Assembly (NCBI RefSeq): GCF_020171315.1
Contig: NZ_JAIUZP010000005.1
Span: 372,001-436,000 of the forward strand
Direction: 5' to 3'
DNA from: Pseudooceanicola nanhaiensis
GTDB lineage: Bacteria > Pseudomonadota > Alphaproteobacteria > Rhodobacterales > Rhodobacteraceae
Length of the DNA stretch: 64,000 nucleotides
The translations under genes and the position numbers were made by a program. The stretch's first letter is position 1; each line of letters begins with the position of its first letter. The notes beneath the pieces were generated by a model. That model was not told where the DNA came from. It ran no database searches and saw only the letters and a list, made by a program, of their open reading frames with translations. Shown piece after piece: positions 1 through 64,000 of the stretch.

Positions 1-377
1 ACATGGTCTTCGAGCACCCCGGCGAGGCGACCTTCCCGGTCTCGACCTTCGTCTGCAAGAAGGGCGGCATGGTCGTGATCTGTGCCGGCACCACCGGCTA
101 CAACCTGACGATGGACGCCCGCTATGTCTGGATGCACCAGAAGCGCATTCAGGGCTCGCATTTCGCCCATCTGAAACAGGCGGCCGCGGCGAATAAGCTG
201 ATGGTCGAACGCCGGATCGACCCCTGCATGTCCGAGGTCTTCCCCTGGGACCAGATTCCGGATGCCCATATCAAGATGCTGAGAAACCAGCATAAACCGG
301 GCAACATGGCGGTTCTCGTGCAGGCGCCGCGCACCGGTCTGCGCACGGTCGAGGACGTCCTCGCGGCACGCTCCTGA
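1..377 (+). CDS. ccr: Crotonyl-CoA carboxylase/reductase, C-terminal part (5' end outside window)
   Basis: This is the last 125 or so residues of an MDR-superfamily reductase. The reading frame is open at the left edge, so the gene starts upstream. Residues such as 'GGMVVICAGTTGYN', 'DARYVWMHQKRIQGSHF' and the final 'PGNMAVLVQAP' match my recollection of crotonyl-CoA carboxylase/reductase, which makes ethylmalonyl-CoA from crotonyl-CoA, CO2 and NADPH in the ethylmalonyl-CoA pathway. The cytosolic enzyme lets the cell assimilate acetyl-CoA without isocitrate lyase. A hairpin follows the stop codon. The next gene is an unrelated LuxR regulator. meaB at 37.7 kb belongs to the same physiology. 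Confidence 0.93.
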   Translation, partial: MVFEHPGEATFPVSTFVCKKGGMVVICAGTTGYNLTMDARYVWMHQKRIQGSHFAHLKQAAAANKLMVERRIDPCMSEVFPWDQIPDAHIKMLRNQHKPGNMAVLVQAPRTGLRTVEDVLAARS

Positions 378-384
378 TCCAATC

Positions 385-412
385 GCGCCGGTCCCGATTT
401 CGGGGCCGGCGC
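385..412 (+). terminator. Hairpin after ccr, probable terminator
   Basis: Seven perfect pairs (GCGCCGG with CCGGCGC), extended inward by T-G and CCC-GGG pairs, around the loop GATTTC, beginning 8 bp after the ccr stop. There is no T-run, so termination may be weak or Rho-assisted. Confidence 0.55.
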
Positions 413-428
413 ATCTGACGCCCGGCTT

Positions 429-450
429 TTGCAATTCGCGAAGATTGCAA
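429..450. promoter_or_regulatory. Inverted repeat TTGCAAT-N8-ATTGCAA
   Basis: Perfect 7-bp arms separated by TCGCGAAG. It lies downstream of ccr and some 330 bp upstream of the luxR-type gene. The TTGCAA half-site recalls the TTTGCAAA-type operators described for short-chain acyl-CoA regulators (ScfR/PccR) of alphaproteobacteria, but the spacing differs, so that link is only a guess. Confidence 0.35.
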
Positions 451-732
451 GACACATTCTTATGAATGTTTTTGGCGCCCTTTTTCCAAGAATTAATGCA
501 TTCCACCCCAATCCTCCGAAATGGGGGGATTGATCGCCCGCGACTGGCAATATCTAGTTGTCCGGCGGCGCGATGATCTGTTGTCCGACCCATGCAATGG
601 TCTCTCACACGGCCGGACCCGGTGAGCAGCCCGATGCCCGTGATCGCCGGTCTCTCACCGGGATGGCGAACCGCACGGGCGGTGAAAGCGGCCAGGACGG
701 CAGGGCCGGATCGGGAACGTCGCAAAGCTCAG

Positions 733-758
733 TTCGCGCAAGGGTAGTGCCGCGCGAA
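733..758. promoter_or_regulatory. Inverted repeat TTCGCGC-N12-GCGCGAA upstream of luxR-type gene
   Basis: Perfect 7-bp arms at 733-739 and 752-758, ending 17 bp before the ATG at 776. The position would suit an operator for autoregulation, or a hairpin in the leader RNA. It does not look like a classical lux box. Confidence 0.4.
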
Positions 759-775
759 GATAAAGGCCTTTTGGG

Positions 776-1504
776 ATGCGACATTCGAGCGCCGACAGGA
801 TGGAGGCGAACTGTCAGACGGTGGAAGCCGTGGGCGGTCATGATGAGTTGCAGGAGCTCATCGTGCGGTTTCGCGATGACTTCGGGGTGCAGCACCTGAA
901 CTACACCTGGGTGACGGCGCCTGTGCGTCCCTGCCGTTTCGGCACGCTCCCCGAGGACTGGCTCGACTACTACAAGCAGCGCAACTACGCGATGATGGAC
1001 CCGGTGATCCTCGGGGCGTCACGCCATTTCGGCGTGGTGAACTGGGCCGATCTCGACTGGAGCAGCCGCATCGCCCGGGACATGCGCGCCGAGGCCAATG
1101 CCCATGGTGTCGGCTGGCAGGGGCTCAGCATCCCGGTGCGCGGCCCCCGTGGCCAGTTCGCGCTGCTGACCGCCACCAGCGACGTGTCGGACGAGGACTG
1201 GGCGCTCTTCGTGCGCCAGCAGGGCAATGCGCTGCTGCTGCTGGCCCATACGATCCACCGCAAGGTGCTGGCGCTCTGCGATCACAGCGGGCCCGATACG
1301 ACGGCTCTTCTGTCGCCCCGGGAATGCGAAACCATGACCCTTCTGGCACAGGGCAAGAGCCGGGCGCAGGTCGCTCAGGAGCTGTCGATCTCCGAGCATA
1401 CGCTGCGGGATCACATCAACTCGGTGCGCAGCAAGCTGAAGGCGGGCAATACCGTGCAGGCCGTCGCGCTCGCGCAGGCCTACGGGTTGATCGTCGTCGG
1501 CTGA
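776..1504 (+). CDS. LuxR family transcriptional regulator with autoinducer-binding domain
   Basis: A 242-residue cytosolic protein with the two-domain layout of acyl-homoserine-lactone receptors. The N-terminal domain keeps the ligand-pocket residues at TraR spacing: W62, Y66, D75-P76 and W90 correspond to TraR W57, Y61, D70-P71 and W85. The C-terminal LuxR-type helix-turn-helix begins near residue 170 ('LSPRECETMTLLAQGKS'). No luxI-type synthase is present in the window, so the receptor is either a solo or its synthase lies elsewhere. The start at 776 lacks a strong ribosome binding site; an in-frame ATG at 800 is the alternative. Two inverted repeats lie upstream. Confidence 0.9.
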   Translation: MRHSSADRMEANCQTVEAVGGHDELQELIVRFRDDFGVQHLNYTWVTAPVRPCRFGTLPEDWLDYYKQRNYAMMDPVILGASRHFGVVNWADLDWSSRIARDMRAEANAHGVGWQGLSIPVRGPRGQFALLTATSDVSDEDWALFVRQQGNALLLLAHTIHRKVLALCDHSGPDTTALLSPRECETMTLLAQGKSRAQVAQELSISEHTLRDHINSVRSKLKAGNTVQAVALAQAYGLIVVG

Positions 1505-1569
1505 CGCCGGGACGGAAACCTGTCGTGCGGGCACTGGCGTCTACCCGCCGGCGCGGCTAGATTGCCGTC

Positions 1570-3108
1570 ATGGCCGGGACTTCGCTCACCTTTTCCCATG
1601 ATCAGGCGGAGGCCTGGGACCGTATCGCCGAGATGCTCCGCGAGGCGGGCGTCGACGTCGAGGACGGCACGACGCGCCCCGACAGCGGCACCCGCTCCCG
1701 CGTCCTCGCCGTGACCGGGAAGGCGGGCTCCGGCAAGACGCTCCTTCTGGCGGAGCTTTCACGCACCTGCGCCGAGGCCGGGCTGGCCGTCGTTTCGGGC
1801 GATTACGAGCCGAAGAAGTCGAAGGAGCGCCGCACGCTCTCGATCCTCGCGCCCACCAACAAGGCGGCCTCGGTCCTGCGGCTGCGTGGCGTACCGGCGA
1901 CGACGATCCACCGCATCCTCTACACCCCGGTCTATGATCCCGAATACGAGAAGATCGCCGAATGGCTGGCCGAGGACGGCGAACGCCCGGTGATCGAGGG
2001 GCTCAGCGACGTGGCGCTCGACCGGGCGCTGGCCTTCTACCAAACCAACAAGTCGATCCCCGGGGCGCTCGCGGCCGCCGGGCTGCGCGGCTCGGATTTC
2101 ATCACCGGCTGGAAACGGCGCGAGGATCCGCTGGACGTGGGCTTCGTGGACGAGGCCTCGATGCTGGACGAGAAGCAGTTCGAGGACCTCAAGGAGATCT
2201 TCCCGACGCTGATCCTCTTCGGCGATCCGGCCCAGCTGGCCCCTGTGGGCCAGTCCGGGCAGATGGTCTTCGACCGGCTCCCGGAACCGGCAGTGCTGAC
2301 GCTGAACCGCATTCACCGGCAGGATGCCGACAACCCGATCCTCGACCTCGCCCATGCGCTTGCCGACCCGGCGCTCACCTTCGAAACCTTCGAACGCATG
2401 ATCGAGGAGGCCGCCCGCAAGGACGACCGCGTCCGCTGGGCGCAGCGGGTCGAGGTCGACCTCATGGCGCGCTCGCCGGTGCTGGTCTGGCGCAACGTGA
2501 CCCGGATCAAGCTGATCAACGCCTTCCGCGCGGTCTACAACGCGCCGGACGATGCGCTCCTGCCCGGGGAGCCGCTTATCTGCGACGGGATCGAGCTGCC
2601 CCTGAAGCACCGCAAGAAGCGCCTCGATCTGGAAGCGCGCGGGCTGATCAAGGGGGCGCAGGCGATCTACCTCGGCCCCGGGCGGCGCGCGGGCTTCTCC
2701 CGGCTGCACCTGATGGGCGCGGAAGACCCGCAGATCTCCGCCGCCTCGATCGTGAAGATCGAGAAGCCCGACGAGGAAGAGCCCTTCATCCCCTACGCCG
2801 CCCATATGGGCGCCACCTTCCTGCATGGCGCGGCGGTGACGATTCACAAGGCGCAGGGCTCGCAATGGTCCGACGTGCAGGTCTTTGCGCCCGATCTCTA
2901 CGCCGCCGCCCGCGCGGGCCGCAACGAGGCTGGCCAGCCGCTCTGGAAGCGGCTCGCCTACGTGGCGATCACCCGCGCCGAGGAACGGCTGCACTGGGTC
3001 GTGCGCAACCGCCTCGCCCGGCCCAGCCACGAGCTGCGCCTCGACGATCTCAAGGCCGCTGCACCCGCGGCCCTTCAGCTCGAAATGCAGGAGCCGGAGG
3101 GGGAGTAG
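1570..3108 (+). CDS. RecD-like superfamily 1 DNA helicase / AAA ATPase
   Basis: 512 residues with the SF1 helicase motifs in order: Walker A 'GKAGSGKT' (50-57), Walker B 'VDEAS', motif III 'GDPAQLAPVG', 'TIHKAQGSQW' and motif VI 'YVAITRAEERL' near the end. The arrangement is that of RecD/TraA-type helicases annotated as exodeoxyribonuclease V alpha-like ATPases. There is no RecB or RecC partner nearby, and the protein lacks the long N-terminal region of RecD2, so a stand-alone repair helicase is more likely than a RecBCD subunit. The gene ends 4 bp before a 101-bp hairpin that separates it from convergent hbd. Confidence 0.88.
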   Translation: MAGTSLTFSHDQAEAWDRIAEMLREAGVDVEDGTTRPDSGTRSRVLAVTGKAGSGKTLLLAELSRTCAEAGLAVVSGDYEPKKSKERRTLSILAPTNKAASVLRLRGVPATTIHRILYTPVYDPEYEKIAEWLAEDGERPVIEGLSDVALDRALAFYQTNKSIPGALAAAGLRGSDFITGWKRREDPLDVGFVDEASMLDEKQFEDLKEIFPTLILFGDPAQLAPVGQSGQMVFDRLPEPAVLTLNRIHRQDADNPILDLAHALADPALTFETFERMIEEAARKDDRVRWAQRVEVDLMARSPVLVWRNVTRIKLINAFRAVYNAPDDALLPGEPLICDGIELPLKHRKKRLDLEARGLIKGAQAIYLGPGRRAGFSRLHLMGAEDPQISAASIVKIEKPDEEEPFIPYAAHMGATFLHGAAVTIHKAQGSQWSDVQVFAPDLYAAARAGRNEAGQPLWKRLAYVAITRAEERLHWVVRNRLARPSHELRLDDLKAAAPAALQLEMQEPEGE

Positions 3109-3112
3109 CCCT

Positions 3113-3213
3113 CATCCACTGTTTACAAATATCCCCGCCGGAGGCCTCAAATCTCTTCTGTCGGAACAGAAGATTTTAAAGCCTCCGGCGGGGATATTTT
3201 CGAACAGTGGATG
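3113..3213. repeat. Long imperfect inverted repeat between convergent genes (repeat element A)
   Basis: The outer arms CATCCACTGTT and AACAGTGGATG are perfect. Inside, AATATCCCCGCCGGAGGC pairs almost without mismatch with its partner, giving a stem of roughly 45 pairs around a short loop near 3160. It sits exactly between the stop codons of the helicase gene (+) and hbd (-), so it can serve both as a terminator. The 'CATCCACTGTT...AAATATCC' start recurs at 53446, and 'AAATATCC' recurs at 38651, so this is a member of a dispersed repeat family. Confidence 0.85.
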
Positions 3214-3233
3214 GACCGGATCGGCCCGCCCTA

Positions 3234-4109
3234 TCAGCGGGTGGGGACTGGCGTCTCGCCGCGGTAGTCGTAGAAGCCGCGGCCGGTCTTGCGGCCCAGC
3301 CAACCGGCTTCGACGTATTTGGTCAGCAGCGGGCAGGGGCGGTACTTGGTGTCCGCGAGCCCGTCGTGCAGCACGTTCATGATCGCGAGGCAGGTGTCGA
3401 GGCCGATGAAGTCGGCCAGCTCCAGCGGACCCATCGGATGGTTCGCGCCGAGCTTCATCGCCTCGTCGATCGAGCGCACGTTGCCGACGCCTTCGTAGAG
3501 CGTGTAGACCGCCTCGTTGATCATCGGCACCAGGACGCGGTTCACGATGAAGGCCGGGAAATCCTCGGCCGAGGCCGCGGTCTTGCCGAGGCGTTCCACC
3601 ACGTTGAGGCAGGCCTTGTAGGTCGGCTCGTCCGTGGCGATGCCGCGGATCAGTTCCACCAGCTTCATCACCGGCACCGGGTTCATGAAGTGGAAGCCCA
3701 TGAACTTCTCGGGCCGGTCGGTGCGGCTGGCCAGACGGGTGATCGAGATCGACGAGGTGTTCGAGGTCAGGATCGTGTCGGGCTTCAGCGCGGGCAGAAG
3801 CTCCCGGAAGATCTGGTCCTTTACCGTCTCCCGCTCGGTCGCCGCCTCGATCACGAGGTCGGTCTGGCCGAGGTCGGTCAGCGTCAGCGTGGTGGAGATC
3901 CGGCTCATCGCGGCATCGCGGTCCGCCTGTGCGATCTTCTCGCGGCTGACCTGCCGGTCGAGGTTCTTGCCGATGAGGGCGACGGCCTTGTCCAGGGCGT
4001 CCTGGCTGATGTCCGTCATCATCACGTCGTAGCCTGCAAGGGCCATCACATGGGCAATCCCGTTGCCCATCTGCCCCGCGCCGATCACGCCGACCTTTTC
4101 GATCTCCAT
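3234..4109 (-). CDS. hbd: 3-hydroxybutyryl-CoA dehydrogenase
   Basis: 291 residues, the normal length for the single-function short 3-hydroxyacyl-CoA dehydrogenase (HbdA/PaaH). The N-terminal Rossmann fingerprint is 'GVIGAGQMGNGIA' (residues 7-19). The catalytic His lies in 'GFHFMNPVPVM', and the C-terminal helical domain ends with 'GRKTGRGFYDY'. It interconverts acetoacetyl-CoA and 3-hydroxybutyryl-CoA in the cytosol, feeding polyhydroxybutyrate turnover or the crotonyl-CoA branch that leads to Ccr. It lies on the same strand as etfBA, but a DUF6473 gene on the opposite strand interrupts the cluster. Confidence 0.95.
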   Translation of the reverse strand: MEIEKVGVIGAGQMGNGIAHVMALAGYDVMMTDISQDALDKAVALIGKNLDRQVSREKIAQADRDAAMSRISTTLTLTDLGQTDLVIEAATERETVKDQIFRELLPALKPDTILTSNTSSISITRLASRTDRPEKFMGFHFMNPVPVMKLVELIRGIATDEPTYKACLNVVERLGKTAASAEDFPAFIVNRVLVPMINEAVYTLYEGVGNVRSIDEAMKLGANHPMGPLELADFIGLDTCLAIMNVLHDGLADTKYRPCPLLTKYVEAGWLGRKTGRGFYDYRGETPVPTR

Positions 4110-4284
4110 TTATCCCTCGCTGCGGTGGCTTGAATACTGGCCGCAGAATAGGCCCCTGACGGGGGAAACCGCAAGGGAGGGCAGGGGTCGGGAGGCCAGT
4201 TAAATTTTTCGGAAAATGAGGGGTTTAGGCGGATGGAAAGTGTTTTGGGGGAATCTGGCCCGGTGGACTGAAGTGGTGGGAACC

Positions 4285-5145
4285 ATGACTTACGAGAAAC
4301 TGGGGCAAGAGGCCCTGGAGTATTACCCGTGCCGGTATGGCCGGTCGAAGATCCTGTTCCGTGGGCCGAAGCGCACGCTGGATGGGCCCTACGTTGCCTT
4401 CCTCGGCGGATCGGAGACCTATGGAAAGTTCATCCCGCGGCCGTTTCCGGCGCTGGTGGAGGATGAGCTGGGGACGGCCTGCGTGAACCTTGGCTGGATG
4501 AACGCGGGCGTCGATGCCTTTCTGCACGACCCGGCGATCCTTCAGATCGCTTCCGGGGCGAAGGCCGTGGTGATCCAGGTGATGGGGGCGCAGAACATGT
4601 CGAACCGGTTCTACGGGGTCCATCCGCGGCGCAACGATCGCTTCCTTCAGGCCTCGGAGCTGTTGCGCACCGTGTTCCGCGATGTGGATTTCACGGAGTT
4701 CCATTTCACCCGGCATATGCTGCAACACCTGCGCGCCCGTTCGGAGGAGCGGTTCGAGATGGTGCGGGGGGAGCTGAAGGCCGCCTGGTCGGCCCGGATG
4801 GACCGGCTGCTGTCGCGGATCGGCGCACCGGTGGTGCTGCTCTGGCTGTCGAATCATGCCCCGGGGGATGCGGTGCTGGAGGCGGAGATGCGCTCCGATC
4901 CGCTGTTCGTGGACCGGTCGATGATCGAGGCGCTGCGGCCCCGCGTGCAGCAGGTGGTGGAGGTGATCGTCAGCGCCGAGGCGCAGGCCCGGCGTGGCGA
5001 GGGGATGGTGTTCAACGAGCTGGAGGCCCCGGCGGCGGCCGAGATGCTGGGCCTGGGCGCGCAGGTCGAGGCCGCAAAGGCTTTGGTGAGCGCGCTTCAG
5101 ACCCAGCTTCAGGGGCGCAGCGGCCGGGAGCAGGGTGCGGTCTGA
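4285..5145 (+). CDS. DUF6473 family protein
   Basis: 286 residues from the ATG at 4285, chosen because a GGTGGG purine stretch precedes it and the protein then opens with 'MTYEKLGQEALEYYPCRYG', as I recall for this Rhodobacteraceae family. An in-frame ATG at 4216 would add 23 atypical residues. The central 'VAFLGGSETYGKF' and 'VNLGWMNAGVDAF' segments resemble a nucleotide- or SGNH-like alpha/beta fold, but no catalytic set is certain. There is no signal peptide. The function is unknown. It is divergent from hbd, convergent with etfA, and isolated by a strong hairpin at 5182. Confidence 0.75.
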   Translation: MTYEKLGQEALEYYPCRYGRSKILFRGPKRTLDGPYVAFLGGSETYGKFIPRPFPALVEDELGTACVNLGWMNAGVDAFLHDPAILQIASGAKAVVIQVMGAQNMSNRFYGVHPRRNDRFLQASELLRTVFRDVDFTEFHFTRHMLQHLRARSEERFEMVRGELKAAWSARMDRLLSRIGAPVVLLWLSNHAPGDAVLEAEMRSDPLFVDRSMIEALRPRVQQVVEVIVSAEAQARRGEGMVFNELEAPAAAEMLGLGAQVEAAKALVSALQTQLQGRSGREQGAV

Positions 5146-5181
5146 GCGCAAGCCGGGCTGACCCCGCAACGGTGCCACGAA

Positions 5182-5208
5182 AAAGGCCCGCGCCGGGCGC
5201 GGGCCTTT
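5182..5208. terminator. Bidirectional intrinsic terminator between DUF6473 gene and etfA
   Basis: Perfect 12-bp stem (AAAGGCCCGCGC with GCGCGGGCCTTT) around CGG. Read on the minus strand it ends in TTTTTC, as expected for the etfBA transcript; on the plus strand the T-run is only three bases. Confidence 0.85.
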
Positions 5209-5239
5209 CGGGGATCGGAACGGGCCGGAGCCCGCAGGA

Positions 5240-6166
5240 TCAGAGCTTTTCGATCAGCGCAGGGACGGCCTCGAAGAGGTCGGCCACGAGGCCGTAGTCG
5301 GCGACCTGGAAGATCGGCGCTTCTTCGTCCTTGTTGATCGCGACGATGACTTTCGAGTCCTTCATCCCGGCGAGGTGCTGGATTGCGCCGGAGATGCCCA
5401 CGGCGACGTAGAGCTCGGGCGCGACGACCTTGCCGGTCTGACCCACTTGCCAGTCGTTGGGTGCGAAGCCCGAGTCGACCGCAGCGCGCGAGGCACCGAC
5501 GGCGGCGCCCAGCTTGTCGGCCAGCTTCTCGATCAGCGCGAAGTCTTCCTGCGAACCCACGCCGCGGCCACCGGAGACGACGACACCGGCCGAGGTCAGC
5601 TCGGGACGGTCGCTCTCGGCCACCTTGTCCTCGACCCACTCGGAGATCGCGGGATCTTCGGCAGCACCGATGGCATCGACCGAGGCGGAGCCGCCGGTGG
5701 CGGCTGCTTCGAAGGTCGAGGTCCGGAAGGTGATGACCTTGGTGGCGTCCTTGGACTTCACGGTCTGGATCGCGTTACCGGCATAGACGGGACGCTCGAA
5801 GGTGTCGGCGTCGACCACGGCGGTCACGTCGGTCAGGATCATCACGTCCAGCAGGGCGGCCACGCGGGGGAAGATGTTCTTCGCGTCGGTGGTCGCGGGG
5901 GCCACGATGTGGCTGTAGTCGCCGGCCAGCGACACGATCAGCGCCGCGGTCGGTTCCGCGAGGCGGTGACCGTAGAGCGCGTCCTCGGCGACCAGCACCT
6001 TGGCGACGCCCGCGATGGTGGCGGCCTCGTCGGCGGCGGCCTTGGCGGAGGCGCCAACGGCCAGAACGGTCACGTCACCGAGGGCCTTCGCGGCGGAAAC
6101 GGCCTTGGCGGTGGCGTCCATGGACAGGGTGCCGTCCTGGATCTCGGCAAGCAGAAGAACAGCCAT
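5240..6166 (-). CDS. etfA: Electron transfer flavoprotein, alpha subunit
   Basis: 308 residues. The C-terminal FAD-binding half carries '[12 protein letters not shown]', '[11 protein letters not shown]', '[20 protein letters not shown]' and '[13 protein letters not shown]', the signature order of EtfA. With EtfB it forms the soluble heterodimer that collects electrons from acyl-CoA, dimethylglycine and sarcosine dehydrogenases and hands them to ETF-ubiquinone oxidoreductase (encoded here at 56957). The start codon overlaps the etfB stop by one base (TAATG), indicating translational coupling. A terminator follows at 5182-5208. Confidence 0.97.
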
Positions 6167-6924
6167 TACACGATCCCCTTCTCTTTGAGTTTCGCCACCA
6201 GCGTGTCCACGTCGGGCACGATCTCACCGGCCTGGCGGGATTCCGGCTCGGAGGTCTTCACGATTTCGAGGCGCGGGGCGACATCGACGCCGAGGTCGGC
6301 GGCGGTCTTTTCGTCCAGCGGCTTCTTCTTTGCCTTCATGATGTTCGGCAGCGAGGCATAGCGCGGCTCGTTCAGGCGCAGGTCGGCGGTGACGATGGCG
6401 GGCAGCTTGACCTTGACGGTCTGAAGGCCGCCGTCGACCTCACGGGCCACGGTAGCGCTGTCGCCGTCCACGTCGAGCGTGTTGGCGAAGGTCGCCTGCG
6501 ACCAGCCGAGCAGGGCTGCCAGCATCTGGCCGGTGGCGTTCATGTCGTTGTCGATCGACTGCTTGCCCGCGATGATCAGGCCGGGCTGCTCTTCTTCTGC
6601 AACCTTGGCAAGGATCTTGGCGACGGCGAGCGGCTCGATGTCGGTGTGCACGTCATCGGCGGCCACGACGAGGATCGCACGGTCGGCGCCCATGGCGAGT
6701 GCGGTGCGCAGGGTTTCCTGCGCCTGCTTGACGCCGATCGAAACGACGACGACTTCCTCGGCCTTGCCGGCTTCCTTCAGACGGATCGCCTCTTCCACGG
6801 CGATTTCATCGAAGGGGTTCATCGACATCTTCACGTTGGCCAGATCGACACCGCTGCCATCCGCTTTCACGCGGACTTTCACGTTGTAGTCGATCACACG
6901 TTTCACAGGTACGAGTACCTTCAT
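6166..6924 (-). CDS. etfB: Electron transfer flavoprotein, beta subunit
   Basis: 252 residues from the start at 6924, which has a GGGAGA ribosome binding site; a longer open frame upstream is not supported. The sequence opens '[19 protein letters not shown]' and contains '[16 protein letters not shown]', '[12 protein letters not shown]' and '[16 protein letters not shown]', all standard EtfB blocks that bind AMP and dock the alpha subunit. It is first in the etfBA operon, divergent from the dimethylglycine dehydrogenase-like gene at 7217, across a 292-bp region that must hold both promoters. Confidence 0.97.
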
Positions 6925-7122
6925 AAGTGTGGTCTCCCATAGTGATGCCGCGCAAGATTCGTGCGCGGCGCATACTTCTCCCGCGTGTTGATATCGGCTT
7001 GGGGCCGGGGACAACAGTACAAAAACCGACGCTTGGCAGCCGGGAACGCCGCGTTTTCGCCTTTCTGGCGGTTTCGTTGCCGCAGTGCGGAAATTGGAGA
7101 GGTCGGATTTTTGCCCCTACGT

Positions 7123-7142
7123 CGCAAATGAGACGATTTGCG
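7123..7142. promoter_or_regulatory. Inverted repeat CGCAAAT-N6-ATTTGCG upstream of the dimethylglycine dehydrogenase-like gene
   Basis: Perfect 7-bp arms with a 6-bp spacer, 75 bp before the ATG at 7217, in the etfB/flavoprotein divergent region. The size and symmetry fit a dimeric repressor or activator site. No regulator gene lies next to it, so the protein that might bind is unknown. Confidence 0.4.
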
Positions 7143-7216
7143 TCGGCTGGGCACTGCGGGAATCCGCTGGCCTGCTATCGCTGGATCCGCGTCCAGTTCT
7201 AGGAGTCCCTCGCGCC

Positions 7217-9709
7217 ATGAAAACCCATGTCAAAGCCCTTGTCGTCGGCGGTGGTGCCGTCGGGACGGCGATCGCTTATCACCTTGCCAAGGCCGGCTGG
7301 TCCGACGTGGTCCTGCTGGAGCGGGACGAGCTGACCTCCGGCTCGACCTGGCATGCCGCGGGTCTGCTGCCGCTCTTCAACATGAGCTATGCCACGACCC
7401 ACATCCACAAGTACTCGGTCGAGTTCTACAAGTCGCTGGAGGCCGAGACCGGCCTGAACGCCGGCTTCTCCATCGTCGGCAACCTGCGCATGGCGCAGAC
7501 GCAGGACCGGATGGACGAATACATGCTCTATGCCTCGACCGCCGAAACCGCGGGCGTGCCCTACGAGTGGATGAGCCCGGCGCAGATCAAGGAGCGTTGG
7601 CCGCTGGTGAACATCGACGGCCTGAAGGGCGCGATCTTCCACCCGACCGATGGCTACATCAACCCGGCCGACGTCACCATGGCGATGGCCAAGGGCGCCC
7701 GGCAGCGCGGCGTGACGATCGAGCGCAAGTGGCAGGTGGATGCCTACGAATGGACCGGCTCCGAGTGGAAGGTCACCTGCACCAAGATGGGTGAGCGGGG
7801 CGGCAACCTCGTGCCGACCGAAGAGACCGCCGTGGTCTATGCCGAACACGTCGTCACGGCGACGGGCAACCACGCGCAGCGCACCGCCAAGATGCTGGGC
7901 ATCAAGATCCCCGCGATCCCCGTCGAGCACCAGTTCATCGTGACCGAGCCCGATCCCGCGCTGGTCGAGTTCCGCGCCAACGGCGGGGCAGAGCACCCGG
8001 TGCTGCGCGATGCCGACGCCAAGTGGTACGTCCGCGAAGAGCGCGGCGGCTGGATCCTCGGCCCCTATGAGCGTGGCGCACCCGCCCGCTTCCAGTACGG
8101 CGTGCCCGACAGCTTCCGCGCTGACCTCTTCCCGCTCGACCTTGAGCGGATCGAGGAAGAGTACATGTCGATGATCCATCGTCTGCCCTCTTCCGAGACG
8201 GTGGGCCTGAAGGACGATTTCAACGGCCCGATCTGCTACACGCCGGATGGCAACCCGCTGGTCGGCCCGGCGCCGGGCCTGCGCAACATGTGGCTGGCCG
8301 AAGGCTTCTCCTTCGGGATCACCGCCGCGGGCGGCACCGGCCACTACCTTGCGCAGATGATGGTGGAAGGGGAGGCCGAGATCGACATGGCCAGCCTCGA
8401 CCCCAAGCGCTACGGCAGCTGGATGACCACCGAATACGCGGTGAAGAAGAACGAGGAAGCCTACGAGCACGTCTTCATCCTGCACCACCCGGACGAAGAG
8501 CGCGAAGCGGCCCGTGGCCTGCGCACCTCGCCCGCCTATGACCGCCAGAAGGCGCGCGGCGCGCAATTCGGCCAGGTGAACGGCTGGGATCGTCCCAACT
8601 ACTTCGCGCCCGAAGGCTTTGACGATCACGCCGCGCGCTCCTTCCGCCGTGGCGGCTGGTGGCAATATGCCGTGGAAGAGGCCAAGGCGATCCGTGAGGG
8701 CGTCGGTCTTGTCGATGCGACGGCCTTCACCAAGCACGTGGTCAAGGGCCCCGGCGCGACGGCCTTCCTCGACTGGTTCACCTGCAACAAGCTGCCCAAG
8801 GTCGGCCGGATCAACCTGACCTACGCCCTGACCGCCGCCGGGACCACCCGCACGGAATACACCATCGTCCGCATGAAGGAGCATGAATACTACCTCGTCT
8901 CCGCGGGGGCATGGACGGCCTATGACGCCGATTTCCTGCGCAAGGCCGCCGAGGACAAGGCGGAGGAGTTCGGCTACATCGAGATCCAGGATGTCACCAC
9001 GCAGTGGGGTGTCTTCGCTGTCGCTGGTCCGAAATCGCGTGACCTGCTGAAGGCCGTGATCAAGGACGCCGATCCGGAAACCGCCCTCTCCAACAAGCGC
9101 TTCCCCTGGCTGTCGGCCCGTCCGATCGAACTGGGCATGTGCCCGGTCAACGCGATCCGCGTGGCCTATACCGGCGAGCTGGGCTGGGAACTGCACCACC
9201 CGATCGAGATGCAGAACTACCTCTTCGACCTGCTCGAAGAGGCGGGCAAGCCGCTGGGGATGAAGCTGGTGGGCGCGCGCGCCCAGAACTGGCTGCGGCA
9301 GGAGAAGAGCTATCGCGCCTTCGGCACCGAACTGGGCCGCGACGCGACCCCGGCCGAGGCCGACCTGCCGCGCTTCATCGACCTGTCCAAGGAGTTCCAC
9401 GGCAAGGAGGCGATGGAGAAGCTGGGCATCCGCGCGAAATGCGTCACCGTCCTGATCGACGGGCCCGAGGATGCGGATCCCTGGGGCCGCGAGGCGCTCT
9501 ATGTGGATGGCACCAAGGTCGGTCGTCTGACCTCGGGCGGCTACTCGGTGGCCTTCGGCAAGTCGATCGGCATGGGCTACGTCAGCCCCGATCTGGCCGT
9601 GGTCGGCCAGAAGCTGAAGGTCAAGATGTTCGACCAGCTCTGGGACGCCGAGATCGTGGAGGACAGCCCCTACGATCCCACCAACGCCCGCATCCGTCAG
9701 GACGGATAA
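7217..9709 (+). CDS. Dimethylglycine/sarcosine dehydrogenase-like FAD flavoprotein with GcvT domain
   Basis: 830 residues from the ATG at 7217, preceded by AGGAG; the longer upstream frame is not used. It has an N-terminal DAO-type Rossmann motif 'VVGGGAVGTAIAYHLAKAG' followed by 'SGSTWHAAGL', whose His46 matches the histidine that carries covalent FAD in dimethylglycine dehydrogenase. A middle FAO_M region follows, then a GcvT-like folate-binding domain from about residue 430 onward ('YTGELGWELHHPIEMQNYL'). It oxidatively demethylates an N-methylated glycine, passing methylene to tetrahydrofolate and electrons to ETF. Divergent etfBA supports this. The exact substrate (dimethylglycine, sarcosine or another) cannot be told from sequence alone. 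Confidence 0.85.
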   Translation: MKTHVKALVVGGGAVGTAIAYHLAKAGWSDVVLLERDELTSGSTWHAAGLLPLFNMSYATTHIHKYSVEFYKSLEAETGLNAGFSIVGNLRMAQTQDRMDEYMLYASTAETAGVPYEWMSPAQIKERWPLVNIDGLKGAIFHPTDGYINPADVTMAMAKGARQRGVTIERKWQVDAYEWTGSEWKVTCTKMGERGGNLVPTEETAVVYAEHVVTATGNHAQRTAKMLGIKIPAIPVEHQFIVTEPDPALVEFRANGGAEHPVLRDADAKWYVREERGGWILGPYERGAPARFQYGVPDSFRADLFPLDLERIEEEYMSMIHRLPSSETVGLKDDFNGPICYTPDGNPLVGPAPGLRNMWLAEGFSFGITAAGGTGHYLAQMMVEGEAEIDMASLDPKRYGSWMTTEYAVKKNEEAYEHVFILHHPDEEREAARGLRTSPAYDRQKARGAQFGQVNGWDRPNYFAPEGFDDHAARSFRRGGWWQYAVEEAKAIREGVGLVDATAFTKHVVKGPGATAFLDWFTCNKLPKVGRINLTYALTAAGTTRTEYTIVRMKEHEYYLVSAGAWTAYDADFLRKAAEDKAEEFGYIEIQDVTTQWGVFAVAGPKSRDLLKAVIKDADPETALSNKRFPWLSARPIELGMCPVNAIRVAYTGELGWELHHPIEMQNYLFDLLEEAGKPLGMKLVGARAQNWLRQEKSYRAFGTELGRDATPAEADLPRFIDLSKEFHGKEAMEKLGIRAKCVTVLIDGPEDADPWGREALYVDGTKVGRLTSGGYSVAFGKSIGMGYVSPDLAVVGQKLKVKMFDQLWDAEIVEDSPYDPTNARIRQDG

Positions 9710-9718
9710 GCGCGGCGA

Positions 9719-10732
9719 TCAGCGCAGAATGAGACGGGGGGCCGGTCCGATGGGGATCGGCCCCAGTCGCATCATCCCCCCGGTGAACGTCAGCGTAACG
9801 TTCAGCGAATTGCGGTTGCCCGAGAAGCCCGCCAGCAGGGTCAGCCCCTGTTCGATGGCCTTGGCCACATCCGCGTTCAGCGCGTCCGAGCTGACGGCCA
9901 TCTGCAGCATCTCGCGCCAGTGCTCGGCCTTGACCGAGACCTCGCCCTCGGGCGTGCCCTCGTCATCCACATCCACCGTGCCGGTCGCCTCGATCGCCAT
10001 CTCGCCCCATTGCGCGCGGGCGGTCTTCAGCTCCAGCCGGCGGGGTTGCGGGCGGCTGTCGTCGAGGGCGTGGATGTTCCACGGGCGGTTGAAACTCGCC
10101 GTCATGTCCATTCGCACGTCAGAGAGCGCGTCCGGCAGGGCCAGCCCCTCGGAAATCCGGTTGCGCCAGCCTTCGGGCGGGGTCAGCGCCGTGGCCGCAA
10201 GGCCGAGGTGGTAGGTCGCGGGGTCTGCCACCCGCTCGACCCCGAGGCGCAGCTCATCCGCGTGCAGCGGATCGCTGCGGGTGGCGCGGGCAATGTCCAT
10301 GCCCTTGCCGATGACCGTGGCGCGCTGCAGCTCCAGCGTGGGGCTGGCATCGGTGATCAGGCTGGCGCGCAGGTCCTCGTTGGTGATGACGTAGCTGTCC
10401 ACCGGCGTGTCCAGCAGGAAGGAACGATCCGTCACCGCGATGACGTGCTGCGGCTTGTAGGAGAGCATGAGGATCTGGAAGAGCGGCATCTCCACCGACC
10501 AGCCGGTGTCGGGATCGCCCAGCTTCAGCCCGCTCCACGTCGAATCGAACCGGTTCGGGAAGCCCTGCAACGTGAAATCGGCATATTGCGCCTGCCAGCC
10601 GTCGGCCTGCCTTTCGGTGAACCATGTCTCGAAGGCGCCGCGCAGCTTGCTGGCACCCCAGTACCAGTAGCCGCCCCACGCGGCGGCGGCCGCGAAGATC
10701 AGGATAATCAGCAGGCTCAATGCGCGTTTCAT
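9719..10732 (-). CDS. DUF2125 domain-containing membrane-anchored protein
   Basis: 337 residues starting at 10732. An N-terminal hydrophobic segment (about residues 5-25, ending 'WGGYWYWGAS') acts as an uncleaved anchor or signal, so the rest lies in the periplasm. The 'GFPNRFD' and 'LSYKPQHVIAV' blocks are those I associate with DUF2125, an alphaproteobacterial family with an AsmA-like beta-rich look. The function is unknown. It ends only 9 bp from the convergent flavoprotein gene and is divergent from the chaC-type gene, with 58 bp between their start codons. Confidence 0.8.
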   Translation of the reverse strand: MKRALSLLIILIFAAAAAWGGYWYWGASKLRGAFETWFTERQADGWQAQYADFTLQGFPNRFDSTWSGLKLGDPDTGWSVEMPLFQILMLSYKPQHVIAVTDRSFLLDTPVDSYVITNEDLRASLITDASPTLELQRATVIGKGMDIARATRSDPLHADELRLGVERVADPATYHLGLAATALTPPEGWRNRISEGLALPDALSDVRMDMTASFNRPWNIHALDDSRPQPRRLELKTARAQWGEMAIEATGTVDVDDEGTPEGEVSVKAEHWREMLQMAVSSDALNADVAKAIEQGLTLLAGFSGNRNSLNVTLTFTGGMMRLGPIPIGPAPRLILR

Positions 10733-10790
10733 GGCGTTCCCTCTCCACGACCCCTTCAAATCGGGCCCATTGAGGTGTTTATAGGGCCCC

Positions 10791-11354
10791 ATGCACGACA
10801 CGCCAGAGACAGACGGCCCGATGTGGGTCTTCGGTTACGGATCGCTCATCTGGAACCCCGGCTTCACACCCGTCGAAACCGCCATCGCCACCCTGCCGGG
10901 CTGGGCCCGCAGCTTCTGCATGCGCTCCATCCACCACCGCGGCACGCCCGAGGACCCGGGCCTCGTGCTGGCGCTGGACGAGGTGGCGGATGCGGAATGC
11001 CATGGCGTTGCCTTCTGCGTGGCGGAGCCCGAACGCGCCCACGTTCTGGCCTACCTGCGCGAGCGGGAACTGGTCTCCTCCGCCTATCTCGAGACATGGC
11101 AGCAGGTGCGTCTGGCCGATGGCCGCGAGGTGCAGGCGGTGACCTACGTGATCGATCCGGCCCATGTGCAATACTGCGCCCTCGCGCTGGAGGAGCAGGC
11201 CGAGATCATCGCCTATGCCCATGGCGGGCGCGGGCCGAACCACGAATACCTCACCAATACGGCAGATCATCTGGCCGAACTGGGCATTGAGGACACAGAC
11301 CTGACCTATCTTGCGAAACGTGTCCGGAGTTTAAGGGATAACTCCTTGGCTTGA
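10791..11354 (+). CDS. ChaC-type gamma-glutamylcyclotransferase
   Basis: 187 residues. The N-terminal 'VFGYGSLIWNPGF' is the substrate-binding loop of the ChaC branch of gamma-glutamylcyclotransferases, and the acid in 'YLRERE' near residue 85 is the probable catalytic glutamate. Members of this branch cleave the gamma-glutamyl group of glutathione to 5-oxoproline and Cys-Gly in the cytosol. The short distance to the DUF2125 gene implies overlapping divergent promoters. The downstream motor-like pair begins 51 bp later, so co-transcription is possible, but no functional link is evident. Confidence 0.88.
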   Translation: MHDTPETDGPMWVFGYGSLIWNPGFTPVETAIATLPGWARSFCMRSIHHRGTPEDPGLVLALDEVADAECHGVAFCVAEPERAHVLAYLRERELVSSAYLETWQQVRLADGREVQAVTYVIDPAHVQYCALALEEQAEIIAYAHGGRGPNHEYLTNTADHLAELGIEDTDLTYLAKRVRSLRDNSLA

Positions 11355-11405
11355 TCCTGCGAGATCTCTAGAATCAGCACGAAATCAAAGTCAGGAGCTG
11401 TCCGC

Positions 11406-12623
11406 ATGGACCAGCCCGCCCGCGAGGCAGAGCCGCAGTTTTCCCAACCCGTCCGCCAGATCCTGCTGATGCTGATCGTTCTGGGGCTGACGGGCGTCGT
11501 CGCCTTCTTCATCGCACCGCGGGTCCTGCCGGTGTTCCTGTCGAACCCCTACCTGAACGGGCTGATCGGCTTCGTCTTCGTGGTGGGCGTCTTCTCCTGC
11601 TTCTGGCAGGTGGCACAGCTCGTCTCCTCCGTCCGCTGGATCGAGGCCTTCGCCTCGGACCGGCTGGAAGCGGAAGGCGTGCAGGCGCCGCGCCTGCTGG
11701 CACCGCTGGCCACGCTGCTGCGCTCGCGCAGCAAGCGGATGCAGATCTCCTCCTCCTCCTCGACGTCGATCCTCGAATCCGTCGTGACCCGGATCGAGGA
11801 ACAGCGCGAGATCACCCGCTACGTGGTGAACGTGCTGATCTTCCTCGGCCTGCTGGGGACGTTCTATGGCCTCGCCACCACCGTGCCCGCCGTGGTCGAC
11901 ACCATCCGAAGCCTCGCGCCGCAGGAAGGCGACAGCGGCGTCGAGGTGTTCAACCGCCTGATGACTGGGCTCGAAGCCCAGCTGGGCGGCATGGGCACGG
12001 CCTTCTCCTCCTCGCTGCTGGGCCTCGCCTTCTCGCTGGTCGTGGGCCTGCTGGAGCTCTTCGCCGGGCATGGCCAGAACCGTTTTTACCGCGAGCTGGA
12101 GGAATGGCTGTCCTCGATCACCCGCGTCGGTTTTGCCGGGGGCGACGGTGACGGGCAGACCGATCATTCCATCCTCGCCACCGCCATGGACCAGATGGTC
12201 GAGAACATGCAGGCGCTGGTGGAGATGAACGCCGCCACCGACGCGAACCGCGCCATGCTGGACGAGAAGCTGGCCAACCTCGCCGATGCGGTGGAACGTC
12301 TTGCCTATCGTCTGGGCGATCAGAACCCGACCCAGACCGCGCTGCTGCGTGTGGCCGAAGGGCAGGAGAAGCTGATCGAGCGCTTCAACCGCAGCGAGGC
12401 GGGCGAGGGGATCGACGCCGAAAGCCGGATGCGCCTGCGCTCGATCGACGTGCAGATGCTGCGCATCCTCGAAGAGATTTCCGCGGGGCGTCAGGAAACC
12501 ATGTCCGAGCTGCGCACCGATATCGCGGCCCTGTCCCGTGTCGTGGCGCAAAGCGCCACCGGCCAGCCGGGCACGCGCCGTCTGGGCGGCCAGGTGAAGA
12601 AATCCACCGGGCAGGAGGGCTGA
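11406..12623 (+). CDS. MotA/TolQ/ExbB-type proton-channel protein
   Basis: 405 residues with four predicted membrane helices: about 17-37, 51-73, 138-160 and 198-220. The last two carry the family motifs 'LGLLGTFYGLATTV' (Thr152) and 'GMGTAFSSSLLGLAFS' (Thr198), equivalent to the ion-channel threonines of TolQ and ExbB. A cytosolic loop (74-137) and a 185-residue C-terminal cytosolic tail complete it. It should form the stator ring around the MotB-like partner encoded 3 bp downstream. The tail is longer than in TolQ, reminiscent of ZorA, but no Zorya effector genes follow. The role is unknown. Confidence 0.88.
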   Translation: MDQPAREAEPQFSQPVRQILLMLIVLGLTGVVAFFIAPRVLPVFLSNPYLNGLIGFVFVVGVFSCFWQVAQLVSSVRWIEAFASDRLEAEGVQAPRLLAPLATLLRSRSKRMQISSSSSTSILESVVTRIEEQREITRYVVNVLIFLGLLGTFYGLATTVPAVVDTIRSLAPQEGDSGVEVFNRLMTGLEAQLGGMGTAFSSSLLGLAFSLVVGLLELFAGHGQNRFYRELEEWLSSITRVGFAGGDGDGQTDHSILATAMDQMVENMQALVEMNAATDANRAMLDEKLANLADAVERLAYRLGDQNPTQTALLRVAEGQEKLIERFNRSEAGEGIDAESRMRLRSIDVQMLRILEEISAGRQETMSELRTDIAALSRVVAQSATGQPGTRRLGGQVKKSTGQEG

Positions 12624-12626
12624 CCC

Positions 12627-14822
12627 ATGGCGCTCTCGCGCCGCACCGGCAACCGCTTCCAATCCTCGATCTGGCCCGGCTTCGTCGACGCCATGACGGG
12701 GCTGCTGCTGGTGCTGATGTTCGTGCTGACCATCTTCATGGTGGTGCAATTCACCCTGCGCGAGACGATCTCGGGGCAGGAAAGCGAACTGGATGAGCTG
12801 TCCTCGCAGGTGGCTGAACTCTCCCGCGCCCTCGGGCTGGAGCGCGACCGCAGCGACCGGCTTCAGGGGGAACTGGGGCAGCTGAACGCCACGCTGTCCA
12901 CCGCGCAGGATCAGGTCGCCTCGCAACAGGCGCTGATCGCCTCGTTGACGCAGGAGCGCGACGCGCAGGTCACCGCCCTCGACGAGGCACAGACCAAGAT
13001 CACCGCTTTCGAGGCACAGGTGGCCGCGCTGCTGAACCAGCAGAGCCGCAGCGAAAGCACCATCGCCGACCTGCGCGCCACGCAGGAAGAGCTGGAAACG
13101 GCCCGCGATCAGCTGCTCTCGGAGCAGGAGGCGCTGAACCTCGCCCTCGCACAGGCCCGCAGCGAAACCGACGCGCAGGCCGAGGCCGCCCGCCTTGCCG
13201 CCGCCCGTAGCGATGCGCTTGATGCGCTCGTCGCCGATCTGCGCCGCCAGAACGCCGAGGGCGAAGAGCAGCAGGCCGCGCTGTCCACGCAGGTCGACAG
13301 CCTGCAAGCGCAGCTGAGTGACGAGGAGAAGGCCCGGCTCGCCGAGGCCGCCGCCGCGCAGGCCCTGCGCGAGAGGCTGGCGAACTCCGAGGACGAGCTG
13401 ACCGCGATGACCCTTGCGCTGGAGGAACAGCGCAAGAAGGCCGAGGACACGCTGACCCTGCTGGCCGCCGCCCGCGCCGCGCGGGAAGACCTCGCGCTGA
13501 AACTGGCCGCCGCGCTGGTGGATCAGGATAGCCTGCCGCAACTGCGCGCTGACCTTGCCGCCCGCGAGACGGAGCTGGCCACCGCCCGGGACGCCCGCAG
13601 TCAGGCCGAGGCCTCGCTGGTCGCGCTGGAGGCCCGTGTGGCTGCCCTCGAAGCCGCGCTCTCCGGCGCGCGGGACGAACGCGACGGCTTGCAGGATCGT
13701 CTGACCGCCGCGCTCGATGCGCAGGATGCAAATGCCGCGCTGGAGGCGGACAAGCAGGCGCTGGAGCAGGACCTCGCCTCCGCCCGCGGGGCGCTCGAAG
13801 AGGGGCAGGGGCGCGTATCGGCGCTGGAGGCCCGGATCGCGGCGCTTCAGGCGCAGGTGTCCGATGCCGAACAGGCGCAATCCGACAGCGCCGCGAAACA
13901 GGCCGACCTCGAACAGCAGCTGGCCGCCATGATCGCGGCCCGGAATGCGGCTGAAGCCGATGCGATGGATCGCGATGAGGTGGAGCAGCAGCTGGCCGCC
14001 GCCCTCGCGGCCAAGCTGAAGGCCGAGCAGCAGGCGCAGGACCGGCTGAGCGCGGCGGAGCAGCGGGATATCCTGCTGAAGCAGGCGAACGAGGCGTTGT
14101 CGCAGGAAGAGGCGCGTTCTGCCGAATCCGCGCGGCGGGCGGCCTTGCTGAACCAGCAGGTCACGGCGCTGCGCTCGCAGCTCGCCAGCCTTCAGGCGCT
14201 GCTGGACGACGCCAAGGACCGCGACGAGGCGGCGCAGGTCGAGATGACCTCGCTCGGCAACGAGCTGAACGCGGCCCTTGCGCGGGCGGCGGCAGAGACC
14301 AAGAAGCGCCTCGCCCTCGAAGAGGCGGAGCGCAAGCGCCTTGAGGCCGAGAAGCAGCAGCTTGAAAACTACCGCTCCGAATTCTTCGGGCGGATGCGCG
14401 AGGTGCTCTCGGGCCTCGACGGCGTGCGCATCGTGGGCGACCGTTTCGTCTTCTCCTCCGAGGTGCTCTTTGCCCCCGGCGCGGCCACGCTGTCACCGGA
14501 TGGCGAGGATCAGATCGCCCGGATCACGCAGGTGCTGAGCGATATTTCCGGCGACATCCCCGCAGGCATCGACTGGGTGCTGCAGGTGGATGGCCATACC
14601 GACAACGTGCCGCTGTCGGGCCAGGGCGAGTTCCGTGACAACTGGGAGCTTAGCCAGGCGCGGGCGCTCTCCGTGGTGCGCTTCATGTCGCGGAGCCTCG
14701 GCTTCCCGCCGGAGCGGCTCTCGGCCAACGGGTTCGGGGAATACCAGCCGATCGCCGCGGGCAACAGCGAAGAGGCCCGCGCCCTGAACCGCCGGATCGA
14801 GTTGAAGTTTACCGAGAAGTAA
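12627..14822 (+). CDS. MotB/OmpA-like motor subunit with very long coiled coil
   Basis: 731 residues. A short cytosolic tail leads to one membrane helix (about 17-43), which begins 'WPGFVDAMTGLLLVLMF', with Asp21 placed like the proton-carrying Asp of MotB, ExbD and ZorB. Residues 45 to about 580 are an almost unbroken heptad-rich Ala/Glu/Leu/Gln coiled coil. Residues 600-731 form an OmpA-like peptidoglycan-binding domain ('VDGHTDNVPL', 'NWELSQARA', 'NRRIELKF'). It is paired with the channel protein upstream. The first half of the coil is rich in 'AQ' and 'AALE' near-repeats, and the whole coil is far longer than MotB or TolR need. Confidence 0.87.
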   Translation: MALSRRTGNRFQSSIWPGFVDAMTGLLLVLMFVLTIFMVVQFTLRETISGQESELDELSSQVAELSRALGLERDRSDRLQGELGQLNATLSTAQDQVASQQALIASLTQERDAQVTALDEAQTKITAFEAQVAALLNQQSRSESTIADLRATQEELETARDQLLSEQEALNLALAQARSETDAQAEAARLAAARSDALDALVADLRRQNAEGEEQQAALSTQVDSLQAQLSDEEKARLAEAAAAQALRERLANSEDELTAMTLALEEQRKKAEDTLTLLAAARAAREDLALKLAAALVDQDSLPQLRADLAARETELATARDARSQAEASLVALEARVAALEAALSGARDERDGLQDRLTAALDAQDANAALEADKQALEQDLASARGALEEGQGRVSALEARIAALQAQVSDAEQAQSDSAAKQADLEQQLAAMIAARNAAEADAMDRDEVEQQLAAALAAKLKAEQQAQDRLSAAEQRDILLKQANEALSQEEARSAESARRAALLNQQVTALRSQLASLQALLDDAKDRDEAAQVEMTSLGNELNAALARAAAETKKRLALEEAERKRLEAEKQQLENYRSEFFGRMREVLSGLDGVRIVGDRFVFSSEVLFAPGAATLSPDGEDQIARITQVLSDISGDIPAGIDWVLQVDGHTDNVPLSGQGEFRDNWELSQARALSVVRFMSRSLGFPPERLSANGFGEYQPIAAGNSEEARALNRRIELKFTEK

Positions 14823-14835
14823 CGGGGGCAGGCGC

Positions 14836-15798
14836 CTACTGCGCCACCGTCATGGTGATCGTGCGCGTCACGGGCGCCAGCCCCTCGCGCGTCAGCGTCA
14901 CCTCACCCCGATAGGTGCCCGCGGGCAGGGGGGCCTTCAGGCGTTTGCCGGCGGCTTGGTAGTAGAGGATCTGCTGTTTTTCGAGCGCCACGTCGTTGTC
15001 GAGCAGGGCGCCCTCCGGCCCCTCGATGTGGAAGCGGAGGCCGTCGCCCGGCTTGGAGCCATAGGCATAAGCCCAGAGGACCAGCGCTCCGGCATCGCGC
15101 CCCGGCTGCACCTCGGAGGCGGCGCCGGACTTGATGTCGTCGAAGGAGGGCAGGCCATCGGAAAAGCCGAGCGCGATGAGCCCGGTCGGGAGATAGGCGG
15201 GGGTTTCGGCCCAGAGCGAGCGCCCGGGCGTGCCACATCCGCCACCCACGGCGAAGGGGTCGATCACCTCGTCCCCGCGGCGCACCGACATATGGACATG
15301 GGGGAACTGGGTCCGGCCGGACAGTCCGACCTGTCCAAGCAGCGCGCCCCGTTCCAGCACATCTCCGGTGCGGACCCGGATAGACCCGCGGCGCATGTGG
15401 CAATACTGGGTGACCCAGCCCTCGCCATGGTCGATGGCGACACCGTTGCCACAGGCAGGGCGGTCGTCGCCTTCGGGCGGCATGATGCGGTCCTCGACAC
15501 CGTCGCGGGTGCCGATCACGCGACCGGGGGCGGCGGCGATGACATCGACGCCCGCCATCATCGCGGCCAGCGACGGCACGGCGAGGTCGGTGCCCTTGTG
15601 CCCGTCGTAGCTGAGCGCGCCGCAGGTGAAATCCTCGGCCTCCGGGCCCGGGTCGTGGTCGACATATTGCTGGAAATAGCAGGTCTCGCCCAGCGTACAG
15701 TCCGCGTAGAGGGTCAGAGACGGTTCCGCCGCCGAAGGACCGGCGGCGGAGAGAAATCCGAAGAGGGGCAGGGCCGCGAGGGCCCTGTCCAGTCTCAT
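14836..15798 (-). CDS. M23 family metallopeptidase, exported
   Basis: 320 residues from the ATG at 15798, which overlaps the clpA stop by four bases (ATGA). Residues 1-24 form a signal peptide ending 'PSAA'. The LytM zinc-site motifs are present: 'HKGTD' (His67, Asp71), 'YCHM' (His134) and 'HVH' (167-169). The fold normally cleaves peptidoglycan cross-bridges. Conserved cysteines ('YADCTLGETC', 'FTCG') suggest disulfides in the periplasm. The C-terminal 90 residues form a beta-rich, Ig-like tail. It is convergent with the OmpA-like motor subunit, another peptidoglycan-directed protein. Confidence 0.88.
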   Translation of the reverse strand: MRLDRALAALPLFGFLSAAGPSAAEPSLTLYADCTLGETCYFQQYVDHDPGPEAEDFTCGALSYDGHKGTDLAVPSLAAMMAGVDVIAAAPGRVIGTRDGVEDRIMPPEGDDRPACGNGVAIDHGEGWVTQYCHMRRGSIRVRTGDVLERGALLGQVGLSGRTQFPHVHMSVRRGDEVIDPFAVGGGCGTPGRSLWAETPAYLPTGLIALGFSDGLPSFDDIKSGAASEVQPGRDAGALVLWAYAYGSKPGDGLRFHIEGPEGALLDNDVALEKQQILYYQAAGKRLKAPLPAGTYRGEVTLTREGLAPVTRTITMTVAQ

Positions 15799-18134
15799 TC
15801 TGCCGTCAGGAGCGGCGGCTTGTTGCCCGAGAGGCGCGGATTGCCCGGCCCCTGGATCTGCAGGTCGATCTCGCCGTTCTTCACGGCGACACGGACCAGG
15901 CCACCCTTGGCCAGCTTGCCGAAGAGCAGTTCCTCGGCCAGCGGCTTCTTGATGTACTCCTGGATGACGCGGCCCAGCGGACGGGCGCCCATCTTGTCGT
16001 CGTAGCCCTTGTCGGCCAGCCATTCGGCCGCCGGGCGGGTCAGTTCGATGGTCACGCCGCGGTCCAGAAGCTGGGCTTCCAGTTGCAGCACGAACTTCTC
16101 GACCACCTGCAGGATGGTTTCCTTCGGCAGCGGCGCGAAGCTGATGACCGCGTCCAGACGGTTGCGGAATTCCGGCGTGAAGGTCCGCTCGATCGCGGCG
16201 GTGTCTTCACCCTCGCGACGGTCGCGGCCGAAGCCGATGGCCGATTTGGCCTGTTCCGCGGCACCCGCGTTCGAGGTCATGATCAGGATCACGTTACGGA
16301 AGTCCACCGTGCGACCGTTGTGGTCGGTCAGGCGGCCGTGGTCCATCACCTGCAGCAAGATGTTGTAGACATCCGGGTGGGCCTTTTCCATCTCGTCGAG
16401 CAGGAGCACGCAATGCGGGTGCTGGTCGACGCCGTCGGTCAGAAGGCCGCCCTGGTCGAAGCCGACATAGCCCGGAGGCGCACCGATCAGGCGCGAGACG
16501 GCGTGTTTCTCCATGTACTCGGACATGTCGAAGCGCAGCAGTTCCACACCCAGCGTATCCGCCAGCTGTTTCGCCACCTCGGTCTTACCCACACCGGTCG
16601 GGCCGGCGAAGAGGTAGTTGCCGATGGGCTTTTCCGGCTCGCGCAGGCCGGCACGGGCCAGCTTGATCGCCGAGGCAAGCGCCTCGATGGCGTTGTCCTG
16701 ACCAAAGACCACGCGCTTCAGCGTGCCCTCCAGATCCTTCAGCACCTCTGCATCGTCCTTGGAGACGTTCTTCGGCGGGATGCGGGCGATCTTGGCCACG
16801 ACGGCCTCAATCTCCCGGGGACCGATGGTCTTGCGCCGCTTGCTTTCGGTGACCAGATGCTGCGCCGCGCCGGCCTCGTCGATGACGTCGATGGCCTTGT
16901 CGGGCAGTTTGCGGTCATTGATGTAGCGCGCGGAGAGTTCCACGGCGGTCTTGATCGCCTCGGCGGTGTAGCGGATGTTGTGGTGATCCTCGAAGTAGGG
17001 CTTGAGGCCCTGCAGGATTTTCACCGTATCCTCGACCGAAGGCTCGCTCACGTCGATCTTCTGGAACCGGCGCGACAGGGCGCGGTCCTTTTCGAAGTGC
17101 TGGCGGAACTCCTTGTAGGTGGTGGAGCCCATGCAGCGCAGCTTGCCGCCCTGAAGCGCGGGCTTCAGCAGGTTCGAGGCATCCATGGCCCCGCCAGAGG
17201 TGGCACCGGCACCGATGACCGTGTGGATCTCGTCGATGAAGAGCACCGCGTCGGGATGTTCCTCAAGCTCGGTCACCACGGCCTTCAGCCGTTCCTCGAA
17301 ATCGCCGCGGTAGCGGGTGCCGGCCAGCAGCGCGCCCATGTCGAGCGAGAAGATGGTGGTGTTTTCCAGCACGTCCGGCGTTTCGCCCGCCACGATCTTG
17401 CGTGCGAGGCCCTCGGCGATGGCGGTCTTGCCGACGCCGGGATCGCCCACGAGGAGCGGGTTGTTCTTGCGCCGGCGGCAGAGGACCTGGATGCAGCGCT
17501 CCACCTCGGACTCGCGCCCGATGAGCGGGTCGACATCGCCGATCCGGGCCTTGGCGTTCAGGTCCACGCAATACTTCGACAGGGCGCTCTCCTTCCCGTC
17601 AGATTGCTCGGCGGTGGAGGAGCTGGAGGAACTGGTGCTCTCGCTGTCCTCGTCGGTCGAGCCGGTGACCGGGCGGCTTTCGCCGTAGGCCGGATCCTTG
17701 GCCACGCCATGAGCGATGAAGTTCACCGCGTCGTAGCGCGTCATGTCCTGCTCCTGCAGGAAGTAGGCGGCGTTGGATTCCCGTTCGGCGAAGATCGCGA
17801 CGAGGACGTTGGCCCCCGTCACTTCGGTCCGGCCGGAGCTTTGCACGTGGATGGCCGCGCGCTGGATCACGCGCTGGAAGGCCGCGGTGGGGACCGCTTC
17901 CGAGCCGTCAACATCGGTCACGAGGTTCGAGAGATCGTCCTCGATGAACTCCACAAGCGTCTTGCGGAGGTCCTCGGTGTCGACCGAGCAGGCTTTCATA
18001 ACCTTTACGGCATCGGGTTCATCGATCAGCGCCAGAAGCAGATGTTCGAGCGTTGCGAATTCGTGTCGGCGCGCATTGGCAAGCGCCAGTGCCGCGTGAA
18101 TTGCCTGTTCAAGCGTCGTCGAGAATGAAGGCAC
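15795..18134 (-). CDS. clpA: ATP-dependent Clp protease ATP-binding subunit ClpA
   Basis: 779 residues with the N-terminal double Clp-N repeat ('HEFATLEHLLLALIDEPDA'), a first AAA+ module with Walker A 'GDPGVGKTAIAEG', and a second with 'GPTGVGKTEVAKQ', followed by the ClpB-type D2-small domain. There is no ClpB middle domain, and the 'IGF' loop is present near 'SAIGFGRD', so this is ClpA rather than ClpB. It unfolds substrates, including N-degron proteins delivered by ClpS, into ClpP. A Ser/Glu-rich linker near residue 165 is a local variation. No clpS is adjacent; the M23 peptidase gene is translationally coupled behind it. Confidence 0.96.
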   Translation of the reverse strand: MPSFSTTLEQAIHAALALANARRHEFATLEHLLLALIDEPDAVKVMKACSVDTEDLRKTLVEFIEDDLSNLVTDVDGSEAVPTAAFQRVIQRAAIHVQSSGRTEVTGANVLVAIFAERESNAAYFLQEQDMTRYDAVNFIAHGVAKDPAYGESRPVTGSTDEDSESTSSSSSSTAEQSDGKESALSKYCVDLNAKARIGDVDPLIGRESEVERCIQVLCRRRKNNPLLVGDPGVGKTAIAEGLARKIVAGETPDVLENTTIFSLDMGALLAGTRYRGDFEERLKAVVTELEEHPDAVLFIDEIHTVIGAGATSGGAMDASNLLKPALQGGKLRCMGSTTYKEFRQHFEKDRALSRRFQKIDVSEPSVEDTVKILQGLKPYFEDHHNIRYTAEAIKTAVELSARYINDRKLPDKAIDVIDEAGAAQHLVTESKRRKTIGPREIEAVVAKIARIPPKNVSKDDAEVLKDLEGTLKRVVFGQDNAIEALASAIKLARAGLREPEKPIGNYLFAGPTGVGKTEVAKQLADTLGVELLRFDMSEYMEKHAVSRLIGAPPGYVGFDQGGLLTDGVDQHPHCVLLLDEMEKAHPDVYNILLQVMDHGRLTDHNGRTVDFRNVILIMTSNAGAAEQAKSAIGFGRDRREGEDTAAIERTFTPEFRNRLDAVISFAPLPKETILQVVEKFVLQLEAQLLDRGVTIELTRPAAEWLADKGYDDKMGARPLGRVIQEYIKKPLAEELLFGKLAKGGLVRVAVKNGEIDLQIQGPGNPRLSGNKPPLLTAE

Positions 18135-18310
18135 TCTGATGCTCCTTTCAACTGCGTTCTGGAGCGGGGTGCGGGCCCCGGTCCCACCATGGCCTCATAG
18201 TGTTAAAGTTTGGTCGAGTTTCGCCGCGCTTCAAGGGTTTTCTGTGATCTCCCGTTCACATTTCGGATTTTGCTGCAACGCCGCGTGAGTTTGCGGCAAC
18301 GGGATAAGGG

Positions 18311-19078
18311 TCAGAAATTGTCCTTGGCCTTGCGCACGGCGGCGAAGACGGCGACCGGATCCCCTCCGGGCAGACCGACGGCGGCCTGAACCTCGGGCTG
18401 ATCGACTCGGAGGAAGGGGTTGGTGGCCAGCTCCTCACTGAGGAGGCTCGGCACGGTTGGGAGGGCGTCGGCGCGGGCTGCGGCGACCTGTTCGACACGC
18501 GATATAAGCGCTGCGTTGCCGGGTTCAATGGTTAGCGCAAACTTGCCGTTCGAGGTGGTGTATTCGTGGCCCGAACACACGATTGTCTCGCCGGGCAGGG
18601 CGGCCAGTTTCTGAAGGCTGGCATAGAACATCTCGGGGTTGCCTTCGAACATGCGTCCACAGCCGAGCGCCATCAGGCTGTCGGCGGTGAAGACGATGCC
18701 GCTGTCCGGGAAGTAGAAGGCCAGATGGCCGATGGTGTGGCCCGAGACATCGAACACCTCGCCGCTTTCGCCGCCCAGCACCAGCTTGTCCCCTTCGGCC
18801 AGGTCGAAATCGAGATCGGGCAGGCGGTGCGCATCGCCACGCCCGCCATAGACCTTGGCCGGATGGGCCATCAGCACCTCGGCCAGCCCCTGCACGTGAT
18901 CGTCGTGGTGGTGCGTGATCCAGATCTGATCGAGCGTCCAGCCGCGCGCCTCGAGCTCTGCCAGAATCGGCGCGGCCTCGGGAATGTCGATCAGCGCCGT
19001 CTCGCCGCTTTCCGGGTCATGCAGCAGGTAAGCGTAGTTGTCCGAAAGGCAGGGCACGGTGACGAGATCGAGGGGCAT
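18311..19078 (-). CDS. gloB: Hydroxyacylglutathione hydrolase (glyoxalase II)
   Basis: 255 residues, the normal size. The metallo-beta-lactamase signature 'THHHDDHVQG' binds the dinuclear metal site, and 'VCSGHEYT' supplies another ligand. The C-terminal HAGH domain ends 'NPFLRVDQPEV...VFAAVRKAKDNF'. It hydrolyses S-lactoylglutathione to lactate and glutathione, completing methylglyoxal detoxification. It is divergent from the methyltransferase gene at 19142 across 63 bp, an arrangement I recall in other Rhodobacteraceae, which suggests shared control but no known common pathway. Confidence 0.95.
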   Translation of the reverse strand: MPLDLVTVPCLSDNYAYLLHDPESGETALIDIPEAAPILAELEARGWTLDQIWITHHHDDHVQGLAEVLMAHPAKVYGGRGDAHRLPDLDFDLAEGDKLVLGGESGEVFDVSGHTIGHLAFYFPDSGIVFTADSLMALGCGRMFEGNPEMFYASLQKLAALPGETIVCSGHEYTTSNGKFALTIEPGNAALISRVEQVAAARADALPTVPSLLSEELATNPFLRVDQPEVQAAVGLPGGDPVAVFAAVRKAKDNF

Positions 19079-19141
19079 GGATTTTCACCAGTCGGTTGCT
19101 ATTGTCCTCTCAAGACTTGCAGCTAAGCGGGCCGAAGGCAA

Positions 19142-19912
19142 ATGCATCTGGATGTTCAGGATCTGCGGAATTTCTATTACCGCTCCACCCTTGGCAGGGC
19201 GGCGCAGCATCAGGTGCGCATGCAGGTCCTCAAGCTCTGGCCCGAGGCGCAGGGGCAGACCGTGGCGGGCTTCGGCTTTGCCGTGCCGCTGTTGCGGCCC
19301 TACCTGCCCGAGGCGCGCCGGGTGATCGGCCTAATGCCCGCGCCGCAGGGGGTGATGCCCTGGCCCGCGGGCATGCCCAACGTCTCGGTCCTGTGCGACG
19401 AAACCAACTGGCCCCTCGACACAGGGCAGGTGGACAAGCTGGTCCTGATGCACGGGCTGGAGACCTCGGAGAATCCCACCGACCTGCTGGCGGAATGTTT
19501 CCGCGTGCTGGGTCCGGGGGGCAAGGCGCTCTTCATCGTGCCGCACCGCGCCGGGCTCTGGTCCCGGTCGGATCGGACGCCCTTCGGCTACGGGCGGCCC
19601 TACAGTCAGGGGCAGCTGGAGGCGCAGCTCAAGCGGCATTCCTTCCTGCCCGAAACCGCGATCCACACGCTCTACCAGCCGCCCTCCGGGCGCCGCTTCT
19701 GGCGCAAGACGGCCGGGTTCTGGGAGAAGGCGGGCGCGTCGCTGTCCATGGTGATTTCCGGCGGGGTCCTCATGGTGGAGGCGTCGAAGCGGGTGCAGGC
19801 GCCCTCGGGTCCGGGCGAGCGCATCCGCAAGCCCTCCGGTCTGCGCGTCCTCGAAGGGCTGGCGGCCGCGAAACCCGAAGGCGCGCTGTCGCGCGGCGAG
19901 GGCCGGTTCTGA
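19142..19912 (+). CDS. Class I SAM-dependent methyltransferase
   Basis: 256 residues. The protein opens '[22 protein letters not shown]', a start typical of a conserved alphaproteobacterial family placed next to gloB. A degenerate motif I appears at '[12 protein letters not shown]', and the post-I region is '[20 protein letters not shown]'. '[19 protein letters not shown]' is a clear methyltransferase-11 type motif. The glycine-rich SAM loop is weaker than usual (GFGFA). The substrate is unknown. The C-terminal tail is basic and unstructured. Confidence 0.75.
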
Positions 19913-20369
19913 GCATGCGTCTCCTGCACCGACCCGGGCTGTGGACGAATCCTGACCCGGCGTCATGCGAGCCGCCGCCTCCATTCGGTGCCCCGGAGGG
20001 GGCGCGAAATGCCGCAGGTAAAAAAAATATTGTCAGGCGTTAGCGATATCCGTCGCCCTTGCAGCTGGTGCATGGGTCGATGTTAGCGCCTGACGGATTC
20101 GCAAAAGGTAAAGGAATCGTGAGTGTTTCCGCCCGGATGCGGGGCGCAATCAGTCATGAGAGACTGACGGCGCTGTGAGAAGCGCCTGAAAAACAAGGCC
20201 GTCCGATTGACCCGCTAATCCTTGCAAGCAGGTTGATAGGCGGGGTGGCCTCTGCTAGACCCACGGCGATTTTGATGCTTCGGCGCGGCTTCGGCTGCGC
20301 TGTCTTGCTGCCAACCCCCCGGGCCCGCACCCTCACGGCGGATCGGGGCCTGACATCGGAAGGGTGGAC
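19913..20369. other. Upstream region of the atp operon
   Basis: 457 bp with no convincing gene. It contains an A-run near 20020, the inverted repeat at 20031-20093, and a possible promoter near the operon (TTGATA at 20233-20238, 17 bp, TAGACC at 20256-20261). Open frames on either strand are compositionally unlike proteins. Confidence 0.5.
20031..20093. promoter_or_regulatory. Inverted repeat GTCAGGCG ... CGCCTGAC upstream of atpH
   Basis: Perfect 8-bp arms 47 bp apart. Each arm is also flanked by the same direct heptamer GTTAGCG (20038-20044 and 20081-20087). It could be a paired operator or part of the terminator region of the preceding methyltransferase gene. Confidence 0.35.
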
Positions 20370-20930
20370 GTGTCCGAACCAGCTTCGATCTCCTCCGGCA
20401 TTGCGCACCGCTATGCCACCGCCATCTTCGAGATTGCCCGTGACAACGACAGCCTGTCTCAGCTCGAGACTGGCGTCGCAGACCTGTCCGCGGCTTTGGC
20501 GGAAAGTGACGACCTCAAGGCGCTGATCTCGTCGCCGGTCTACACGCGCGAGGAACAGGCCAAGGCGATTGCCGCCGTGGCGAAAAAGATGGGTCTGGCC
20601 GATGTGCTTGGCAATGCCCTGCAGCTGATGGCGCAGAAGCGCCGTCTGTTCGCCCTTCCCCAGCTCGTCGAGGCGCTGCGCGCCCTGCTGGCGGAGCACA
20701 AGGGTGAAGTGACCGCCGAGGTCACCAGTGCCAAGGCGCTGACCAAGACCCAGTCCGAGAAGCTGGCCAAAGTGCTGTCGGCTTCCGTGGGCAAGGATGT
20801 GAAGATTGTTGCGGCCGTCGATGAAACGCTCATTGGCGGTCTCGTTGTTAAGGTGGGCTCGAAGATGATCGACACCTCGATCAGCTCGAAGCTCAACTCC
20901 CTCCAGAATGCAATGAAAGAGGTCGGATAA
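20370..20930 (+). CDS. atpH: F1 ATP synthase delta subunit
   Basis: 186 residues from a GTG at 20370, preceded by GGAAGG at a good distance; this gives the N-terminus MSEPASIS, as I recall for relatives. A GTG six bases earlier is the alternative. The N-terminal helical bundle ('[13 protein letters not shown]') and the C-terminal '[21 protein letters not shown]' are diagnostic. The subunit forms the peripheral-stalk link between F1 and F0. It is first in atpHAGDC; as usual in alphaproteobacteria, the F0 genes are elsewhere. Confidence 0.95.
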
Positions 20931-20931
20931 G

Positions 20932-22470
20932 ATGGGTATCCAAGCAGCCGAAATCTCTGCGATCCTCAAGGAGCAGATCGCAAACTTTGGCCAGGAAGCA
21001 GAAGTGGCCGAAGTTGGCCGCGTGCTCTCCGTCGGCGACGGGATTGCCCGCGTCTACGGTCTGGACAACGTCCAGGCCGGTGAGATGGTCGAATTCCCCG
21101 GCGGCATCATGGGCATGGCGCTGAACCTCGAGAGCGACAACGTTGGTGTCGTGATCTTCGGTTCGGACCGTGACATCAAAGAAGGCGACACCGTCAAGCG
21201 GACCAACTCCATCGTGGACGTTCCCGCAGGCGACGCCCTGCTGGGCCGCGTCGTCGATGGCCTCGGCAACCCGCTGGACGGCAAGGGTCCGATCGCGGCA
21301 GCCGAGCGTCGCGTGGCCGACGTCAAGGCACCGGGCATCATTCCCCGTAAATCGGTGCACGAGCCGATGGCGACCGGCCTGAAATCGGTCGACGCAATGA
21401 TCCCGATCGGCCGTGGCCAGCGTGAGCTCATCATCGGTGACCGTCAGACCGGCAAAACCGCCGTGGCTCTCGACGCGATCCTGAACCAGAAGTCCTACAA
21501 CGAAGCCGCCGGCGACGACGAGAGCAAGAAGCTCTACTGCGTCTACGTCGCCATCGGCCAGAAGCGCTCGACCGTTGCGCAGCTGGTGAAGCGTCTCGAA
21601 GAGACCGGCGCGATCGAATACTCGATCGTCGTGGCCGCAACCGCTTCGGACCCCGCGCCGATGCAGTACCTCGCGCCCTACACCGCGACCGCGATGGCGG
21701 AATTCTTCCGCGACAACGGCCGTCACGCGCTGATCATCTACGATGACCTCTCCAAACAGGCCGTGGCCTACCGCCAGATGTCCCTGCTGCTCCGCCGTCC
21801 GCCGGGGCGTGAAGCCTACCCGGGCGACGTGTTCTACCTCCACTCCCGGCTGCTGGAACGTTCGGCAAAGATGGGTGACGCAGCTGGCAACGGCTCGCTG
21901 ACCGCACTGCCGATCATCGAAACCCAGGGCGGCGACGTTTCGGCGTTCATTCCGACCAACGTGATCTCGATCACCGACGGCCAGATCTTCCTGGAAACCG
22001 AACTGTTCTACCAAGGTATCCGCCCGGCCGTGAACACCGGTCTGTCGGTGTCCCGCGTGGGCTCCTCGGCTCAGACCAAGGCGATGTCCTCGGTGGCTGG
22101 CCCGGTGAAACTGTCGCTCGCCCAGTACCGCGAGATGGCCGCCTTCGCCCAGTTCGGTTCGGACCTCGACGCCTCCACGCAGCGCCTGCTGAACCGTGGT
22201 GCCCGTCTGACCGAGCTGATGAAGCAGCCGCAGTACCAGCCGCTGACCAACGCAGAGATCGTCACCGTGATCTTCGCCGGCACCAACGGCTACCTCGACA
22301 AGATCGACGTCAAGGACGTCGGCCGCTACGAGGCAGAGCTGCTCAAGTTCATGCGCACCAAGAAGAAGGACGTTCTTGACTGGATCACCAACGAAGATCC
22401 CAAGATCAAGGGCGAGCCCGCTGACAAACTGAAGGCTGTGCTGGACGAGTTCGCGGCAGACTTCGCGTAA
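20932..22470 (+). CDS. atpA: F1 ATP synthase alpha subunit
   Basis: 512 residues, full length. The P-loop '[13 protein letters not shown]' and the alpha signature '[14 protein letters not shown]' are intact, and the arginine finger sits in 'GLSVSRVGS'. It forms the non-catalytic sites of the alpha3-beta3 hexamer at the inner membrane. It starts 1 bp after the atpH stop, so translation is probably coupled. The codon use is strongly biased, as expected for a highly expressed gene. Confidence 0.98.
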
Positions 22471-22482
22471 GGGAGAGACGTA

Positions 22483-24803
<2,321 letters not shown>

Positions 24804-24814
24804 GGGGTATCCTG

Positions 24815-25234
24815 ATGGCGAATACGACGCAGTTCGACCTGGTCTCGCCCGAGCGCAAGCTCGTGTCGGGTCCGGTCACCGCCGTCGAGATCCCCGCGGC
24901 TGCGGGCGATCTCACGGCGATGCAGGGCCATTCGCCGCTGATCACCACCCTGCGTCCCGGCGTGCTGAAAGTCAGCGGCCCGGACGGGGAGCAGGAATAC
25001 GTGGTCACCGGCGGCTTCGCCGAGATCTCTGGCGAAAGCATCTCGGTGCTGGCAGAGACGGCGCTGCCCAAGGGGGAAGTCACCCAGGGTCACATCGACG
25101 ACTGGGTCGCTCAGGCGCATGCTGCCAAGCAGAACGCACCGGAGCACCTGACCGAAGCAGCCACCAAGCTGCTGGCCGACATGGTTGCCCTCGGCACCCA
25201 CATCGGTCTGGACCCGAACCAGCCCAACCTCTGA
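24815..25234 (+). CDS. atpC: F1 ATP synthase epsilon subunit
   Basis: 139 residues. The beta-sandwich domain opens '[43 protein letters not shown]', split here only by family variation, followed by '[20 protein letters not shown]'. The C-terminal helical part is short and Ala-rich, as in other alphaproteobacteria. It belongs to the rotor stalk and modulates ATP hydrolysis. It is last in the operon; an intrinsic terminator starts 35 bp after the stop. Confidence 0.95.
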
Positions 25235-25268
25235 TCCACCCGGATCAGACGCTCTGTGAAATTTTGGT

Positions 25269-25294
25269 AAAGGCCCCCTGTGCGGGGCCTTTTT
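25269..25294 (+). terminator. Intrinsic terminator of the atp operon
   Basis: Perfect 9-bp stem AAAGGCCCC / GGGGCCTTT around CTGTGC, followed by two further T residues (five T in a row from 25290). Confidence 0.9.
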
Positions 25295-25337
25295 CCGTTC
25301 TAGGATCTTGGCAGTGGAAGCGATTGCCCTATCTGCG

Positions 25338-25353
25338 GTATACGGCAGTATAC
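25338..25353. promoter_or_regulatory. Double GTATAC operator-like site upstream of VOC gene
   Basis: GTATACGGCAGTATAC is two copies of the palindrome GTATAC four bases apart. It ends 17 bp before the ATG at 25371. It is nested in a wider imperfect palindrome starting CTGCG and ending GTAG. The form is that of a dimeric repressor operator, for example of the GntR type, but no such regulator is adjacent. Confidence 0.45.
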
Positions 25354-25370
25354 AGTAGTGGGAAAACGCT

Positions 25371-25751
25371 ATGATCCTCGACATGCACCATGTTCAGCTC
25401 GCCATGCCACAGGGGCAGGAACCCGCAGCCCGTGCGTTCTATGGCGATGTGCTTGGCCTTGCCGAAGTGGCAAAGCCCGCGCCCCTCGGCGCCCGTGGCG
25501 GCGTCTGGTTCGAGCAGGGCGCCCTGCGGCTGCACCTCGGTGTCGAGACCCCCTTCAATCCCGCCCGCAAGGCCCATCCCGCCTTCCGTGTGGCCTCTCT
25601 GCCCGCCATGGTCGAACGGCTGGACGACCGGGATGTGAAGTGGCGCATGGATGTCGATCTGCCCGGGCTGCGTCGGGTCTATGTCGATGACCCCTTCGGC
25701 AACCGGATCGAACTGCTCGAGACGGATCCCGACGGCGCGGACGAAGATTGA
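25371..25751 (+). CDS. VOC family protein (glyoxalase/dioxygenase superfamily)
   Basis: 126 residues forming one vicinal-oxygen-chelate unit. 'MHHVQLAMPQGQEPAARAFYGDVLGLAEV' begins the first beta-alpha-beta-beta module, with His6/His7 as probable metal ligand. 'VWFEQGALRLHLGVE' and 'VYVDDPFGNRIELLE' (final metal Glu) complete it. A cytosolic metalloenzyme or antibiotic-binding protein is likely, with unknown substrate. It follows the atp terminator and a GTATAC double site, so it is a separate transcription unit. The lectin-like gene 117 bp downstream may be read with it. Confidence 0.82.
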   Translation: MILDMHHVQLAMPQGQEPAARAFYGDVLGLAEVAKPAPLGARGGVWFEQGALRLHLGVETPFNPARKAHPAFRVASLPAMVERLDDRDVKWRMDVDLPGLRRVYVDDPFGNRIELLETDPDGADED

Positions 25752-25868
25752 CCAATCGGCCAAAAATCGCGCATTGTGCCTATGCCCTGAACCACAAAAA
25801 GACAAAGACTTGGCAGACTATTCCCTCTCCCGCGGTGAACGCCCCCTTGGCCTGTGCGGACTGATCGC

Positions 25869-26216
25869 ATGAAACGGCTGAACCGCAACATGATCGGCGT
25901 CGATCAGGGCGAAGACCTGATCTTCTCGGATTTCGAAGAGGGGGGGGACATGTGGACCGGCGAAGGCCCGCGTGAGCGTCGCCTTGCGATCACCTTCTCG
26001 GAAATCTTCCGGACGCCGCCGGTGGTGCATTGCGCGCTGTCGATGTGGGATGTGGCCCAGGGGGCGAACCTGCGGGCCGATGTGACGGCCGAAACGGTCA
26101 CCACGACCAGCTTCGAGCTGGTCTTCCGGACGTGGGGCGATACCAAAATCGCCCGCGCACGGGCCCGCTGGATGGCCATCGGCGAGGTCGCCGATGACGA
26201 CGAGTGGGACGTCTGA
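25869..26216 (+). CDS. H-type lectin domain protein
   Basis: 115 residues from the ATG at 25869; a GTG at 25854 is possible. There is no signal peptide. The block 'PPVVHCALSMWDVAQGANLRADVTAETVTTTSFELVFRTWGDTKIARARARWMAIG' region fits the H-type lectin fold first described in discoidin I and Helix pomatia agglutinin: an 'F..PPVV' strand, 'N.R....V.....F.L....W.DT' and a terminal 'W.AIG'. It probably binds a sugar or polysaccharide, and as a cytosolic protein its ligand is unclear. It is convergent with prs, 21 bp apart. Confidence 0.78.
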   Translation: MKRLNRNMIGVDQGEDLIFSDFEEGGDMWTGEGPRERRLAITFSEIFRTPPVVHCALSMWDVAQGANLRADVTAETVTTTSFELVFRTWGDTKIARARARWMAIGEVADDDEWDV

Positions 26217-26237
26217 GACGCCCCACCCGCCAATCGC

Positions 26238-27251
26238 TTACTTGAAGAAGCCTTCGTAGATCGGCTCCAGCGTGTTCGCCTCGAAGAGCGAGGAGACCGA
26301 GGTGCCGTTCCAGATGTTCAGGATCGCCTGGGCAAACATCGGGGCCGTCGGCACGATGCGGATGTTCGGCGCGTCCAGCACCGGCTGGGGTGCTGCGATC
26401 GAGTCGGTGATGACGAGGCTCTTCATGACCGAATTGGTCACGCGCTCCACCGCCGGGCCGGACAGGACGCCGTGCGAGATGTAGGCGTGCACCTCTTTCG
26501 CGCCGTGGTCGACCAGCAGCTGCGCCGCCTTGCAGAGCGTGCCAGCGGTATCGCACATGTCGTCAACGATGATGCAGACCTTGTCCTGCACGTTCCCGAT
26601 GACGGTCATCTCGGCGATCTCGCCCGGCTTCTCGCGGCGCTTGTCCACGATCGAGAGCGGGGCGTTGATCCGCTTGGCCAGTTCACGGGCGCGCGCCACG
26701 CCGCCCACGTCGGGCGAGACGACCATGAGGTCGTCCATCTGGCCTGCGAACTTGTCGCGGATATCCAGTGCAAAGATCGGCGAGGCATAGAGGTTGTCGA
26801 CGGGGATGTCGAAGAAGCCCTGAATCTGCGCCGCGTGCAGGTCCATGGTCAGGACGCGTTCGATGCCGGCCTCGACCATCATGTTGGCAACCAGCTTGGC
26901 GCTGATCGGGGTCCGGGCCTTGGTGCGGCGGTCCTGACGGGCGTAGCCGAAGTAGGGGATCACGGCGGTGATGCGGCTGGCCGAGGAACGACGCAGCGCG
27001 TCGGTCATGATCAGCAGTTCCATCAGGTTGTCGTTCGCCGGGTTCGACGTCGACTGGATGATGAACATGTCCTCGCCGCGGACGTTCTCGTAGACCTCGA
27101 CGAAGATCTCCTGATCGTTGAACCGCTCCACCCGCGCATCGACGAGGCCGACGTTCATTCCGCGATGCATGGACATGCGCCGGCAGATGGCATTGGCCAG
27201 AGGTTTGTTGGCATTGCCAGCAATGAGTTTGGGTTCGTTCAGCATGGGCAT
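26238..27251 (-). CDS. prs: Ribose-phosphate pyrophosphokinase
   Basis: 337 residues from the ATG at 27251, which follows a GGAG site; a second in-frame ATG lies at 27245. It has the class I PRPP synthetase landmarks: '[13 protein letters not shown]', the flexible-loop '[20 protein letters not shown]', the metal-binding '[19 protein letters not shown]', and the PRPP loop '[14 protein letters not shown]'. It makes PRPP from ribose 5-phosphate and ATP for nucleotide, His and Trp synthesis. It is divergent from the isomerase gene at 27353. Confidence 0.97.
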
Positions 27252-27352
27252 CTTCGACTCCGGGAGGAACGGGTGACAGATTCGTGACGTTGACACCGCT
27301 TACCACCCGGATACGGTCTTGCCAAACCGCGACAGGGGCCTAGGAGGGGCAG

Positions 27353-27964
27353 ATGGCGCATATCGACTATTACTTTACGACGATTTCGCCGTGGACATAC
27401 CTCGCCGGGCTCCGGCTGGAGGAGATTGCCACGAAACACGGGGCTACGATCACCTACAAGCCGGTCGACCTGCCCAAGGTCTTCTCGCAGACCGGGGGGC
27501 TGCCGCTGGCCGAACGGCCCGTCGCGCGGCGCAATTACCGGATGCAGGAACTGCGCCGGGGCGGGGCCAAGACCGGCCTGCCGCTGACCCTGCAACCTGC
27601 GCATTTCCCGACCAACCCCGCGCCCTCCTGCTACGCGATCATCGCGGCGCAGGCGGCGAATGCAAAGGGCGCCGGCGGTGACCTCGCCGGGCTGGTGCAC
27701 GGCTACCTGCGCGCCTGCTGGGCCGAGGAGAAGAACATCGCCGAAGACGACGTGATCCGCGCCGGTCTCTCCGCCGCGGGCTTCGATCCGGCGCTTGCCG
27801 ACAGCGGGCTGCTCATGGGGGCCGAGACCTTTGCCCGCAACACCGAGGAAGCGGTGCAGGCCGGTGTCTTCGGCTCGCCCTTCTACGTGGTGGACGGCAG
27901 CGAATGCTTCTGGGGACAGGATCGGCTGGAGGACCTCGACCTCTTCCTCGCAGGCAAGCTCTGA
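27353..27964 (+). CDS. 2-hydroxychromene-2-carboxylate isomerase family (kappa GST-like)
   Basis: 203 residues with the thioredoxin-type fold of the DsbA/kappa-GST branch. The active-site Ser12 lies in 'TTISPWTYLAG', and the cis-Pro segment is 'VFGSPFYVVDG'. The end reads 'FWGQDRLEDLDLFLAG', the usual closing motif. Family members isomerise 2-hydroxychromene-2-carboxylate in naphthalene breakdown using glutathione, but most genomic copies have unknown substrates, and no aromatic-degradation genes are nearby. A strong AGGAGGGG site precedes it. Its stop overlaps the next start (TGATG). Confidence 0.87.
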   Translation: MAHIDYYFTTISPWTYLAGLRLEEIATKHGATITYKPVDLPKVFSQTGGLPLAERPVARRNYRMQELRRGGAKTGLPLTLQPAHFPTNPAPSCYAIIAAQAANAKGAGGDLAGLVHGYLRACWAEEKNIAEDDVIRAGLSAAGFDPALADSGLLMGAETFARNTEEAVQAGVFGSPFYVVDGSECFWGQDRLEDLDLFLAGKL

Positions 27965-28779
27965 TGCCCAAGGACACGATCGCCGGCCGCACCGTCGGCT
28001 GGCGCGAATGGGGCACGCCCGGCGATCGCCCTGCGCTGATGATCCACTGCGCCCTTGCGCATTCCGGCGCTTGGGGCCCGGTGGCAGAGATGCTGACCGA
28101 CAGGCTCTGGATGCGGGGCTTCGACCTGCCCGGCCATGGCGGAACCGATCCCTGGGACGGCACCGGCACCTATCAGGAGGCCGCCCGCGACATCGCCATC
28201 CCCATGGCCGAGGAGATGGGGCAGGGCGCCCCCATCGACCTGATCGGCCATTCCTTCGGCGCGACCACTGCGCTGCGCCTCGCCGTGGACCGGCCCGACC
28301 TCGTGCGCAGCCTCGTGCTGGCGGAACCGGTGTTCTTCACCCCCGCCTTCGCGGATGATCCTGCGCTCAAGACACGCCACGACCGGGAACAGGCCCCTTA
28401 TGCCGAGGCCATCGCGTCAGGGGATGACGAGGCCGCGGCCAAGGCCTTCATGTCGGTCTGGGGCGGTGGCGTCAGCTGGGAGTTGCTGCCGGAGGAGATG
28501 CGCAAACAGTTCGTGGCGCAGATCCCCATGGTCGAGGCCTTCCGCGCCACCAACTACGGCGATCCCTCGGGCATGGTCTCGCGCAATACGCTGGCGGATG
28601 TCTCGGTGCCGGTGCTGCTGATCGATGGCGGCGACAGCCCGATCTACATGAACGCGATCAACCGGGCCCTGGCGCGGCGCCTGCCGGATGCGCGGGTGAT
28701 GACGGTGCCCGGCGCACGGCACATGGTGCCGATCACCCATCCCACGCAGGTGGCAGAGGCGATCCGCGCCTTCCTCTGA
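27964..28779 (+). CDS. Alpha/beta-fold hydrolase
   Basis: 271 residues. The nucleophile elbow 'LIGHSFGATTALRLA' places Ser97. The acid is in 'LLIDGGDSPIY', and the His is in 'VPGARHMVPITHP'. The oxyanion region 'MIHCALAHSGAW' is also conserved in type. It is a cytosolic esterase or C-C hydrolase-like protein with unknown substrate. It is translationally coupled to the isomerase gene by a one-base overlap, so the two probably act in the same process. A terminator common to it and to convergent ltaE follows. Confidence 0.87.
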   Translation: MPKDTIAGRTVGWREWGTPGDRPALMIHCALAHSGAWGPVAEMLTDRLWMRGFDLPGHGGTDPWDGTGTYQEAARDIAIPMAEEMGQGAPIDLIGHSFGATTALRLAVDRPDLVRSLVLAEPVFFTPAFADDPALKTRHDREQAPYAEAIASGDDEAAAKAFMSVWGGGVSWELLPEEMRKQFVAQIPMVEAFRATNYGDPSGMVSRNTLADVSVPVLLIDGGDSPIYMNAINRALARRLPDARVMTVPGARHMVPITHPTQVAEAIRAFL

Positions 28780-28796
28780 CGGTGTGCGCATGAAAA

Positions 28797-28820
28797 AGGC
28801 CGGTCCCGAGGGGCCGGCCT
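28797..28820. terminator. Terminator between alpha/beta hydrolase gene and ltaE
   Basis: AGGCCGG pairs with CCGGCCT and the stem is extended by T-G and two C-G pairs. On the minus strand the stem is followed by a TTTTT run (A-run at 28793-28797 on the plus strand), so it mainly serves ltaE. Confidence 0.75.
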
Positions 28821-28836
28821 GTTGCGTGTCCGTGTC

Positions 28837-29886
28837 TCAGCCCTGCCGGGCGAGGTCGAGGTAGCGGTCGATATCCTCATCCGTCAGCGCCCAGTCGGCG
28901 ACGTAGCGCGCCATCAGCGGCTCCTCGTCCGGGCCACTGTCGAGGTCTCCGTCATAGAAGGCATAGCGCGCACCTTCGGCCTGAAGCTTGCGGTGCAACC
29001 CGCGCGGCAGCCAGGCGAAGAGCATGTTGGCCTCGGGCTCATGCAGGAAGCGGGCACCGGGAATGTCGCGCAGCCCCGTGGCCAGCCGCGCCATGGCGGC
29101 GTTCGACCGGCGCGCCAGGTCGAGCCAGAGGTCGTCCTCGAGGTAGGCCATCATCTGGGCCGAGAGGTAGCGGTGCTTGGAGAAGAGATGCGCCCCGCGC
29201 TTGCGGCGCAGCTCGAATTCCCAGGATTTCGCGGGGTCGAAGATCACCACCGCCTCGACGCCCATGCAGCCGTTCTTTGTGCCGCCGAAGGAGACCGCAT
29301 CCACGCCCGCCTTCCACGTCATCTCGGCCGGGGTGCAGCCGAGCGCGACCATCGCATTTGCAAACCGCGAGCCGTCGAGGTGCACCTTGAGGCCGAAGTC
29401 CCCGGCCACGTCGCAGATCGCGCGGGTCTCGGCCAGCGAATAGGCGCGGCCCTTCTCGGTCAGGTTGGTGATCGAGACCGGCCCGCGCTGCGGCCCGTGC
29501 ACGCCGCGGCTTTCCTCCGCCGCGATGGCGGTGCGCAGCGCCTCGGGGGCGATCTTGTCGGAACCGGGCACGAGGGTCAGCTTGGCCGCGCCCATGTAGA
29601 ACTCGGGCGCGTTGCACTCGTCCTCGTGGATATGGGCCACGGGCGAGCAGAAGGCGGTTTCCCACGGCTGGGTCAGCGTGGCGAGGGCCAGCGAGTTGGC
29701 GGCCGTGCCGGTGGCGACGAAGTGGACCATCGCCTCGGGCGCCTCGAAGACCTCGCGGATGCGCGCCTGCGTGGCGGCGGTCAGATCGTCGGCGCCATAG
29801 CTGGCGACATAGCCGGTGTTCGCGCGGGCCAGCCCGTCGAGGATCGCGGGGTGAACGGTGCCGGCGTTGTCGGAGGCAAAGAACAT
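28837..29886 (-). CDS. ltaE: Low-specificity L-threonine aldolase
   Basis: 349 residues of the fold-type I PLP aldolase family. The start 'MFFASDNAGTVHPAILDGL', 'HIHEDECNAPEF', 'VHLDGSRFANA' and the PLP-lysine motif 'FGGTKNGCMGVEA' are present. It cleaves L-threonine or L-allo-threonine to glycine and acetaldehyde in the cytosol. It starts one base after the ycgN-type stop and is last in the ribF-ycgN-ltaE operon. The link with riboflavin/FAD synthesis is probably positional only. Confidence 0.9.
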   Translation of the reverse strand: MFFASDNAGTVHPAILDGLARANTGYVASYGADDLTAATQARIREVFEAPEAMVHFVATGTAANSLALATLTQPWETAFCSPVAHIHEDECNAPEFYMGAAKLTLVPGSDKIAPEALRTAIAAEESRGVHGPQRGPVSITNLTEKGRAYSLAETRAICDVAGDFGLKVHLDGSRFANAMVALGCTPAEMTWKAGVDAVSFGGTKNGCMGVEAVVIFDPAKSWEFELRRKRGAHLFSKHRYLSAQMMAYLEDDLWLDLARRSNAAMARLATGLRDIPGARFLHEPEANMLFAWLPRGLHRKLQAEGARYAFYDGDLDSGPDEEPLMARYVADWALTDEDIDRYLDLARQG

Positions 29887-29887
29887 G

Positions 29888-30361
29888 TCAGAGAGGTTCC
29901 TCTATGATGTAATCCTCCCACTCGTTCTCATCGATCTCGAACTCGGACACGGTCATGCCCTGCACCGAGACGCCCGCGCGATGCACCGTTGCGGGATCGC
30001 CCGAGATCAGCGGGTGCCAGTCATGGAGCGGCAGGCCCAGATGCAGCAGCCGGTAGGCGCAGGTCTGGGGCATCCAGTAGAGGTTCTTCTCGATGTTCGA
30101 GGGGCGGAGCGTGATGCATTCCGGCACGAACTGGTGCCGGATCTCGTATTGGCTGCACAGGCAGGTGTCGTCGTCCAGCAGGCGGCAGGCGACGCGGGTC
30201 AGGGCGACCTCGCCGGTCTCCTCGTCTTCCAGCTTGTTCAGGCAGCATTTGCCGCAGCCATCGCAGAGCGCTTCCCATTCCTTCCGGGTCAGCTGCTTGA
30301 GGCTGTATTTCTCCCAGAACTTGGGGCGCAGGCCCTTCTTGCGGTCGATCGGGTCGGTCAT
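29888..30361 (-). CDS. YcgN-type cysteine cluster protein (UPF0260)
   Basis: 157 residues. The opening 'WEKYSLKQLTRKEWEALCDGCGKCC' region with Cys33, Cys36, Cys39 and Cys40 is the CxxCxxCC cluster of this family. Further cysteines follow in 'ACRLLDDDTCLCSQY' and 'PECITL', consistent with a bound zinc or iron-sulfur cluster. No function is established. It overlaps ribF by four bases (ATGA) and is followed one base later by ltaE. Confidence 0.9.
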   Translation of the reverse strand: MTDPIDRKKGLRPKFWEKYSLKQLTRKEWEALCDGCGKCCLNKLEDEETGEVALTRVACRLLDDDTCLCSQYEIRHQFVPECITLRPSNIEKNLYWMPQTCAYRLLHLGLPLHDWHPLISGDPATVHRAGVSVQGMTVSEFEIDENEWEDYIIEEPL

Positions 30362-31293
30362 AGGGCGTCCAGAATGGCGCGGGCCTCGTCACAGTCACGG
30401 TCCATCTGGGCGATCAGCGCGTCGAGACCATCGAACCGCAGCTCGGGGCGCAGGTAGTCGATCAGCGCGACGGAGAGCGTGGCGCCGTAGAGGTCGCCGT
30501 GGAAGTCGAAGAAGTAGGTTTCGAGGTTCGGCTCCTGCCCGTTGAACATGGGCCGCATCCCGAGGGAGGCCGCGCCCTTGTACTGGCCCTTGTGCGGGCC
30601 ATCGAGGACGTCGACCAGCACGGCGTAGACGCCGAACTTGGGCTGCTGCAAGCCGCGGATCCACATGTTTGCCGTGGGGAAGCCGAGGTCGCGCCCCCGC
30701 TGGTCGCCGGTCACCACGGTGCCCTCGATCCGGTGCCAGTGGCCCAGCATGGCGGCGGCATCGCGCGGGCGGCCCTCGGTCAGGGCCTCGCGGATCGCGG
30801 TGGAGGAGACATTGCCGGCCTCGCCCCGCAGCAGGGGCGCCACGGTGACGCCGAAGCCCATCTCGGCGCCGAAGGCCTGCAGATCAGCGACCGAGCCGGC
30901 ACGGCCCTTGCCGAAGTGGAAATCACCGCCCACAACAACGTGGCGCAGGCCAAGGCCCTTGATCACCTTCTCGGCGAAATCACGCGGGCTTAGGGCGGCG
31001 AGGGCGGTGTTGAAGTTCAGCTCGTAGAGCGTCTCGACACCCAGCTTCTGGAGCCGGTGCGCCCGGGCGGCGGCACTTGTCAGCCGGAAGGCGGGGGCGT
31101 CGGGCGCGAAGAATTCACGGGGATGGGGCTCGAACGTCAGCACGCCGAGCGGGGCGCCGATCTCGGTCGCGGCCGCGCGGGCAAGGTCGATCACCGACTG
31201 GTGGCCGAGATGCACACCGTCGAAGTTGCCGATGGCGACGCAGGCCCCACGGTTTTCCGGGGCGACGAAGTGGTAATCACGCACGATCCTCAT
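30358..31293 (-). CDS. ribF: Bifunctional riboflavin kinase / FAD synthetase
   Basis: 311 residues starting at 31293. The N-terminal nucleotidyltransferase domain opens 'VAIGNFDGVHLGHQ', and 'VVGGDFHFGKGRAG' follows. The C-terminal flavokinase domain has 'DLGFPTANMWI' and 'NLETYFFDFHGDLYGATLSVALIDYLRPE'. It converts riboflavin to FMN and then FAD, cofactors needed by the many flavoproteins in this window. It heads an operon with the ycgN-type gene and ltaE. Its upstream region carries repeat element B. Confidence 0.95.
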   Translation of the reverse strand: MRIVRDYHFVAPENRGACVAIGNFDGVHLGHQSVIDLARAAATEIGAPLGVLTFEPHPREFFAPDAPAFRLTSAAARAHRLQKLGVETLYELNFNTALAALSPRDFAEKVIKGLGLRHVVVGGDFHFGKGRAGSVADLQAFGAEMGFGVTVAPLLRGEAGNVSSTAIREALTEGRPRDAAAMLGHWHRIEGTVVTGDQRGRDLGFPTANMWIRGLQQPKFGVYAVLVDVLDGPHKGQYKGAASLGMRPMFNGQEPNLETYFFDFHGDLYGATLSVALIDYLRPELRFDGLDALIAQMDRDCDEARAILDAL

Positions 31294-31435
31294 GGGCCGA
31301 GGGTTAGCCCCGGCGTGCAGGGGGCGCAAGGGGACAAGCGTCTTCCGGCCGGGCAGGGGCTGTGCGTGGGGTCACAGGGCAGGGGGCCGTGGTGCAGAAC
31401 CGGGCTGTTTGCCGATCCCTCGACAGGGCGCGCCC

Positions 31436-31571
31436 AAGAATTTTCGAAAATTCTTCGAAGAATTCTGAGCGCAGGGTTTCGCGCGGAGCGTGTCGTTCAA
31501 AGGGTCCGCTGGCGGCGCGGCTGGACCCGGAAAATGCGCATTCTCCGGACCGGAATTTTTGAAAATTCCGG
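31436..31571. repeat. Cluster of 20-22 bp palindromes (repeat element B)
   Basis: Three sites are clear. At 31436-31455 there is a perfect palindrome centred on TTCGAA, overlapping a second TTCGAA-centred palindrome at 31449-31464. At 31527-31548 is an imperfect palindrome bounded by CCGGA and TCCGG. At 31550-31571 are arms CCGGAATTTT and AAAATTCCGG around TG. Similar units occur at 45261-45305 and 61471-61602. The cluster lies between the 3' end of the maoC-type gene and the ribF start, in a 364-bp stretch with no gene. Confidence 0.85.
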
Positions 31572-31599
31572 GATGGGACGCACCGGGGGCGCAGATGCG

Positions 31600-31624
31600 A
31601 AAACGAGGCCCTGTGGAGGCCCCG
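31600..31624 (-). terminator. Probable terminator of the MaoC gene
   Basis: Read on the minus strand, CGGGGCC pairs with GGCCTCG (one G-T pair) around a short loop and is followed by TTTT. It starts 34 bp after the maoC-type stop. Confidence 0.6.
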
Positions 31625-31657
31625 TTCTGCAGATGCGTATTTCTGGAAAGATGAAGC

Positions 31658-32098
31658 TCAGCCCGCGCGGGTCGGGGCCAGCACCATGCCTTCGCCGATC
31701 AGGACCTTTTTGCCGTCCACGAGGCAGCGGCAGTCGAGTTTCACCCGGCGCTTGGCGTGGTTGATCTCGAGTACCTCGACCTCGGCCCGGACGATGTCGC
31801 CGGGGCGCACGGGGGCGAGGAAGGTCAGCGACTGGTTCATGTAGATTGTGCCGTGGCCCGGAAGCTGTTCCCCGATGACGGCAGAGATCAGCCCGGCGGT
31901 CAGCATCCCGTGGGCGATCCGCCCGTGGAAGATCGACTGCTTCGCATATTCGTCGTCGAGGTGCACCGGGTTGTGGTCGCTGGAGACCTCGGCGAACATC
32001 TCGATGTCGCGGTCGGTCACCTGCTTCTCGAGGTGGCGCATCATGCCCACCTCGAGGTCTTCGAGGTAGATGGTTCCGCGCGGGGCTTGATCGAACAT
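31658..32098 (-). CDS. MaoC family (R)-specific hydratase/dehydratase
   Basis: 146 residues from 32098, which has a GGAGGG site seven bases upstream; a longer open frame upstream is unsupported. The hydratase 2 motif is intact: 'DHNPVHLDDEYA' (Asp and His) and 'RIAHGMLTAGLIS'. Such proteins hydrate enoyl-CoA to (R)-3-hydroxyacyl-CoA, supplying polyhydroxyalkanoate, or act on other CoA thioesters. It lies 102 bp after the HAD gene on the same strand, with an AT-rich interval that could hold its own promoter. Confidence 0.88.
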   Translation of the reverse strand: MFDQAPRGTIYLEDLEVGMMRHLEKQVTDRDIEMFAEVSSDHNPVHLDDEYAKQSIFHGRIAHGMLTAGLISAVIGEQLPGHGTIYMNQSLTFLAPVRPGDIVRAEVEVLEINHAKRRVKLDCRCLVDGKKVLIGEGMVLAPTRAG

Positions 32099-32200
32099 GG
32101 GACCCTCCGTGGGATTGGTCGAGTAATTTTGTGCTATACCATATCGTGGTTTCGGCAATTTAATTACCTCGCAGCCGCAGAAAGTCAAGGGGAGATGTGA
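32099..32200 (-). promoter_or_regulatory. AT-rich interval, possible promoter for the MaoC gene
   Basis: This short gap is markedly AT-rich compared with its surroundings. On the minus strand TTGCCG (32155-32160 region) is followed 16 bases later by TAGCAC, a plausible but weak sigma-70-type pair. Confidence 0.3.
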
Positions 32201-33073
32201 TCAGCGCAGTTTACCGATCGCGAAGGTCGGGGAAGACTTTTCCTTGTTAAGATAGTCATTTAGCGCGGTTTCGTCCGGTTGGACCTCGGTCAGCGTCTCT
32301 TTTGCCGCAAGGCCGCCGGTGATGAAGAGGGAATCGATCCCTTCGCCCATGGCGCCGAGGACGTCGGTCCGGATGCCGTCGCCGATGGCGATGATGCTGC
32401 TGTCCGGGATGTCCTTGCCGGTGGCCGCGAGGCGGCGGCGGGCCAGATCGTAGATCGGCGGGTGGGGCTTGCCGAAGTAAAGGCTTTCTCCACCCATCTC
32501 GGTGTAAAGCTCGGCAATCGCGCCGGCGCACCATTCGCGGGTCTCGCCGCGGTCCACCACGATGTCGGGGTTGGCGCAGAGCAGTTTCAGCCCCTTCTGC
32601 TTGGCCAGCAGAAGCTGCGGGCGCAGCACGGAGGGATCGGCGTGGGGATCGAAGGGGCCGGTGCAGACGATGCCCTCGGCCTCGTCCAGATCAACGCGTT
32701 CGATCGTGACGGGGTTGTCGATGATGTGCAGCGGTTCGAAGAAGGCCGTCTCCTCGGGCACACCGATGTGGAAGACCTTGGAGCCGACGGCGCCTTCGAA
32801 CATGGCGGCGCGGGCGCTGTCACCGGAGGTGGTGATCGTGTCCCAGGCGTCGCGGGCGACGCCGAAGTGGTCCAGTTGAACCTCCACGCTGGCGCGCGGG
32901 CGGGGCGAGTTGGTGACGAGGACGACGGTGCCGCCGGCAGCGCGGTACGCCTGAAGGGCCGCCACCGCTTCGGGCAGGGCTTTCACGCCATCGTGGACGC
33001 AGCCCCAGAGGTCGACAAAGGCGGCGTCGTAGTTGGTGGAAATGTCGGCGAAGGAGGCGACGATGCGGGTCAT
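32201..33073 (-). CDS. TIGR01459 family HAD-type hydrolase
   Basis: 290 residues. The nucleophile motif I is 'FVDLWGCVHDG', in which the second Asp of the usual DxD is replaced by Trp-Gly, a feature of this subfamily. 'VLVTNSPRP' is motif II, and 'IAIGDGIRTDVLGA' is motif IV. The NagD-like cap lies between. A cytosolic sugar-phosphate or nucleotide phosphatase is likely, substrate unknown. There is no closely coupled neighbour. Confidence 0.88.
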   Translation of the reverse strand: MTRIVASFADISTNYDAAFVDLWGCVHDGVKALPEAVAALQAYRAAGGTVVLVTNSPRPRASVEVQLDHFGVARDAWDTITTSGDSARAAMFEGAVGSKVFHIGVPEETAFFEPLHIIDNPVTIERVDLDEAEGIVCTGPFDPHADPSVLRPQLLLAKQKGLKLLCANPDIVVDRGETREWCAGAIAELYTEMGGESLYFGKPHPPIYDLARRRLAATGKDIPDSSIIAIGDGIRTDVLGAMGEGIDSLFITGGLAAKETLTEVQPDETALNDYLNKEKSSPTFAIGKLR

Positions 33074-33357
33074 GGGGTCCTCGCAAAGGAAAAGTGGGTT
33101 CGGCCTTGGTATGGCCGATCCTTGCCGCGGGGGCCAGAGGGGGCGGTTCTGGGGCGGGGACTTGGGCGAGGACTTGGGCCAATTGTCATCGGACCGTCAT
33201 GTTGCGCAGCAGCGTCCCGCCCTGAAACGCGGCAATCGGAGGGTGATGCACGGGCGCAACGGCCGCCGCCCTGCGCCGGGTGCGACAGTCTGTCGGGGGA
33301 ACCGGGGCGGCGCCTCGCCCGTTGTTCAGCAAAACGACCTGAGCAGGAGAAGAAACG

Positions 33358-33720
33358 ATGCAATACGAGGTCACTGAAAACTGGACCGCAACGGCTGCCG
33401 ATCCGATCAAGGTGCGTGCAGGGGATCCGGTCGAACTGGACGGGCGCTCGGACGAGCGTGACGGTCATCGCTGGCTCTGGGCCCGGTCCCGGACAGGCGG
33501 CGAAGGCTGGGTGCCCGAGGCGCTGCCGATGCCGGCCCCGGAGGGCTATGTCGCGACCGTGGATTACACGGCACGCGAACTGAGCTGCAAGGCGGGCGAA
33601 GTGGTCCGCGCCGTCAGCGAAGGGCATGGCTGGGCATGGTGCGAGAACGCGGATGGTGCAAGCGGCTGGGTGCCGCTGGACCACCTGCGGATGCAGCGCG
33701 CAGGGTACCGGGCACACTGA
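33358..33720 (+). CDS. Tandem SH3-domain protein
   Basis: 120 residues, an AGGAGAAGAAACG leader, and two SH3-like repeats: about 1-55 ('YEVTENWTATAADPIKVRAGD...WLWARSRTGGEGWVPE') and 60-115 ('GYVATVDYTARELSCKAGEVV...WAWCENADGASGWVPLDHL'). Each ends in the 'GWVP' strand typical of bacterial variant SH3 domains. There is no signal peptide. It is probably a small binding or scaffold protein; ligand and function are unknown. Confidence 0.8.
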   Translation: MQYEVTENWTATAADPIKVRAGDPVELDGRSDERDGHRWLWARSRTGGEGWVPEALPMPAPEGYVATVDYTARELSCKAGEVVRAVSEGHGWAWCENADGASGWVPLDHLRMQRAGYRAH

Positions 33721-33950
33721 AACGGGCCGAGCCGGGCGGAGGCTGAGATCGGTCGTGCTGAGGCGTGCCGCATAGGAGCGGTGCGCGACCGGCGGTTATG
33801 GCGGGGGAGCACCCCGACCAAGCCGAGGCGACCGGGCCCTGATGCCCATGGTCACCCGGTCTATCACAGATCGGATCGGTGTCGGCGCGACGCCTGCCTG
33901 CGACATGCAGCACGCAGCGCAGCGACACACGCGGACCACCAGACACGAGA

Positions 33951-33974
33951 AAGGGCGCCCCGAGGGGCGCCCTT
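33951..33974. terminator. Terminator downstream of the pyrophosphatase gene
   Basis: Ten paired bases (AAGGGCGCCC with GGGCGCCCTT) around CGAG. On the minus strand it is followed by TC after TTT, so it fits the end of the ppaC transcript. Confidence 0.8.
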
Positions 33975-34007
33975 CGTGTTCCGGACGCGAGGTCCTGACC
34001 GGAGAGG

Positions 34008-34928
34008 TCAGACCTTCAGCGACGGGATGATCTGCTTCTTGCGGCTCATGATGCCGGGCAGGACAACGGTGTCGCCCTCGACGGTGGCGCCGAAGCTCTT
34101 TTCCGCCACGGTCTTCACCAGATCGTTGGGGACCATCAGGGTGGCTTCTTCGTTCAGGATGTCCACGACGAAGAGCAGTACCTGATCCACGCCGTCTTCC
34201 GAAGCGACGGTCAGCATGGTTTCCATCAGGCTGTCCTTGCGGTCCAGCACGATCTTGGGTGCGGTGGTTTCCAGCACGGAGACGCGGAACTTGGTGCCGT
34301 CGACGGCGTATTCCTTGCTGTCCATCCGCAGCAGTTCTGCGTCGGAGAAGGCGGAGACGTCGGACTTGGCTTCGAACATCTCGGAGGCATAGGCCGACAG
34401 GTCGAGGTTCAGCTCAGCCGCCAGTTTCACGGCCAGGTCCTTGTCCTGGTCGGTCGTGGTGGGGGAGCGGAATTCCAGCGTGTCGGACAGGATGCACGAC
34501 AGCATCAGGCCCTTGATCTGGTCGGTCATCTTGGCGCGGTTTTCGCCCATCAGGTTGTACATGATGGTCGCGGTGCAGGCGAGCGGCTTGATCGTGATGT
34601 CGATCGGGGCCTTGGTCTCGATGCCGCCGGTCAGCTTGTGGTGGTCGATGATCTGGATGATCTCGGCGTCGTTGATCGCGGCGGGCAGTTCGGCGGGGTT
34701 GTTGGTGTCCACGATGACAACCTGGTCGTCCGCGGTCACGTCCGAGATGATCTCGGGCTTGTCGCAGTTCCACTTCTCCAGGACGAAGGCGGCTTCGGTG
34801 TTGGGTTCACCGAGCAGCTTGGCCTCGGCCGGGGTGCCTTTCACCTCGGAAAGATACCAGGCCCAGATCAGCGGCGAGCCGGTGGAATCGGTGTCGGGGG
34901 ACTTGTGGCCAAAAACCTTGATCGTCAT
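34008..34928 (-). CDS. ppaC: Manganese-dependent inorganic pyrophosphatase
   Basis: 306 residues from 34928. It is a DHH-family enzyme: 'FGHKSPDTDS' and 'VIVDTNNPAE' hold metal ligands, 'IIDHHKLTG' is the DHH motif, and the C-terminal DHHA2 domain ends 'PGIMSRKKQIIPSL' with the substrate-binding 'SRKKQ'. It hydrolyses cytosolic pyrophosphate and so drives biosynthetic reactions. Family II pyrophosphatase is common in Roseobacters. The ribosome binding site is weak. Confidence 0.95.
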   Translation of the reverse strand: MTIKVFGHKSPDTDSTGSPLIWAWYLSEVKGTPAEAKLLGEPNTEAAFVLEKWNCDKPEIISDVTADDQVVIVDTNNPAELPAAINDAEIIQIIDHHKLTGGIETKAPIDITIKPLACTATIMYNLMGENRAKMTDQIKGLMLSCILSDTLEFRSPTTTDQDKDLAVKLAAELNLDLSAYASEMFEAKSDVSAFSDAELLRMDSKEYAVDGTKFRVSVLETTAPKIVLDRKDSLMETMLTVASEDGVDQVLLFVVDILNEEATLMVPNDLVKTVAEKSFGATVEGDTVVLPGIMSRKKQIIPSLKV

Positions 34929-35061
34929 TGAATGATCCGTCGATTGGTGTGTTGATTTGGCCAGCCTTATAAGCGGCATGTGCAGGGTTGTCACCCTGTT
35001 GAGCCGGTCGTCGGCAAAGGAATGCTGCGGCGCAGCGTCTCAGCGGAGTCTTGGCCGAAGG

Positions 35062-37500
35062 TCAGCCGCGCGGCTTGGCCCGCAGGGTGGGGTCGGCCTG
35101 CGTCGGGTCCTCTGGCCAGGGGTGCCTGGGGTAGCGTCCGCGCATGTCCTTGCGCACGTCGGCATAGGAGGAGGCCCAGAACCCGGGGATGTCCATGGTC
35201 ACCTGCACCGGCCGTCCGGCGGGCGAGAGGAGGGTCACCCGCAGGGGCGTGCCCGCGACCGAGGGATGGGTTGTCTGGCCGAACATCTCCTGCAGGCGCA
35301 GGGTGATGCCCGGCGCCTCGCCGGCATAGTCGATGGCGATCTGGCGCCCCAGCGGCGTGGTGAACTTTGCCGGCACCGCCCGGTCGAGCGCCTGCATCTG
35401 GTCCCACGTCAGCCGTGCCCGCAGCGCGTCCAGCATGTCGAACCGGCGCCAGCCCTCGGCGTCGCGGACGCCGGTCAGATAGGGCAGCAGCCAGTCCTCG
35501 GCGCTCTCCAGCAGCGCGGCGTCGCTCATCTCGGGCAACTCCGGGTCCTCGGCGCGGGCCAGCGTGACCCGCGCGGCAAAGAGACGGGCCGGTTCCGACC
35601 ACGTCAGCCCCAGATCGCGCACGCCGTCCAGCATCGTGCGGGCCACGGCCTCGGCGGGGGCCTCGCGCCAGATGCGATCCTGCAGGGCGATGGCGCCGAA
35701 CATCTCGCGCTGGCGGGCCTCGACCCGGCGGTGGCGCCGCGACCAGGCCACGTGGTCGACCCAGGCGATCTGCTCGGTGAAGAGGCCGCGGATCTCGCCC
35801 TCGCCGATCTGCACGGCCTGTCGGATCGCGGCCTCGCGCGGGTCGCCGTCGGTGTCCGTCACCACGATCAGCCGGGCCCCGGCCAGCGGATCGCCGGGCT
35901 CCAGCTTCACGCCCTTGCCGCCCGAGAGCTGCCAACGCGGGTCATCGCCCGGGCGGCGCAGGCCGATCCGGTCGGGATAGGCCAGGGCCACCTGCTCCGC
36001 CAGGCCCAGCCCCCGTGGCCCGGGCGCGGCCCGGGACAGCCGTTTGCCCTCGTCGCGGATGCGGTGCAGGGCGCCCCCGTTCGGCTCGATCCCCCGGTCG
36101 CGGGCAAAGCGGCGCGGGTCGGCCAGTGCCTCCGCCCGCAGGGTCAGGTCTACCGAGACCCCGCGGGGCAGCGGGTCGCGATCGGCGATCAGCGCCGCCA
36201 TCGGCGCGGCGTCCCGTCCGGCCCGGATCAGCATATGCGCGAGGCGCGGATGCAGCGGCAGGGCGGCCATCTCGCGGCCGTGGGCGGTGATCAGGTTCTG
36301 CCCGTCGAGCGCGCCCAGCATCCGCAGCAGGGCCTGCGCCTCGGCGAAGGCGCCCTCCGGCGGGGGCGTGAGGAAGGGCAGGTCGCCCGGTGCCGCCCCC
36401 CAGAGCGCCAGCTCCAGCGCCAGTCCGGCGAGGTCCGCCGCCTCGATCTCGGCAGGCGGGTAGGGGGCGAGCGCGCCTTCCTCGCCGCGGGACCAGAGAC
36501 GATAGCAGGTGCCTTCCGCCACGCGGCCCGCGCGGCCTGCCCGCTGGGTCGCCTCGGCGCGGGTGACCCGCTCGGTCACCAGCCGCGCCATGCCCGAACC
36601 GGGATCGAAGCGGGACCGCCGCGCGCGGCCCGCGTCCACCACCACGCGGATATCCTCGATCGTCAGCGAGGTTTCGGCGATGGACGTGGCCAGCACGACC
36701 TTGCGCCCCTCTTTCACCGGGGCGATGGCGGCTCGCTGCGCGGCAAAGTCCATGGCACCGAAGAGCGGGCGCAGCTGGCACTCCGCCGGAAGGCGGCTCT
36801 TCAGTAGCGCCTCGGTGCGCCGGATCTCGCCCTCGCCGGGCAGGAAGACCAGCACGCCGCCCTCGGTCTCGGCGACGGCCTGCGCCACGAGGTCTGCGGT
36901 CGCCTCCGGCAGGCGGCTGCGGGGCGGCAGCGCCTTGTCGAGCCATCGGGTCTCCACCGGGAAGGCGCGGCCTTCCGAAGTCACGAGGGGCGCATCCTCC
37001 ATCAGGGCCGCCACGGGGCCCGCGTCCAGCGTTGCGGACATGGCGACAAGGATCAGGTCCTCGCGCAGCGCCCCCGCAATCTCGAGGCAGAGCGCGAGGC
37101 CGAGGTCCGCGTTCAGGCTGCGCTCGTGGAATTCGTCGAAGAGCACGGCGCCCACGCCCGACAGCTCCGGGTCGGACTGGATCATCCGTGTTAGGATGCC
37201 CTCGGTCACCACTTCGATCCGCGTGGCCTTGGACACTTTCGCCTCGCCCCGCACCCGGTAGCCGACGGTCTGTCCCGCGCTTTCGCCCAGCGTCTCGGCC
37301 ATGCGCTCTGCGGCGGCGCGGGCCGCGAGGCGGCGCGGCTCCAGCATCAGGATGCGGCCCTGCGCCAGCCCGGCGTCGAGAAGGGCCAGCGGCACGCGGG
37401 TGGTCTTGCCCGCGCCGGGCGGCGCCTGCAGCACGGCGCGGCCGCGGGCGCGCAGCGCGGCGATCAGGTCGGGCAGGGCGGCGTCGATGGGCAGGGACAT
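35062..37500 (-). CDS. hrpB: ATP-dependent helicase HrpB
   Basis: 812 residues of the DEAH RNA-helicase type. Walker A is 'APPGAGKTTRVPLAL', motif II is 'FDEFHERSLNADLGL', motif III is 'MSATLDAGPV' and motif VI is 'QRAGRAGRVAEG'. The C-terminal HrpB domain ends 'FWASSYADVRKDMRGRYPRHPWPEDP', specific to HrpB. The substrate in the cell is unknown. It is divergent from meaB, with a 152-bp GC-rich gap. Confidence 0.95.
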   Translation of the reverse strand: MSLPIDAALPDLIAALRARGRAVLQAPPGAGKTTRVPLALLDAGLAQGRILMLEPRRLAARAAAERMAETLGESAGQTVGYRVRGEAKVSKATRIEVVTEGILTRMIQSDPELSGVGAVLFDEFHERSLNADLGLALCLEIAGALREDLILVAMSATLDAGPVAALMEDAPLVTSEGRAFPVETRWLDKALPPRSRLPEATADLVAQAVAETEGGVLVFLPGEGEIRRTEALLKSRLPAECQLRPLFGAMDFAAQRAAIAPVKEGRKVVLATSIAETSLTIEDIRVVVDAGRARRSRFDPGSGMARLVTERVTRAEATQRAGRAGRVAEGTCYRLWSRGEEGALAPYPPAEIEAADLAGLALELALWGAAPGDLPFLTPPPEGAFAEAQALLRMLGALDGQNLITAHGREMAALPLHPRLAHMLIRAGRDAAPMAALIADRDPLPRGVSVDLTLRAEALADPRRFARDRGIEPNGGALHRIRDEGKRLSRAAPGPRGLGLAEQVALAYPDRIGLRRPGDDPRWQLSGGKGVKLEPGDPLAGARLIVVTDTDGDPREAAIRQAVQIGEGEIRGLFTEQIAWVDHVAWSRRHRRVEARQREMFGAIALQDRIWREAPAEAVARTMLDGVRDLGLTWSEPARLFAARVTLARAEDPELPEMSDAALLESAEDWLLPYLTGVRDAEGWRRFDMLDALRARLTWDQMQALDRAVPAKFTTPLGRQIAIDYAGEAPGITLRLQEMFGQTTHPSVAGTPLRVTLLSPAGRPVQVTMDIPGFWASSYADVRKDMRGRYPRHPWPEDPTQADPTLRAKPRG

Positions 37501-37652
37501 GGCGCCTTATCCGACATCGGTCCGGTCCGGGCAATGGGGCCCGGCAGCGGGCGCGGCAGGGGGTGGGGGCGGTGCGACGACCCGCCGGGGTGGACTTGCC
37601 CGCGCGGGGGCGGCAAGAAGGGGGCCGGGGCGGCGATCCGGAGGGAGAGGCT

Positions 37653-38630
37653 TTGGACATCGGGCAGATGGCAGAGAAGGTCATCGCGGGCGACCGGCGC
37701 GCGTTGAGCCGGGCAATCACGCTGGTGGAAAGCGCACGCAAGGACCACCGCGAAGAGGCCGTGGCCCTGATCGAACGTCTCGCGCAGTCGGGCCGTCAGG
37801 CGTTGCGCATCGGGCTCTCCGGCACGCCGGGTGTCGGCAAATCCACCTTCATCGAAAGCTTCGGCATGATGCTGACGGCGCAGGGCCTGCGCGTCGCCGT
37901 GCTGGCGGTGGACCCGTCCTCGGCGCGCTCCGGCGGCTCGATCCTCGGCGACAAGACCCGGATGGAACGGCTCTCGCGCGATCCGAACGCCTTCATCCGC
38001 CCCTCGCCCAGCCAGACCCAGCTCGGCGGCGTGGCCCGCCGCAGCCGCGAGGCCGTGGCGATCTGCGAGGCGGCGGGTTTCGACGTGGTGCTGATCGAGA
38101 CGGTGGGCGTCGGCCAGTCCGAAACCGTGGTGGCCGAGATGGCCGACCTCTTCATCCTGCTGTTGGCGCCCGCGGGCGGGGACGAACTGCAGGGCGTCAA
38201 GCGCGGGATCATGGAGATGGCCGACATCATCCTCGTGAACAAGGCCGACGGCGATCTCAAACCCGTCGCCACCCGCACCTGCTCGGACTACGCGGGCGCG
38301 CTGCGCCTGCTGCGAAAGCGTCCGCAGGACCCGCAGGGCTATCCCAAGGCGATGATGGTCTCCGCGATGGAGGAAACCGGCCTCCAGACCGCCTGGGAGG
38401 AGATGCAGGCCCTTACCGCATGGCGCCGCGAAAACGGCCATTTCGACGGGATGCGTGCGGCGCAGGCGCGCTATTGGTTCCGCGAGGACGTGCGCAACGC
38501 GCTGCTCTCGCAGCTCGACACGCCCGAGGCCCGCAGCCGGATGGCCGATCTCGCCGGGCAGGTCGGCACCGGCGGTCTCACCCCTGCGCGCGGGGCAGAG
38601 GAAATGCTGCGCTGGCTGCGCCGGACGTGA
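37653..38630 (+). CDS. meaB: MeaB/ArgK GTPase, methylmalonyl- or ethylmalonyl-CoA mutase chaperone
   Basis: 325 residues from a TTG at 37653, chosen because GGAGGGAGAGG lies at the right distance; the first ATG at 37668 would be too far from it. The G1 loop is 'GLSGTPGVGKSTFIESFG', the switch region has 'VDPSSARSGGSILGDKTRM', 'ETVGVGQSE' is G3, and 'NKADGD' is G4. It protects and reloads B12-dependent acyl-CoA mutases of the ethylmalonyl-CoA or propionate pathway, matching the ccr gene at the left edge. Repeat element C follows it. Confidence 0.93.
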   Translation: MDIGQMAEKVIAGDRRALSRAITLVESARKDHREEAVALIERLAQSGRQALRIGLSGTPGVGKSTFIESFGMMLTAQGLRVAVLAVDPSSARSGGSILGDKTRMERLSRDPNAFIRPSPSQTQLGGVARRSREAVAICEAAGFDVVLIETVGVGQSETVVAEMADLFILLLAPAGGDELQGVKRGIMEMADIILVNKADGDLKPVATRTCSDYAGALRLLRKRPQDPQGYPKAMMVSAMEETGLQTAWEEMQALTAWRRENGHFDGMRAAQARYWFREDVRNALLSQLDTPEARSRMADLAGQVGTGGLTPARGAEEMLRWLRRT

Positions 38631-38644
38631 CGCGCTCCATTTTC

Positions 38645-38703
38645 TTGCCCCAAATATCCTCGGGGGGTGGCCCCGCAGGGGCCGGGGGGCAGACAGCCCC
38701 CCG
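38645..38703. repeat. Intergenic 'AAATATCCTCGGGG' hairpin element (repeat element C)
   Basis: CCCCAAATATCCTCGGGGGG is followed by two hairpins: GGCCCC-GCA-GGGGCC (38669-38683) and GGGGGG-CAGACAG-CCCCCC (38684-38702). The same arrangement, with the same GGGGGG-CAGACAG-CCCCCC hairpin, occurs at 53446-53513, and related forms at 3113-3213 and 61415-61470. It lies immediately after meaB. Confidence 0.88.
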
Positions 38704-38771
38704 TGCGCGTTCAAGGCACGCCCGAACAACGAGCATTCAAACCCCGGCCAAGGCGGGATAGTTTGACCGAC

Positions 38772-39569
38772 ATGGATTCGGCACTCGACTGGCACACGGC
38801 AAGGGCCCTGCTGGAATGGCAGGTGGAACTCGGCGCGACCGAGGCGATCCTCGATGCGCCGGTGAACCGTTTCGACCTGCCCAAGGCCGAGCCCGCCGCC
38901 GTCACCCCCAAGACGAAGGATGGCCGCCCCGTCGCGCCGCCGCCCCCCGTCGACCGGGCCGAGCCCGACGCGGTGGAGATCGCGCGCCATGCGGCCCAGC
39001 AGTGCGGCAGCCTCGAGGCGCTGCAGGCGGCGCTGGCCGCCTACGAACATTGCGCGCTCAAGCAGGGGGCCAAGTCGCTGGTCTTCTGTGACGGCCACCC
39101 GGGCGCGAAACTGATGATCATCGGAGAAGCCCCGGGCCGCGACGAGGACCGCGAGGGCAAGCCCTTCGTGGGCCGCGCGGGCCAGTTGCTGGACCGGATG
39201 CTGGGCGCGATCGGGATGGACCGTCGCTCCGACGATCCGGCCAAGGCGGTCTATATCACCAACGTAATGCCCTGGCGCCCGCCGCAGAACCGCGATCCCG
39301 AGCCGAAGGAGATCGCGATGATGCTGCCCTTCCTCCAGCGCCACGTGGCGCTGGTGAAGCCGGACGTGCTGATCCTGATGGGCAATACCTCCTGCCAGGC
39401 CGGGCTGGGGCAGCGCGGCATCCTCAAGCTGCGCGGCCACTGGGCCGAGGCCTTCGGCCGCCCTGCCATGCCCATGACCCACCCGGCCTACCTGCTGCGC
39501 CAGCCGCTGGCCAAGCGCGAGGCCTGGGCCGACCTGCTGGCGATCCGCGCCCGGCTGAACGGCGCCTAG
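38772..39569 (+). CDS. Uracil-DNA glycosylase, family 4-like, without canonical Fe-S ligands
   Basis: 265 residues from the ATG at 38772. The glycosylase motifs are 'IGEAPGRDEDREGKPFVGRA' (118-136) and 'MTHPAYLLR' (235-243). It excises uracil from DNA. The cysteines that hold the 4Fe-4S cluster in classical family 4 enzymes are mostly replaced: the first pair is 'CALK', the usual 'KCRPP' is 'PWRPP' (Trp168), and the last ligand position is Met. A 70-residue N-terminal extension is present, proline-rich around residues 45-62. It follows element C after meaB. Confidence 0.85.
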   Translation: MDSALDWHTARALLEWQVELGATEAILDAPVNRFDLPKAEPAAVTPKTKDGRPVAPPPPVDRAEPDAVEIARHAAQQCGSLEALQAALAAYEHCALKQGAKSLVFCDGHPGAKLMIIGEAPGRDEDREGKPFVGRAGQLLDRMLGAIGMDRRSDDPAKAVYITNVMPWRPPQNRDPEPKEIAMMLPFLQRHVALVKPDVLILMGNTSCQAGLGQRGILKLRGHWAEAFGRPAMPMTHPAYLLRQPLAKREAWADLLAIRARLNGA

Positions 39570-39668
39570 ACCCGGCGCCCCGAACCTGCGTACGCACCCG
39601 CGCCCGCCCCGCGCCGTCGGGGCCCGCCAGAGACGACACTGACAGACGACCTGCTCAAGGAGTGGCCC

Positions 39669-40202
39669 ATGGCCGAGGACAAGCCCTTCATCCCCGTCCG
39701 CATCGCGGTTCTCACCGTGTCCGACACCCGCTCGCTGGCCGAGGACCGCTCGGGCGACACGCTGGTGGCCCGGATCGAGGCGGCGGGCCATCACCTCGCC
39801 GCCCGGACGATCCTGCGCGACGACCGCGCCGCCATCGCCGATCAGCTGCGCGCATGGATCGCCGACAAGGAGATCGACGTGATCCTTTCCACCGGCGGCA
39901 CGGGCCTGACCGGCCGCGATGTCACCGTCGAGGCGCACCGCGACGTCTACGAGAAGGAGATCGAGGCCTTCGCGACGGTCTTCACCATCGTCTCGATGAA
40001 GAAGATCGGCACCTCTGCCGTGCAGAGCCGGGCCACCGGCGGCGTGGCGGGCGGCACCTATCTCTTTGCGCTGCCCGGCAGCACCGGGGCCTGCAAGGAT
40101 GCCTGGGACGAGATCCTCGTCCATCAGTTCGACTACCGGCACAAGCCCTGCAACTTCGTCGAGATCTTTCCCCGTCTGGACGAACACCTGCGACGGAAAT
40201 GA
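39669..40202 (+). CDS. moaB: Molybdenum cofactor biosynthesis protein B
   Basis: 177 residues. The MoaB/MogA fold is shown by 'IAVLTVSDTRSLAEDRSGD', 'VILSTGGTGLTGRDVTVEA' and 'ALPGSTGACKDAWDEILVHQ', with the C-terminal 'HKPCNFVEIFPRL' as in the longer MoaB form. It is linked to adenylylation of molybdopterin before metal insertion, though in some bacteria MoaB is dispensable. It has an AAGGAG site. It could be read with the glycosylase gene 99 bp upstream. Confidence 0.93.
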   Translation: MAEDKPFIPVRIAVLTVSDTRSLAEDRSGDTLVARIEAAGHHLAARTILRDDRAAIADQLRAWIADKEIDVILSTGGTGLTGRDVTVEAHRDVYEKEIEAFATVFTIVSMKKIGTSAVQSRATGGVAGGTYLFALPGSTGACKDAWDEILVHQFDYRHKPCNFVEIFPRLDEHLRRK

Positions 40203-40333
40203 CAGGGGCCTGCGTAGGACCCTATACTTAAGATCGTAACGGGAACGTGGCTTGGCGAAAGCGACGTTGCCCTGTTGACTCATCCTGCCGGGCGTTCCGG
40301 CCGTAAGCCATTTGAAGACCTGACCGAGGTGCC

Positions 40334-41806
40334 ATGCGTTTCCTGCGCCAGAGCTTGACCGGATTGTTCCTCCTCGCCCTCACTTTGGCGGGGCTGCTCT
40401 ATGCCGGTGTCCTCGTGAAGGACGCGGTGCAGGACCGGATGAGCCAGGAACCCCGCATCCCGCAGGCGCGGGAACGGATCTTCACCGTCAACGTGGTGCC
40501 CGCGCAGGGCGAACGCATCGCCCCGGTGATGGAGGCCTATGGCGCCATCGCCAGCCGGCGCGAGCTTCAGATCCGCGCCGCCGCTGCCGGGCGACTGGTG
40601 GAACTGTCCGAGGCCTTCGAGGATGGCGCGGCGGTGACCGCCGGCGAGGTGCTGGCCCGGCTCGACCCGGCCCCGGCGCAGGCCGCGCTCGACCGTGCCG
40701 ATGCGGACCTGATGGATGCCGAGGCCGAGCGTCGCGACGCCGAGCGCGCGCTGGAGATCGCCCGCGATACGCTCACCGCCGCCGAGGAACAGGCCGAGCT
40801 GCGCGCCGCGGCCTTCCGCCGTCAGAGTGACCTGCGCGACCGCGGCGTCGGCTCTGCCGCGCTGGTGGAGGAGGCCGAACTGGCCGCCTCCTCGGCCCGG
40901 CAGTCGGTGCTCTCGTCCCGCTCGGCGCTGGCGCAGGCCGAGGCGCGTGTGGATCAGGCGGATACCTCCCTTGCCCGGGCGCGGCTCACCCGCGCCGATC
41001 TGGCCCGCGATCTCGAGGACCTGACAATCACCGCGCCCTTCAACGGCACGCTCAGCGAAGTGGCGGGCGTCGAGGGTGGCCTCGTCTCGGCCAACGAACA
41101 GCTGGCGCTGCTGGTGGATGGCGACGCGCTGGAGGTCGCCTTCCGGGTCTCGACCCCGCAATACGCGCTGCTTCTGGATGGAAACGGAGATCTGCGCGAC
41201 CTGCCGGTGACCGTGACGCTGGATGTCTATGGCGTAGCGCTTCAGGCGACGGGGCGGATCAGCCGCGACAGCGCGGCGGTGACCACCGGCCAGTCGGGAC
41301 GCCAGCTCTATGCCCGGCTCGATCAGGCGCGCGGCCTCAAGCCCGGCGATTTCGTGACCGTCGCCATCGAAGAGCCGCCGCTCGACAACGTGGTGCGTCT
41401 GCCCGCCACGGCGATGAATGCCGCGGGTCAGGTGCTGGTCGTGGGCGCGGACGAGCGGCTGGAGCCGGTCATGGTCGAACTGGTGCGCCAGCAGGGCGAC
41501 GATATCCTCGTGCGCGGCGACGGGCTGGAAGGCCGTGCCGTCGTGGCCGAACGCACGCCGCTTCTGGGCGCGGGCATACGGGTGCGCCCGGTCTATCCGG
41601 CGGGGCAGGAGCCCCGGCAGGAGGCCGCCGTGGACGATGCCGAGCTGATCGAACTGACCGACGACCGCCGTGCCCGGCTGATCCAGCTGATCGAGGCCAA
41701 CCCCCGGATGCCGGAGGACGTGAAGGCCCGCATCCTCGGGCAGCTGAACCAGCAACGTGTGCCCGCCAAGGTGGTGGCCCGCATCGAAGACCGGATGGGA
41801 GGCTGA
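40334..41806 (+). CDS. RND efflux periplasmic adaptor (membrane fusion protein)
   Basis: 490 residues. An N-terminal signal-anchor (about 7-28) precedes the lipoyl half ('RELQIRAAAAGRLVEL') and a long alpha-hairpin with many Ala/Glu/Arg heptads (about 95-220). The second lipoyl half follows ('LTITAPFNGTLSEVAGVEGG'), then the beta-barrel and membrane-proximal domains. A 55-residue helical C-terminal tail ('LIQLIEANPRMPEDVKARIL') is an unusual addition. It bridges the permease to an outer-membrane channel. Only 3 bp separate it from the permease gene. No TolC-type gene is in the window. Confidence 0.92.
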   Translation: MRFLRQSLTGLFLLALTLAGLLYAGVLVKDAVQDRMSQEPRIPQARERIFTVNVVPAQGERIAPVMEAYGAIASRRELQIRAAAAGRLVELSEAFEDGAAVTAGEVLARLDPAPAQAALDRADADLMDAEAERRDAERALEIARDTLTAAEEQAELRAAAFRRQSDLRDRGVGSAALVEEAELAASSARQSVLSSRSALAQAEARVDQADTSLARARLTRADLARDLEDLTITAPFNGTLSEVAGVEGGLVSANEQLALLVDGDALEVAFRVSTPQYALLLDGNGDLRDLPVTVTLDVYGVALQATGRISRDSAAVTTGQSGRQLYARLDQARGLKPGDFVTVAIEEPPLDNVVRLPATAMNAAGQVLVVGADERLEPVMVELVRQQGDDILVRGDGLEGRAVVAERTPLLGAGIRVRPVYPAGQEPRQEAAVDDAELIELTDDRRARLIQLIEANPRMPEDVKARILGQLNQQRVPAKVVARIEDRMGG

Positions 41807-41809
41807 CCC

Positions 41810-44800
41810 ATGGCCCACCGGGAGGAGCGCGATCTGGGCGAGGCGAAGGGCATCCTGTCCTATTTCACCCGCCACCGCACCGCTGCCAACCTGCTGCTGG
41901 TGGTGCTTCTGGCCCTTGGCGTCGCCGCCGTACCCCGGATGCGGGCGCAGTTCTTCCCCGACGTGGTGATCGACGACATCGACGTCTCGGTCAGCTGGGA
42001 CGGGGCCGGGGCGGAGGACGTGGATGCCGCCATCGTCCAGCTGCTGGAGCCCGCCCTGCTGGCGGTGGAGGGCGTCTCGGCAACCTCTTCGATGTCGCGC
42101 GAAGGCTCGGCCCGGGTGACGGTGGAGTTCGAACCGGACTGGGACATGGCCCGCGCCGTCAACGACGTGCAGACCGCCGTGGACGCCGTGACCAACCTGC
42201 CGGAGGAGGCCGACGATCCGGAAGTCAGCCGCGGCGGCTGGCGCGACCGGGTCACCGACGTGGTGATCACCGGGCCCGTCGGCGCCGAACAGCTGGGCAA
42301 TTTCGCCGATGAATTCGTCACCCGCCTCTTTGCCGAGGGGGTGACCCGCACCACGATCCGGGGCGTCGCCGCGCCCAACACGGTGATCGAGGTGCCCTCG
42401 ATCAACCTGATCGCCCATGACGTCACCATGCGCGAGATCGCGGATGCCATCGGGGCCGAGGTGGACGCCGATCCCGCGGGCGATGTCACCGGGGCCAATG
42501 CCCGCGTCCGCACCGGGATCGAGAAACGTTCTGCCGATCAGATCGCGGGCATCGTCCTGCGGACGAACGAGGACAATTCGAACTTGACCGTGGGCGACGT
42601 GGCCACGATCCGGGTGGAGGGCTCAAGCTACAAGCGCTCCTACTACGTGGGCGACAACCCGGCGATCTCGATCCGGGTGGACCGCTCCGAGAAGGGCGAT
42701 GCGATCAAGATCCAGCATCAGGTGGAGGAGGTCGCCGCCGAGATGCAGCCGACCCTGCCCGAAGGCACCTCCATCGACCTGATCCGCACCCGGGCGGAAT
42801 CGATTACCGCGCGGCTCGATATCCTCGTGGACAACGGGCTGATGGGGCTGGTGCTGGTGGTGGCGCTGCTCTTCCTCTTCCTCAACGCGCGCACGGCGGT
42901 CTGGGTCGCGGCGGGCATCCCGGTGTCGATGTTGACGGCCATCGCGCTGATGTATGTCTCGGGCCTGACGATCAACATGATCTCGCTCTTCGCGCTGATC
43001 ATCACCATGGGCATCGTGGTGGATGACGCCATCGTGGTGGGCGAACATGCGGATGCCCGTCTGCGCCGCTATGGCGAGGGCCCGATCCGCGCCGCCGAAA
43101 CCGCCGCCCGCCGCATGGCGATGCCGGTCTTCTCGGCCACGCTGACCACGGTGATCGCCTTCTTCGGGCTGACGGTGATCGGCGGGCACTTCGGCTCGAT
43201 GATCAGCGACATTCCCTTCACGGTGATCGTGGTGCTGCTGGCCTCGCTGGTGGAATGTTTCCTGATCCTGCCCAACCACATGTCCCACGCCCTTGCCCAT
43301 GCGGGCGAACGGCACTGGTACGATGCGCCCTCGCGCTTCGTGAACCGGGGCTTCGACTGGATGAGCCTGCGGCTCTTCCGCCCGCTGATGGCCGGGGTGA
43401 TCTGGGCGCGCTACCCGGTGCTGGCCCTCGTGATCGCGATCTTTGCCTCGCAGGTGGCGGTCTTCATCCGGGGCGACGTGCCATGGCGCTTCTTCAACTC
43501 GCCGGAGCAGGGCTCGATCTCGGGCAATTTCGCCATGGTCGAGGGCGCCTCGCGCGAGGACACCTTTGCCATGATGCGCGAGATGCAGCGCGCCACCAAC
43601 GCCGTCGCCAAGCGCTACGAGGAGAAATACGGCCGCAACCCGGTGGACTATGTCCTGACCGAGGTCGGCGGCAGCACCGGGCGTGGCCTCACGGGGACGG
43701 AGAACAAGGACAGCGAGTTGCTCGGCTCCATCGCGATCGAGCTGATCGACGCAGACCTGCGGCCCTATTCCAGCTTCGCCTTCCTCGGCGATATCCAGGA
43801 AGAGGTGCAGCAGACCCCGCAGGCCGAGGTCGTGTCCTTCCGCGGCATGCGCTCCGGCCCCGGGGGCGATGCGCTGGACGTGCAGTTCTACGGCGCCAAT
43901 GCCGAGACGCTGAAGGGCGCCTCCGAGGCGCTGAAACAGGCGCTGCTGCCTTACCCGGAAGTCTCGGCGGTGGAGGACAACCTCTCCTACGACAAGGAAG
44001 AGCTGATCCTCGAGCTGACGCCGCAGGGGCAGGTGCTGGGCTTCACCACCGCCGATCTGGGTACCGTCCTGCGCCACCGGCTGAACGGGATCGAGGCGGC
44101 GACCTATCCCGACGGGCCGCGCAGCGCGACGATCCGCGTGGAACTGCCCGAGGATGAGCTGACCGCCGACTTCCTGACCCGCATCCAGCTGCGCACCGCC
44201 TCGGGCGCCTATGTCCCGCTGGCAGATATCGTGCGGGTCGAGCGGCGGTCCGGCTTCTCCACCGTGCGGCGCGAGAACGGGCTGAGGGTGCTGTCGGTCA
44301 ACGGCGACATCTCCGAGGACGACCCGGCCCGCGCGACCGAGATTTCCCGTGCGCTGGAACAGGAGATCCTGCCCGATGTCGCCTCGCGCTTCCAGGTGGA
44401 CTGGCGCATGGCGGGGCTGAGCGAGCAGGAGGACGAATTCCTCGGCGATGCCTTCACCGGGCTGGTGATGGTGCTGACGGGGATCTACCTGACGCTGGCC
44501 TGGGTCTTCTCCAGCTGGACGCGGCCGCTGGTGGTGATGGCGATCATTCCCTTCGGGCTGGTCGGCACGATCTACGGCCATGCTCTGTGGGATGTGCCCA
44601 TGTCGATGTTCACCGTCGTGGGCCTCCTGGGGATGACCGGGATCATCATCAACGATTCCATCGTGCTGGTGACGACGATCGACGAATACGCCGAGAAGCG
44701 CGGCCTCTTCCCCGCGATCATCGAGGGGACGGCGGACCGGCTGCGGCCTGTCCTGCTGACCACGCTGACCACGGTGCTGGGCCTTGCGCCGCTGCTCTAC

Positions 44801-45235
44801 GAAAGCTCCTCGCAGGCACAGTTCTTGCGGCCCACGGTGATCACGCTGGTCTACGGCCTCGGCTTCGGCATGGTGCTGGTGCTGCTGGTGGTGCCCGCGC
44901 TGATGGCGATGCAGCACGATTTCCGGCGCCAGATGACGGCGCTGCGCCGGGCGCTGCGCGGCAGCGGGCGGGCCAGTGGCCACCCCGCGCGGGCGATGCA
45001 GAGGCTGCTGGCGGCGGGCGTCCTGCTGGTGCTGGGCTGGCTGGGGGCGACCATGGGCTGGGTCGCTGTCACCGGCGCGCTGCCCACGTGGCTGGCAGTG
45101 CTGCTTCCGCGGGCGGGCGCCGCGCCGATGCTGGCGGCCATGGCGGTTTTCGTCGCAGGCGCGCTGGCGCTGTCGATCCTGCTCTTCGGGCTGGGGGCCG
45201 GGGGCGTGGCCCTGCGGCGCCGTGGCCACGCCTGA
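41810..45235 (+). CDS. RND efflux transporter permease (HAE1/AcrB type)
   Basis: 1141 residues. The first membrane helix ('RTAANLLLVVLLALGVAAVP'), the TM4 motif 'GIVVDDAIVVGEHAD' with the paired proton-relay Asp, and the large periplasmic loops after TM1 and TM7 define the family. TM10 has 'GIIINDSIVLVTTIDE', so the AcrB-type lysine is absent, as in several HAE1 subgroups. About 75 extra C-terminal residues contain two or three more hydrophobic segments. It works with the upstream adaptor to export unknown compounds. It ends near repeat element D. Confidence 0.93.
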   Translation: MAHREERDLGEAKGILSYFTRHRTAANLLLVVLLALGVAAVPRMRAQFFPDVVIDDIDVSVSWDGAGAEDVDAAIVQLLEPALLAVEGVSATSSMSREGSARVTVEFEPDWDMARAVNDVQTAVDAVTNLPEEADDPEVSRGGWRDRVTDVVITGPVGAEQLGNFADEFVTRLFAEGVTRTTIRGVAAPNTVIEVPSINLIAHDVTMREIADAIGAEVDADPAGDVTGANARVRTGIEKRSADQIAGIVLRTNEDNSNLTVGDVATIRVEGSSYKRSYYVGDNPAISIRVDRSEKGDAIKIQHQVEEVAAEMQPTLPEGTSIDLIRTRAESITARLDILVDNGLMGLVLVVALLFLFLNARTAVWVAAGIPVSMLTAIALMYVSGLTINMISLFALIITMGIVVDDAIVVGEHADARLRRYGEGPIRAAETAARRMAMPVFSATLTTVIAFFGLTVIGGHFGSMISDIPFTVIVVLLASLVECFLILPNHMSHALAHAGERHWYDAPSRFVNRGFDWMSLRLFRPLMAGVIWARYPVLALVIAIFASQVAVFIRGDVPWRFFNSPEQGSISGNFAMVEGASREDTFAMMREMQRATNAVAKRYEEKYGRNPVDYVLTEVGGSTGRGLTGTENKDSELLGSIAIELIDADLRPYSSFAFLGDIQEEVQQTPQAEVVSFRGMRSGPGGDALDVQFYGANAETLKGASEALKQALLPYPEVSAVEDNLSYDKEELILELTPQGQVLGFTTADLGTVLRHRLNGIEAATYPDGPRSATIRVELPEDELTADFLTRIQLRTASGAYVPLADIVRVERRSGFSTVRRENGLRVLSVNGDISEDDPARATEISRALEQEILPDVASRFQVDWRMAGLSEQEDEFLGDAFTGLVMVLTGIYLTLAWVFSSWTRPLVVMAIIPFGLVGTIYGHALWDVPMSMFTVVGLLGMTGIIINDSIVLVTTIDEYAEKRGLFPAIIEGTADRLRPVLLTTLTTVLGLAPLLYESSSQAQFLRPTVITLVYGLGFGMVLVLLVVPALMAMQHDFRRQMTALRRALRGSGRASGHPARAMQRLLAAGVLLVLGWLGATMGWVAVTGALPTWLAVLLPRAGAAPMLAAMAVFVAGALALSILLFGLGAGGVALRRRGHA

Positions 45236-45260
45236 TGAGCGCGGGGCCGTGCGGCGCTGT

Positions 45261-45305
45261 CCGGTTTCTTCGAAGAAACCGGTCCGGAAAATTCGAATTT
45301 TCCGG
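45261..45305. repeat. Two tandem 22-bp perfect palindromes (repeat element D)
   Basis: 45261-45282 has half-site CCGGTTTCTTC and 45284-45305 has half-site CCGGAAAATTC; each is followed by its exact complement and centred on TTCGAA. One T separates them. They lie between the convergent RND permease and DsbD-alpha genes, so they can act as a two-way terminator. They belong to the same family as elements B and F. Confidence 0.9.
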
Positions 45306-45349
45306 TCAGGGCCGCAGGCGGCACGATCATTCAGGCGTTTCGGAAGGGC

Positions 45350-46189
45350 TCAGCCCGCGCAGCCGCGGATATCGACCGCGTGGTCCTTGCCCAGCACGGT
45401 AATGCGCAGCTGCGACCGGTCCAGCGCAAAAGGCTTGCCGGAGTTGTGGATCAACTCGGTTTCGGCCACCAGCTTGCGGCCCGATCGCGTGGTCTGCGCC
45501 GGGGCCACCCAGACGCTGGGGTTCGGGGTCTCGATCACGGCGACCTCATGCCCGCCGGTGGAGGGCATCTCGATCTCGGCGGTCAGCTTGATCCCGTCCT
45601 CGCCCGGTGCGATCCGGCAGCTGACGCGGCCGACCTGCGCCTCGCGGGCGGTATAGGGCTGATCGGCGAGCGCCGCCGCAAGGGCCGCGCTGCGCACGCC
45701 TGCGCCCTCGACAGCCCCGTCGAGGTCCAGCGTCGTCAGCATGCAGGTCTCCTGGCAGACGCCCAGTTCGACCTCGCCCTCCAGCCGCACGGGGGCGGCG
45801 TCATCGCGGGGATAGATCCGCAGCGGCAGGATCACGCGATCCTTGTAGCCGATGGTCTGGTAGCCGCCGCTGTCGAAGATCGAGGGCGTGGGCCACATCA
45901 CCTCGACCCGGTCGAGGTTGCGGGACCCGCGCCAGTCGAAGCTGGGCGGCACGCCCGCATCGCCCGGAGCGCGCCAGTAGGTCTTCCAGCCGGGGGCGAG
46001 GTCCAGTTCCAGTCCGGCCATGTGGCTGCCGTCTGGCAGGCGCCAGCCCTCGACCAGCCGTGCCGAAATGGTCGTGCCGAAGGTCGCCGGGCTCTCCGCG
46101 AGGGAGGCGACGGGCATCAGCGCCGCGCAGGCACTGCCCAGAAGCGCCATCAGGCGGCTCCGGCGGAAGGGATGGACTGTCTCGCTCAT
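45350..46189 (-). CDS. Periplasmic DsbD-alpha-like protein (stand-alone)
   Basis: 279 residues from 46189. Residues 1-31 form a signal peptide ending 'VASLA'. The mature part matches the N-terminal disulfide domain of DsbD: 'LAPGWKTYWRAPGDAGVPPS', 'GYKDRVILPLRIYP' and the redox pair 'GVCQETCM'. The membrane and thioredoxin domains of DsbD are missing, so it must rely on another electron donor, such as a CcdA-type protein encoded elsewhere. A role in periplasmic thiol transfer or cytochrome maturation is inferred. It is divergent from yqgE. Confidence 0.85.
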   Translation of the reverse strand: MSETVHPFRRSRLMALLGSACAALMPVASLAESPATFGTTISARLVEGWRLPDGSHMAGLELDLAPGWKTYWRAPGDAGVPPSFDWRGSRNLDRVEVMWPTPSIFDSGGYQTIGYKDRVILPLRIYPRDDAAPVRLEGEVELGVCQETCMLTTLDLDGAVEGAGVRSAALAAALADQPYTAREAQVGRVSCRIAPGEDGIKLTAEIEMPSTGGHEVAVIETPNPSVWVAPAQTTRSGRKLVAETELIHNSGKPFALDRSQLRITVLGKDHAVDIRGCAG

Positions 46190-46336
46190 GCCCAAATCGA
46201 TGCGCCATTCCTCAGCTTCGGACAACTCACATTCAGGCGAGAGCACTGTCATATTCCAAAGCGGCTTGTCAGTGACGCCTTTTGGCATCATGCTGATACG
46301 TATTGGAACAGGCATTAGGCGAACGGCAGGCAAATC

Positions 46337-46903
46337 TTGGCAGATATCTCCAATTTGACAGGGCAACTTCTGATTGCCATGCCTGGGTTGAGGGATGAAC
46401 GTTTCGAACGTGGTGTGATCCTGCTGTGCGCACACTCCGGCGATGGCGCGATGGGGCTCATGGTGAACCATCCCTCCCGCGATGTGCGTCTCTCGGACAT
46501 GCTGGAACAGCTCAACATCGACAAGCCGGGGCTGGAGGATGACCTGATTGTCTATGCCGGCGGCCCGGTCGAGCCGGAGCGCGGCTTCGTCTTGCATTCG
46601 GCCGATTATTCCTCTGTGCTTTCAACGATCAACGTGCGTTCGGGCATCTGCCTGACGGCCACGCGCGACATCCTCGAAGACGTCGCTGGCGGCAATGGCC
46701 CGCTCGAGACGATGGTCGCGCTGGGCTATTGCGGCTGGGGGCCGGGGCAGCTCGAACGGGAGCTGTCGGAGAACGGCTGGCTGCTGGGCGAAGCGAGCGC
46801 GGAACTGGTCTTCCACGCGCCGGACGAGCGCAAGTGGGATCTGTCGATGCAGGCGCAGGGAATCTCGCCGCTCAACCTTTCCGGGCAGGCTGGCCACGCC
46901 TGA
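46337..46903 (+). CDS. YqgE/AlgH family protein
   Basis: 188 residues from a TTG start at 46337, which yields 'MADISNLTGQLLIAMPGLRD', the expected N-terminus; no ATG is available before residue 15. 'GDGAMGLMVNHP', 'YAGGPVEPERGFVLHS' and 'GYCGWGPGQLERE' are the conserved family blocks. The function is unclear, although AlgH was linked to alginate gene control in Pseudomonas. It is divergent from the DsbD-alpha gene with 147 bp between. Confidence 0.92.
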   Translation: MADISNLTGQLLIAMPGLRDERFERGVILLCAHSGDGAMGLMVNHPSRDVRLSDMLEQLNIDKPGLEDDLIVYAGGPVEPERGFVLHSADYSSVLSTINVRSGICLTATRDILEDVAGGNGPLETMVALGYCGWGPGQLERELSENGWLLGEASAELVFHAPDERKWDLSMQAQGISPLNLSGQAGHA

Positions 46904-46926
46904 CGTGACTTGGCGTCATGTTGCCC

Positions 46927-47913
46927 TTACGGAGCATAGGATGTCGATTCGGGGGTATCCCTCGGTGCGGCGGCGCGGCGCAGCCGGTCATTGATCGCCC
47001 GGCCCAGCCCACGATCCGGCACCGGGGCCACGGCGATTCGCTCGGCCCCGGAGCGGTCCAGTTCATGCAGGCAGTGGAAAAGCCGCGCGGCGGCTTCCAC
47101 CATGTCGCCCGAGGCCGAGAGGGTCATCGCGCCCTCGGCGCCTGCGGGCAGGGGGCCGAAGCCGAGGTAGGTCTCGCCCGGTTCGGGCGCGACGGCCTCC
47201 AGCCGGACCCGTCCCTTCGGCGCGTAATGCGAGGTCATCTGGCCGGGTGCGGTGATCCCTGCCGCCGCTTCGGGGGGCAGAGGCATTTCGCCCAGCATTT
47301 CGGCGAGGGCTTCGGCAGGCAGGCCGCCGGGACGCAGCAGGCGGGGACTGTCCCCGTTCAGGCCGAGGATCGTGGATTCGACGCCCACGGCACAGGGCCC
47401 GCCATCCAGCACCGCCTCGATCCGGCCGTCGAGGGATTCCATCACATGGGCGGGCTCCGTCGGGCTGACTCGGCCCGAGGGGTTGGCCGAGGGCGCGGCC
47501 AGCGGGCCGCCGAAGCGTAGCAGCAGGTCGCGCGCCAGCGGATGCGCCGGCACCCGCAGCGCCACGCTGTCGAGGCCCGCGGTGACCAGCGGCGAGAGCC
47601 CGGCGTTTTCGGCCAGCGGCAGGACCAGCGTCAGCGGGCCGGGCCAGAAGGCCTGCGCCACGGCCTCGGCCCGGTCATCCCATGTCACCAGACGGCGCGC
47701 GGTGGCCACGTCCGGCAGGTGCACGATCAGCGGGTTGAAGCGCGGCCGGCCCTTGGCCTCGAAGATCCGCGCCACGGCCACGTCCGAGCGCGCATCGGCG
47801 GCCAGCCCATAGACCGTCTCGGTCGGCATCGCGACGAGGCCCCCGGCCCGCAGGATGGCGGCGGCGCCGTCCTTTCCGGTGTCGTCGGCGGGCAGGAGAC
47901 GGGTCTGGTACAT
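46927..47913 (-). CDS. L-threonylcarbamoyladenylate synthase (Sua5/YwlC type)
   Basis: 328 residues from the ATG at 47913. The YrdC domain contains 'GGLVAMPTETVYGLAADA', 'KGRPRFNPLIVHL', 'FWPGPLTLVL' and 'APSANPSGRVSPT'. After the linker 'GITAPGQMTSHYAPKG' comes the Sua5 C-terminal domain, so this is the long Sua5 form. It makes threonylcarbamoyl-AMP for the t6A modification at position 37 of ANN-decoding tRNAs. It is convergent with yqgE, 23 bp apart. A GTG 12 bp upstream is a less likely start. Confidence 0.94.
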   Translation of the reverse strand: MYQTRLLPADDTGKDGAAAILRAGGLVAMPTETVYGLAADARSDVAVARIFEAKGRPRFNPLIVHLPDVATARRLVTWDDRAEAVAQAFWPGPLTLVLPLAENAGLSPLVTAGLDSVALRVPAHPLARDLLLRFGGPLAAPSANPSGRVSPTEPAHVMESLDGRIEAVLDGGPCAVGVESTILGLNGDSPRLLRPGGLPAEALAEMLGEMPLPPEAAAGITAPGQMTSHYAPKGRVRLEAVAPEPGETYLGFGPLPAGAEGAMTLSASGDMVEAAARLFHCLHELDRSGAERIAVAPVPDRGLGRAINDRLRRAAAPRDTPESTSYAP

Positions 47914-48106
47914 TGCGCGGGGCACCTCGGGCCGGGGTCAGGGATGGGGGGCCGGTCTCACCGGCCTTCGGACGCCACGTCGAGAAGCGACGCTATGACG
48001 CTGCGTTCCAGTTGATGACAGGGGGCGCGCTCATACGATACGTCCCACCCAGTTGTTACAGGCGCTCAGCCGCTATGCCAAGGTGCCGAAGGGGAGGACA
48101 CAAGCC
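47914..48106. promoter_or_regulatory. Divergent promoter region between Sua5-type gene and acyl-CoA dehydrogenase gene
   Basis: It contains a 7-bp hairpin GGCCGGT-CTC-ACCGGCC (47950-47966) and, toward the dehydrogenase, TTGATG (48012-48017), 16 bp, TACGAT (48034-48039), a possible sigma-70-type promoter. Confidence 0.35.
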
Positions 48107-49825
48107 ATGCCGTATCAATCGCCCGTGCGCGACTTCACGTTCCTGTTCGACAAGGTCGTCGGCCTCGATCAGGTTTCCGCAACCGAGATGTTCGCGGAAG
48201 CGACCGCCGAAACCGTCGAGGCGATCCTGACGGAAGCGGCCCGCCTGAACGACGATATCCTCGCCCCGCTGCGCCGGAATGGCGATCTGCATCCTGCCGT
48301 GCTGGAGAACGGCGTGGTGCGGACCTCGCCCGGGTTCAAGGACGGCTACAAGGCGATTGCCGAGGGCGGCTGGGTTGGCATTTCCGCGCCTGAGGAGTTC
48401 GGCGGCATGGGTTTGCCGCTGGCGATCAGCACCGCCTTCAACGACATGATCAGCGGCGCCTGCCTGTCGCTGGGTCTGAACCCGCTGCTGACGCAGGGCC
48501 AGATCGAGGCGCTGGAACATCACGCCAGCGACGAGATGAAGGCGCTTTACCTGCCCAAGCTGATCAGTGGCGAATGGACCGGCACCATGAACCTGACCGA
48601 GCCGCAGGCCGGGTCGGACGTGGGCGCGCTGCGCTCCAAGGCAGAGCCGCTGGGGGATGGCACCTATGCCGTCTCGGGGCAGAAGATCTTCATCTCCTGG
48701 GGCGATCACGACCTTGGCGGCAACGTCTGCCACCTCGTGCTGGCGCGGCTGCCTGACGGCGCGCCGGGCACCCGTGGCATCAGCCTCTTCATGGTGCCCA
48801 AGTACCTGCCCAAGGAAGACGGCTCGCTGGGCGCGGCAAATTCGCTGCGCGTCGTCTCGCTGGAGCACAAGATGGGCCTGCATGGCTCGCCGACCGCGGT
48901 GATGGAATTCGACGGTGCCAAGGGCTGGCTGGTGGGCGCACCCCACAAGGGCATGGCCGCGATGTTCACCATGATGAACAATGCCCGCCTTGGCGTGGGC
49001 GTGCAGGGCATCGGCTCGGCCGAGGGGGCCTATCAGGCGGCGCTGGAATATGCGCTGGACCGCAAGCAGGGCAAGACGCCGGTCGAGGGGCCGGGCGGGA
49101 TCATCGACCACGCCGACGTGCGCCGGATGCTGCTCACCATGAAGGCCGAGATCTTCGCCTCCCGCGCGATCGCGCTTGCCTGCGCCGTGGCGCTGGACAT
49201 GGGCCGGGCCACCGGCGAGGCCGACTGGAACGCCCGCGCGGCCTTCCTGACGCCGATCGCCAAGGCCTTTGGCACCGATGTCGGCTGCCGGGTGTCCGAC
49301 ATGGGCGTGCAGGTACACGGCGGCATGGGCTTCATCGAAGAGACCGGCGCGGCTCAGTTCTTCCGCGACGTGCGCGTCACCGCGATTTACGAGGGCACCA
49401 ACGGCATTCAGGCGATGGACCTCGTGGGCCGCAAGATGATGGACGGCGGCGAGCAGGCCTATGGCCTCCTTGAGGAAATCCAGTCCCTTGCGGAAAGCGC
49501 CCGCACCAGCCACGCCGCCCTGGCCGAGCCGGTCTGGCAGGCGGCGGAAACCCTGCGCGAGGCCACCGAATGGATGGTGGGCCAAGAGATGAACGACCGC
49601 TTCGCAGGCTCCGTGCCCTATCTTGGGGCTTTCGCCCGCGTGCTGGGGGGCTATTATCACCTCAAGGCCGCCATCGCCGAAGAGGGCGAGGCGGGCCCCC
49701 GGCACAAGCTGGCGCAGTTCTACGTGGACCGCCTGCTGCCGGAACACAGCGCATTGGCCACCCACGCGATGGCCGGGGCCGAAGGGCTCTATGCACTCAG
49801 CATCGAGGAGCTGACCGGCACATGA
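48107..49825 (+). CDS. Acyl-CoA dehydrogenase with C-terminal extension, DmdC/FadE-like
   Basis: 572 residues from the ATG at 48107, giving 'MPYQSPVRDFTFLFDKVVG'. The FAD and substrate motifs are 'MNLTEPQAGSDVGALRS', 'ISWGDHDLGGNVCHLVLARL' and 'MGVQVHGGMGFIEET'. The probable catalytic base is Glu429 in 'AIYEGTNGIQAMDL'. A C-terminal helical extension (about 460-572) is typical of the DmdC branch, which oxidises 3-methylmercaptopropionyl-CoA in DMSP demethylation, but related FadE enzymes share it. No dmdB or dmdD is adjacent, so the substrate is open. Electrons would pass to ETF. It overlaps the MBL gene by four bases. Confidence 0.88.
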   Translation: MPYQSPVRDFTFLFDKVVGLDQVSATEMFAEATAETVEAILTEAARLNDDILAPLRRNGDLHPAVLENGVVRTSPGFKDGYKAIAEGGWVGISAPEEFGGMGLPLAISTAFNDMISGACLSLGLNPLLTQGQIEALEHHASDEMKALYLPKLISGEWTGTMNLTEPQAGSDVGALRSKAEPLGDGTYAVSGQKIFISWGDHDLGGNVCHLVLARLPDGAPGTRGISLFMVPKYLPKEDGSLGAANSLRVVSLEHKMGLHGSPTAVMEFDGAKGWLVGAPHKGMAAMFTMMNNARLGVGVQGIGSAEGAYQAALEYALDRKQGKTPVEGPGGIIDHADVRRMLLTMKAEIFASRAIALACAVALDMGRATGEADWNARAAFLTPIAKAFGTDVGCRVSDMGVQVHGGMGFIEETGAAQFFRDVRVTAIYEGTNGIQAMDLVGRKMMDGGEQAYGLLEEIQSLAESARTSHAALAEPVWQAAETLREATEWMVGQEMNDRFAGSVPYLGAFARVLGGYYHLKAAIAEEGEAGPRHKLAQFYVDRLLPEHSALATHAMAGAEGLYALSIEELTGT

Positions 49826-50865
49826 TGGATGGCGCAGCGGGCATGATCCGCACACCCTGGGACACTCCCCCGGAACCGGGCGAGGCGATCGAGGTGGCGG
49901 AGGGCGTGCTCTGGCTGCGGCTCCCCCTTCCGATGGCGCTGGACCATGTGAATGTCTATGCGCTGGACGAAGGCGATGGCTGGACGATCATCGACACCGG
50001 CATCTGGAACAAGCGCTGCCTTGCTGCGTTGCAGGCGGCGCTTGACGGCCCGCTGGCGGGCAAGCCCGTGCGGCAGGTGGTGCTGACCCACCACCACCCC
50101 GATCACGCGGGCCTTGCCGGCTGGCTGATGGAGACGCAGGGCGCCTCGCTGGCCGCCACCCGGACCAGCTGGCTCACCACGCGGATGCTGCAACTCGACG
50201 AGGAGACGGAAGCCTCTGCCGCCTCCGTGGCCTACTGGACGGCGGCGGGTCTCAGCCCCGAGATGCTGGCCCGCAAGCGGTCCGAGCGACCCTTCAACTT
50301 CAAGGACATGGTCTGGCCCATCCCCACCGGCTACACTCGGCTGAAGGACGGGCAGCGCTGGCGAATGGGCGGGCGCGACTGGATCATCCGCACCGGCGAT
50401 GGCCACGCGCCGGAACACGCGACCTTCTGGAGCCTCGACGACAATCTCGTCATCGGCGGCGACCAGCTGCTGCCCTCGATCAGCGCGAACATCGGCGTCA
50501 ATGCCTCGGAGCCCGAGGCCAACCCGCTGGCCGAATGGCTCGACAGCTGCGCCCGCTTTGCCGATCACGCCCGCGAAGACCAGCTGATCCTCGGCGGGCA
50601 CAAGCTGCCCTTCACCGGCCTGCCCCTGCGCCTGCGCCAGATGTCCGAGAACCATTACGGGGCGCTCGCCCGGCTGCGCGATCATCTCGCCACGCCGCGT
50701 GTCGCGGTGGAGTGTTTCCCGCCGCTCTTCAAGCGCGCCATCGATGAACGTGTTTTCGGCCTCGCATTGGTGGAAACCGTGGCACACCTGAACTACCTCC
50801 TCGAGGACGGACAGGCGACACGGCGCAAACGGGAGGACGGGGCGTGGCTATGGGAGAGGACATAA
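49822..50865 (+). CDS. MBL-fold metallohydrolase
   Basis: 347 residues from the ATG at 49822, overlapping the dehydrogenase stop (ATGA). The zinc signature is 'LTHHHPDHAG', with later ligands in 'DGHAPEHATF', 'VIGGDQLLPS' and 'ILGGHKLPFTG'. The C-terminal helical domain, with 'HLNYLLEDG', resembles the BLACT/lactamase-like hydrolase group, which includes thioesterases and lactonases. Coupling with an acyl-CoA dehydrogenase makes a thioester hydrolase role reasonable, as an inference. Confidence 0.88.
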   Translation: MMDGAAGMIRTPWDTPPEPGEAIEVAEGVLWLRLPLPMALDHVNVYALDEGDGWTIIDTGIWNKRCLAALQAALDGPLAGKPVRQVVLTHHHPDHAGLAGWLMETQGASLAATRTSWLTTRMLQLDEETEASAASVAYWTAAGLSPEMLARKRSERPFNFKDMVWPIPTGYTRLKDGQRWRMGGRDWIIRTGDGHAPEHATFWSLDDNLVIGGDQLLPSISANIGVNASEPEANPLAEWLDSCARFADHAREDQLILGGHKLPFTGLPLRLRQMSENHYGALARLRDHLATPRVAVECFPPLFKRAIDERVFGLALVETVAHLNYLLEDGQATRRKREDGAWLWERT

Positions 50866-51341
50866 GGACGGTGGCCGAAGCGGCGGAGGAGCATTGCCCG
50901 CGCCGCCACGAGGCCCATGCCGACCCGTCCCTCGCCCCCACGGTGGAACTGCCCGCGCAGGTCACCACCAAGCCGCAGCGCGCCAAGAGCCCGGCGGAAT
51001 GGGCCTATGAACGGCTGATCCTCTATATCCAGAACTTCGAGTCCACGCTCGACGCCGAACACGAGGTCGCCATGGGCTTTGCCGGCTCCGACGCGGGCGT
51101 GCTGCGGATCGAGGGCATGGGGTTCTTCGAGCCCGACATCGTCACCTTCTACGGCTCCGATGCGGGCGGGGCGAAGACCCAGCTGATCCAGCACGTGAGC
51201 CAGCTCTCCGTGATCCTGCGCGCCATGCCCAAGGCCCAGCCCGCCGTGGCGCCCCGGCGCATCGGCTTCCGCCTTGCCGCGGATCTGGAACAGGAGGCGG
51301 AAAAGGACGCGCCCGCAGTGTCGCAGGGCGGACAGGACTGA
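50844..51341 (+). CDS. DUF6173 family protein
   Basis: 165 residues if the GTG at 50844 is used, which has GGGAGG seven bases upstream; the ATG at 50850 is the alternative. It overlaps the end of the MBL gene by 22 bases. The N-terminal 40 residues look disordered. The core 'SPAEWAYERLILYIQNFESTLDAEHEVAMGFAGSDAGVLRIEGMGFFEPDIVTFYG' region is well folded in appearance and matches DUF6173 as I recall it. There is no membrane segment. The function is unknown. Confidence 0.72.
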   Translation: MAMGEDIRTVAEAAEEHCPRRHEAHADPSLAPTVELPAQVTTKPQRAKSPAEWAYERLILYIQNFESTLDAEHEVAMGFAGSDAGVLRIEGMGFFEPDIVTFYGSDAGGAKTQLIQHVSQLSVILRAMPKAQPAVAPRRIGFRLAADLEQEAEKDAPAVSQGGQD

Positions 51342-51440
51342 TGACAGCTCTTCTGATTTCGGCTAACAAATTCGGGATTTGGCGTCTCGTCGACGCGCAT
51401 CAGGGACCCGGTCACCGACCGGACAGGAGAGGAAGCGACC

Positions 51441-51575
51441 ATGGCAGAACACAAGCACGGAACGATGAACATCGAACCGCAGGAAAAGACCTTCGACGGG
51501 TTCATCACCACGACCAAGGTGGTTGTGGGTATCGTCTTTGTCGTCCTGCTGATCATGGCTGTCTTCAACAGCTGA
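51441..51575 (+). CDS. aa3-type cytochrome c oxidase subunit IV
   Basis: A 44-residue gene, short enough to be missed by automatic calling, with an AGGAGAGGAAG site before its ATG. The product is 'MAEHKHGTMNIEPQEKTFDG' followed by one membrane helix 'FITTTKVVVGIVFVVLL' and a short tail. This matches the tiny single-helix subunit IV of the Paracoccus and Rhodobacter aa3 oxidases, whose role is not essential. It is a stand-alone gene, away from the main oxidase genes, which are not in the window. Confidence 0.88.
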   Translation: MAEHKHGTMNIEPQEKTFDGFITTTKVVVGIVFVVLLIMAVFNS

Positions 51576-51663
51576 TCCCCTCCTCTTCATCGCGTGGGGC
51601 CATCGGGCCCCGAAACGGAACGGCTCGTGGAGGAGGCGGGCCCCAACGGGAGACGACCCCCGC

Positions 51664-52281
51664 ATGATTCGCCTTCTTCTGGTTCTCGCGGCCGTTCTCG
51701 GTCTCGCGGCCTGCGCCAACAATCCGACCTCTGCGCCCACGGCCGAGGTGACCCGTGCAGCCTATTCGATGCCCGGCCAGCCCGAGCTGAAGCTGATCAC
51801 GATGATCTCGAACCGCACCGGCAAGGGCGGCCACACCGCGCTGCTGATCAATGCCTCGCAGCGGGTGATCTTCGACCCGGCAGGGTCCTTCCACCATCCC
51901 CAGACGCCGCGGTCGGGTGACGTGCTCTACGGTATCTCTCCGGCCTTCGAGGACGGCTACCTGCGGATGCACGCCCGGCCCGAGTATCACGCCGTGGTGC
52001 AGACGATCACCGTCTCGCCCGAGGTGGCGGAGAAGGCGCTGCAACTGGCGCAGGCCAATGGCCCGGCGCCCGGCGCCTATTGCGCGAACCACACCGCGCG
52101 GCTGCTGCGGCAGCTGCCGGGCTTTGAAAACGTGGATCAGACCTTCTATCCGCGTCTGCTGGCGATCAGCTTCTCCAAGCTGCCCGGCGTGCGCACGAAC
52201 ACCCTCTACGAGGAGTTCATCCCGGTCGCGGGGGCCGATAACGACTTCATGCCGAAACAGCGGATGGCGGCGCTTCAGTAA
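51664..52281 (+). CDS. Lipoprotein of unknown function, possibly a papain-like (permuted NlpC/P60) hydrolase
   Basis: 205 residues with a lipoprotein signal ending 'LGLAAC' (Cys17). After a short linker come 'LKLITMISNRTGKGGHTALLINASQRVIFDPAGSF' and 'SGDVLYGI'. Later, 'GAYCANHTARLLRQL' places a Cys at the start of a helix. A His strand before a helix-capping Cys is the order in permuted NlpC/P60 (YiiX/LRAT-like) proteins, so I infer such a fold. It would face the periplasm. It is convergent with azlD, overlapping by 7 bp. Confidence 0.6.
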   Translation: MIRLLLVLAAVLGLAACANNPTSAPTAEVTRAAYSMPGQPELKLITMISNRTGKGGHTALLINASQRVIFDPAGSFHHPQTPRSGDVLYGISPAFEDGYLRMHARPEYHAVVQTITVSPEVAEKALQLAQANGPAPGAYCANHTARLLRQLPGFENVDQTFYPRLLAISFSKLPGVRTNTLYEEFIPVAGADNDFMPKQRMAALQ

Positions 52282-52601
52282 AGCAGCGTCAGCATCGCGG
52301 CGAGCGTCAGGGCGCCTGCCGCGATGGCCGCGAAGGTGTGCTTGGTCAGGACGCCGACCGCGATCGTGACGATGGCTGCGGTCAGCCGCGCGGGCTCCAC
52401 CTCGCCGCCGTTGGCCGCGGGCCAGAGCACCAGCGGCGCCACCAGTGCCGGCAGCACCGCCACGGCGGTATAGCGCAGGTGGCGCAGCACCCACTCCGGC
52501 AGGGCCCGGTCCCCGATCACGCCTAGGAAGACGAACCGCAGGAAGAAACTGCCGATCCCCAGCAGGATCACGACGGTCCAAAGCTCGGTGCGGTCGATCA
52601 T
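52275..52601 (-). CDS. azlD: AzlD family branched-chain amino acid exporter subunit
   Basis: 108 residues, four hydrophobic segments. 'WTVVILLGIGSFFLRFVFL' at the start and 'LPEWVLRHLRYTAVAVLPALVAPLVL' in the middle are typical of the small AzlD partner. With AzlC it exports branched-chain or related amino acids across the inner membrane. Its start overlaps the azlC stop by four bases. The 3' end overlaps the convergent lipoprotein gene slightly. Confidence 0.88.
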   Translation of the reverse strand: MIDRTELWTVVILLGIGSFFLRFVFLGVIGDRALPEWVLRHLRYTAVAVLPALVAPLVLWPAANGGEVEPARLTAAIVTIAVGVLTKHTFAAIAAGALTLAAMLTLLY

Positions 52602-53302
52602 TTCGCGCCTCCGGTCATCATTTCCACCCGTGCACCGGCCATCATGCCCGCGATGGCGGCCACCATCAGGCCGAGGTTGTAGGGCATCCACGTCAGCACC
52701 AGCGACAGCGTGATCGCCACCAGCGCCGCGGCGAGGTGGGCCCGGGTCTTCAGCATCGGCGCCACCATCGCAAGGAAGGTGATCGGCAGCGCGAAGTCGA
52801 GCGCGAATTCGGGCGGGATCTGGTTGCCCACGAGGGCGCCGACAATGGTCAGCAGGTACCAGAACGGGCAGATCGCCGTCACGGTCCCGAGGAAATACCC
52901 CATCTTCTGGGGCGTCTCCCAGTCCGGGTGCTTGGGATAGGTCGACATGGCAAGCGCATAGGACTGGTCCACCGTCAGGTAGGCCGCCAGCGCCCGCTGC
53001 CACAGCGGCGCCGCGCCGAGGTGCGGCGTGAGCGAGGCGGAATACATCGCCATGCGCAGGTTCACCGCGAGGGCCGAGGCCAGCGCCACGAAGGTCGGCG
53101 CGTGGTCGGCCAGCAGGCCGATAGCCGTGAACTGGGCCGCGCCCGCGATCACCGCCAGCGAGACAGCGGTTGCCTCCAGCGCGTTGAGCCCCGCGTCCGC
53201 GGCCACCACGCCAAAGAGCAGGGCGAAGGGCCCGACCACGAGGACGAAGGGGGCGCCGTCGCGCAGACCCAGCCAGAAGGCGGATTTCGAGATGGTGGAC
53301 AT
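52598..53302 (-). CDS. azlC: AzlC family branched-chain amino acid exporter subunit
   Basis: 234 residues from 53302, with about six hydrophobic segments. 'FWLGLRDGAPFVLVVGPFALLFGVVAADAG' at the start, 'AGAAQFTAIGLL' and 'NLRMAMYSASLTPHLG' are the AzlC signature. It is first in azlCD. A small-molecule exporter of leucine-type amino acids is the known role of relatives. The upstream region contains repeat element E. Confidence 0.92.
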   Translation of the reverse strand: MSTISKSAFWLGLRDGAPFVLVVGPFALLFGVVAADAGLNALEATAVSLAVIAGAAQFTAIGLLADHAPTFVALASALAVNLRMAMYSASLTPHLGAAPLWQRALAAYLTVDQSYALAMSTYPKHPDWETPQKMGYFLGTVTAICPFWYLLTIVGALVGNQIPPEFALDFALPITFLAMVAPMLKTRAHLAAALVAITLSLVLTWMPYNLGLMVAAIAGMMAGARVEMMTGGAK

Positions 53303-53445
53303 CGCAGGGAGACCTTGGGACAGAACTGCTGACCCGCCTACCTGCCGCCACGCCACGATGCAATCGCGCTCAGGCGCGGCGAACCGGGCCGTTCTGTGCA
53401 GCGTTGCGAAGACTGCCCGCGCGGGGCCCCCTCACGGGGCGTCTG

Positions 53446-53513
53446 CATCCACTGTTCGGAAATATCCTCGGGGGGAGGGCCCGCAGGGACCGGGGGGCAG
53501 ACAGCCCCCCTTT
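53446..53513. repeat. Intergenic 'CATCCACTGTT-AAATATCC' hairpin element (repeat element E)
   Basis: It opens CATCCACTGTT, as in element A, continues AAATATCCTCGGGGGG as in C, and ends with the same GGGGGG-CAGACAG-CCCCCC hairpin (53492-53510) followed by TTT. It lies between the azlC start and the 3' end of the lytic transglycosylase gene. Confidence 0.88.
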
Positions 53514-53543
53514 CCGCGTGGGTCCGAAGCGCCCGGTCTCGGG

Positions 53544-54023
53544 TCAGCGCAGGCCGGTCTCTTCCAGCATGCCGCGGCGCTTGGCCTCGTAGTAGTAGCC
53601 GCTGGCATACCATTTGACGGCAGTGTCGTAGGAGCCGTCGGCCAGCAGCCAGGCGCCCCGGAGGTATTTCACCGCGTACTTGAGGTTGGTTTCGGCATCG
53701 AGCAGGTCGCTCGGCTTGCCCGCGAAGCCCATCGAGCGGGCCGTGGCGGGGAGGATCTGCAGCAGGCCGTAGTAAGGGCCGTTGCGAGCCTCGGGGCGGT
53801 GGGTGCTCTCGCGCACGACCAGCCGCTGCACCAATGGCACCGGCACCTCGTAGGTGTCGGCGTACTTCACGATCAACTGGCGAAGTTCAGGCGTCTCATT
53901 GGGATAGAGCGGAGTCGCAAGGGCGCGGGTCACCTCGGGCGTCTCGTCGGGCGTGTGGCCACAGGCCACCAGCGGCAGGGACAGAGCAAGCGCGAGGCAA
54001 ATCGTCTTCACGTGTCTGGTCAT
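53544..54023 (-). CDS. Lytic transglycosylase-domain lipoprotein
   Basis: 159 residues from 54023. The lipobox is 'PLVAC' (Cys21). The SLT fold shows 'VQRLVVRESTHRPEAR' with catalytic Glu72, then 'GPYYGLLQILPATARSMGF' and 'DAETNLKYAVKYLRGAW', typical of family 1 lytic transglycosylases. It cleaves peptidoglycan glycan strands with anhydro-muramic ends. It is a small, single-domain form tethered to a membrane. The adjacent genes are unrelated. Confidence 0.9.
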   Translation of the reverse strand: MTRHVKTICLALALSLPLVACGHTPDETPEVTRALATPLYPNETPELRQLIVKYADTYEVPVPLVQRLVVRESTHRPEARNGPYYGLLQILPATARSMGFAGKPSDLLDAETNLKYAVKYLRGAWLLADGSYDTAVKWYASGYYYEAKRRGMLEETGLR

Positions 54024-54146
54024 GGGATGCTCCGGCGCGGGATGCGCCACTCATCTCTCATTTACCTTATTTTGCTGGGCCGACAAAGCACGCTGCGCTG
54101 CGGCAATCTGACCGCAGGCGGAGCTTTGCCGAAGCGCCGGGCGCCG

Positions 54147-55163
54147 TCAGTCGAAGATGCCCGCGACCCGTCCCAGCAACATGAAGGCCCGCGCGGTGCG
54201 GGTTTCGGCCAAGTCGTTGATTTCCGTATCGGACGCAGTCTGTTCGAGTTCCGCGAACATCCGGTCGAAGTGGCGCAGGAAGTGATGCGCCGCATCGCGG
54301 AAGATCGGGTCCTGCTTCATCCGGCCGGCGGCCAATGCCAGCGAAGACCGGTCGCGCACGCCGCCAAGGGCCGCAACGACCCGCCCGCGTTCGCCCTTGG
54401 CGAAGCGGCGCCAGATCTCGGGCCGGGCCAGATCGGGGCGCAGGTCGTCCATGTAGATGCCATCCTGGCTCATCAGGGTGAGGACATCCTGCGCGGCCTG
54501 GATCAACTGTGCCGCCTGCCGGTCCTTCAGCGCCTTGCGCAGGGCGGCAAAGCCTTCCTCGTCCTCGGCGGTCTCGGGGAAGTTCAGCGCCCGGATGAAG
54601 GTGCTCCGGTCGAGAGGCGGGGCCATGTCCTCGGGCCGCGTGCCAAGGGGCAGCCCGGGCTGGTCGTCCGCCGGGGCGGGCGGGGCTGCGGCGGCGGCCT
54701 CGGGGCGAATGCCGTTCTGGTGCCGGATCGTTGTGAAGGTGGCGATGGCCGTCTCGGTCTTGCGCTGCGCGGCCGCGATCTGGTCCAGCTTGCGGGAAAT
54801 CGAGTCCTCGCTCGACCCGCGGCGGCCCTGGTTCTGGGCGACATAGGCCTGCCGGATACCGTCGATGGCGGCGCGCAGACGGGCGCTTTCCTCGCGCATG
54901 ACGCGGGCCGACCGCGAGGCGGCGGCAGCCACCCAGATCATCGCGACGGGCAGGAAGATCGCCAGCATGGTCAGCACGAATCGCAGCGTATCCGGGGCCA
55001 TGCCGTCGGGGCCGGGCGTCAGCGTCATGAAGAAGACACCGGCGCCGGCCAGCCAGAGCAGCGAGAGGACAAGCGCGATAATCTCACCCGCGCCGTATTT
55101 CGGCGGCTCGGGGCGGTCGTAGATCCCCATGGGGGTGGGGCGCGATTCCTGCGGCTCGCTCAT
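54147..55163 (-). CDS. Membrane protein of unknown function
   Basis: 338 residues from 55163. After a 20-residue cytosolic start ('YDRPEPPKYGAGE') there are two membrane helices, about 25-45 and 58-80. A soluble part follows, with a helical segment ('RLRAAIDGIRQAYV'), a proline/alanine linker near 155-180, and a mostly helical C-terminal domain (about 200-338). I do not recognise a domain. It follows greA by 78 bp on the same strand, so co-transcription is possible. Similar proteins occur in related genomes as far as I recall. Confidence 0.7.
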   Translation of the reverse strand: MSEPQESRPTPMGIYDRPEPPKYGAGEIIALVLSLLWLAGAGVFFMTLTPGPDGMAPDTLRFVLTMLAIFLPVAMIWVAAAASRSARVMREESARLRAAIDGIRQAYVAQNQGRRGSSEDSISRKLDQIAAAQRKTETAIATFTTIRHQNGIRPEAAAAAPPAPADDQPGLPLGTRPEDMAPPLDRSTFIRALNFPETAEDEEGFAALRKALKDRQAAQLIQAAQDVLTLMSQDGIYMDDLRPDLARPEIWRRFAKGERGRVVAALGGVRDRSSLALAAGRMKQDPIFRDAAHHFLRHFDRMFAELEQTASDTEINDLAETRTARAFMLLGRVAGIFD

Positions 55164-55240
55164 GATCGTCGTCCTGTCCGGCCTGCCCGGACGCCCGCGC
55201 CGCCCCTCGGGGGCATGTGCGGGGCCGGGCTCTACTGCGG

Positions 55241-55711
55241 TCATTTATAGACGATTTTCAGAATTTCATACGAACGTTCGCCACCGGGCGTGCGGACCTC
55301 GACGCTGTCGCCCTCATCCTTGCCGATCAGCGCCCGTGCAATGGGCGACTTGATGTTCAGCAGGCCGGCTTCGATGTTGGCCTCGTATTCGCCCACGATC
55401 TGCCAGGTCTTCTCCTCGTCGGTGTCCTCGTCCACCACGGTGACGGTGGCGCCGAACTTGATGGTGCCCGAGAGCGTCTTGGGGTCGATGACGTCGGCCA
55501 GCGAGAGGATGCCTTCGAGTTCCTTGATCCGGCCCTCGATGAAGCTCTGCTTCTCGCGGGCGGAGTGGTATTCGGCGTTTTCGCTCAGGTCGCCATGCTC
55601 GCGCGCTTCCGCGATGGCCCGGATGATGGCCGGGCGCTCTTCGGATTTCAGCTTCTTCAGCTCGACTTCGAGTGCGGTGGCCCCCGCGCGGGTCATCAGT
55701 ATCTTTTCCAT
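55241..55711 (-). CDS. greA: Transcription elongation factor GreA
   Basis: 156 residues from 55711. The N-terminal coiled coil ends in the acidic tip '[18 protein letters not shown]', whose acids reach into RNA polymerase to stimulate cleavage of backtracked RNA. The C-terminal FKBP-like domain includes 'GYEA'-type and '[18 protein letters not shown]' motifs. A 12-bp hairpin lies 20 bp ahead of its start codon. The open frame upstream of 55711 is not used. Confidence 0.96.
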
Positions 55712-55730
55712 TGGCCCCATCCGTAGCAGT

Positions 55731-55760
55731 AGCAAAGGGGCCCGCAGAGGCCCCTTTGCT
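55731..55760. terminator. Strong hairpin in the greA leader
   Basis: Perfect 12-bp stem (AGCAAAGGGGCC with GGCCCCTTTGCT) around six bases, 19 bp upstream of the greA ATG and 105 bp after the VOC stop. Neither strand has a good T-run. It may end the VOC transcript or act as a greA leader structure. Confidence 0.65.
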
Positions 55761-55865
55761 GAATTTATCAGTTCGGCTACCTGACCCAAGCAGGGCCCCG
55801 AATGCAAGGAAAACCCGCGGCGTCGGCAAGCTTCCCCGCCTGCCACGTGGCCCTGTGCGGGGCCG

Positions 55866-56249
55866 TCAGGGCTGATGCGAGGCCACTTCCCATTCCAGCC
55901 CGTCCCGGTCGTGGAAGTAGAACCGCCGTCCCGGCGCGTAATCGGCATGGTTGCCGGGGGTAAAGCCCGCCGCCGTCACCTTGGCCTCCACCGCGTCGAT
56001 GTCGTCGGTGAAGACGGCGAGGTGGTTCAGCATCCCCACGGTGTCGTAGCTGGACAGCCCCGTCTGCACCGCATCCGCCCGGGTGTAGAGCGCGATATAG
56101 CTGTCGTCGGTGCCCACGTGAACCGAGCGGCCCTTGTCCTTGGATGGACCCTGCCAGCGGATGTGCCAGCCAAAGACCTCCACCAGCCATGCGGCGGTGG
56201 CATCCGGGTCGGTCACGGTGACATTGGCGTGTTCGAGGCGCGGGATCAT
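55866..56249 (-). CDS. VOC family protein under SoxR control
   Basis: 127 residues from 56249, after a GAAGGAGA site. One VOC unit: '[20 protein letters not shown]' (metal His), '[20 protein letters not shown]' (second His) and '[17 protein letters not shown]' (metal Glu). The relatives are glyoxalase and bleomycin- or fosfomycin-resistance proteins. Its promoter shares a perfect SoxR box with divergent soxR, so it is probably induced by redox-cycling compounds and may modify or sequester them. Confidence 0.87.
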
Positions 56250-56296
56250 GGTCGTCTCCTTCTTTTTCTCGCGTCTGATGTTGTTCCAGTGTGCCA

Positions 56297-56314
56297 CCTC
56301 AAGTAAACTTGAGG
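56297..56314. promoter_or_regulatory. SoxR box
   Basis: CCTCAAGTAAACTTGAGG has perfect 7-bp arms (CCTCAAG / CTTGAGG) and matches the known SoxR operator CCTCAAGTTAACTTGAGG at all but one base. It lies 38 bp before the soxR ATG and 48 bp before the VOC start, placing it to act on both divergent promoters. Confidence 0.93.
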
Positions 56315-56351
56315 TCAACGGCAAAGAAATGCTGCAGGGCAGGGGGTTGCG

Positions 56352-56831
56352 ATGAAGCGTGGTCTGGCGATCGGCGAAGTGGCGGGGCGCACCGGGCTCG
56401 CCGTCTCGGCCATCCGGTATTACGAGGACGAGGGCTTGCTGACCGCCGGGCGCACCCCGGCGGGGCAGCGGCAGTTCGAGAAGGCGGACCTGCGCCGCCT
56501 CTCCTTCATCATGATTGCGCAGAAGATGGGCTTCTCCATCGCGCAGATCCGTACCCAGCTGGAAGGGCTGCCCAAGGGGCGCACGCCCACTGCTGCCGAC
56601 TGGCGCGGGATTTCGACGCGCTTTCGTGCCGATCTCGACCGCCGCATCGCCGTTCTGGAACGGCTGCGCGACGACCTCGACGGCTGCATCGGCTGCGGTT
56701 GTCTGAGCCTTGAGAGCTGCCGCCTGAACAACCCGCAGGACCGCGCCGCGCGACTTGGCGCCGGACCGCGCTACCTGATGGGCGATGCGCCGGAGGATGC
56801 AAGGGGCGATGCCGGCGCGGGCGAGGGCTGA
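56352..56831 (+). CDS. soxR: Redox-sensitive transcriptional activator SoxR
   Basis: 159 residues of the MerR family. The winged helix-turn-helix starts 'LAIGEVAGRTGLAVSAIRYYEDEGLL'. The 2Fe-2S ligands are in 'CIGCGCLSLESC' (Cys112, 115, 117, 123), the diagnostic SoxR spacing. Oxidation of the cluster by redox-cycling drugs switches on the target promoter. The target here is the divergent VOC gene, and perhaps soxR itself. No soxS is expected outside enterics, and none is seen. Confidence 0.96.
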   Translation: MKRGLAIGEVAGRTGLAVSAIRYYEDEGLLTAGRTPAGQRQFEKADLRRLSFIMIAQKMGFSIAQIRTQLEGLPKGRTPTAADWRGISTRFRADLDRRIAVLERLRDDLDGCIGCGCLSLESCRLNNPQDRAARLGAGPRYLMGDAPEDARGDAGAGEG

Positions 56832-56956
56832 ACGTTACGTTTGAAACAGGGTTGGATCGCTGCGTTTTGCACGCGCGGCAATTGACCTGTCGGCAAGCGC
56901 CGCGCTATCCCTTCGCAACATTCTTACCCATAAGGGCCTGTAGGGAGAGGAAACAG

Positions 56957-58603
56957 ATGACCGAAGTTCAGCGCGAAGCCATGGAATACGACGTGGTGAT
57001 CGTCGGGGCGGGCCCGGCGGGCCTGTCGGCTGCCATCCGGCTGAAGCAGCTCGACGCCGATTTGCAGGTCGTCGTCCTCGAAAAGGGCTCGGAAGTGGGG
57101 GCGCATATCCTCTCGGGCGCGGTTCTGGACCCGGTCGGCCTGAACAAGCTGATCCCCGACTGGAAGGAAAAGGGCGCGCCGCTCAACACCCCGGTGACGG
57201 AAGACAACTTCTACATGCTGGGCGAAGCGGGCAAGATCCGCGTGCCGAACTTCCCGATGCCGCCGCTGATGAACAACCACGGCAACTACATCGTCTCGAT
57301 GGGCAACGTCTGCCGCTGGATGGCGGAACAGGCCGAGGAACTGGGCGTCGAGATCTTCCCCGGCATGGCCTGCTCCGAGCTGGTCTACGGCGAGAACGGC
57401 GAAGTCAAAGGTGTCGTCGCGGGTGAGTTCGGCAAGAACGCCGACGGCACCGAGGGCCCGGGCTACGAGCCGGGCATGGAGCTGCTGGGCAAATACGTCT
57501 TCATCTCCGAAGGCGTGCGCGGCTCGCTCGCCAAGGAGCTGATCGCGAAATACGACCTCTCCAAGGGCAAGGAGCCGCAGAAGTTCGGCATCGGCATGAA
57601 GGAGATCTGGGAGATCGACCCGGCCAAGCACAAGCTGGGCTCCGTCAGCCACACCATGGGCTGGCCGCTCGGCTCCAACGCGGGCGGCGGGTCGTTCATC
57701 TACCACCTCGAGAACAATCAGGTCTACGTCGGCTTCGTGGTGCACCTGAACTACAAGAACCCGTACCTCTTCCCCTACATGGAATTCCAGCGCTTCAAGC
57801 ATCACCCGATGGTGGCCGAGCTGCTGGAAGGTGGCAAGCGCGTGGCCTATGGCGCCCGCGCCATCACCGAGGGTGGCTATCAGTCGATGCCCAAGATGGT
57901 CATGCCCGGCGCGGCCCTGCTGGGCTGCTCGGTCGGCATGGTCAACGTGCCGCGCATCAAGGGCAACCACAACGCGATGCTTTCGGGCATGGCCGCGGCC
58001 GAAGCCGCCCATGAGGCGATCAAGGCCGGCCGTGCCTCGGACGAGCTGACCGCCTACGAGACGGAAGTGCGCGAAGGCGCCATCGGCCAGGACCTCAAGA
58101 AGGTGCGCAACGTCAAGCCGCTGTGGTCCAAGTACGGCCTCGTGCCGAGCCTCGCGATCGGCGGGCTGGACATGTGGACCAACACGCTCGGCTTCTCGTT
58201 CCTCGGGACGCTGGGCCACGGCAAGACCGACGCCGCCGCGACCGAACCCGCGGAGAAGCACAAGCCGATCGACTACCCCAAGCCCGATGGCAAGCTGTCC
58301 TTCGACCGGCTGACCAACGTGAGCTTCGCCATGACGAACCACGAGGAAAGCCAGCCCTGCCACCTCAAGCTGGCCGATCCCGAGATTCCTCTGAAGAAGA
58401 ACCTTCCGGTCTACGCGGGACCCTCGGCGCGCTATTGCCCGGCAGGGGTCTATGAATTCGTGGGCGAGGGCGACGACAAGAAGTTCCAGATCAACTTCCA
58501 GAACTGCGTCCACTGCAAAACCTGCGACATCAAGGACCCGGCCCAGAACATCAACTGGACCACGCCGCAGGGCGGTGACGGGCCGAATTATCCCAACATG
58601 TAA
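56957..58603 (+). CDS. Electron transfer flavoprotein-ubiquinone oxidoreductase
   Basis: 548 residues from 56957, with GGGAGAGG upstream. The FAD motif is 'YDVVIVGAGPAGLSAAIRL', and the ubiquinone-binding monotopic region lies in the middle. The C-terminal 4Fe-4S cluster has 'CPAGVYEF' and 'NCVHCKTCDIKDPAQNINW'. It sits on the inner membrane and passes electrons from ETF (etfBA at 5.2-6.9 kb) to ubiquinone. It serves the acyl-CoA dehydrogenase and dimethylglycine dehydrogenase-like enzymes encoded in this window. It is a single gene with its own terminator. Confidence 0.96.
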   Translation: MTEVQREAMEYDVVIVGAGPAGLSAAIRLKQLDADLQVVVLEKGSEVGAHILSGAVLDPVGLNKLIPDWKEKGAPLNTPVTEDNFYMLGEAGKIRVPNFPMPPLMNNHGNYIVSMGNVCRWMAEQAEELGVEIFPGMACSELVYGENGEVKGVVAGEFGKNADGTEGPGYEPGMELLGKYVFISEGVRGSLAKELIAKYDLSKGKEPQKFGIGMKEIWEIDPAKHKLGSVSHTMGWPLGSNAGGGSFIYHLENNQVYVGFVVHLNYKNPYLFPYMEFQRFKHHPMVAELLEGGKRVAYGARAITEGGYQSMPKMVMPGAALLGCSVGMVNVPRIKGNHNAMLSGMAAAEAAHEAIKAGRASDELTAYETEVREGAIGQDLKKVRNVKPLWSKYGLVPSLAIGGLDMWTNTLGFSFLGTLGHGKTDAAATEPAEKHKPIDYPKPDGKLSFDRLTNVSFAMTNHEESQPCHLKLADPEIPLKKNLPVYAGPSARYCPAGVYEFVGEGDDKKFQINFQNCVHCKTCDIKDPAQNINWTTPQGGDGPNYPNM

Positions 58604-58639
58604 TCGCAGACGATCACGGATGAGCGAGAATCCGTACAG

Positions 58640-58665
58640 GCGGGGTGTCCTCAGGGGCACCCCGC
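58640..58665 (+). terminator. Hairpin after ETF-ubiquinone oxidoreductase gene
   Basis: GCGGGGTG pairs with CACCCCGC around ten bases, 37 bp after the stop codon. The following sequence (ATTGATTTG) is only mildly T-rich. Confidence 0.65.
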
Positions 58666-58752
58666 ATTGATTTGCATAACGCGTCTCGGCTAGCTTGGTT
58701 CCCATTCCGGGGAAATTTTTCCCGAAGGACACAGCAGGCAGGGAGCAAGCGC

Positions 58753-60474
58753 ATGTCGGGCAGCACGATCCGCGCAGTTGCAATGGTTCTGACACAGGGG
58801 CTGGCGATCGCCGGACTGGGGCAGGGAGCATCGGCAGAGCCGTTGCCCGGCCTTGCGGGCGATTACCTCGCCGCGCGTCAGGCCCGCATCACCAGCGATT
58901 ACGGCACCGCCGGGGGCTACTACGCCGAGGCGCTGAAGGCCGACCCGGGCAATCCCGCCCTGCTGGAAGGCGCCGTCCTGTCCGAGATGTCCGTCGGTCG
59001 CCTCGACGCGGCGCTGCCCTACGCCAAGGCGATGGAGGAGCAGGGGGCTGAAAGCCAGATCGCGCGGATGGTCCTTGCCGCCGCCGAGGCGCAGACCGGC
59101 GATTTCGCCGCGCTGCTGAAGCGGGTCGAGGACGGGCGCGGCGTGGGTCCGCTGGTCGACGGCCTGCTGGTGGCCTGGGCCCATGTCGGCATGGGCGACA
59201 TGGCCAAGGCGCTGGTTGCCTTCGACGCGGTGGCGGATGAACGCGGCCTGCGCGGCTTCTCGCTCTACCACAAGGCGCTTGCTCTCTCGCTGGCGGGGGA
59301 TTTCGAAGGCGCCGAGGCGATCTACTCCGGCGAGGCGGATGGCCCGCTCCAGATGACCCGCCGCGGGGCGCTTGCCCGGATCGAGGTGCTGTCGCAGCTT
59401 GACCGGCCCAAGGATGCGCTGACGGTGATCAGCGCGCTCTTCGGCCCCGATCCCGATCCGGTCGTTGCCGGGATGCGTGCGGCACTGCAGGCCGGGCAGA
59501 TGCTCGACTTCGACTATGCCCGCAATGCCGCCGATGGCGTGGCCGAGATCTTCTATTCCGTCGCGGCTGCCCTCGATGGCGATGCGACCGACGATTACAC
59601 GCTGATCTATTCGCGCACGGCGGAATACCTGCGTCCCGATCATATCGACGCGATCCTGCTGTCGGCAGAGCTGCTCGACGACATGGGCCAGCCCGATCTG
59701 GCCACCTCGGCCTACCGCCGGGTGCCGCGCGACAATCCCGCCTTCCACGCCGCCGAACTGGGCCGCGCCGACGCGCTGCGCCGGGCGGGCCGGACCGATG
59801 CGGCGATCGAGGTGCTGACCTCGCTCTCCGACACCCACGGCGAGCTGCCGCTGGTTCATGCCACCATGGGCGACGTCCTGCGGGGGACGGGGCGCTACCG
59901 CGAGGCGGTGCAGGCCTATGATGCGGCGCTGGCGCTCTATACCACCGAGGACCGGTCGCAGTGGTTCCTGCATTATGCCCGTGGCATCGCGCAGGAACGG
60001 CTCGGCAACTGGTCCGCGGCCGAGGCCGACTTCCGTCAGGCACTGGAGATGAACCCGGAAGACCCGCAGGTGATGAACTACCTCGGCTATTCCATGGTCG
60101 AGAAGCGCGAGAACCTCGACGAGGCGCTGGCCATGATCGAACGCGCTGCGGCGGCCAAGCCTGACAGCGGCTACATCATCGACAGCCTCGGCTGGGGGCT
60201 CTACACGCTGGGCCGCTACGAGGAGGCCGTCGGCCACATGGAACATGCAGCAGAGCTGATGCCGGTGGACCCCACGGTCAACGACCACCTCGGTGATGTC
60301 TACTGGGCCGTCGGGCGCCATATGGAGGCCCGCTTCCAGTGGACCCGCGCGCTGTCCTTCGATCCCGAGGCCGATGCGGCCGACCGGATTCGGCGCAAGC
60401 TGAACGTCGGCCTCGACGCCGTCCTTGCCCAGGAAGGCATGGAGCCGCTACAGGTGGCAGGCGACGACCGCTGA
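58753..60474 (+). CDS. Exported tetratricopeptide-repeat protein
   Basis: 573 residues from the ATG at 58753, which has a GGGAG site. Residues 1-28 are a signal peptide ending 'GASA'. TPR units run through the whole length, including 'YGTAGGYYAEALKADPGNPALLE' near the start and 'GRYEEAVGHMEHAAELMPVDPTVNDHLGDVYWAVGR' region near the end. It probably assembles protein complexes in the periplasm or at the outer membrane. It is 80 bp upstream of ispE, an arrangement I recall in other Rhodobacteraceae; no shared pathway is known. Confidence 0.87.
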   Translation: MSGSTIRAVAMVLTQGLAIAGLGQGASAEPLPGLAGDYLAARQARITSDYGTAGGYYAEALKADPGNPALLEGAVLSEMSVGRLDAALPYAKAMEEQGAESQIARMVLAAAEAQTGDFAALLKRVEDGRGVGPLVDGLLVAWAHVGMGDMAKALVAFDAVADERGLRGFSLYHKALALSLAGDFEGAEAIYSGEADGPLQMTRRGALARIEVLSQLDRPKDALTVISALFGPDPDPVVAGMRAALQAGQMLDFDYARNAADGVAEIFYSVAAALDGDATDDYTLIYSRTAEYLRPDHIDAILLSAELLDDMGQPDLATSAYRRVPRDNPAFHAAELGRADALRRAGRTDAAIEVLTSLSDTHGELPLVHATMGDVLRGTGRYREAVQAYDAALALYTTEDRSQWFLHYARGIAQERLGNWSAAEADFRQALEMNPEDPQVMNYLGYSMVEKRENLDEALAMIERAAAAKPDSGYIIDSLGWGLYTLGRYEEAVGHMEHAAELMPVDPTVNDHLGDVYWAVGRHMEARFQWTRALSFDPEADAADRIRRKLNVGLDAVLAQEGMEPLQVAGDDR

Positions 60475-60554
60475 CGGACACGCTGACGGGCACCTGACAG
60501 CTGCGCCGCCAGGCGGGCGGAGCATAAGGACGGGACAGGACGCAGGCTGAGTTC

Positions 60555-61391
60555 ATGACGGACGGGACAACCGCCACGCGGCACGAGATCGCGCGGGCCA
60601 AGATCAATCTGGCCCTCCACGTGACCGGGCAACGTGGCGATGGCTACCACCTGCTCGACAGCCTTGTCTGCTTCGCCGATTTCGGCGATGAGCTGGAGGT
60701 GACGCCGGCGCCGCAGAACAGCCTCACGCTCGACGGTCCGCTGGCTGCGGGCGTGCCGACCGGGCCAGAGAACCTCGTCTTCCGGGCCGCCAGCTTCTTT
60801 GGGCAGACCGCCGCGATTCGCCTCACCAAGCATCTGCCGATGGCCGCCGGGATCGGCGGAGGCTCTGCCGATGCGGCCGCCGTGCTGCGCGCGCTCTCCG
60901 CAGCGACGGGTCGGGCAGTGCCGGATCACCCGGAACGCCTCGGCGCGGACCTGCCGGCCTGCCTGCGCTCGCGGGCGCTGCGGATGCAGGGCGTGGGGGA
61001 GTTGCTGGAGGATGTGCCCGGCCTGCCGCAGCTGCCTGCCGTCCTCGTGAACCCCGGTGTCGGGGTCGAGACGCCCGCCGTCTTCAAGCGCCTGACCCGC
61101 CGGACCAATCCCGCGCTGCCCGCCCGGCTGCCGGACTGGCACGATGCGGCGGCCTGCGCCGCGTGGCTGGCCGCGCAGCGCAATGATCTCGAAGCCCCGG
61201 CGCGCGCAGTTGCCCCGGTGATCGGCGATGTCCTTGACACCCTTGCGGCCACGCCGGGCTGCCTGTTGGCGCGCATGTCCGGCTCCGGCGCGACCTGCTT
61301 CGCGCTCTACCCGGATCGCCGCGCGGCCGAAGCCGCCGCCGAAAACCTCGCCCCCACCGGCTGGTGGGCCCGCGCCACGACGCTCAGCTGA
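60555..61391 (+). CDS. ispE: 4-diphosphocytidyl-2-C-methyl-D-erythritol kinase
   Basis: 278 residues of the GHMP kinase family. 'ARAKINLALHVTGQRGDGYHLLDSLVCF' at the start and the ATP loop 'PMAAGIGGGSADAAAVLRAL' are typical of IspE, and 'LLARMSGSGATCFALY' is the third GHMP motif. It phosphorylates CDP-methylerythritol in the non-mevalonate isoprenoid pathway. It ends just before repeat element F. Confidence 0.95.
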   Translation: MTDGTTATRHEIARAKINLALHVTGQRGDGYHLLDSLVCFADFGDELEVTPAPQNSLTLDGPLAAGVPTGPENLVFRAASFFGQTAAIRLTKHLPMAAGIGGGSADAAAVLRALSAATGRAVPDHPERLGADLPACLRSRALRMQGVGELLEDVPGLPQLPAVLVNPGVGVETPAVFKRLTRRTNPALPARLPDWHDAAACAAWLAAQRNDLEAPARAVAPVIGDVLDTLAATPGCLLARMSGSGATCFALYPDRRAAEAAAENLAPTGWWARATTLS

Positions 61392-61414
61392 AGCCATCCC
61401 GCCATTTCATCTTT

Positions 61415-61602
61415 CCCCAAATACTCCGGGGGAATTGGGCCCGGCACGGGCCCAAGGGGGCGGAGCCCCCCGGAATTTTCACAAATTCCGGACCGGAGAA
61501 TGCGAATTTTCCGATCAGCGCGCCTCTCAATGGATTATCCCCCTCACCCCAGGCGCAGAAAATTCTTCGAAGAATTTTCCCAAGAATTTTCGAAAATTCT
61601 TG
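61415..61602. repeat. Composite palindromic repeat region (repeat element F)
   Basis: First comes the C-like part: CCCCAAATACTCCGGGGG, then hairpins TTGGGCCC-GGCAC-GGGCCCAA (61435-61455), GGGGGC-GGA-GCCCCC (61456-61470) and CCGGAATTT-TCAC-AAATTCCGG (61470-61491). Then come two perfect 22-bp palindromes, 61558-61579 and 61581-61602, with half-sites GAAAATTCTTC and CAAGAATTTTC, one base apart. It joins both repeat types in one place, between convergent ispE and leuA. Confidence 0.9.
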
Positions 61603-61636
61603 GTCGATCCCGGAGAGGGCAGGCGCCACAACGCGA

Positions 61637-61664
61637 AACGCGCGCCCGGTGAGGGGCGCGCGTT
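61637..61664. terminator. Terminator of leuA
   Basis: Perfect 11-bp stem (AACGCGCGCCC with GGGCGCGCGTT) with a six-base loop. It lies 27 bp beyond the leuA stop and is followed on the minus strand by one more T and then CGCG, so the T-run is short. Confidence 0.75.
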
Positions 61665-61690
61665 CGTGATCCCGTAACGGGCAGCCTGGC

Positions 61691-63259
61691 TTACGAGACG
61701 TCCTTGTAGGAGATCTCGGCCTTGTCGGAGCCGGTCTTGCCGCGGCGCACGATGAGGCGGTTCAGCGCGTGGATATAGGCCTTCACGCTTGCCACCACGG
61801 TGTCGGTGTCGGCGGACTGGCCGGTCACGATGCGACCTTCCTCGTCAAGGCGCACCGAAACGGTCGCCTGTGCATCGGTGCCCTCGGTGACTGCATGCAC
61901 TTGATAGAGCTGCAGCCGGGCGCCGTGGGGGTAGATCTGCTTCACCGCGTTGAAGGCGGCATCGACGGGGCCGTCGCCGGTGGCGGTGACGCTCTTGTCC
62001 GTGCCGTCGACCGAGAGGGTCATCTCGGCGGTCTGGGGGCCTTCGGTGCCGCAGACGACCTTGAGCGACTTCAGCACGAGGCTGTCCTCGCCCGCGTCAT
62101 CGGAGACCCGCACGAGTGCGATGAGGTCCTCGTCGAAGACCTCCTTCTTGCGGTCGGCGAGGTCCTTGAAGCGCACGAAGACGTCGTTGAGCTGGTTCTC
62201 GCCAAGCTCGATCCCGAGGTCCTTGAGCTTGGAGCGCAGCGCCGCGCGGCCCGAGTGCTTGCCCATGACGAGGTTGGTGGCAGACAGGCCCACGTCCTCG
62301 GGGCGCATGATCTCGAAGGTCTCGGCGTTCTTGAGCATGCCGTCCTGGTGGATGCCGCTCTCGTGGGCGAAGGCGTTCTTGCCGACGATCGCCTTGTTGA
62401 ACTGCACCGGGAAGCCCGACACGGCCGAGACACGGCGCGAGATGTTCATGATCTTGGTGCTGTCGATGCCCGTGGCATAGGGCATGATGTCGTTGCGGAC
62501 CTTCAGCGCCATGACAACCTCTTCGAGCGCGGTGTTGCCCGCCCGCTCGCCCAGGCCGTTGATGGTGCATTCGATCTGCCGTGCGCCCGCCTCGACGGCG
62601 GCAAGGCTGTTGGCCGTCGCCATGCCGAGGTCGTTGTGGCAATGGGTCGAGAAGATCACCTCGTCCGCGCCGGGCACCCGTTCGAGAAGCATGCGGATCA
62701 GGTCTGCCGATTCCCGGGGCGCGGTGTAGCCCACGGTGTCGGGCACGTTGATCGTGGTGGCGCCGGCCTTGATGGCGATCTCGACCACGCGGCAGAGATA
62801 GTCATGCTCGGTCCGCGTTGCGTCCATCGGCGACCACTGGATGTTGTCGCAGAGGTTGCGCGCGTGGGTCACCGTCTCGTGGATCCGCTGGGCCATCTGG
62901 TCCATGTCGAGGTTCGGGATCGCACGGTGCAGCGGCGAGGTGCCGATGAAGGTGTGGATGCGCGGCGAGGGCGCGTGTTTCACGGCGTCCCAGGCGCGGT
63001 CGATATCCTTGAAGTTCGCCCGGGCGAGGCCGCAGATAGTCGAATTCTTGGAGTTCTTGGCGATCTCGCTGACGGCGCGGAAGTCGCCTTCGGAGGCGAT
63101 CGGGAAGCCGGCCTCGATGATGTCGACGCCCATCTCGTCGAGAAGCGCCGCGATTTCGAGCTTCTCTTCGTGGGTCATGGTCGCGCCGGGGCTTTGTTCG
63201 CCGTCACGGAGCGTGGTGTCGAAAATGAGGACGCGGTCCTGTTCGGATACTTTGGTCAT
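61691..63259 (-). CDS. leuA: 2-isopropylmalate synthase
   Basis: 522 residues, the long LeuA1 type. 'FDTTLRDGEQSPGATM' holds the metal-binding acid, 'STHCHNDLGMATANSLAA' the metal histidines, and 'NGLGERAGNTALEEVVMAL' follows. The C-terminal regulatory domain (about 390-522) binds leucine for feedback inhibition. It joins acetyl-CoA and 2-oxoisovalerate in the first step of leucine synthesis. A leader peptide with a run of leucine codons is encoded 79 bp upstream, suggesting attenuation control as well. Confidence 0.97.
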   Translation of the reverse strand: MTKVSEQDRVLIFDTTLRDGEQSPGATMTHEEKLEIAALLDEMGVDIIEAGFPIASEGDFRAVSEIAKNSKNSTICGLARANFKDIDRAWDAVKHAPSPRIHTFIGTSPLHRAIPNLDMDQMAQRIHETVTHARNLCDNIQWSPMDATRTEHDYLCRVVEIAIKAGATTINVPDTVGYTAPRESADLIRMLLERVPGADEVIFSTHCHNDLGMATANSLAAVEAGARQIECTINGLGERAGNTALEEVVMALKVRNDIMPYATGIDSTKIMNISRRVSAVSGFPVQFNKAIVGKNAFAHESGIHQDGMLKNAETFEIMRPEDVGLSATNLVMGKHSGRAALRSKLKDLGIELGENQLNDVFVRFKDLADRKKEVFDEDLIALVRVSDDAGEDSLVLKSLKVVCGTEGPQTAEMTLSVDGTDKSVTATGDGPVDAAFNAVKQIYPHGARLQLYQVHAVTEGTDAQATVSVRLDEEGRIVTGQSADTDTVVASVKAYIHALNRLIVRRGKTGSDKAEISYKDVS

Positions 63260-63290
63260 GTCGGTGTTCTCTCTGGTCTCCAGGTGCCTT

Positions 63291-63344
63291 GGCGCGAAAC
63301 GGCTATTCCTCTGAGCGGTCGCGCCGAAACGGCACGCTCAGAGG
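63291..63344 (-). promoter_or_regulatory. Mutually exclusive stems of the leuA leader (attenuator)
   Basis: Stem I pairs 63335-63344 with 63308-63317, ten perfect pairs (CCTCTGAGCG / CGCTCAGAGG in transcript sense); its first arm covers the last Leu codon and stop of the leader peptide. Stem II pairs 63319-63325 with 63291-63297 (GGCGCGA / TCGCGCC). One arm of each lies in the loop of the other, so only one can form as a simple hairpin. No T-run follows stem II. Confidence 0.65.
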
Positions 63345-63433
63345 CGCGTTAGGAGAAGCAGCAGGGCGGCAGCCGACAGGCCGCCGGAACGGCGGGTCGC
63401 GCTGAAGGAGATATGATGGCCCTGAATGGTCAT
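63338..63433 (-). CDS. leuA leader peptide
   Basis: A 31-codon frame ending 79 bp before leuA, too short for routine gene calls. The peptide ends 'AAALLLLLTRL': five Leu in a row, encoded CTG CTG CTT CTC CTA, and a sixth (CTC) just before the TGA. CTA and CTT are rare in this GC-rich DNA, which strengthens the stalling effect. The Leu run ends next to alternative RNA stems. This is the layout of ribosome-mediated attenuation. The start at 63433 has no clear Shine-Dalgarno; an in-frame ATG at 63535 is the alternative. Confidence 0.78.
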   Translation of the reverse strand: MTIQGHHISFSATRRSGGLSAAALLLLLTRL

Positions 63434-63642
63434 GCGGGCTGTGTACTGCGCGGAAACTGAATTGAAAACCCGGAAATTCCGCCGCAGCGCCGCAATTGGG
63501 GAAGAGCCGCTGACGTATTGGGAGGGGAATTGCATTCCACCATCGAAACGGCGCGTGGGGAATTGCGTGATGCGGGGCCTTTCCGGGGCAATGCGGGGGA
63601 GTGGTGCGGACAGGTGGTCTGCAGGTGCCGGGGTCTGGCGGT
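63434..63642. other. Upstream region of the leuA leader
   Basis: About 210 bp, no gene. It contains AT-rich patches (63450-63480 and 63520-63545) that should include the leuA promoter. I could not fix -35 and -10 boxes with confidence. Confidence 0.5.
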
Positions 63643-63674
63643 GTAAAAAAGGGCTGCGCGGTTGCGCAGCCCTT
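63643..63674 (-). terminator. Intrinsic terminator of the MORN-repeat gene
   Basis: Perfect 11-bp stem (AAGGGCTGCGC with GCGCAGCCCTT) around four bases. On the minus strand it is followed by a run of T residues (A-run at 63645-63650 on the plus strand). Confidence 0.9.
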
Positions 63675-63737
63675 GTCAGGTCTCGTTACAGCGGCCCGGC
63701 CGGGCGCTCAGCGCGGCCCGGGAACCGGCCTGCGGCG

Positions 63738-64000
63738 TCACTCCGTCGAAACCACGGGCGCGTCGCCGGGGGCTTCCGCGGTCGTGGCGCTTTCCAGCGC
63801 GCCGTTGTCCCAGGTCCCCGAGGCCTCTTCGCCGCTGGAATAGCGCATCGTGCCCTGCCCATGCCGCTTGCCGCTGAGGAACTGGCCCTCGTAGACATCG
63901 CCGTTGGCATAGGTCGCGACACCCGTGCCGCTGATCTCGCCCGCTTGCCAGTCGCCTTCATAGGTGAAGCCGTCGGGCATGGTGATCTTGCCGGTGCCCT
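63738..64000 (-). CDS. MORN-repeat protein, C-terminal part (5' end outside window)
   Basis: The last 87 residues of a protein whose start lies beyond the right edge. Two clear MORN repeats are visible ('GFTYEGDWQAGEISGTGVATYA' region and 'GDVYEGQFLSGKRHGQGTM'), and a third partial unit with 'GEEASGTWDNG', followed by an Ala/Thr-rich tail. MORN repeats often bind lipids or other proteins. The role of this one cannot be told from the fragment. It ends at a strong terminator. Confidence 0.88.
   Translation of the reverse strand, partial: GTGKITMPDGFTYEGDWQAGEISGTGVATYANGDVYEGQFLSGKRHGQGTMRYSSGEEASGTWDNGALESATTAEAPGDAPVVSTE

Follow-up and report, generated by a model that had tools for sequence, protein, structure and literature searches.

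Our results indicate that the leuA gene of Pseudooceanicola nanhaiensis is preceded by a leader-and-hairpin element that is real and more than the product of chance. From comparison with the sequences of relatives, we propose that this element is a leucine-responsive, ribosome-mediated attenuator of leuA, most likely acting on translation, a reading to which we give a probability of roughly 0.6 and by which leucine synthesis would probably be raised when leucine is short. The best clue to the mechanism, we think, is a predicted helix (P3) between the leucine codons of the leader and a site just ahead of leuA. The start site, the stalling of the ribosome, the direction of control and the translational level are what we infer in this proposal.

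The window, the whole stretch of 64,000 nucleotides that was analysed, is part of a 4.8 Mb genome in which a genome search found one copy of the element, the best candidate for a second (E 6.5 only) being regarded as chance. The leader frame is read upstream of leuA and on the same strand, from an ATG at 63433 to a TGA at 63340-63338, and its final Leu codon is CTC at 63343-63341 (Table 1). The first-pass annotation had placed the 31-codon frame, the run of five Leu codons and both stems correctly, and had left unmentioned that they lie on the minus strand. The next frame 5' of leuA (63738-63998, with MORN-like repeats by eye) is also on the minus strand, and on its 3' side there is a perfect 9-bp hairpin with six T (63645-63672, minus strand). 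Since this hairpin and T-run come after the upstream frame, leuA should have a promoter of its own. A consensus scan for promoters and terminators gave nothing in the window's leuA upstream region, the hairpin at 63645-63672 being absent from its output, and no Rfam family matched the leader region above the gathering score, nor at E ≤ 1.

Table 1. Features of the leuA leader region in the window
Feature	Position	Strand	Basis or remark
leuA, 2-isopropylmalate synthase, 522 aa	61691..63259	-	NCBIfam NF002087 (860 bits) and TIGR00973 (674 bits), both above cut-off
Leader peptide ORF, 31 codons, MTIQGHHISFSATRRSGGLSAAALLLLLTRL, TGA stop	63338..63433	-	direct reading and relatives
Putative regulatory run, five Leu codons CTG CTG CTT CTC CTA	63350..63364	-	direct reading
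Helix P1 (stem I), 5' arm CCTCTGAGCG, includes last Leu codon and stop	63335..63344	-	swap test, pair counts
Helix P1 (stem I), 3' arm CGCTCAGAGG	63308..63317	-	swap test, pair counts
Helix P2 (stem II), 5' arm GGCGCGA, within P1 loop	63319..63325	-	swap test, pair counts
Helix P2 (stem II), 3' arm TCGCGCC	63291..63297	-	swap test, pair counts
Possible inner hairpin P1b (GUGCC/GGCGC), competitor of P2	63321..63335	-	weak: swap test 23/2000
Helix P3, 5' arm UCUCC, inside the Leu codons	63352..63356	-	5 bp only in the window
Helix P3, 3' arm GGAGA, 17 nt before leuA ATG	63277..63281	-	swap test
-10-like hexamer TACACA, 6 nt before leader ATG, poor match	63440..63445	-	one of the 27/90 leaders without a hexamer by the criterion used
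-35-like TTTTCA, 17 nt spacer	63463..63468	-	comparison with relatives

The element recurs ahead of leuA in relatives. When two paralogues and one match starting inside the gene are removed from 133 loci, 130 remain, and 113 of these (6 duplicates included) have a frame with at least two consecutive Leu codons and a stop in or beside a hairpin. The other 17 lack this arrangement and include L012, L022, L033 and L049 of the Rhodobacterales. In L012, L022 and L033, leuA appears by eye to lie close behind another coding frame; these three and L049 are named loci matched by LeuA. A stricter combination, at least three consecutive Leu among the last nine codons together with a stop in or beside a strong hairpin, is present in 52/144 alphaproteobacterial leuA upstream regions (133 of them distinct, and 25 loci contributed by R1, a covariance model trained on Rhodobacterales-type sequences only) against 0/720 dinucleotide shuffles.

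From the 113, the 6 duplicates and 9 loci in which P1 is followed by over 70 nt were removed, leaving 82 distinct Rhodobacterales-type loci and 16 named others for the tests of pairing described below. Runs of at least three Leu codons are found in 74 of the 82 and are weaker in much of the remaining class, where 33/53 leaders have at most three Leu codons among the last nine. The typical leader ends in LLLL(S/T/I)RL before the stop in Rhodobacterales and in L-R-L-x-x-P before the stop in many other members of the class. Among relatives, the open frame and its Leu run are retained while the spacer lengths and the N-terminal half of the leader differ. Within that N-terminal half, a His-Ile pair (CATATC; 63410-63418 in the window, leader codons 6-8) is itself conserved, 'HI' occurring in the first 10 residues of 42/81 leaders against 7.3 expected from residue shuffling.

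Pairing was assessed with an alignment-free swap test, in which the best helix between two strands of the same locus is compared with that between strands swapped between loci, over 2000 permutations. In the 82 Rhodobacterales-type loci, both P1 (cognate 27.11 versus swapped 24.80) and P2 (19.79 versus 17.51) gave 0/2000, which bears out the earlier claim of a leucine leader with two stems ahead of leuA and shows that both stems are conserved and covary. P1, of 10 bp in the window, is conserved class-wide, its core being absent by the criterion used in 36/89 distinct class loci. Two MAFFT alignments point the same way. Alignment A1, hand-picked for typical length (47/85 candidates, so that its 100% P1 pairing is the property of a selected set), has 25 cells in which both partners changed against 11.9 in shuffles (0/500 as high), and its further pair types are not outstanding (54/500 as high). 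In the class-wide alignment A2, made for P1 only from 54/62 candidates with 8 left out by hand, there are 42 such cells against 9.1 (0/500), the stop codon itself covarying with its partner strand.

The first-pass annotation held that only one of the two stems can form, which is correct for nested structures; the stems nevertheless cross and both covary, and a pseudoknot is allowed. With 10 bp in P1, 7 bp in P2 and junctions of 9, 1 and 10 nt, the topology is that of an H-type pseudoknot. Because P1 and P2 cross and both covary, such a fold may be at least as likely as mutually exclusive stems. The candidate inner hairpin P1b uses a strand in common with P2 in 61/74 cases. Outside Rhodobacterales, the swap test gave no support for P2 and its pseudoknot in the 16 named loci (401/2000).

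The attenuation picture first drawn from the window, sound as to leader and stems, had missed a third helix. P3 would join the Leu codons to a purine-rich site located mostly 15-27 nt before leuA. In the 82 loci, cognate strands score 17.16 and swapped strands 13.33 (0/2000), and the control, the 24 nt 5' of the Leu codons, is null (10.68 versus 10.73; 1128/2000). Support extends to the 16 named loci outside Rhodobacterales (5/2000) and to 50 class loci (0/2000, 3/53 with tails above 110 nt having been dropped), although at class level the control was raised too (36/2000), presumably by differences in base composition. The arms change on both strands, as in CUACUAAGC/GCUUAGUAG, UCCUUAGC/GCUAAGGA, CUCCUAA/UUAGGAG and UUCUUCUUACGCU/AGCGUAAGAAGGA. 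The swap test is relied on for P3 since the sliding register of this helix leaves its columns on A1 with only 58.7% paired cells. In most Rhodobacterales loci a gap of 14-22 nt separates the end of P3 from the ATG, which puts the paired site upstream of the usual Shine-Dalgarno position; several named loci outside the order have it closer, about 10 nt from the ATG or less.

The Leu codons (CUC CUN) would be suited to this double role because they contain the complement of the Shine-Dalgarno core. Their usage is strongly biased: in 77/82 loci the run closes with CTA or CTT, where the codon usage of the leuA gene at the same locus would predict 7.5, and CTA makes up 19% of the Leu codons in leader runs versus 0.7% in those leuA genes. 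Either pairing in P3 or the starvation sensitivity of rare codons would account for this bias.

The region upstream of the leader points to where transcription may begin. A -10-like hexamer ending 4-9 nt before the ATG is found in 63/90 Rhodobacterales-type leaders, of TATAGT type in most relatives, and 67 such hexamers occur at those offsets against 22 over 49 other offsets. A T-rich -35-like block starts 22 nt further upstream. The position of these elements places the probable start at or next to the leader AUG, so that the leader of Rhodobacterales is probably leaderless. As a class-wide trait the leaderless promoter was rejected (8/53 versus 6.2 expected), and it is restricted to Rhodobacterales. 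Leaderless mRNAs are common in Caulobacter, where the available part of one study reports 375 (PMC4117421), and trpL of Sinorhizobium meliloti is described as leaderless (PMC10117765).

We propose, then, that transcription would start at or near the leader AUG and that the outcome would depend on the supply of leucyl-tRNA. When it is plentiful, ribosomes would complete the leader and depart; the Leu codons could then pair with the purine-rich site, enclosing the P1/P2 pseudoknot, and initiation at leuA would be hindered. When it is scarce, a ribosome stalled on the Leu run would cover the P3 strand, leaving the site open and leuA translated. Folding of the 82 loci with a ribosome on the Leu run is consistent with this scheme, the median unpaired fraction of the zone from -27 to -15 rising from 0.354 to 0.584, with an increase in 68 loci and a decrease in 9. 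The change is modest in the zone from -14 to -4 (0.594 to 0.652; up in 53, down in 21) and non-significant at the leuA start codon (0.589 to 0.615, p 0.21). In the window, the first zone stays shut (0.39 to 0.38) and the second opens (0.51 to 0.82). A ribosome at the stop codon opens the zone in these folding calculations as much as a stalled one, and the model therefore needs kinetics, in that the terminating ribosome leaves.

The alternatives place control at transcription or in a protein. A T-run follows P1 in one of the 82 loci and P2 in another, 2/82 in all, and in the window direct reading and the consensus scan gave no T-run after stem II and no intrinsic terminator. The T-run noted as missing in the first-pass annotation is indeed missing, and its suspicion of non-intrinsic, perhaps translational, control agrees with the rarity of T-runs among relatives; intrinsic termination was rejected for the window and nearly all relatives. 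Together with the opening of the zone by a stalled ribosome, the scarcity of T-runs favours translational attenuation.

A serious rival, if an unlikely one, is that translation of the leader governs Rho-dependent termination: with ample leucine the ribosome would leave and Rho would terminate, and stalling or the alternative fold would give protection. The near absence of intrinsic terminators, just described, would suit it, and the available text of Seliverstov et al. (PMC1262725) raises the same option for the cys leaders of Actinobacteria; yet Rho alone gives no reason for the covariation between the Leu codons and the sequence directly ahead of leuA. We consider quite improbable the classical scheme, whose logic the first-pass annotation invoked, in which one stem (P1 or P2) is a terminator of transcription and the other an antiterminator. 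Two crossing stems overlap the end of a leader whose codons for the pathway's own amino acid lie near its stop, and in a divergent class member, L254, P1 is followed by eight T and resembles an intrinsic terminator, so that control may be transcriptional in some lineages. Against it, 80/82 Rhodobacterales-type loci have no T-run after either stem, P2 is without support in the 16 other named loci, and P3 is left out of account.

It is more doubtful still that the pseudoknot is the site of a regulatory protein, the leader codons being only a pairing strand, as Seliverstov et al. suggested for Actinobacteria. Conservation of the pseudoknot would agree with such a role, but the open frame and the Leu run are kept where spacers and the N-terminal half of the leader vary. 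The available text of the same paper (PMC1262725) also gives two accounts of the results for Streptomyces leuA leader mutants that are not fully consistent; the first would fit P3, since a codon mutation breaks the helix, and the second would not. If translational attenuation through P3 is true, a changed Leu codon would disrupt the sequestering helix as well, and this may be part of the reason why these mutants showed non-classical behaviour. Finally, a chance frame with chance hairpins and no function has practically no probability left, for although the folding energy of the window's leader is unremarkable, and so uninformative as support for the element (z -0.88; 45/200 shuffles fold at least as well), conservation refutes it through the 0/720 shuffles, the covariation and the class-wide models.

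Covariance models were used to follow the element across genomes, with stricter filters, and hence loss of weak matches, in the class search with R1 and in the class and phylum searches with a second model, R2. In the 385 class genomes R1 gave 30 matches; 25 come from families other than that of the window, and 30/30 adjoin leuA. R2, built mostly from class loci, has matches in 134/385 class genomes, a count that, unlike that of R1, is partly by construction because 45 of its training sequences come from the same genomes. A leuA-family gene accompanies 55/55 of the best-scoring R2 loci returned by the class and phylum searches, and 10 of 20 further places examined as doubtful or outside the class; the 10 without one were taken as chance, one of them, before ilvA, perhaps not. 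Of 94 class genomes carrying a close leuA, 60 appear among the R2 matches listed and 34 do not. Over the phylum, 92/398 genomes match, and 3 of these are outside the class (E 0.001-0.003); none of the three has a leuA-family gene in the stretch examined, and all were rejected. One of the three coincides with a hairpin that resembles a terminator and has a T-run. The element also points to a small gene, so far unannotated, that precedes leuA in many genomes.

The match before ilvA (threonine ammonia-lyase) is a weaker one (L320, G553:C14:107284-107353, E 0.01), with its stop in a CCCCTGA hairpin, and its genome also carries an R2 match before leuA (L319). It is possibly a sister element.

In one family, f13 (L314, L315 and L334-L348), which we guess to be sphingomonads, the element precedes the other LeuA type at 17/17 R2 places, the type having been assigned by NCBIfam in two (TIGR00970, over cut-off) and by tblastn to one of these in 15. 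The swap test for P3 gave 2/2000 in these 17 loci, but the control there was raised as well (69/2000). The type of enzyme differs while the control region stays, and hence the element is tied to leucine synthesis, not to the ancestry of one gene; this suggests that the control region outlasted a change of enzyme in one family.

Among the papers listed in searches of the openly accessible literature there was no report of this element in alphaproteobacteria, and the assertion in the first-pass annotation that such attenuation is reported there for leuA-type genes found no match among them; an alphaproteobacterial ilvB leader is mentioned in the accessible part of PMC1273637. The closest parallel is the actinobacterial LEU element (Seliverstov et al. 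2005, PMC1262725), which likewise lies ahead of leuA and has a leader with a Leu run and a pseudoknot, with no terminator described in the available text. It is also described with a base stem that joins its Leu codons to the Shine-Dalgarno sequence and with a possible alternative hairpin, for which P3 and P1b would be the candidate counterparts here. As far as that text goes, the present element differs in its host class, Alphaproteobacteria, in usually preceding the other LeuA type (leuA_bact), and in having the stop codon inside P1, a pseudoknot supported in Rhodobacterales only and, in that order, a P3 target upstream of the usual Shine-Dalgarno position and a probably leaderless leader. 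Judged by the described architecture, it may be called LEU-like, and shared descent and convergence would both be possible. A 413-codon gene on a Streptomyces plasmid, 24% identical to the query, was not taken as the intended leuA.

Translational attenuators of the Erm and cat type also free a downstream ribosome-binding site through a ribosome stalled on a leader. There the signal is an antibiotic, and the regulatory codons are not known to serve as the pairing strand themselves, whereas in our model the signal would be missing charged tRNA. The enterobacterial leuLABCD attenuator, which we take to be the Rfam family Leu_leader (RF00512), stands close in its sensing. Its leader contains Leu codons (28 aa with 4 Leu in Escherichia coli) and controls leuA by the same sensing logic, but through a terminator/antiterminator pair, as given in the available part of PMC6123439. 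The trpL of Sinorhizobium meliloti is similarly a leaderless mRNA for a leader peptide in an alphaproteobacterium, and differs in that it controls trpE through an attenuator that yields a small RNA, according to the accessible text of PMC10117765.

We put at even odds a broader proposal: a leucine switch found throughout the class, in which the sensing codons would also be the anti-ribosome-binding strand and would enclose a hairpin bearing the stop codon (in Rhodobacterales, a pseudoknot), ahead of two LeuA types, with ancestry or design shared with the actinobacterial LEU element. If true, it would offer a testable mechanism in which the same codons sense and sequester at once. The range of an RNA described from Actinobacteria in 2005, with its mechanism unsettled at that time, would then widen to a class that includes species easily handled in the laboratory.
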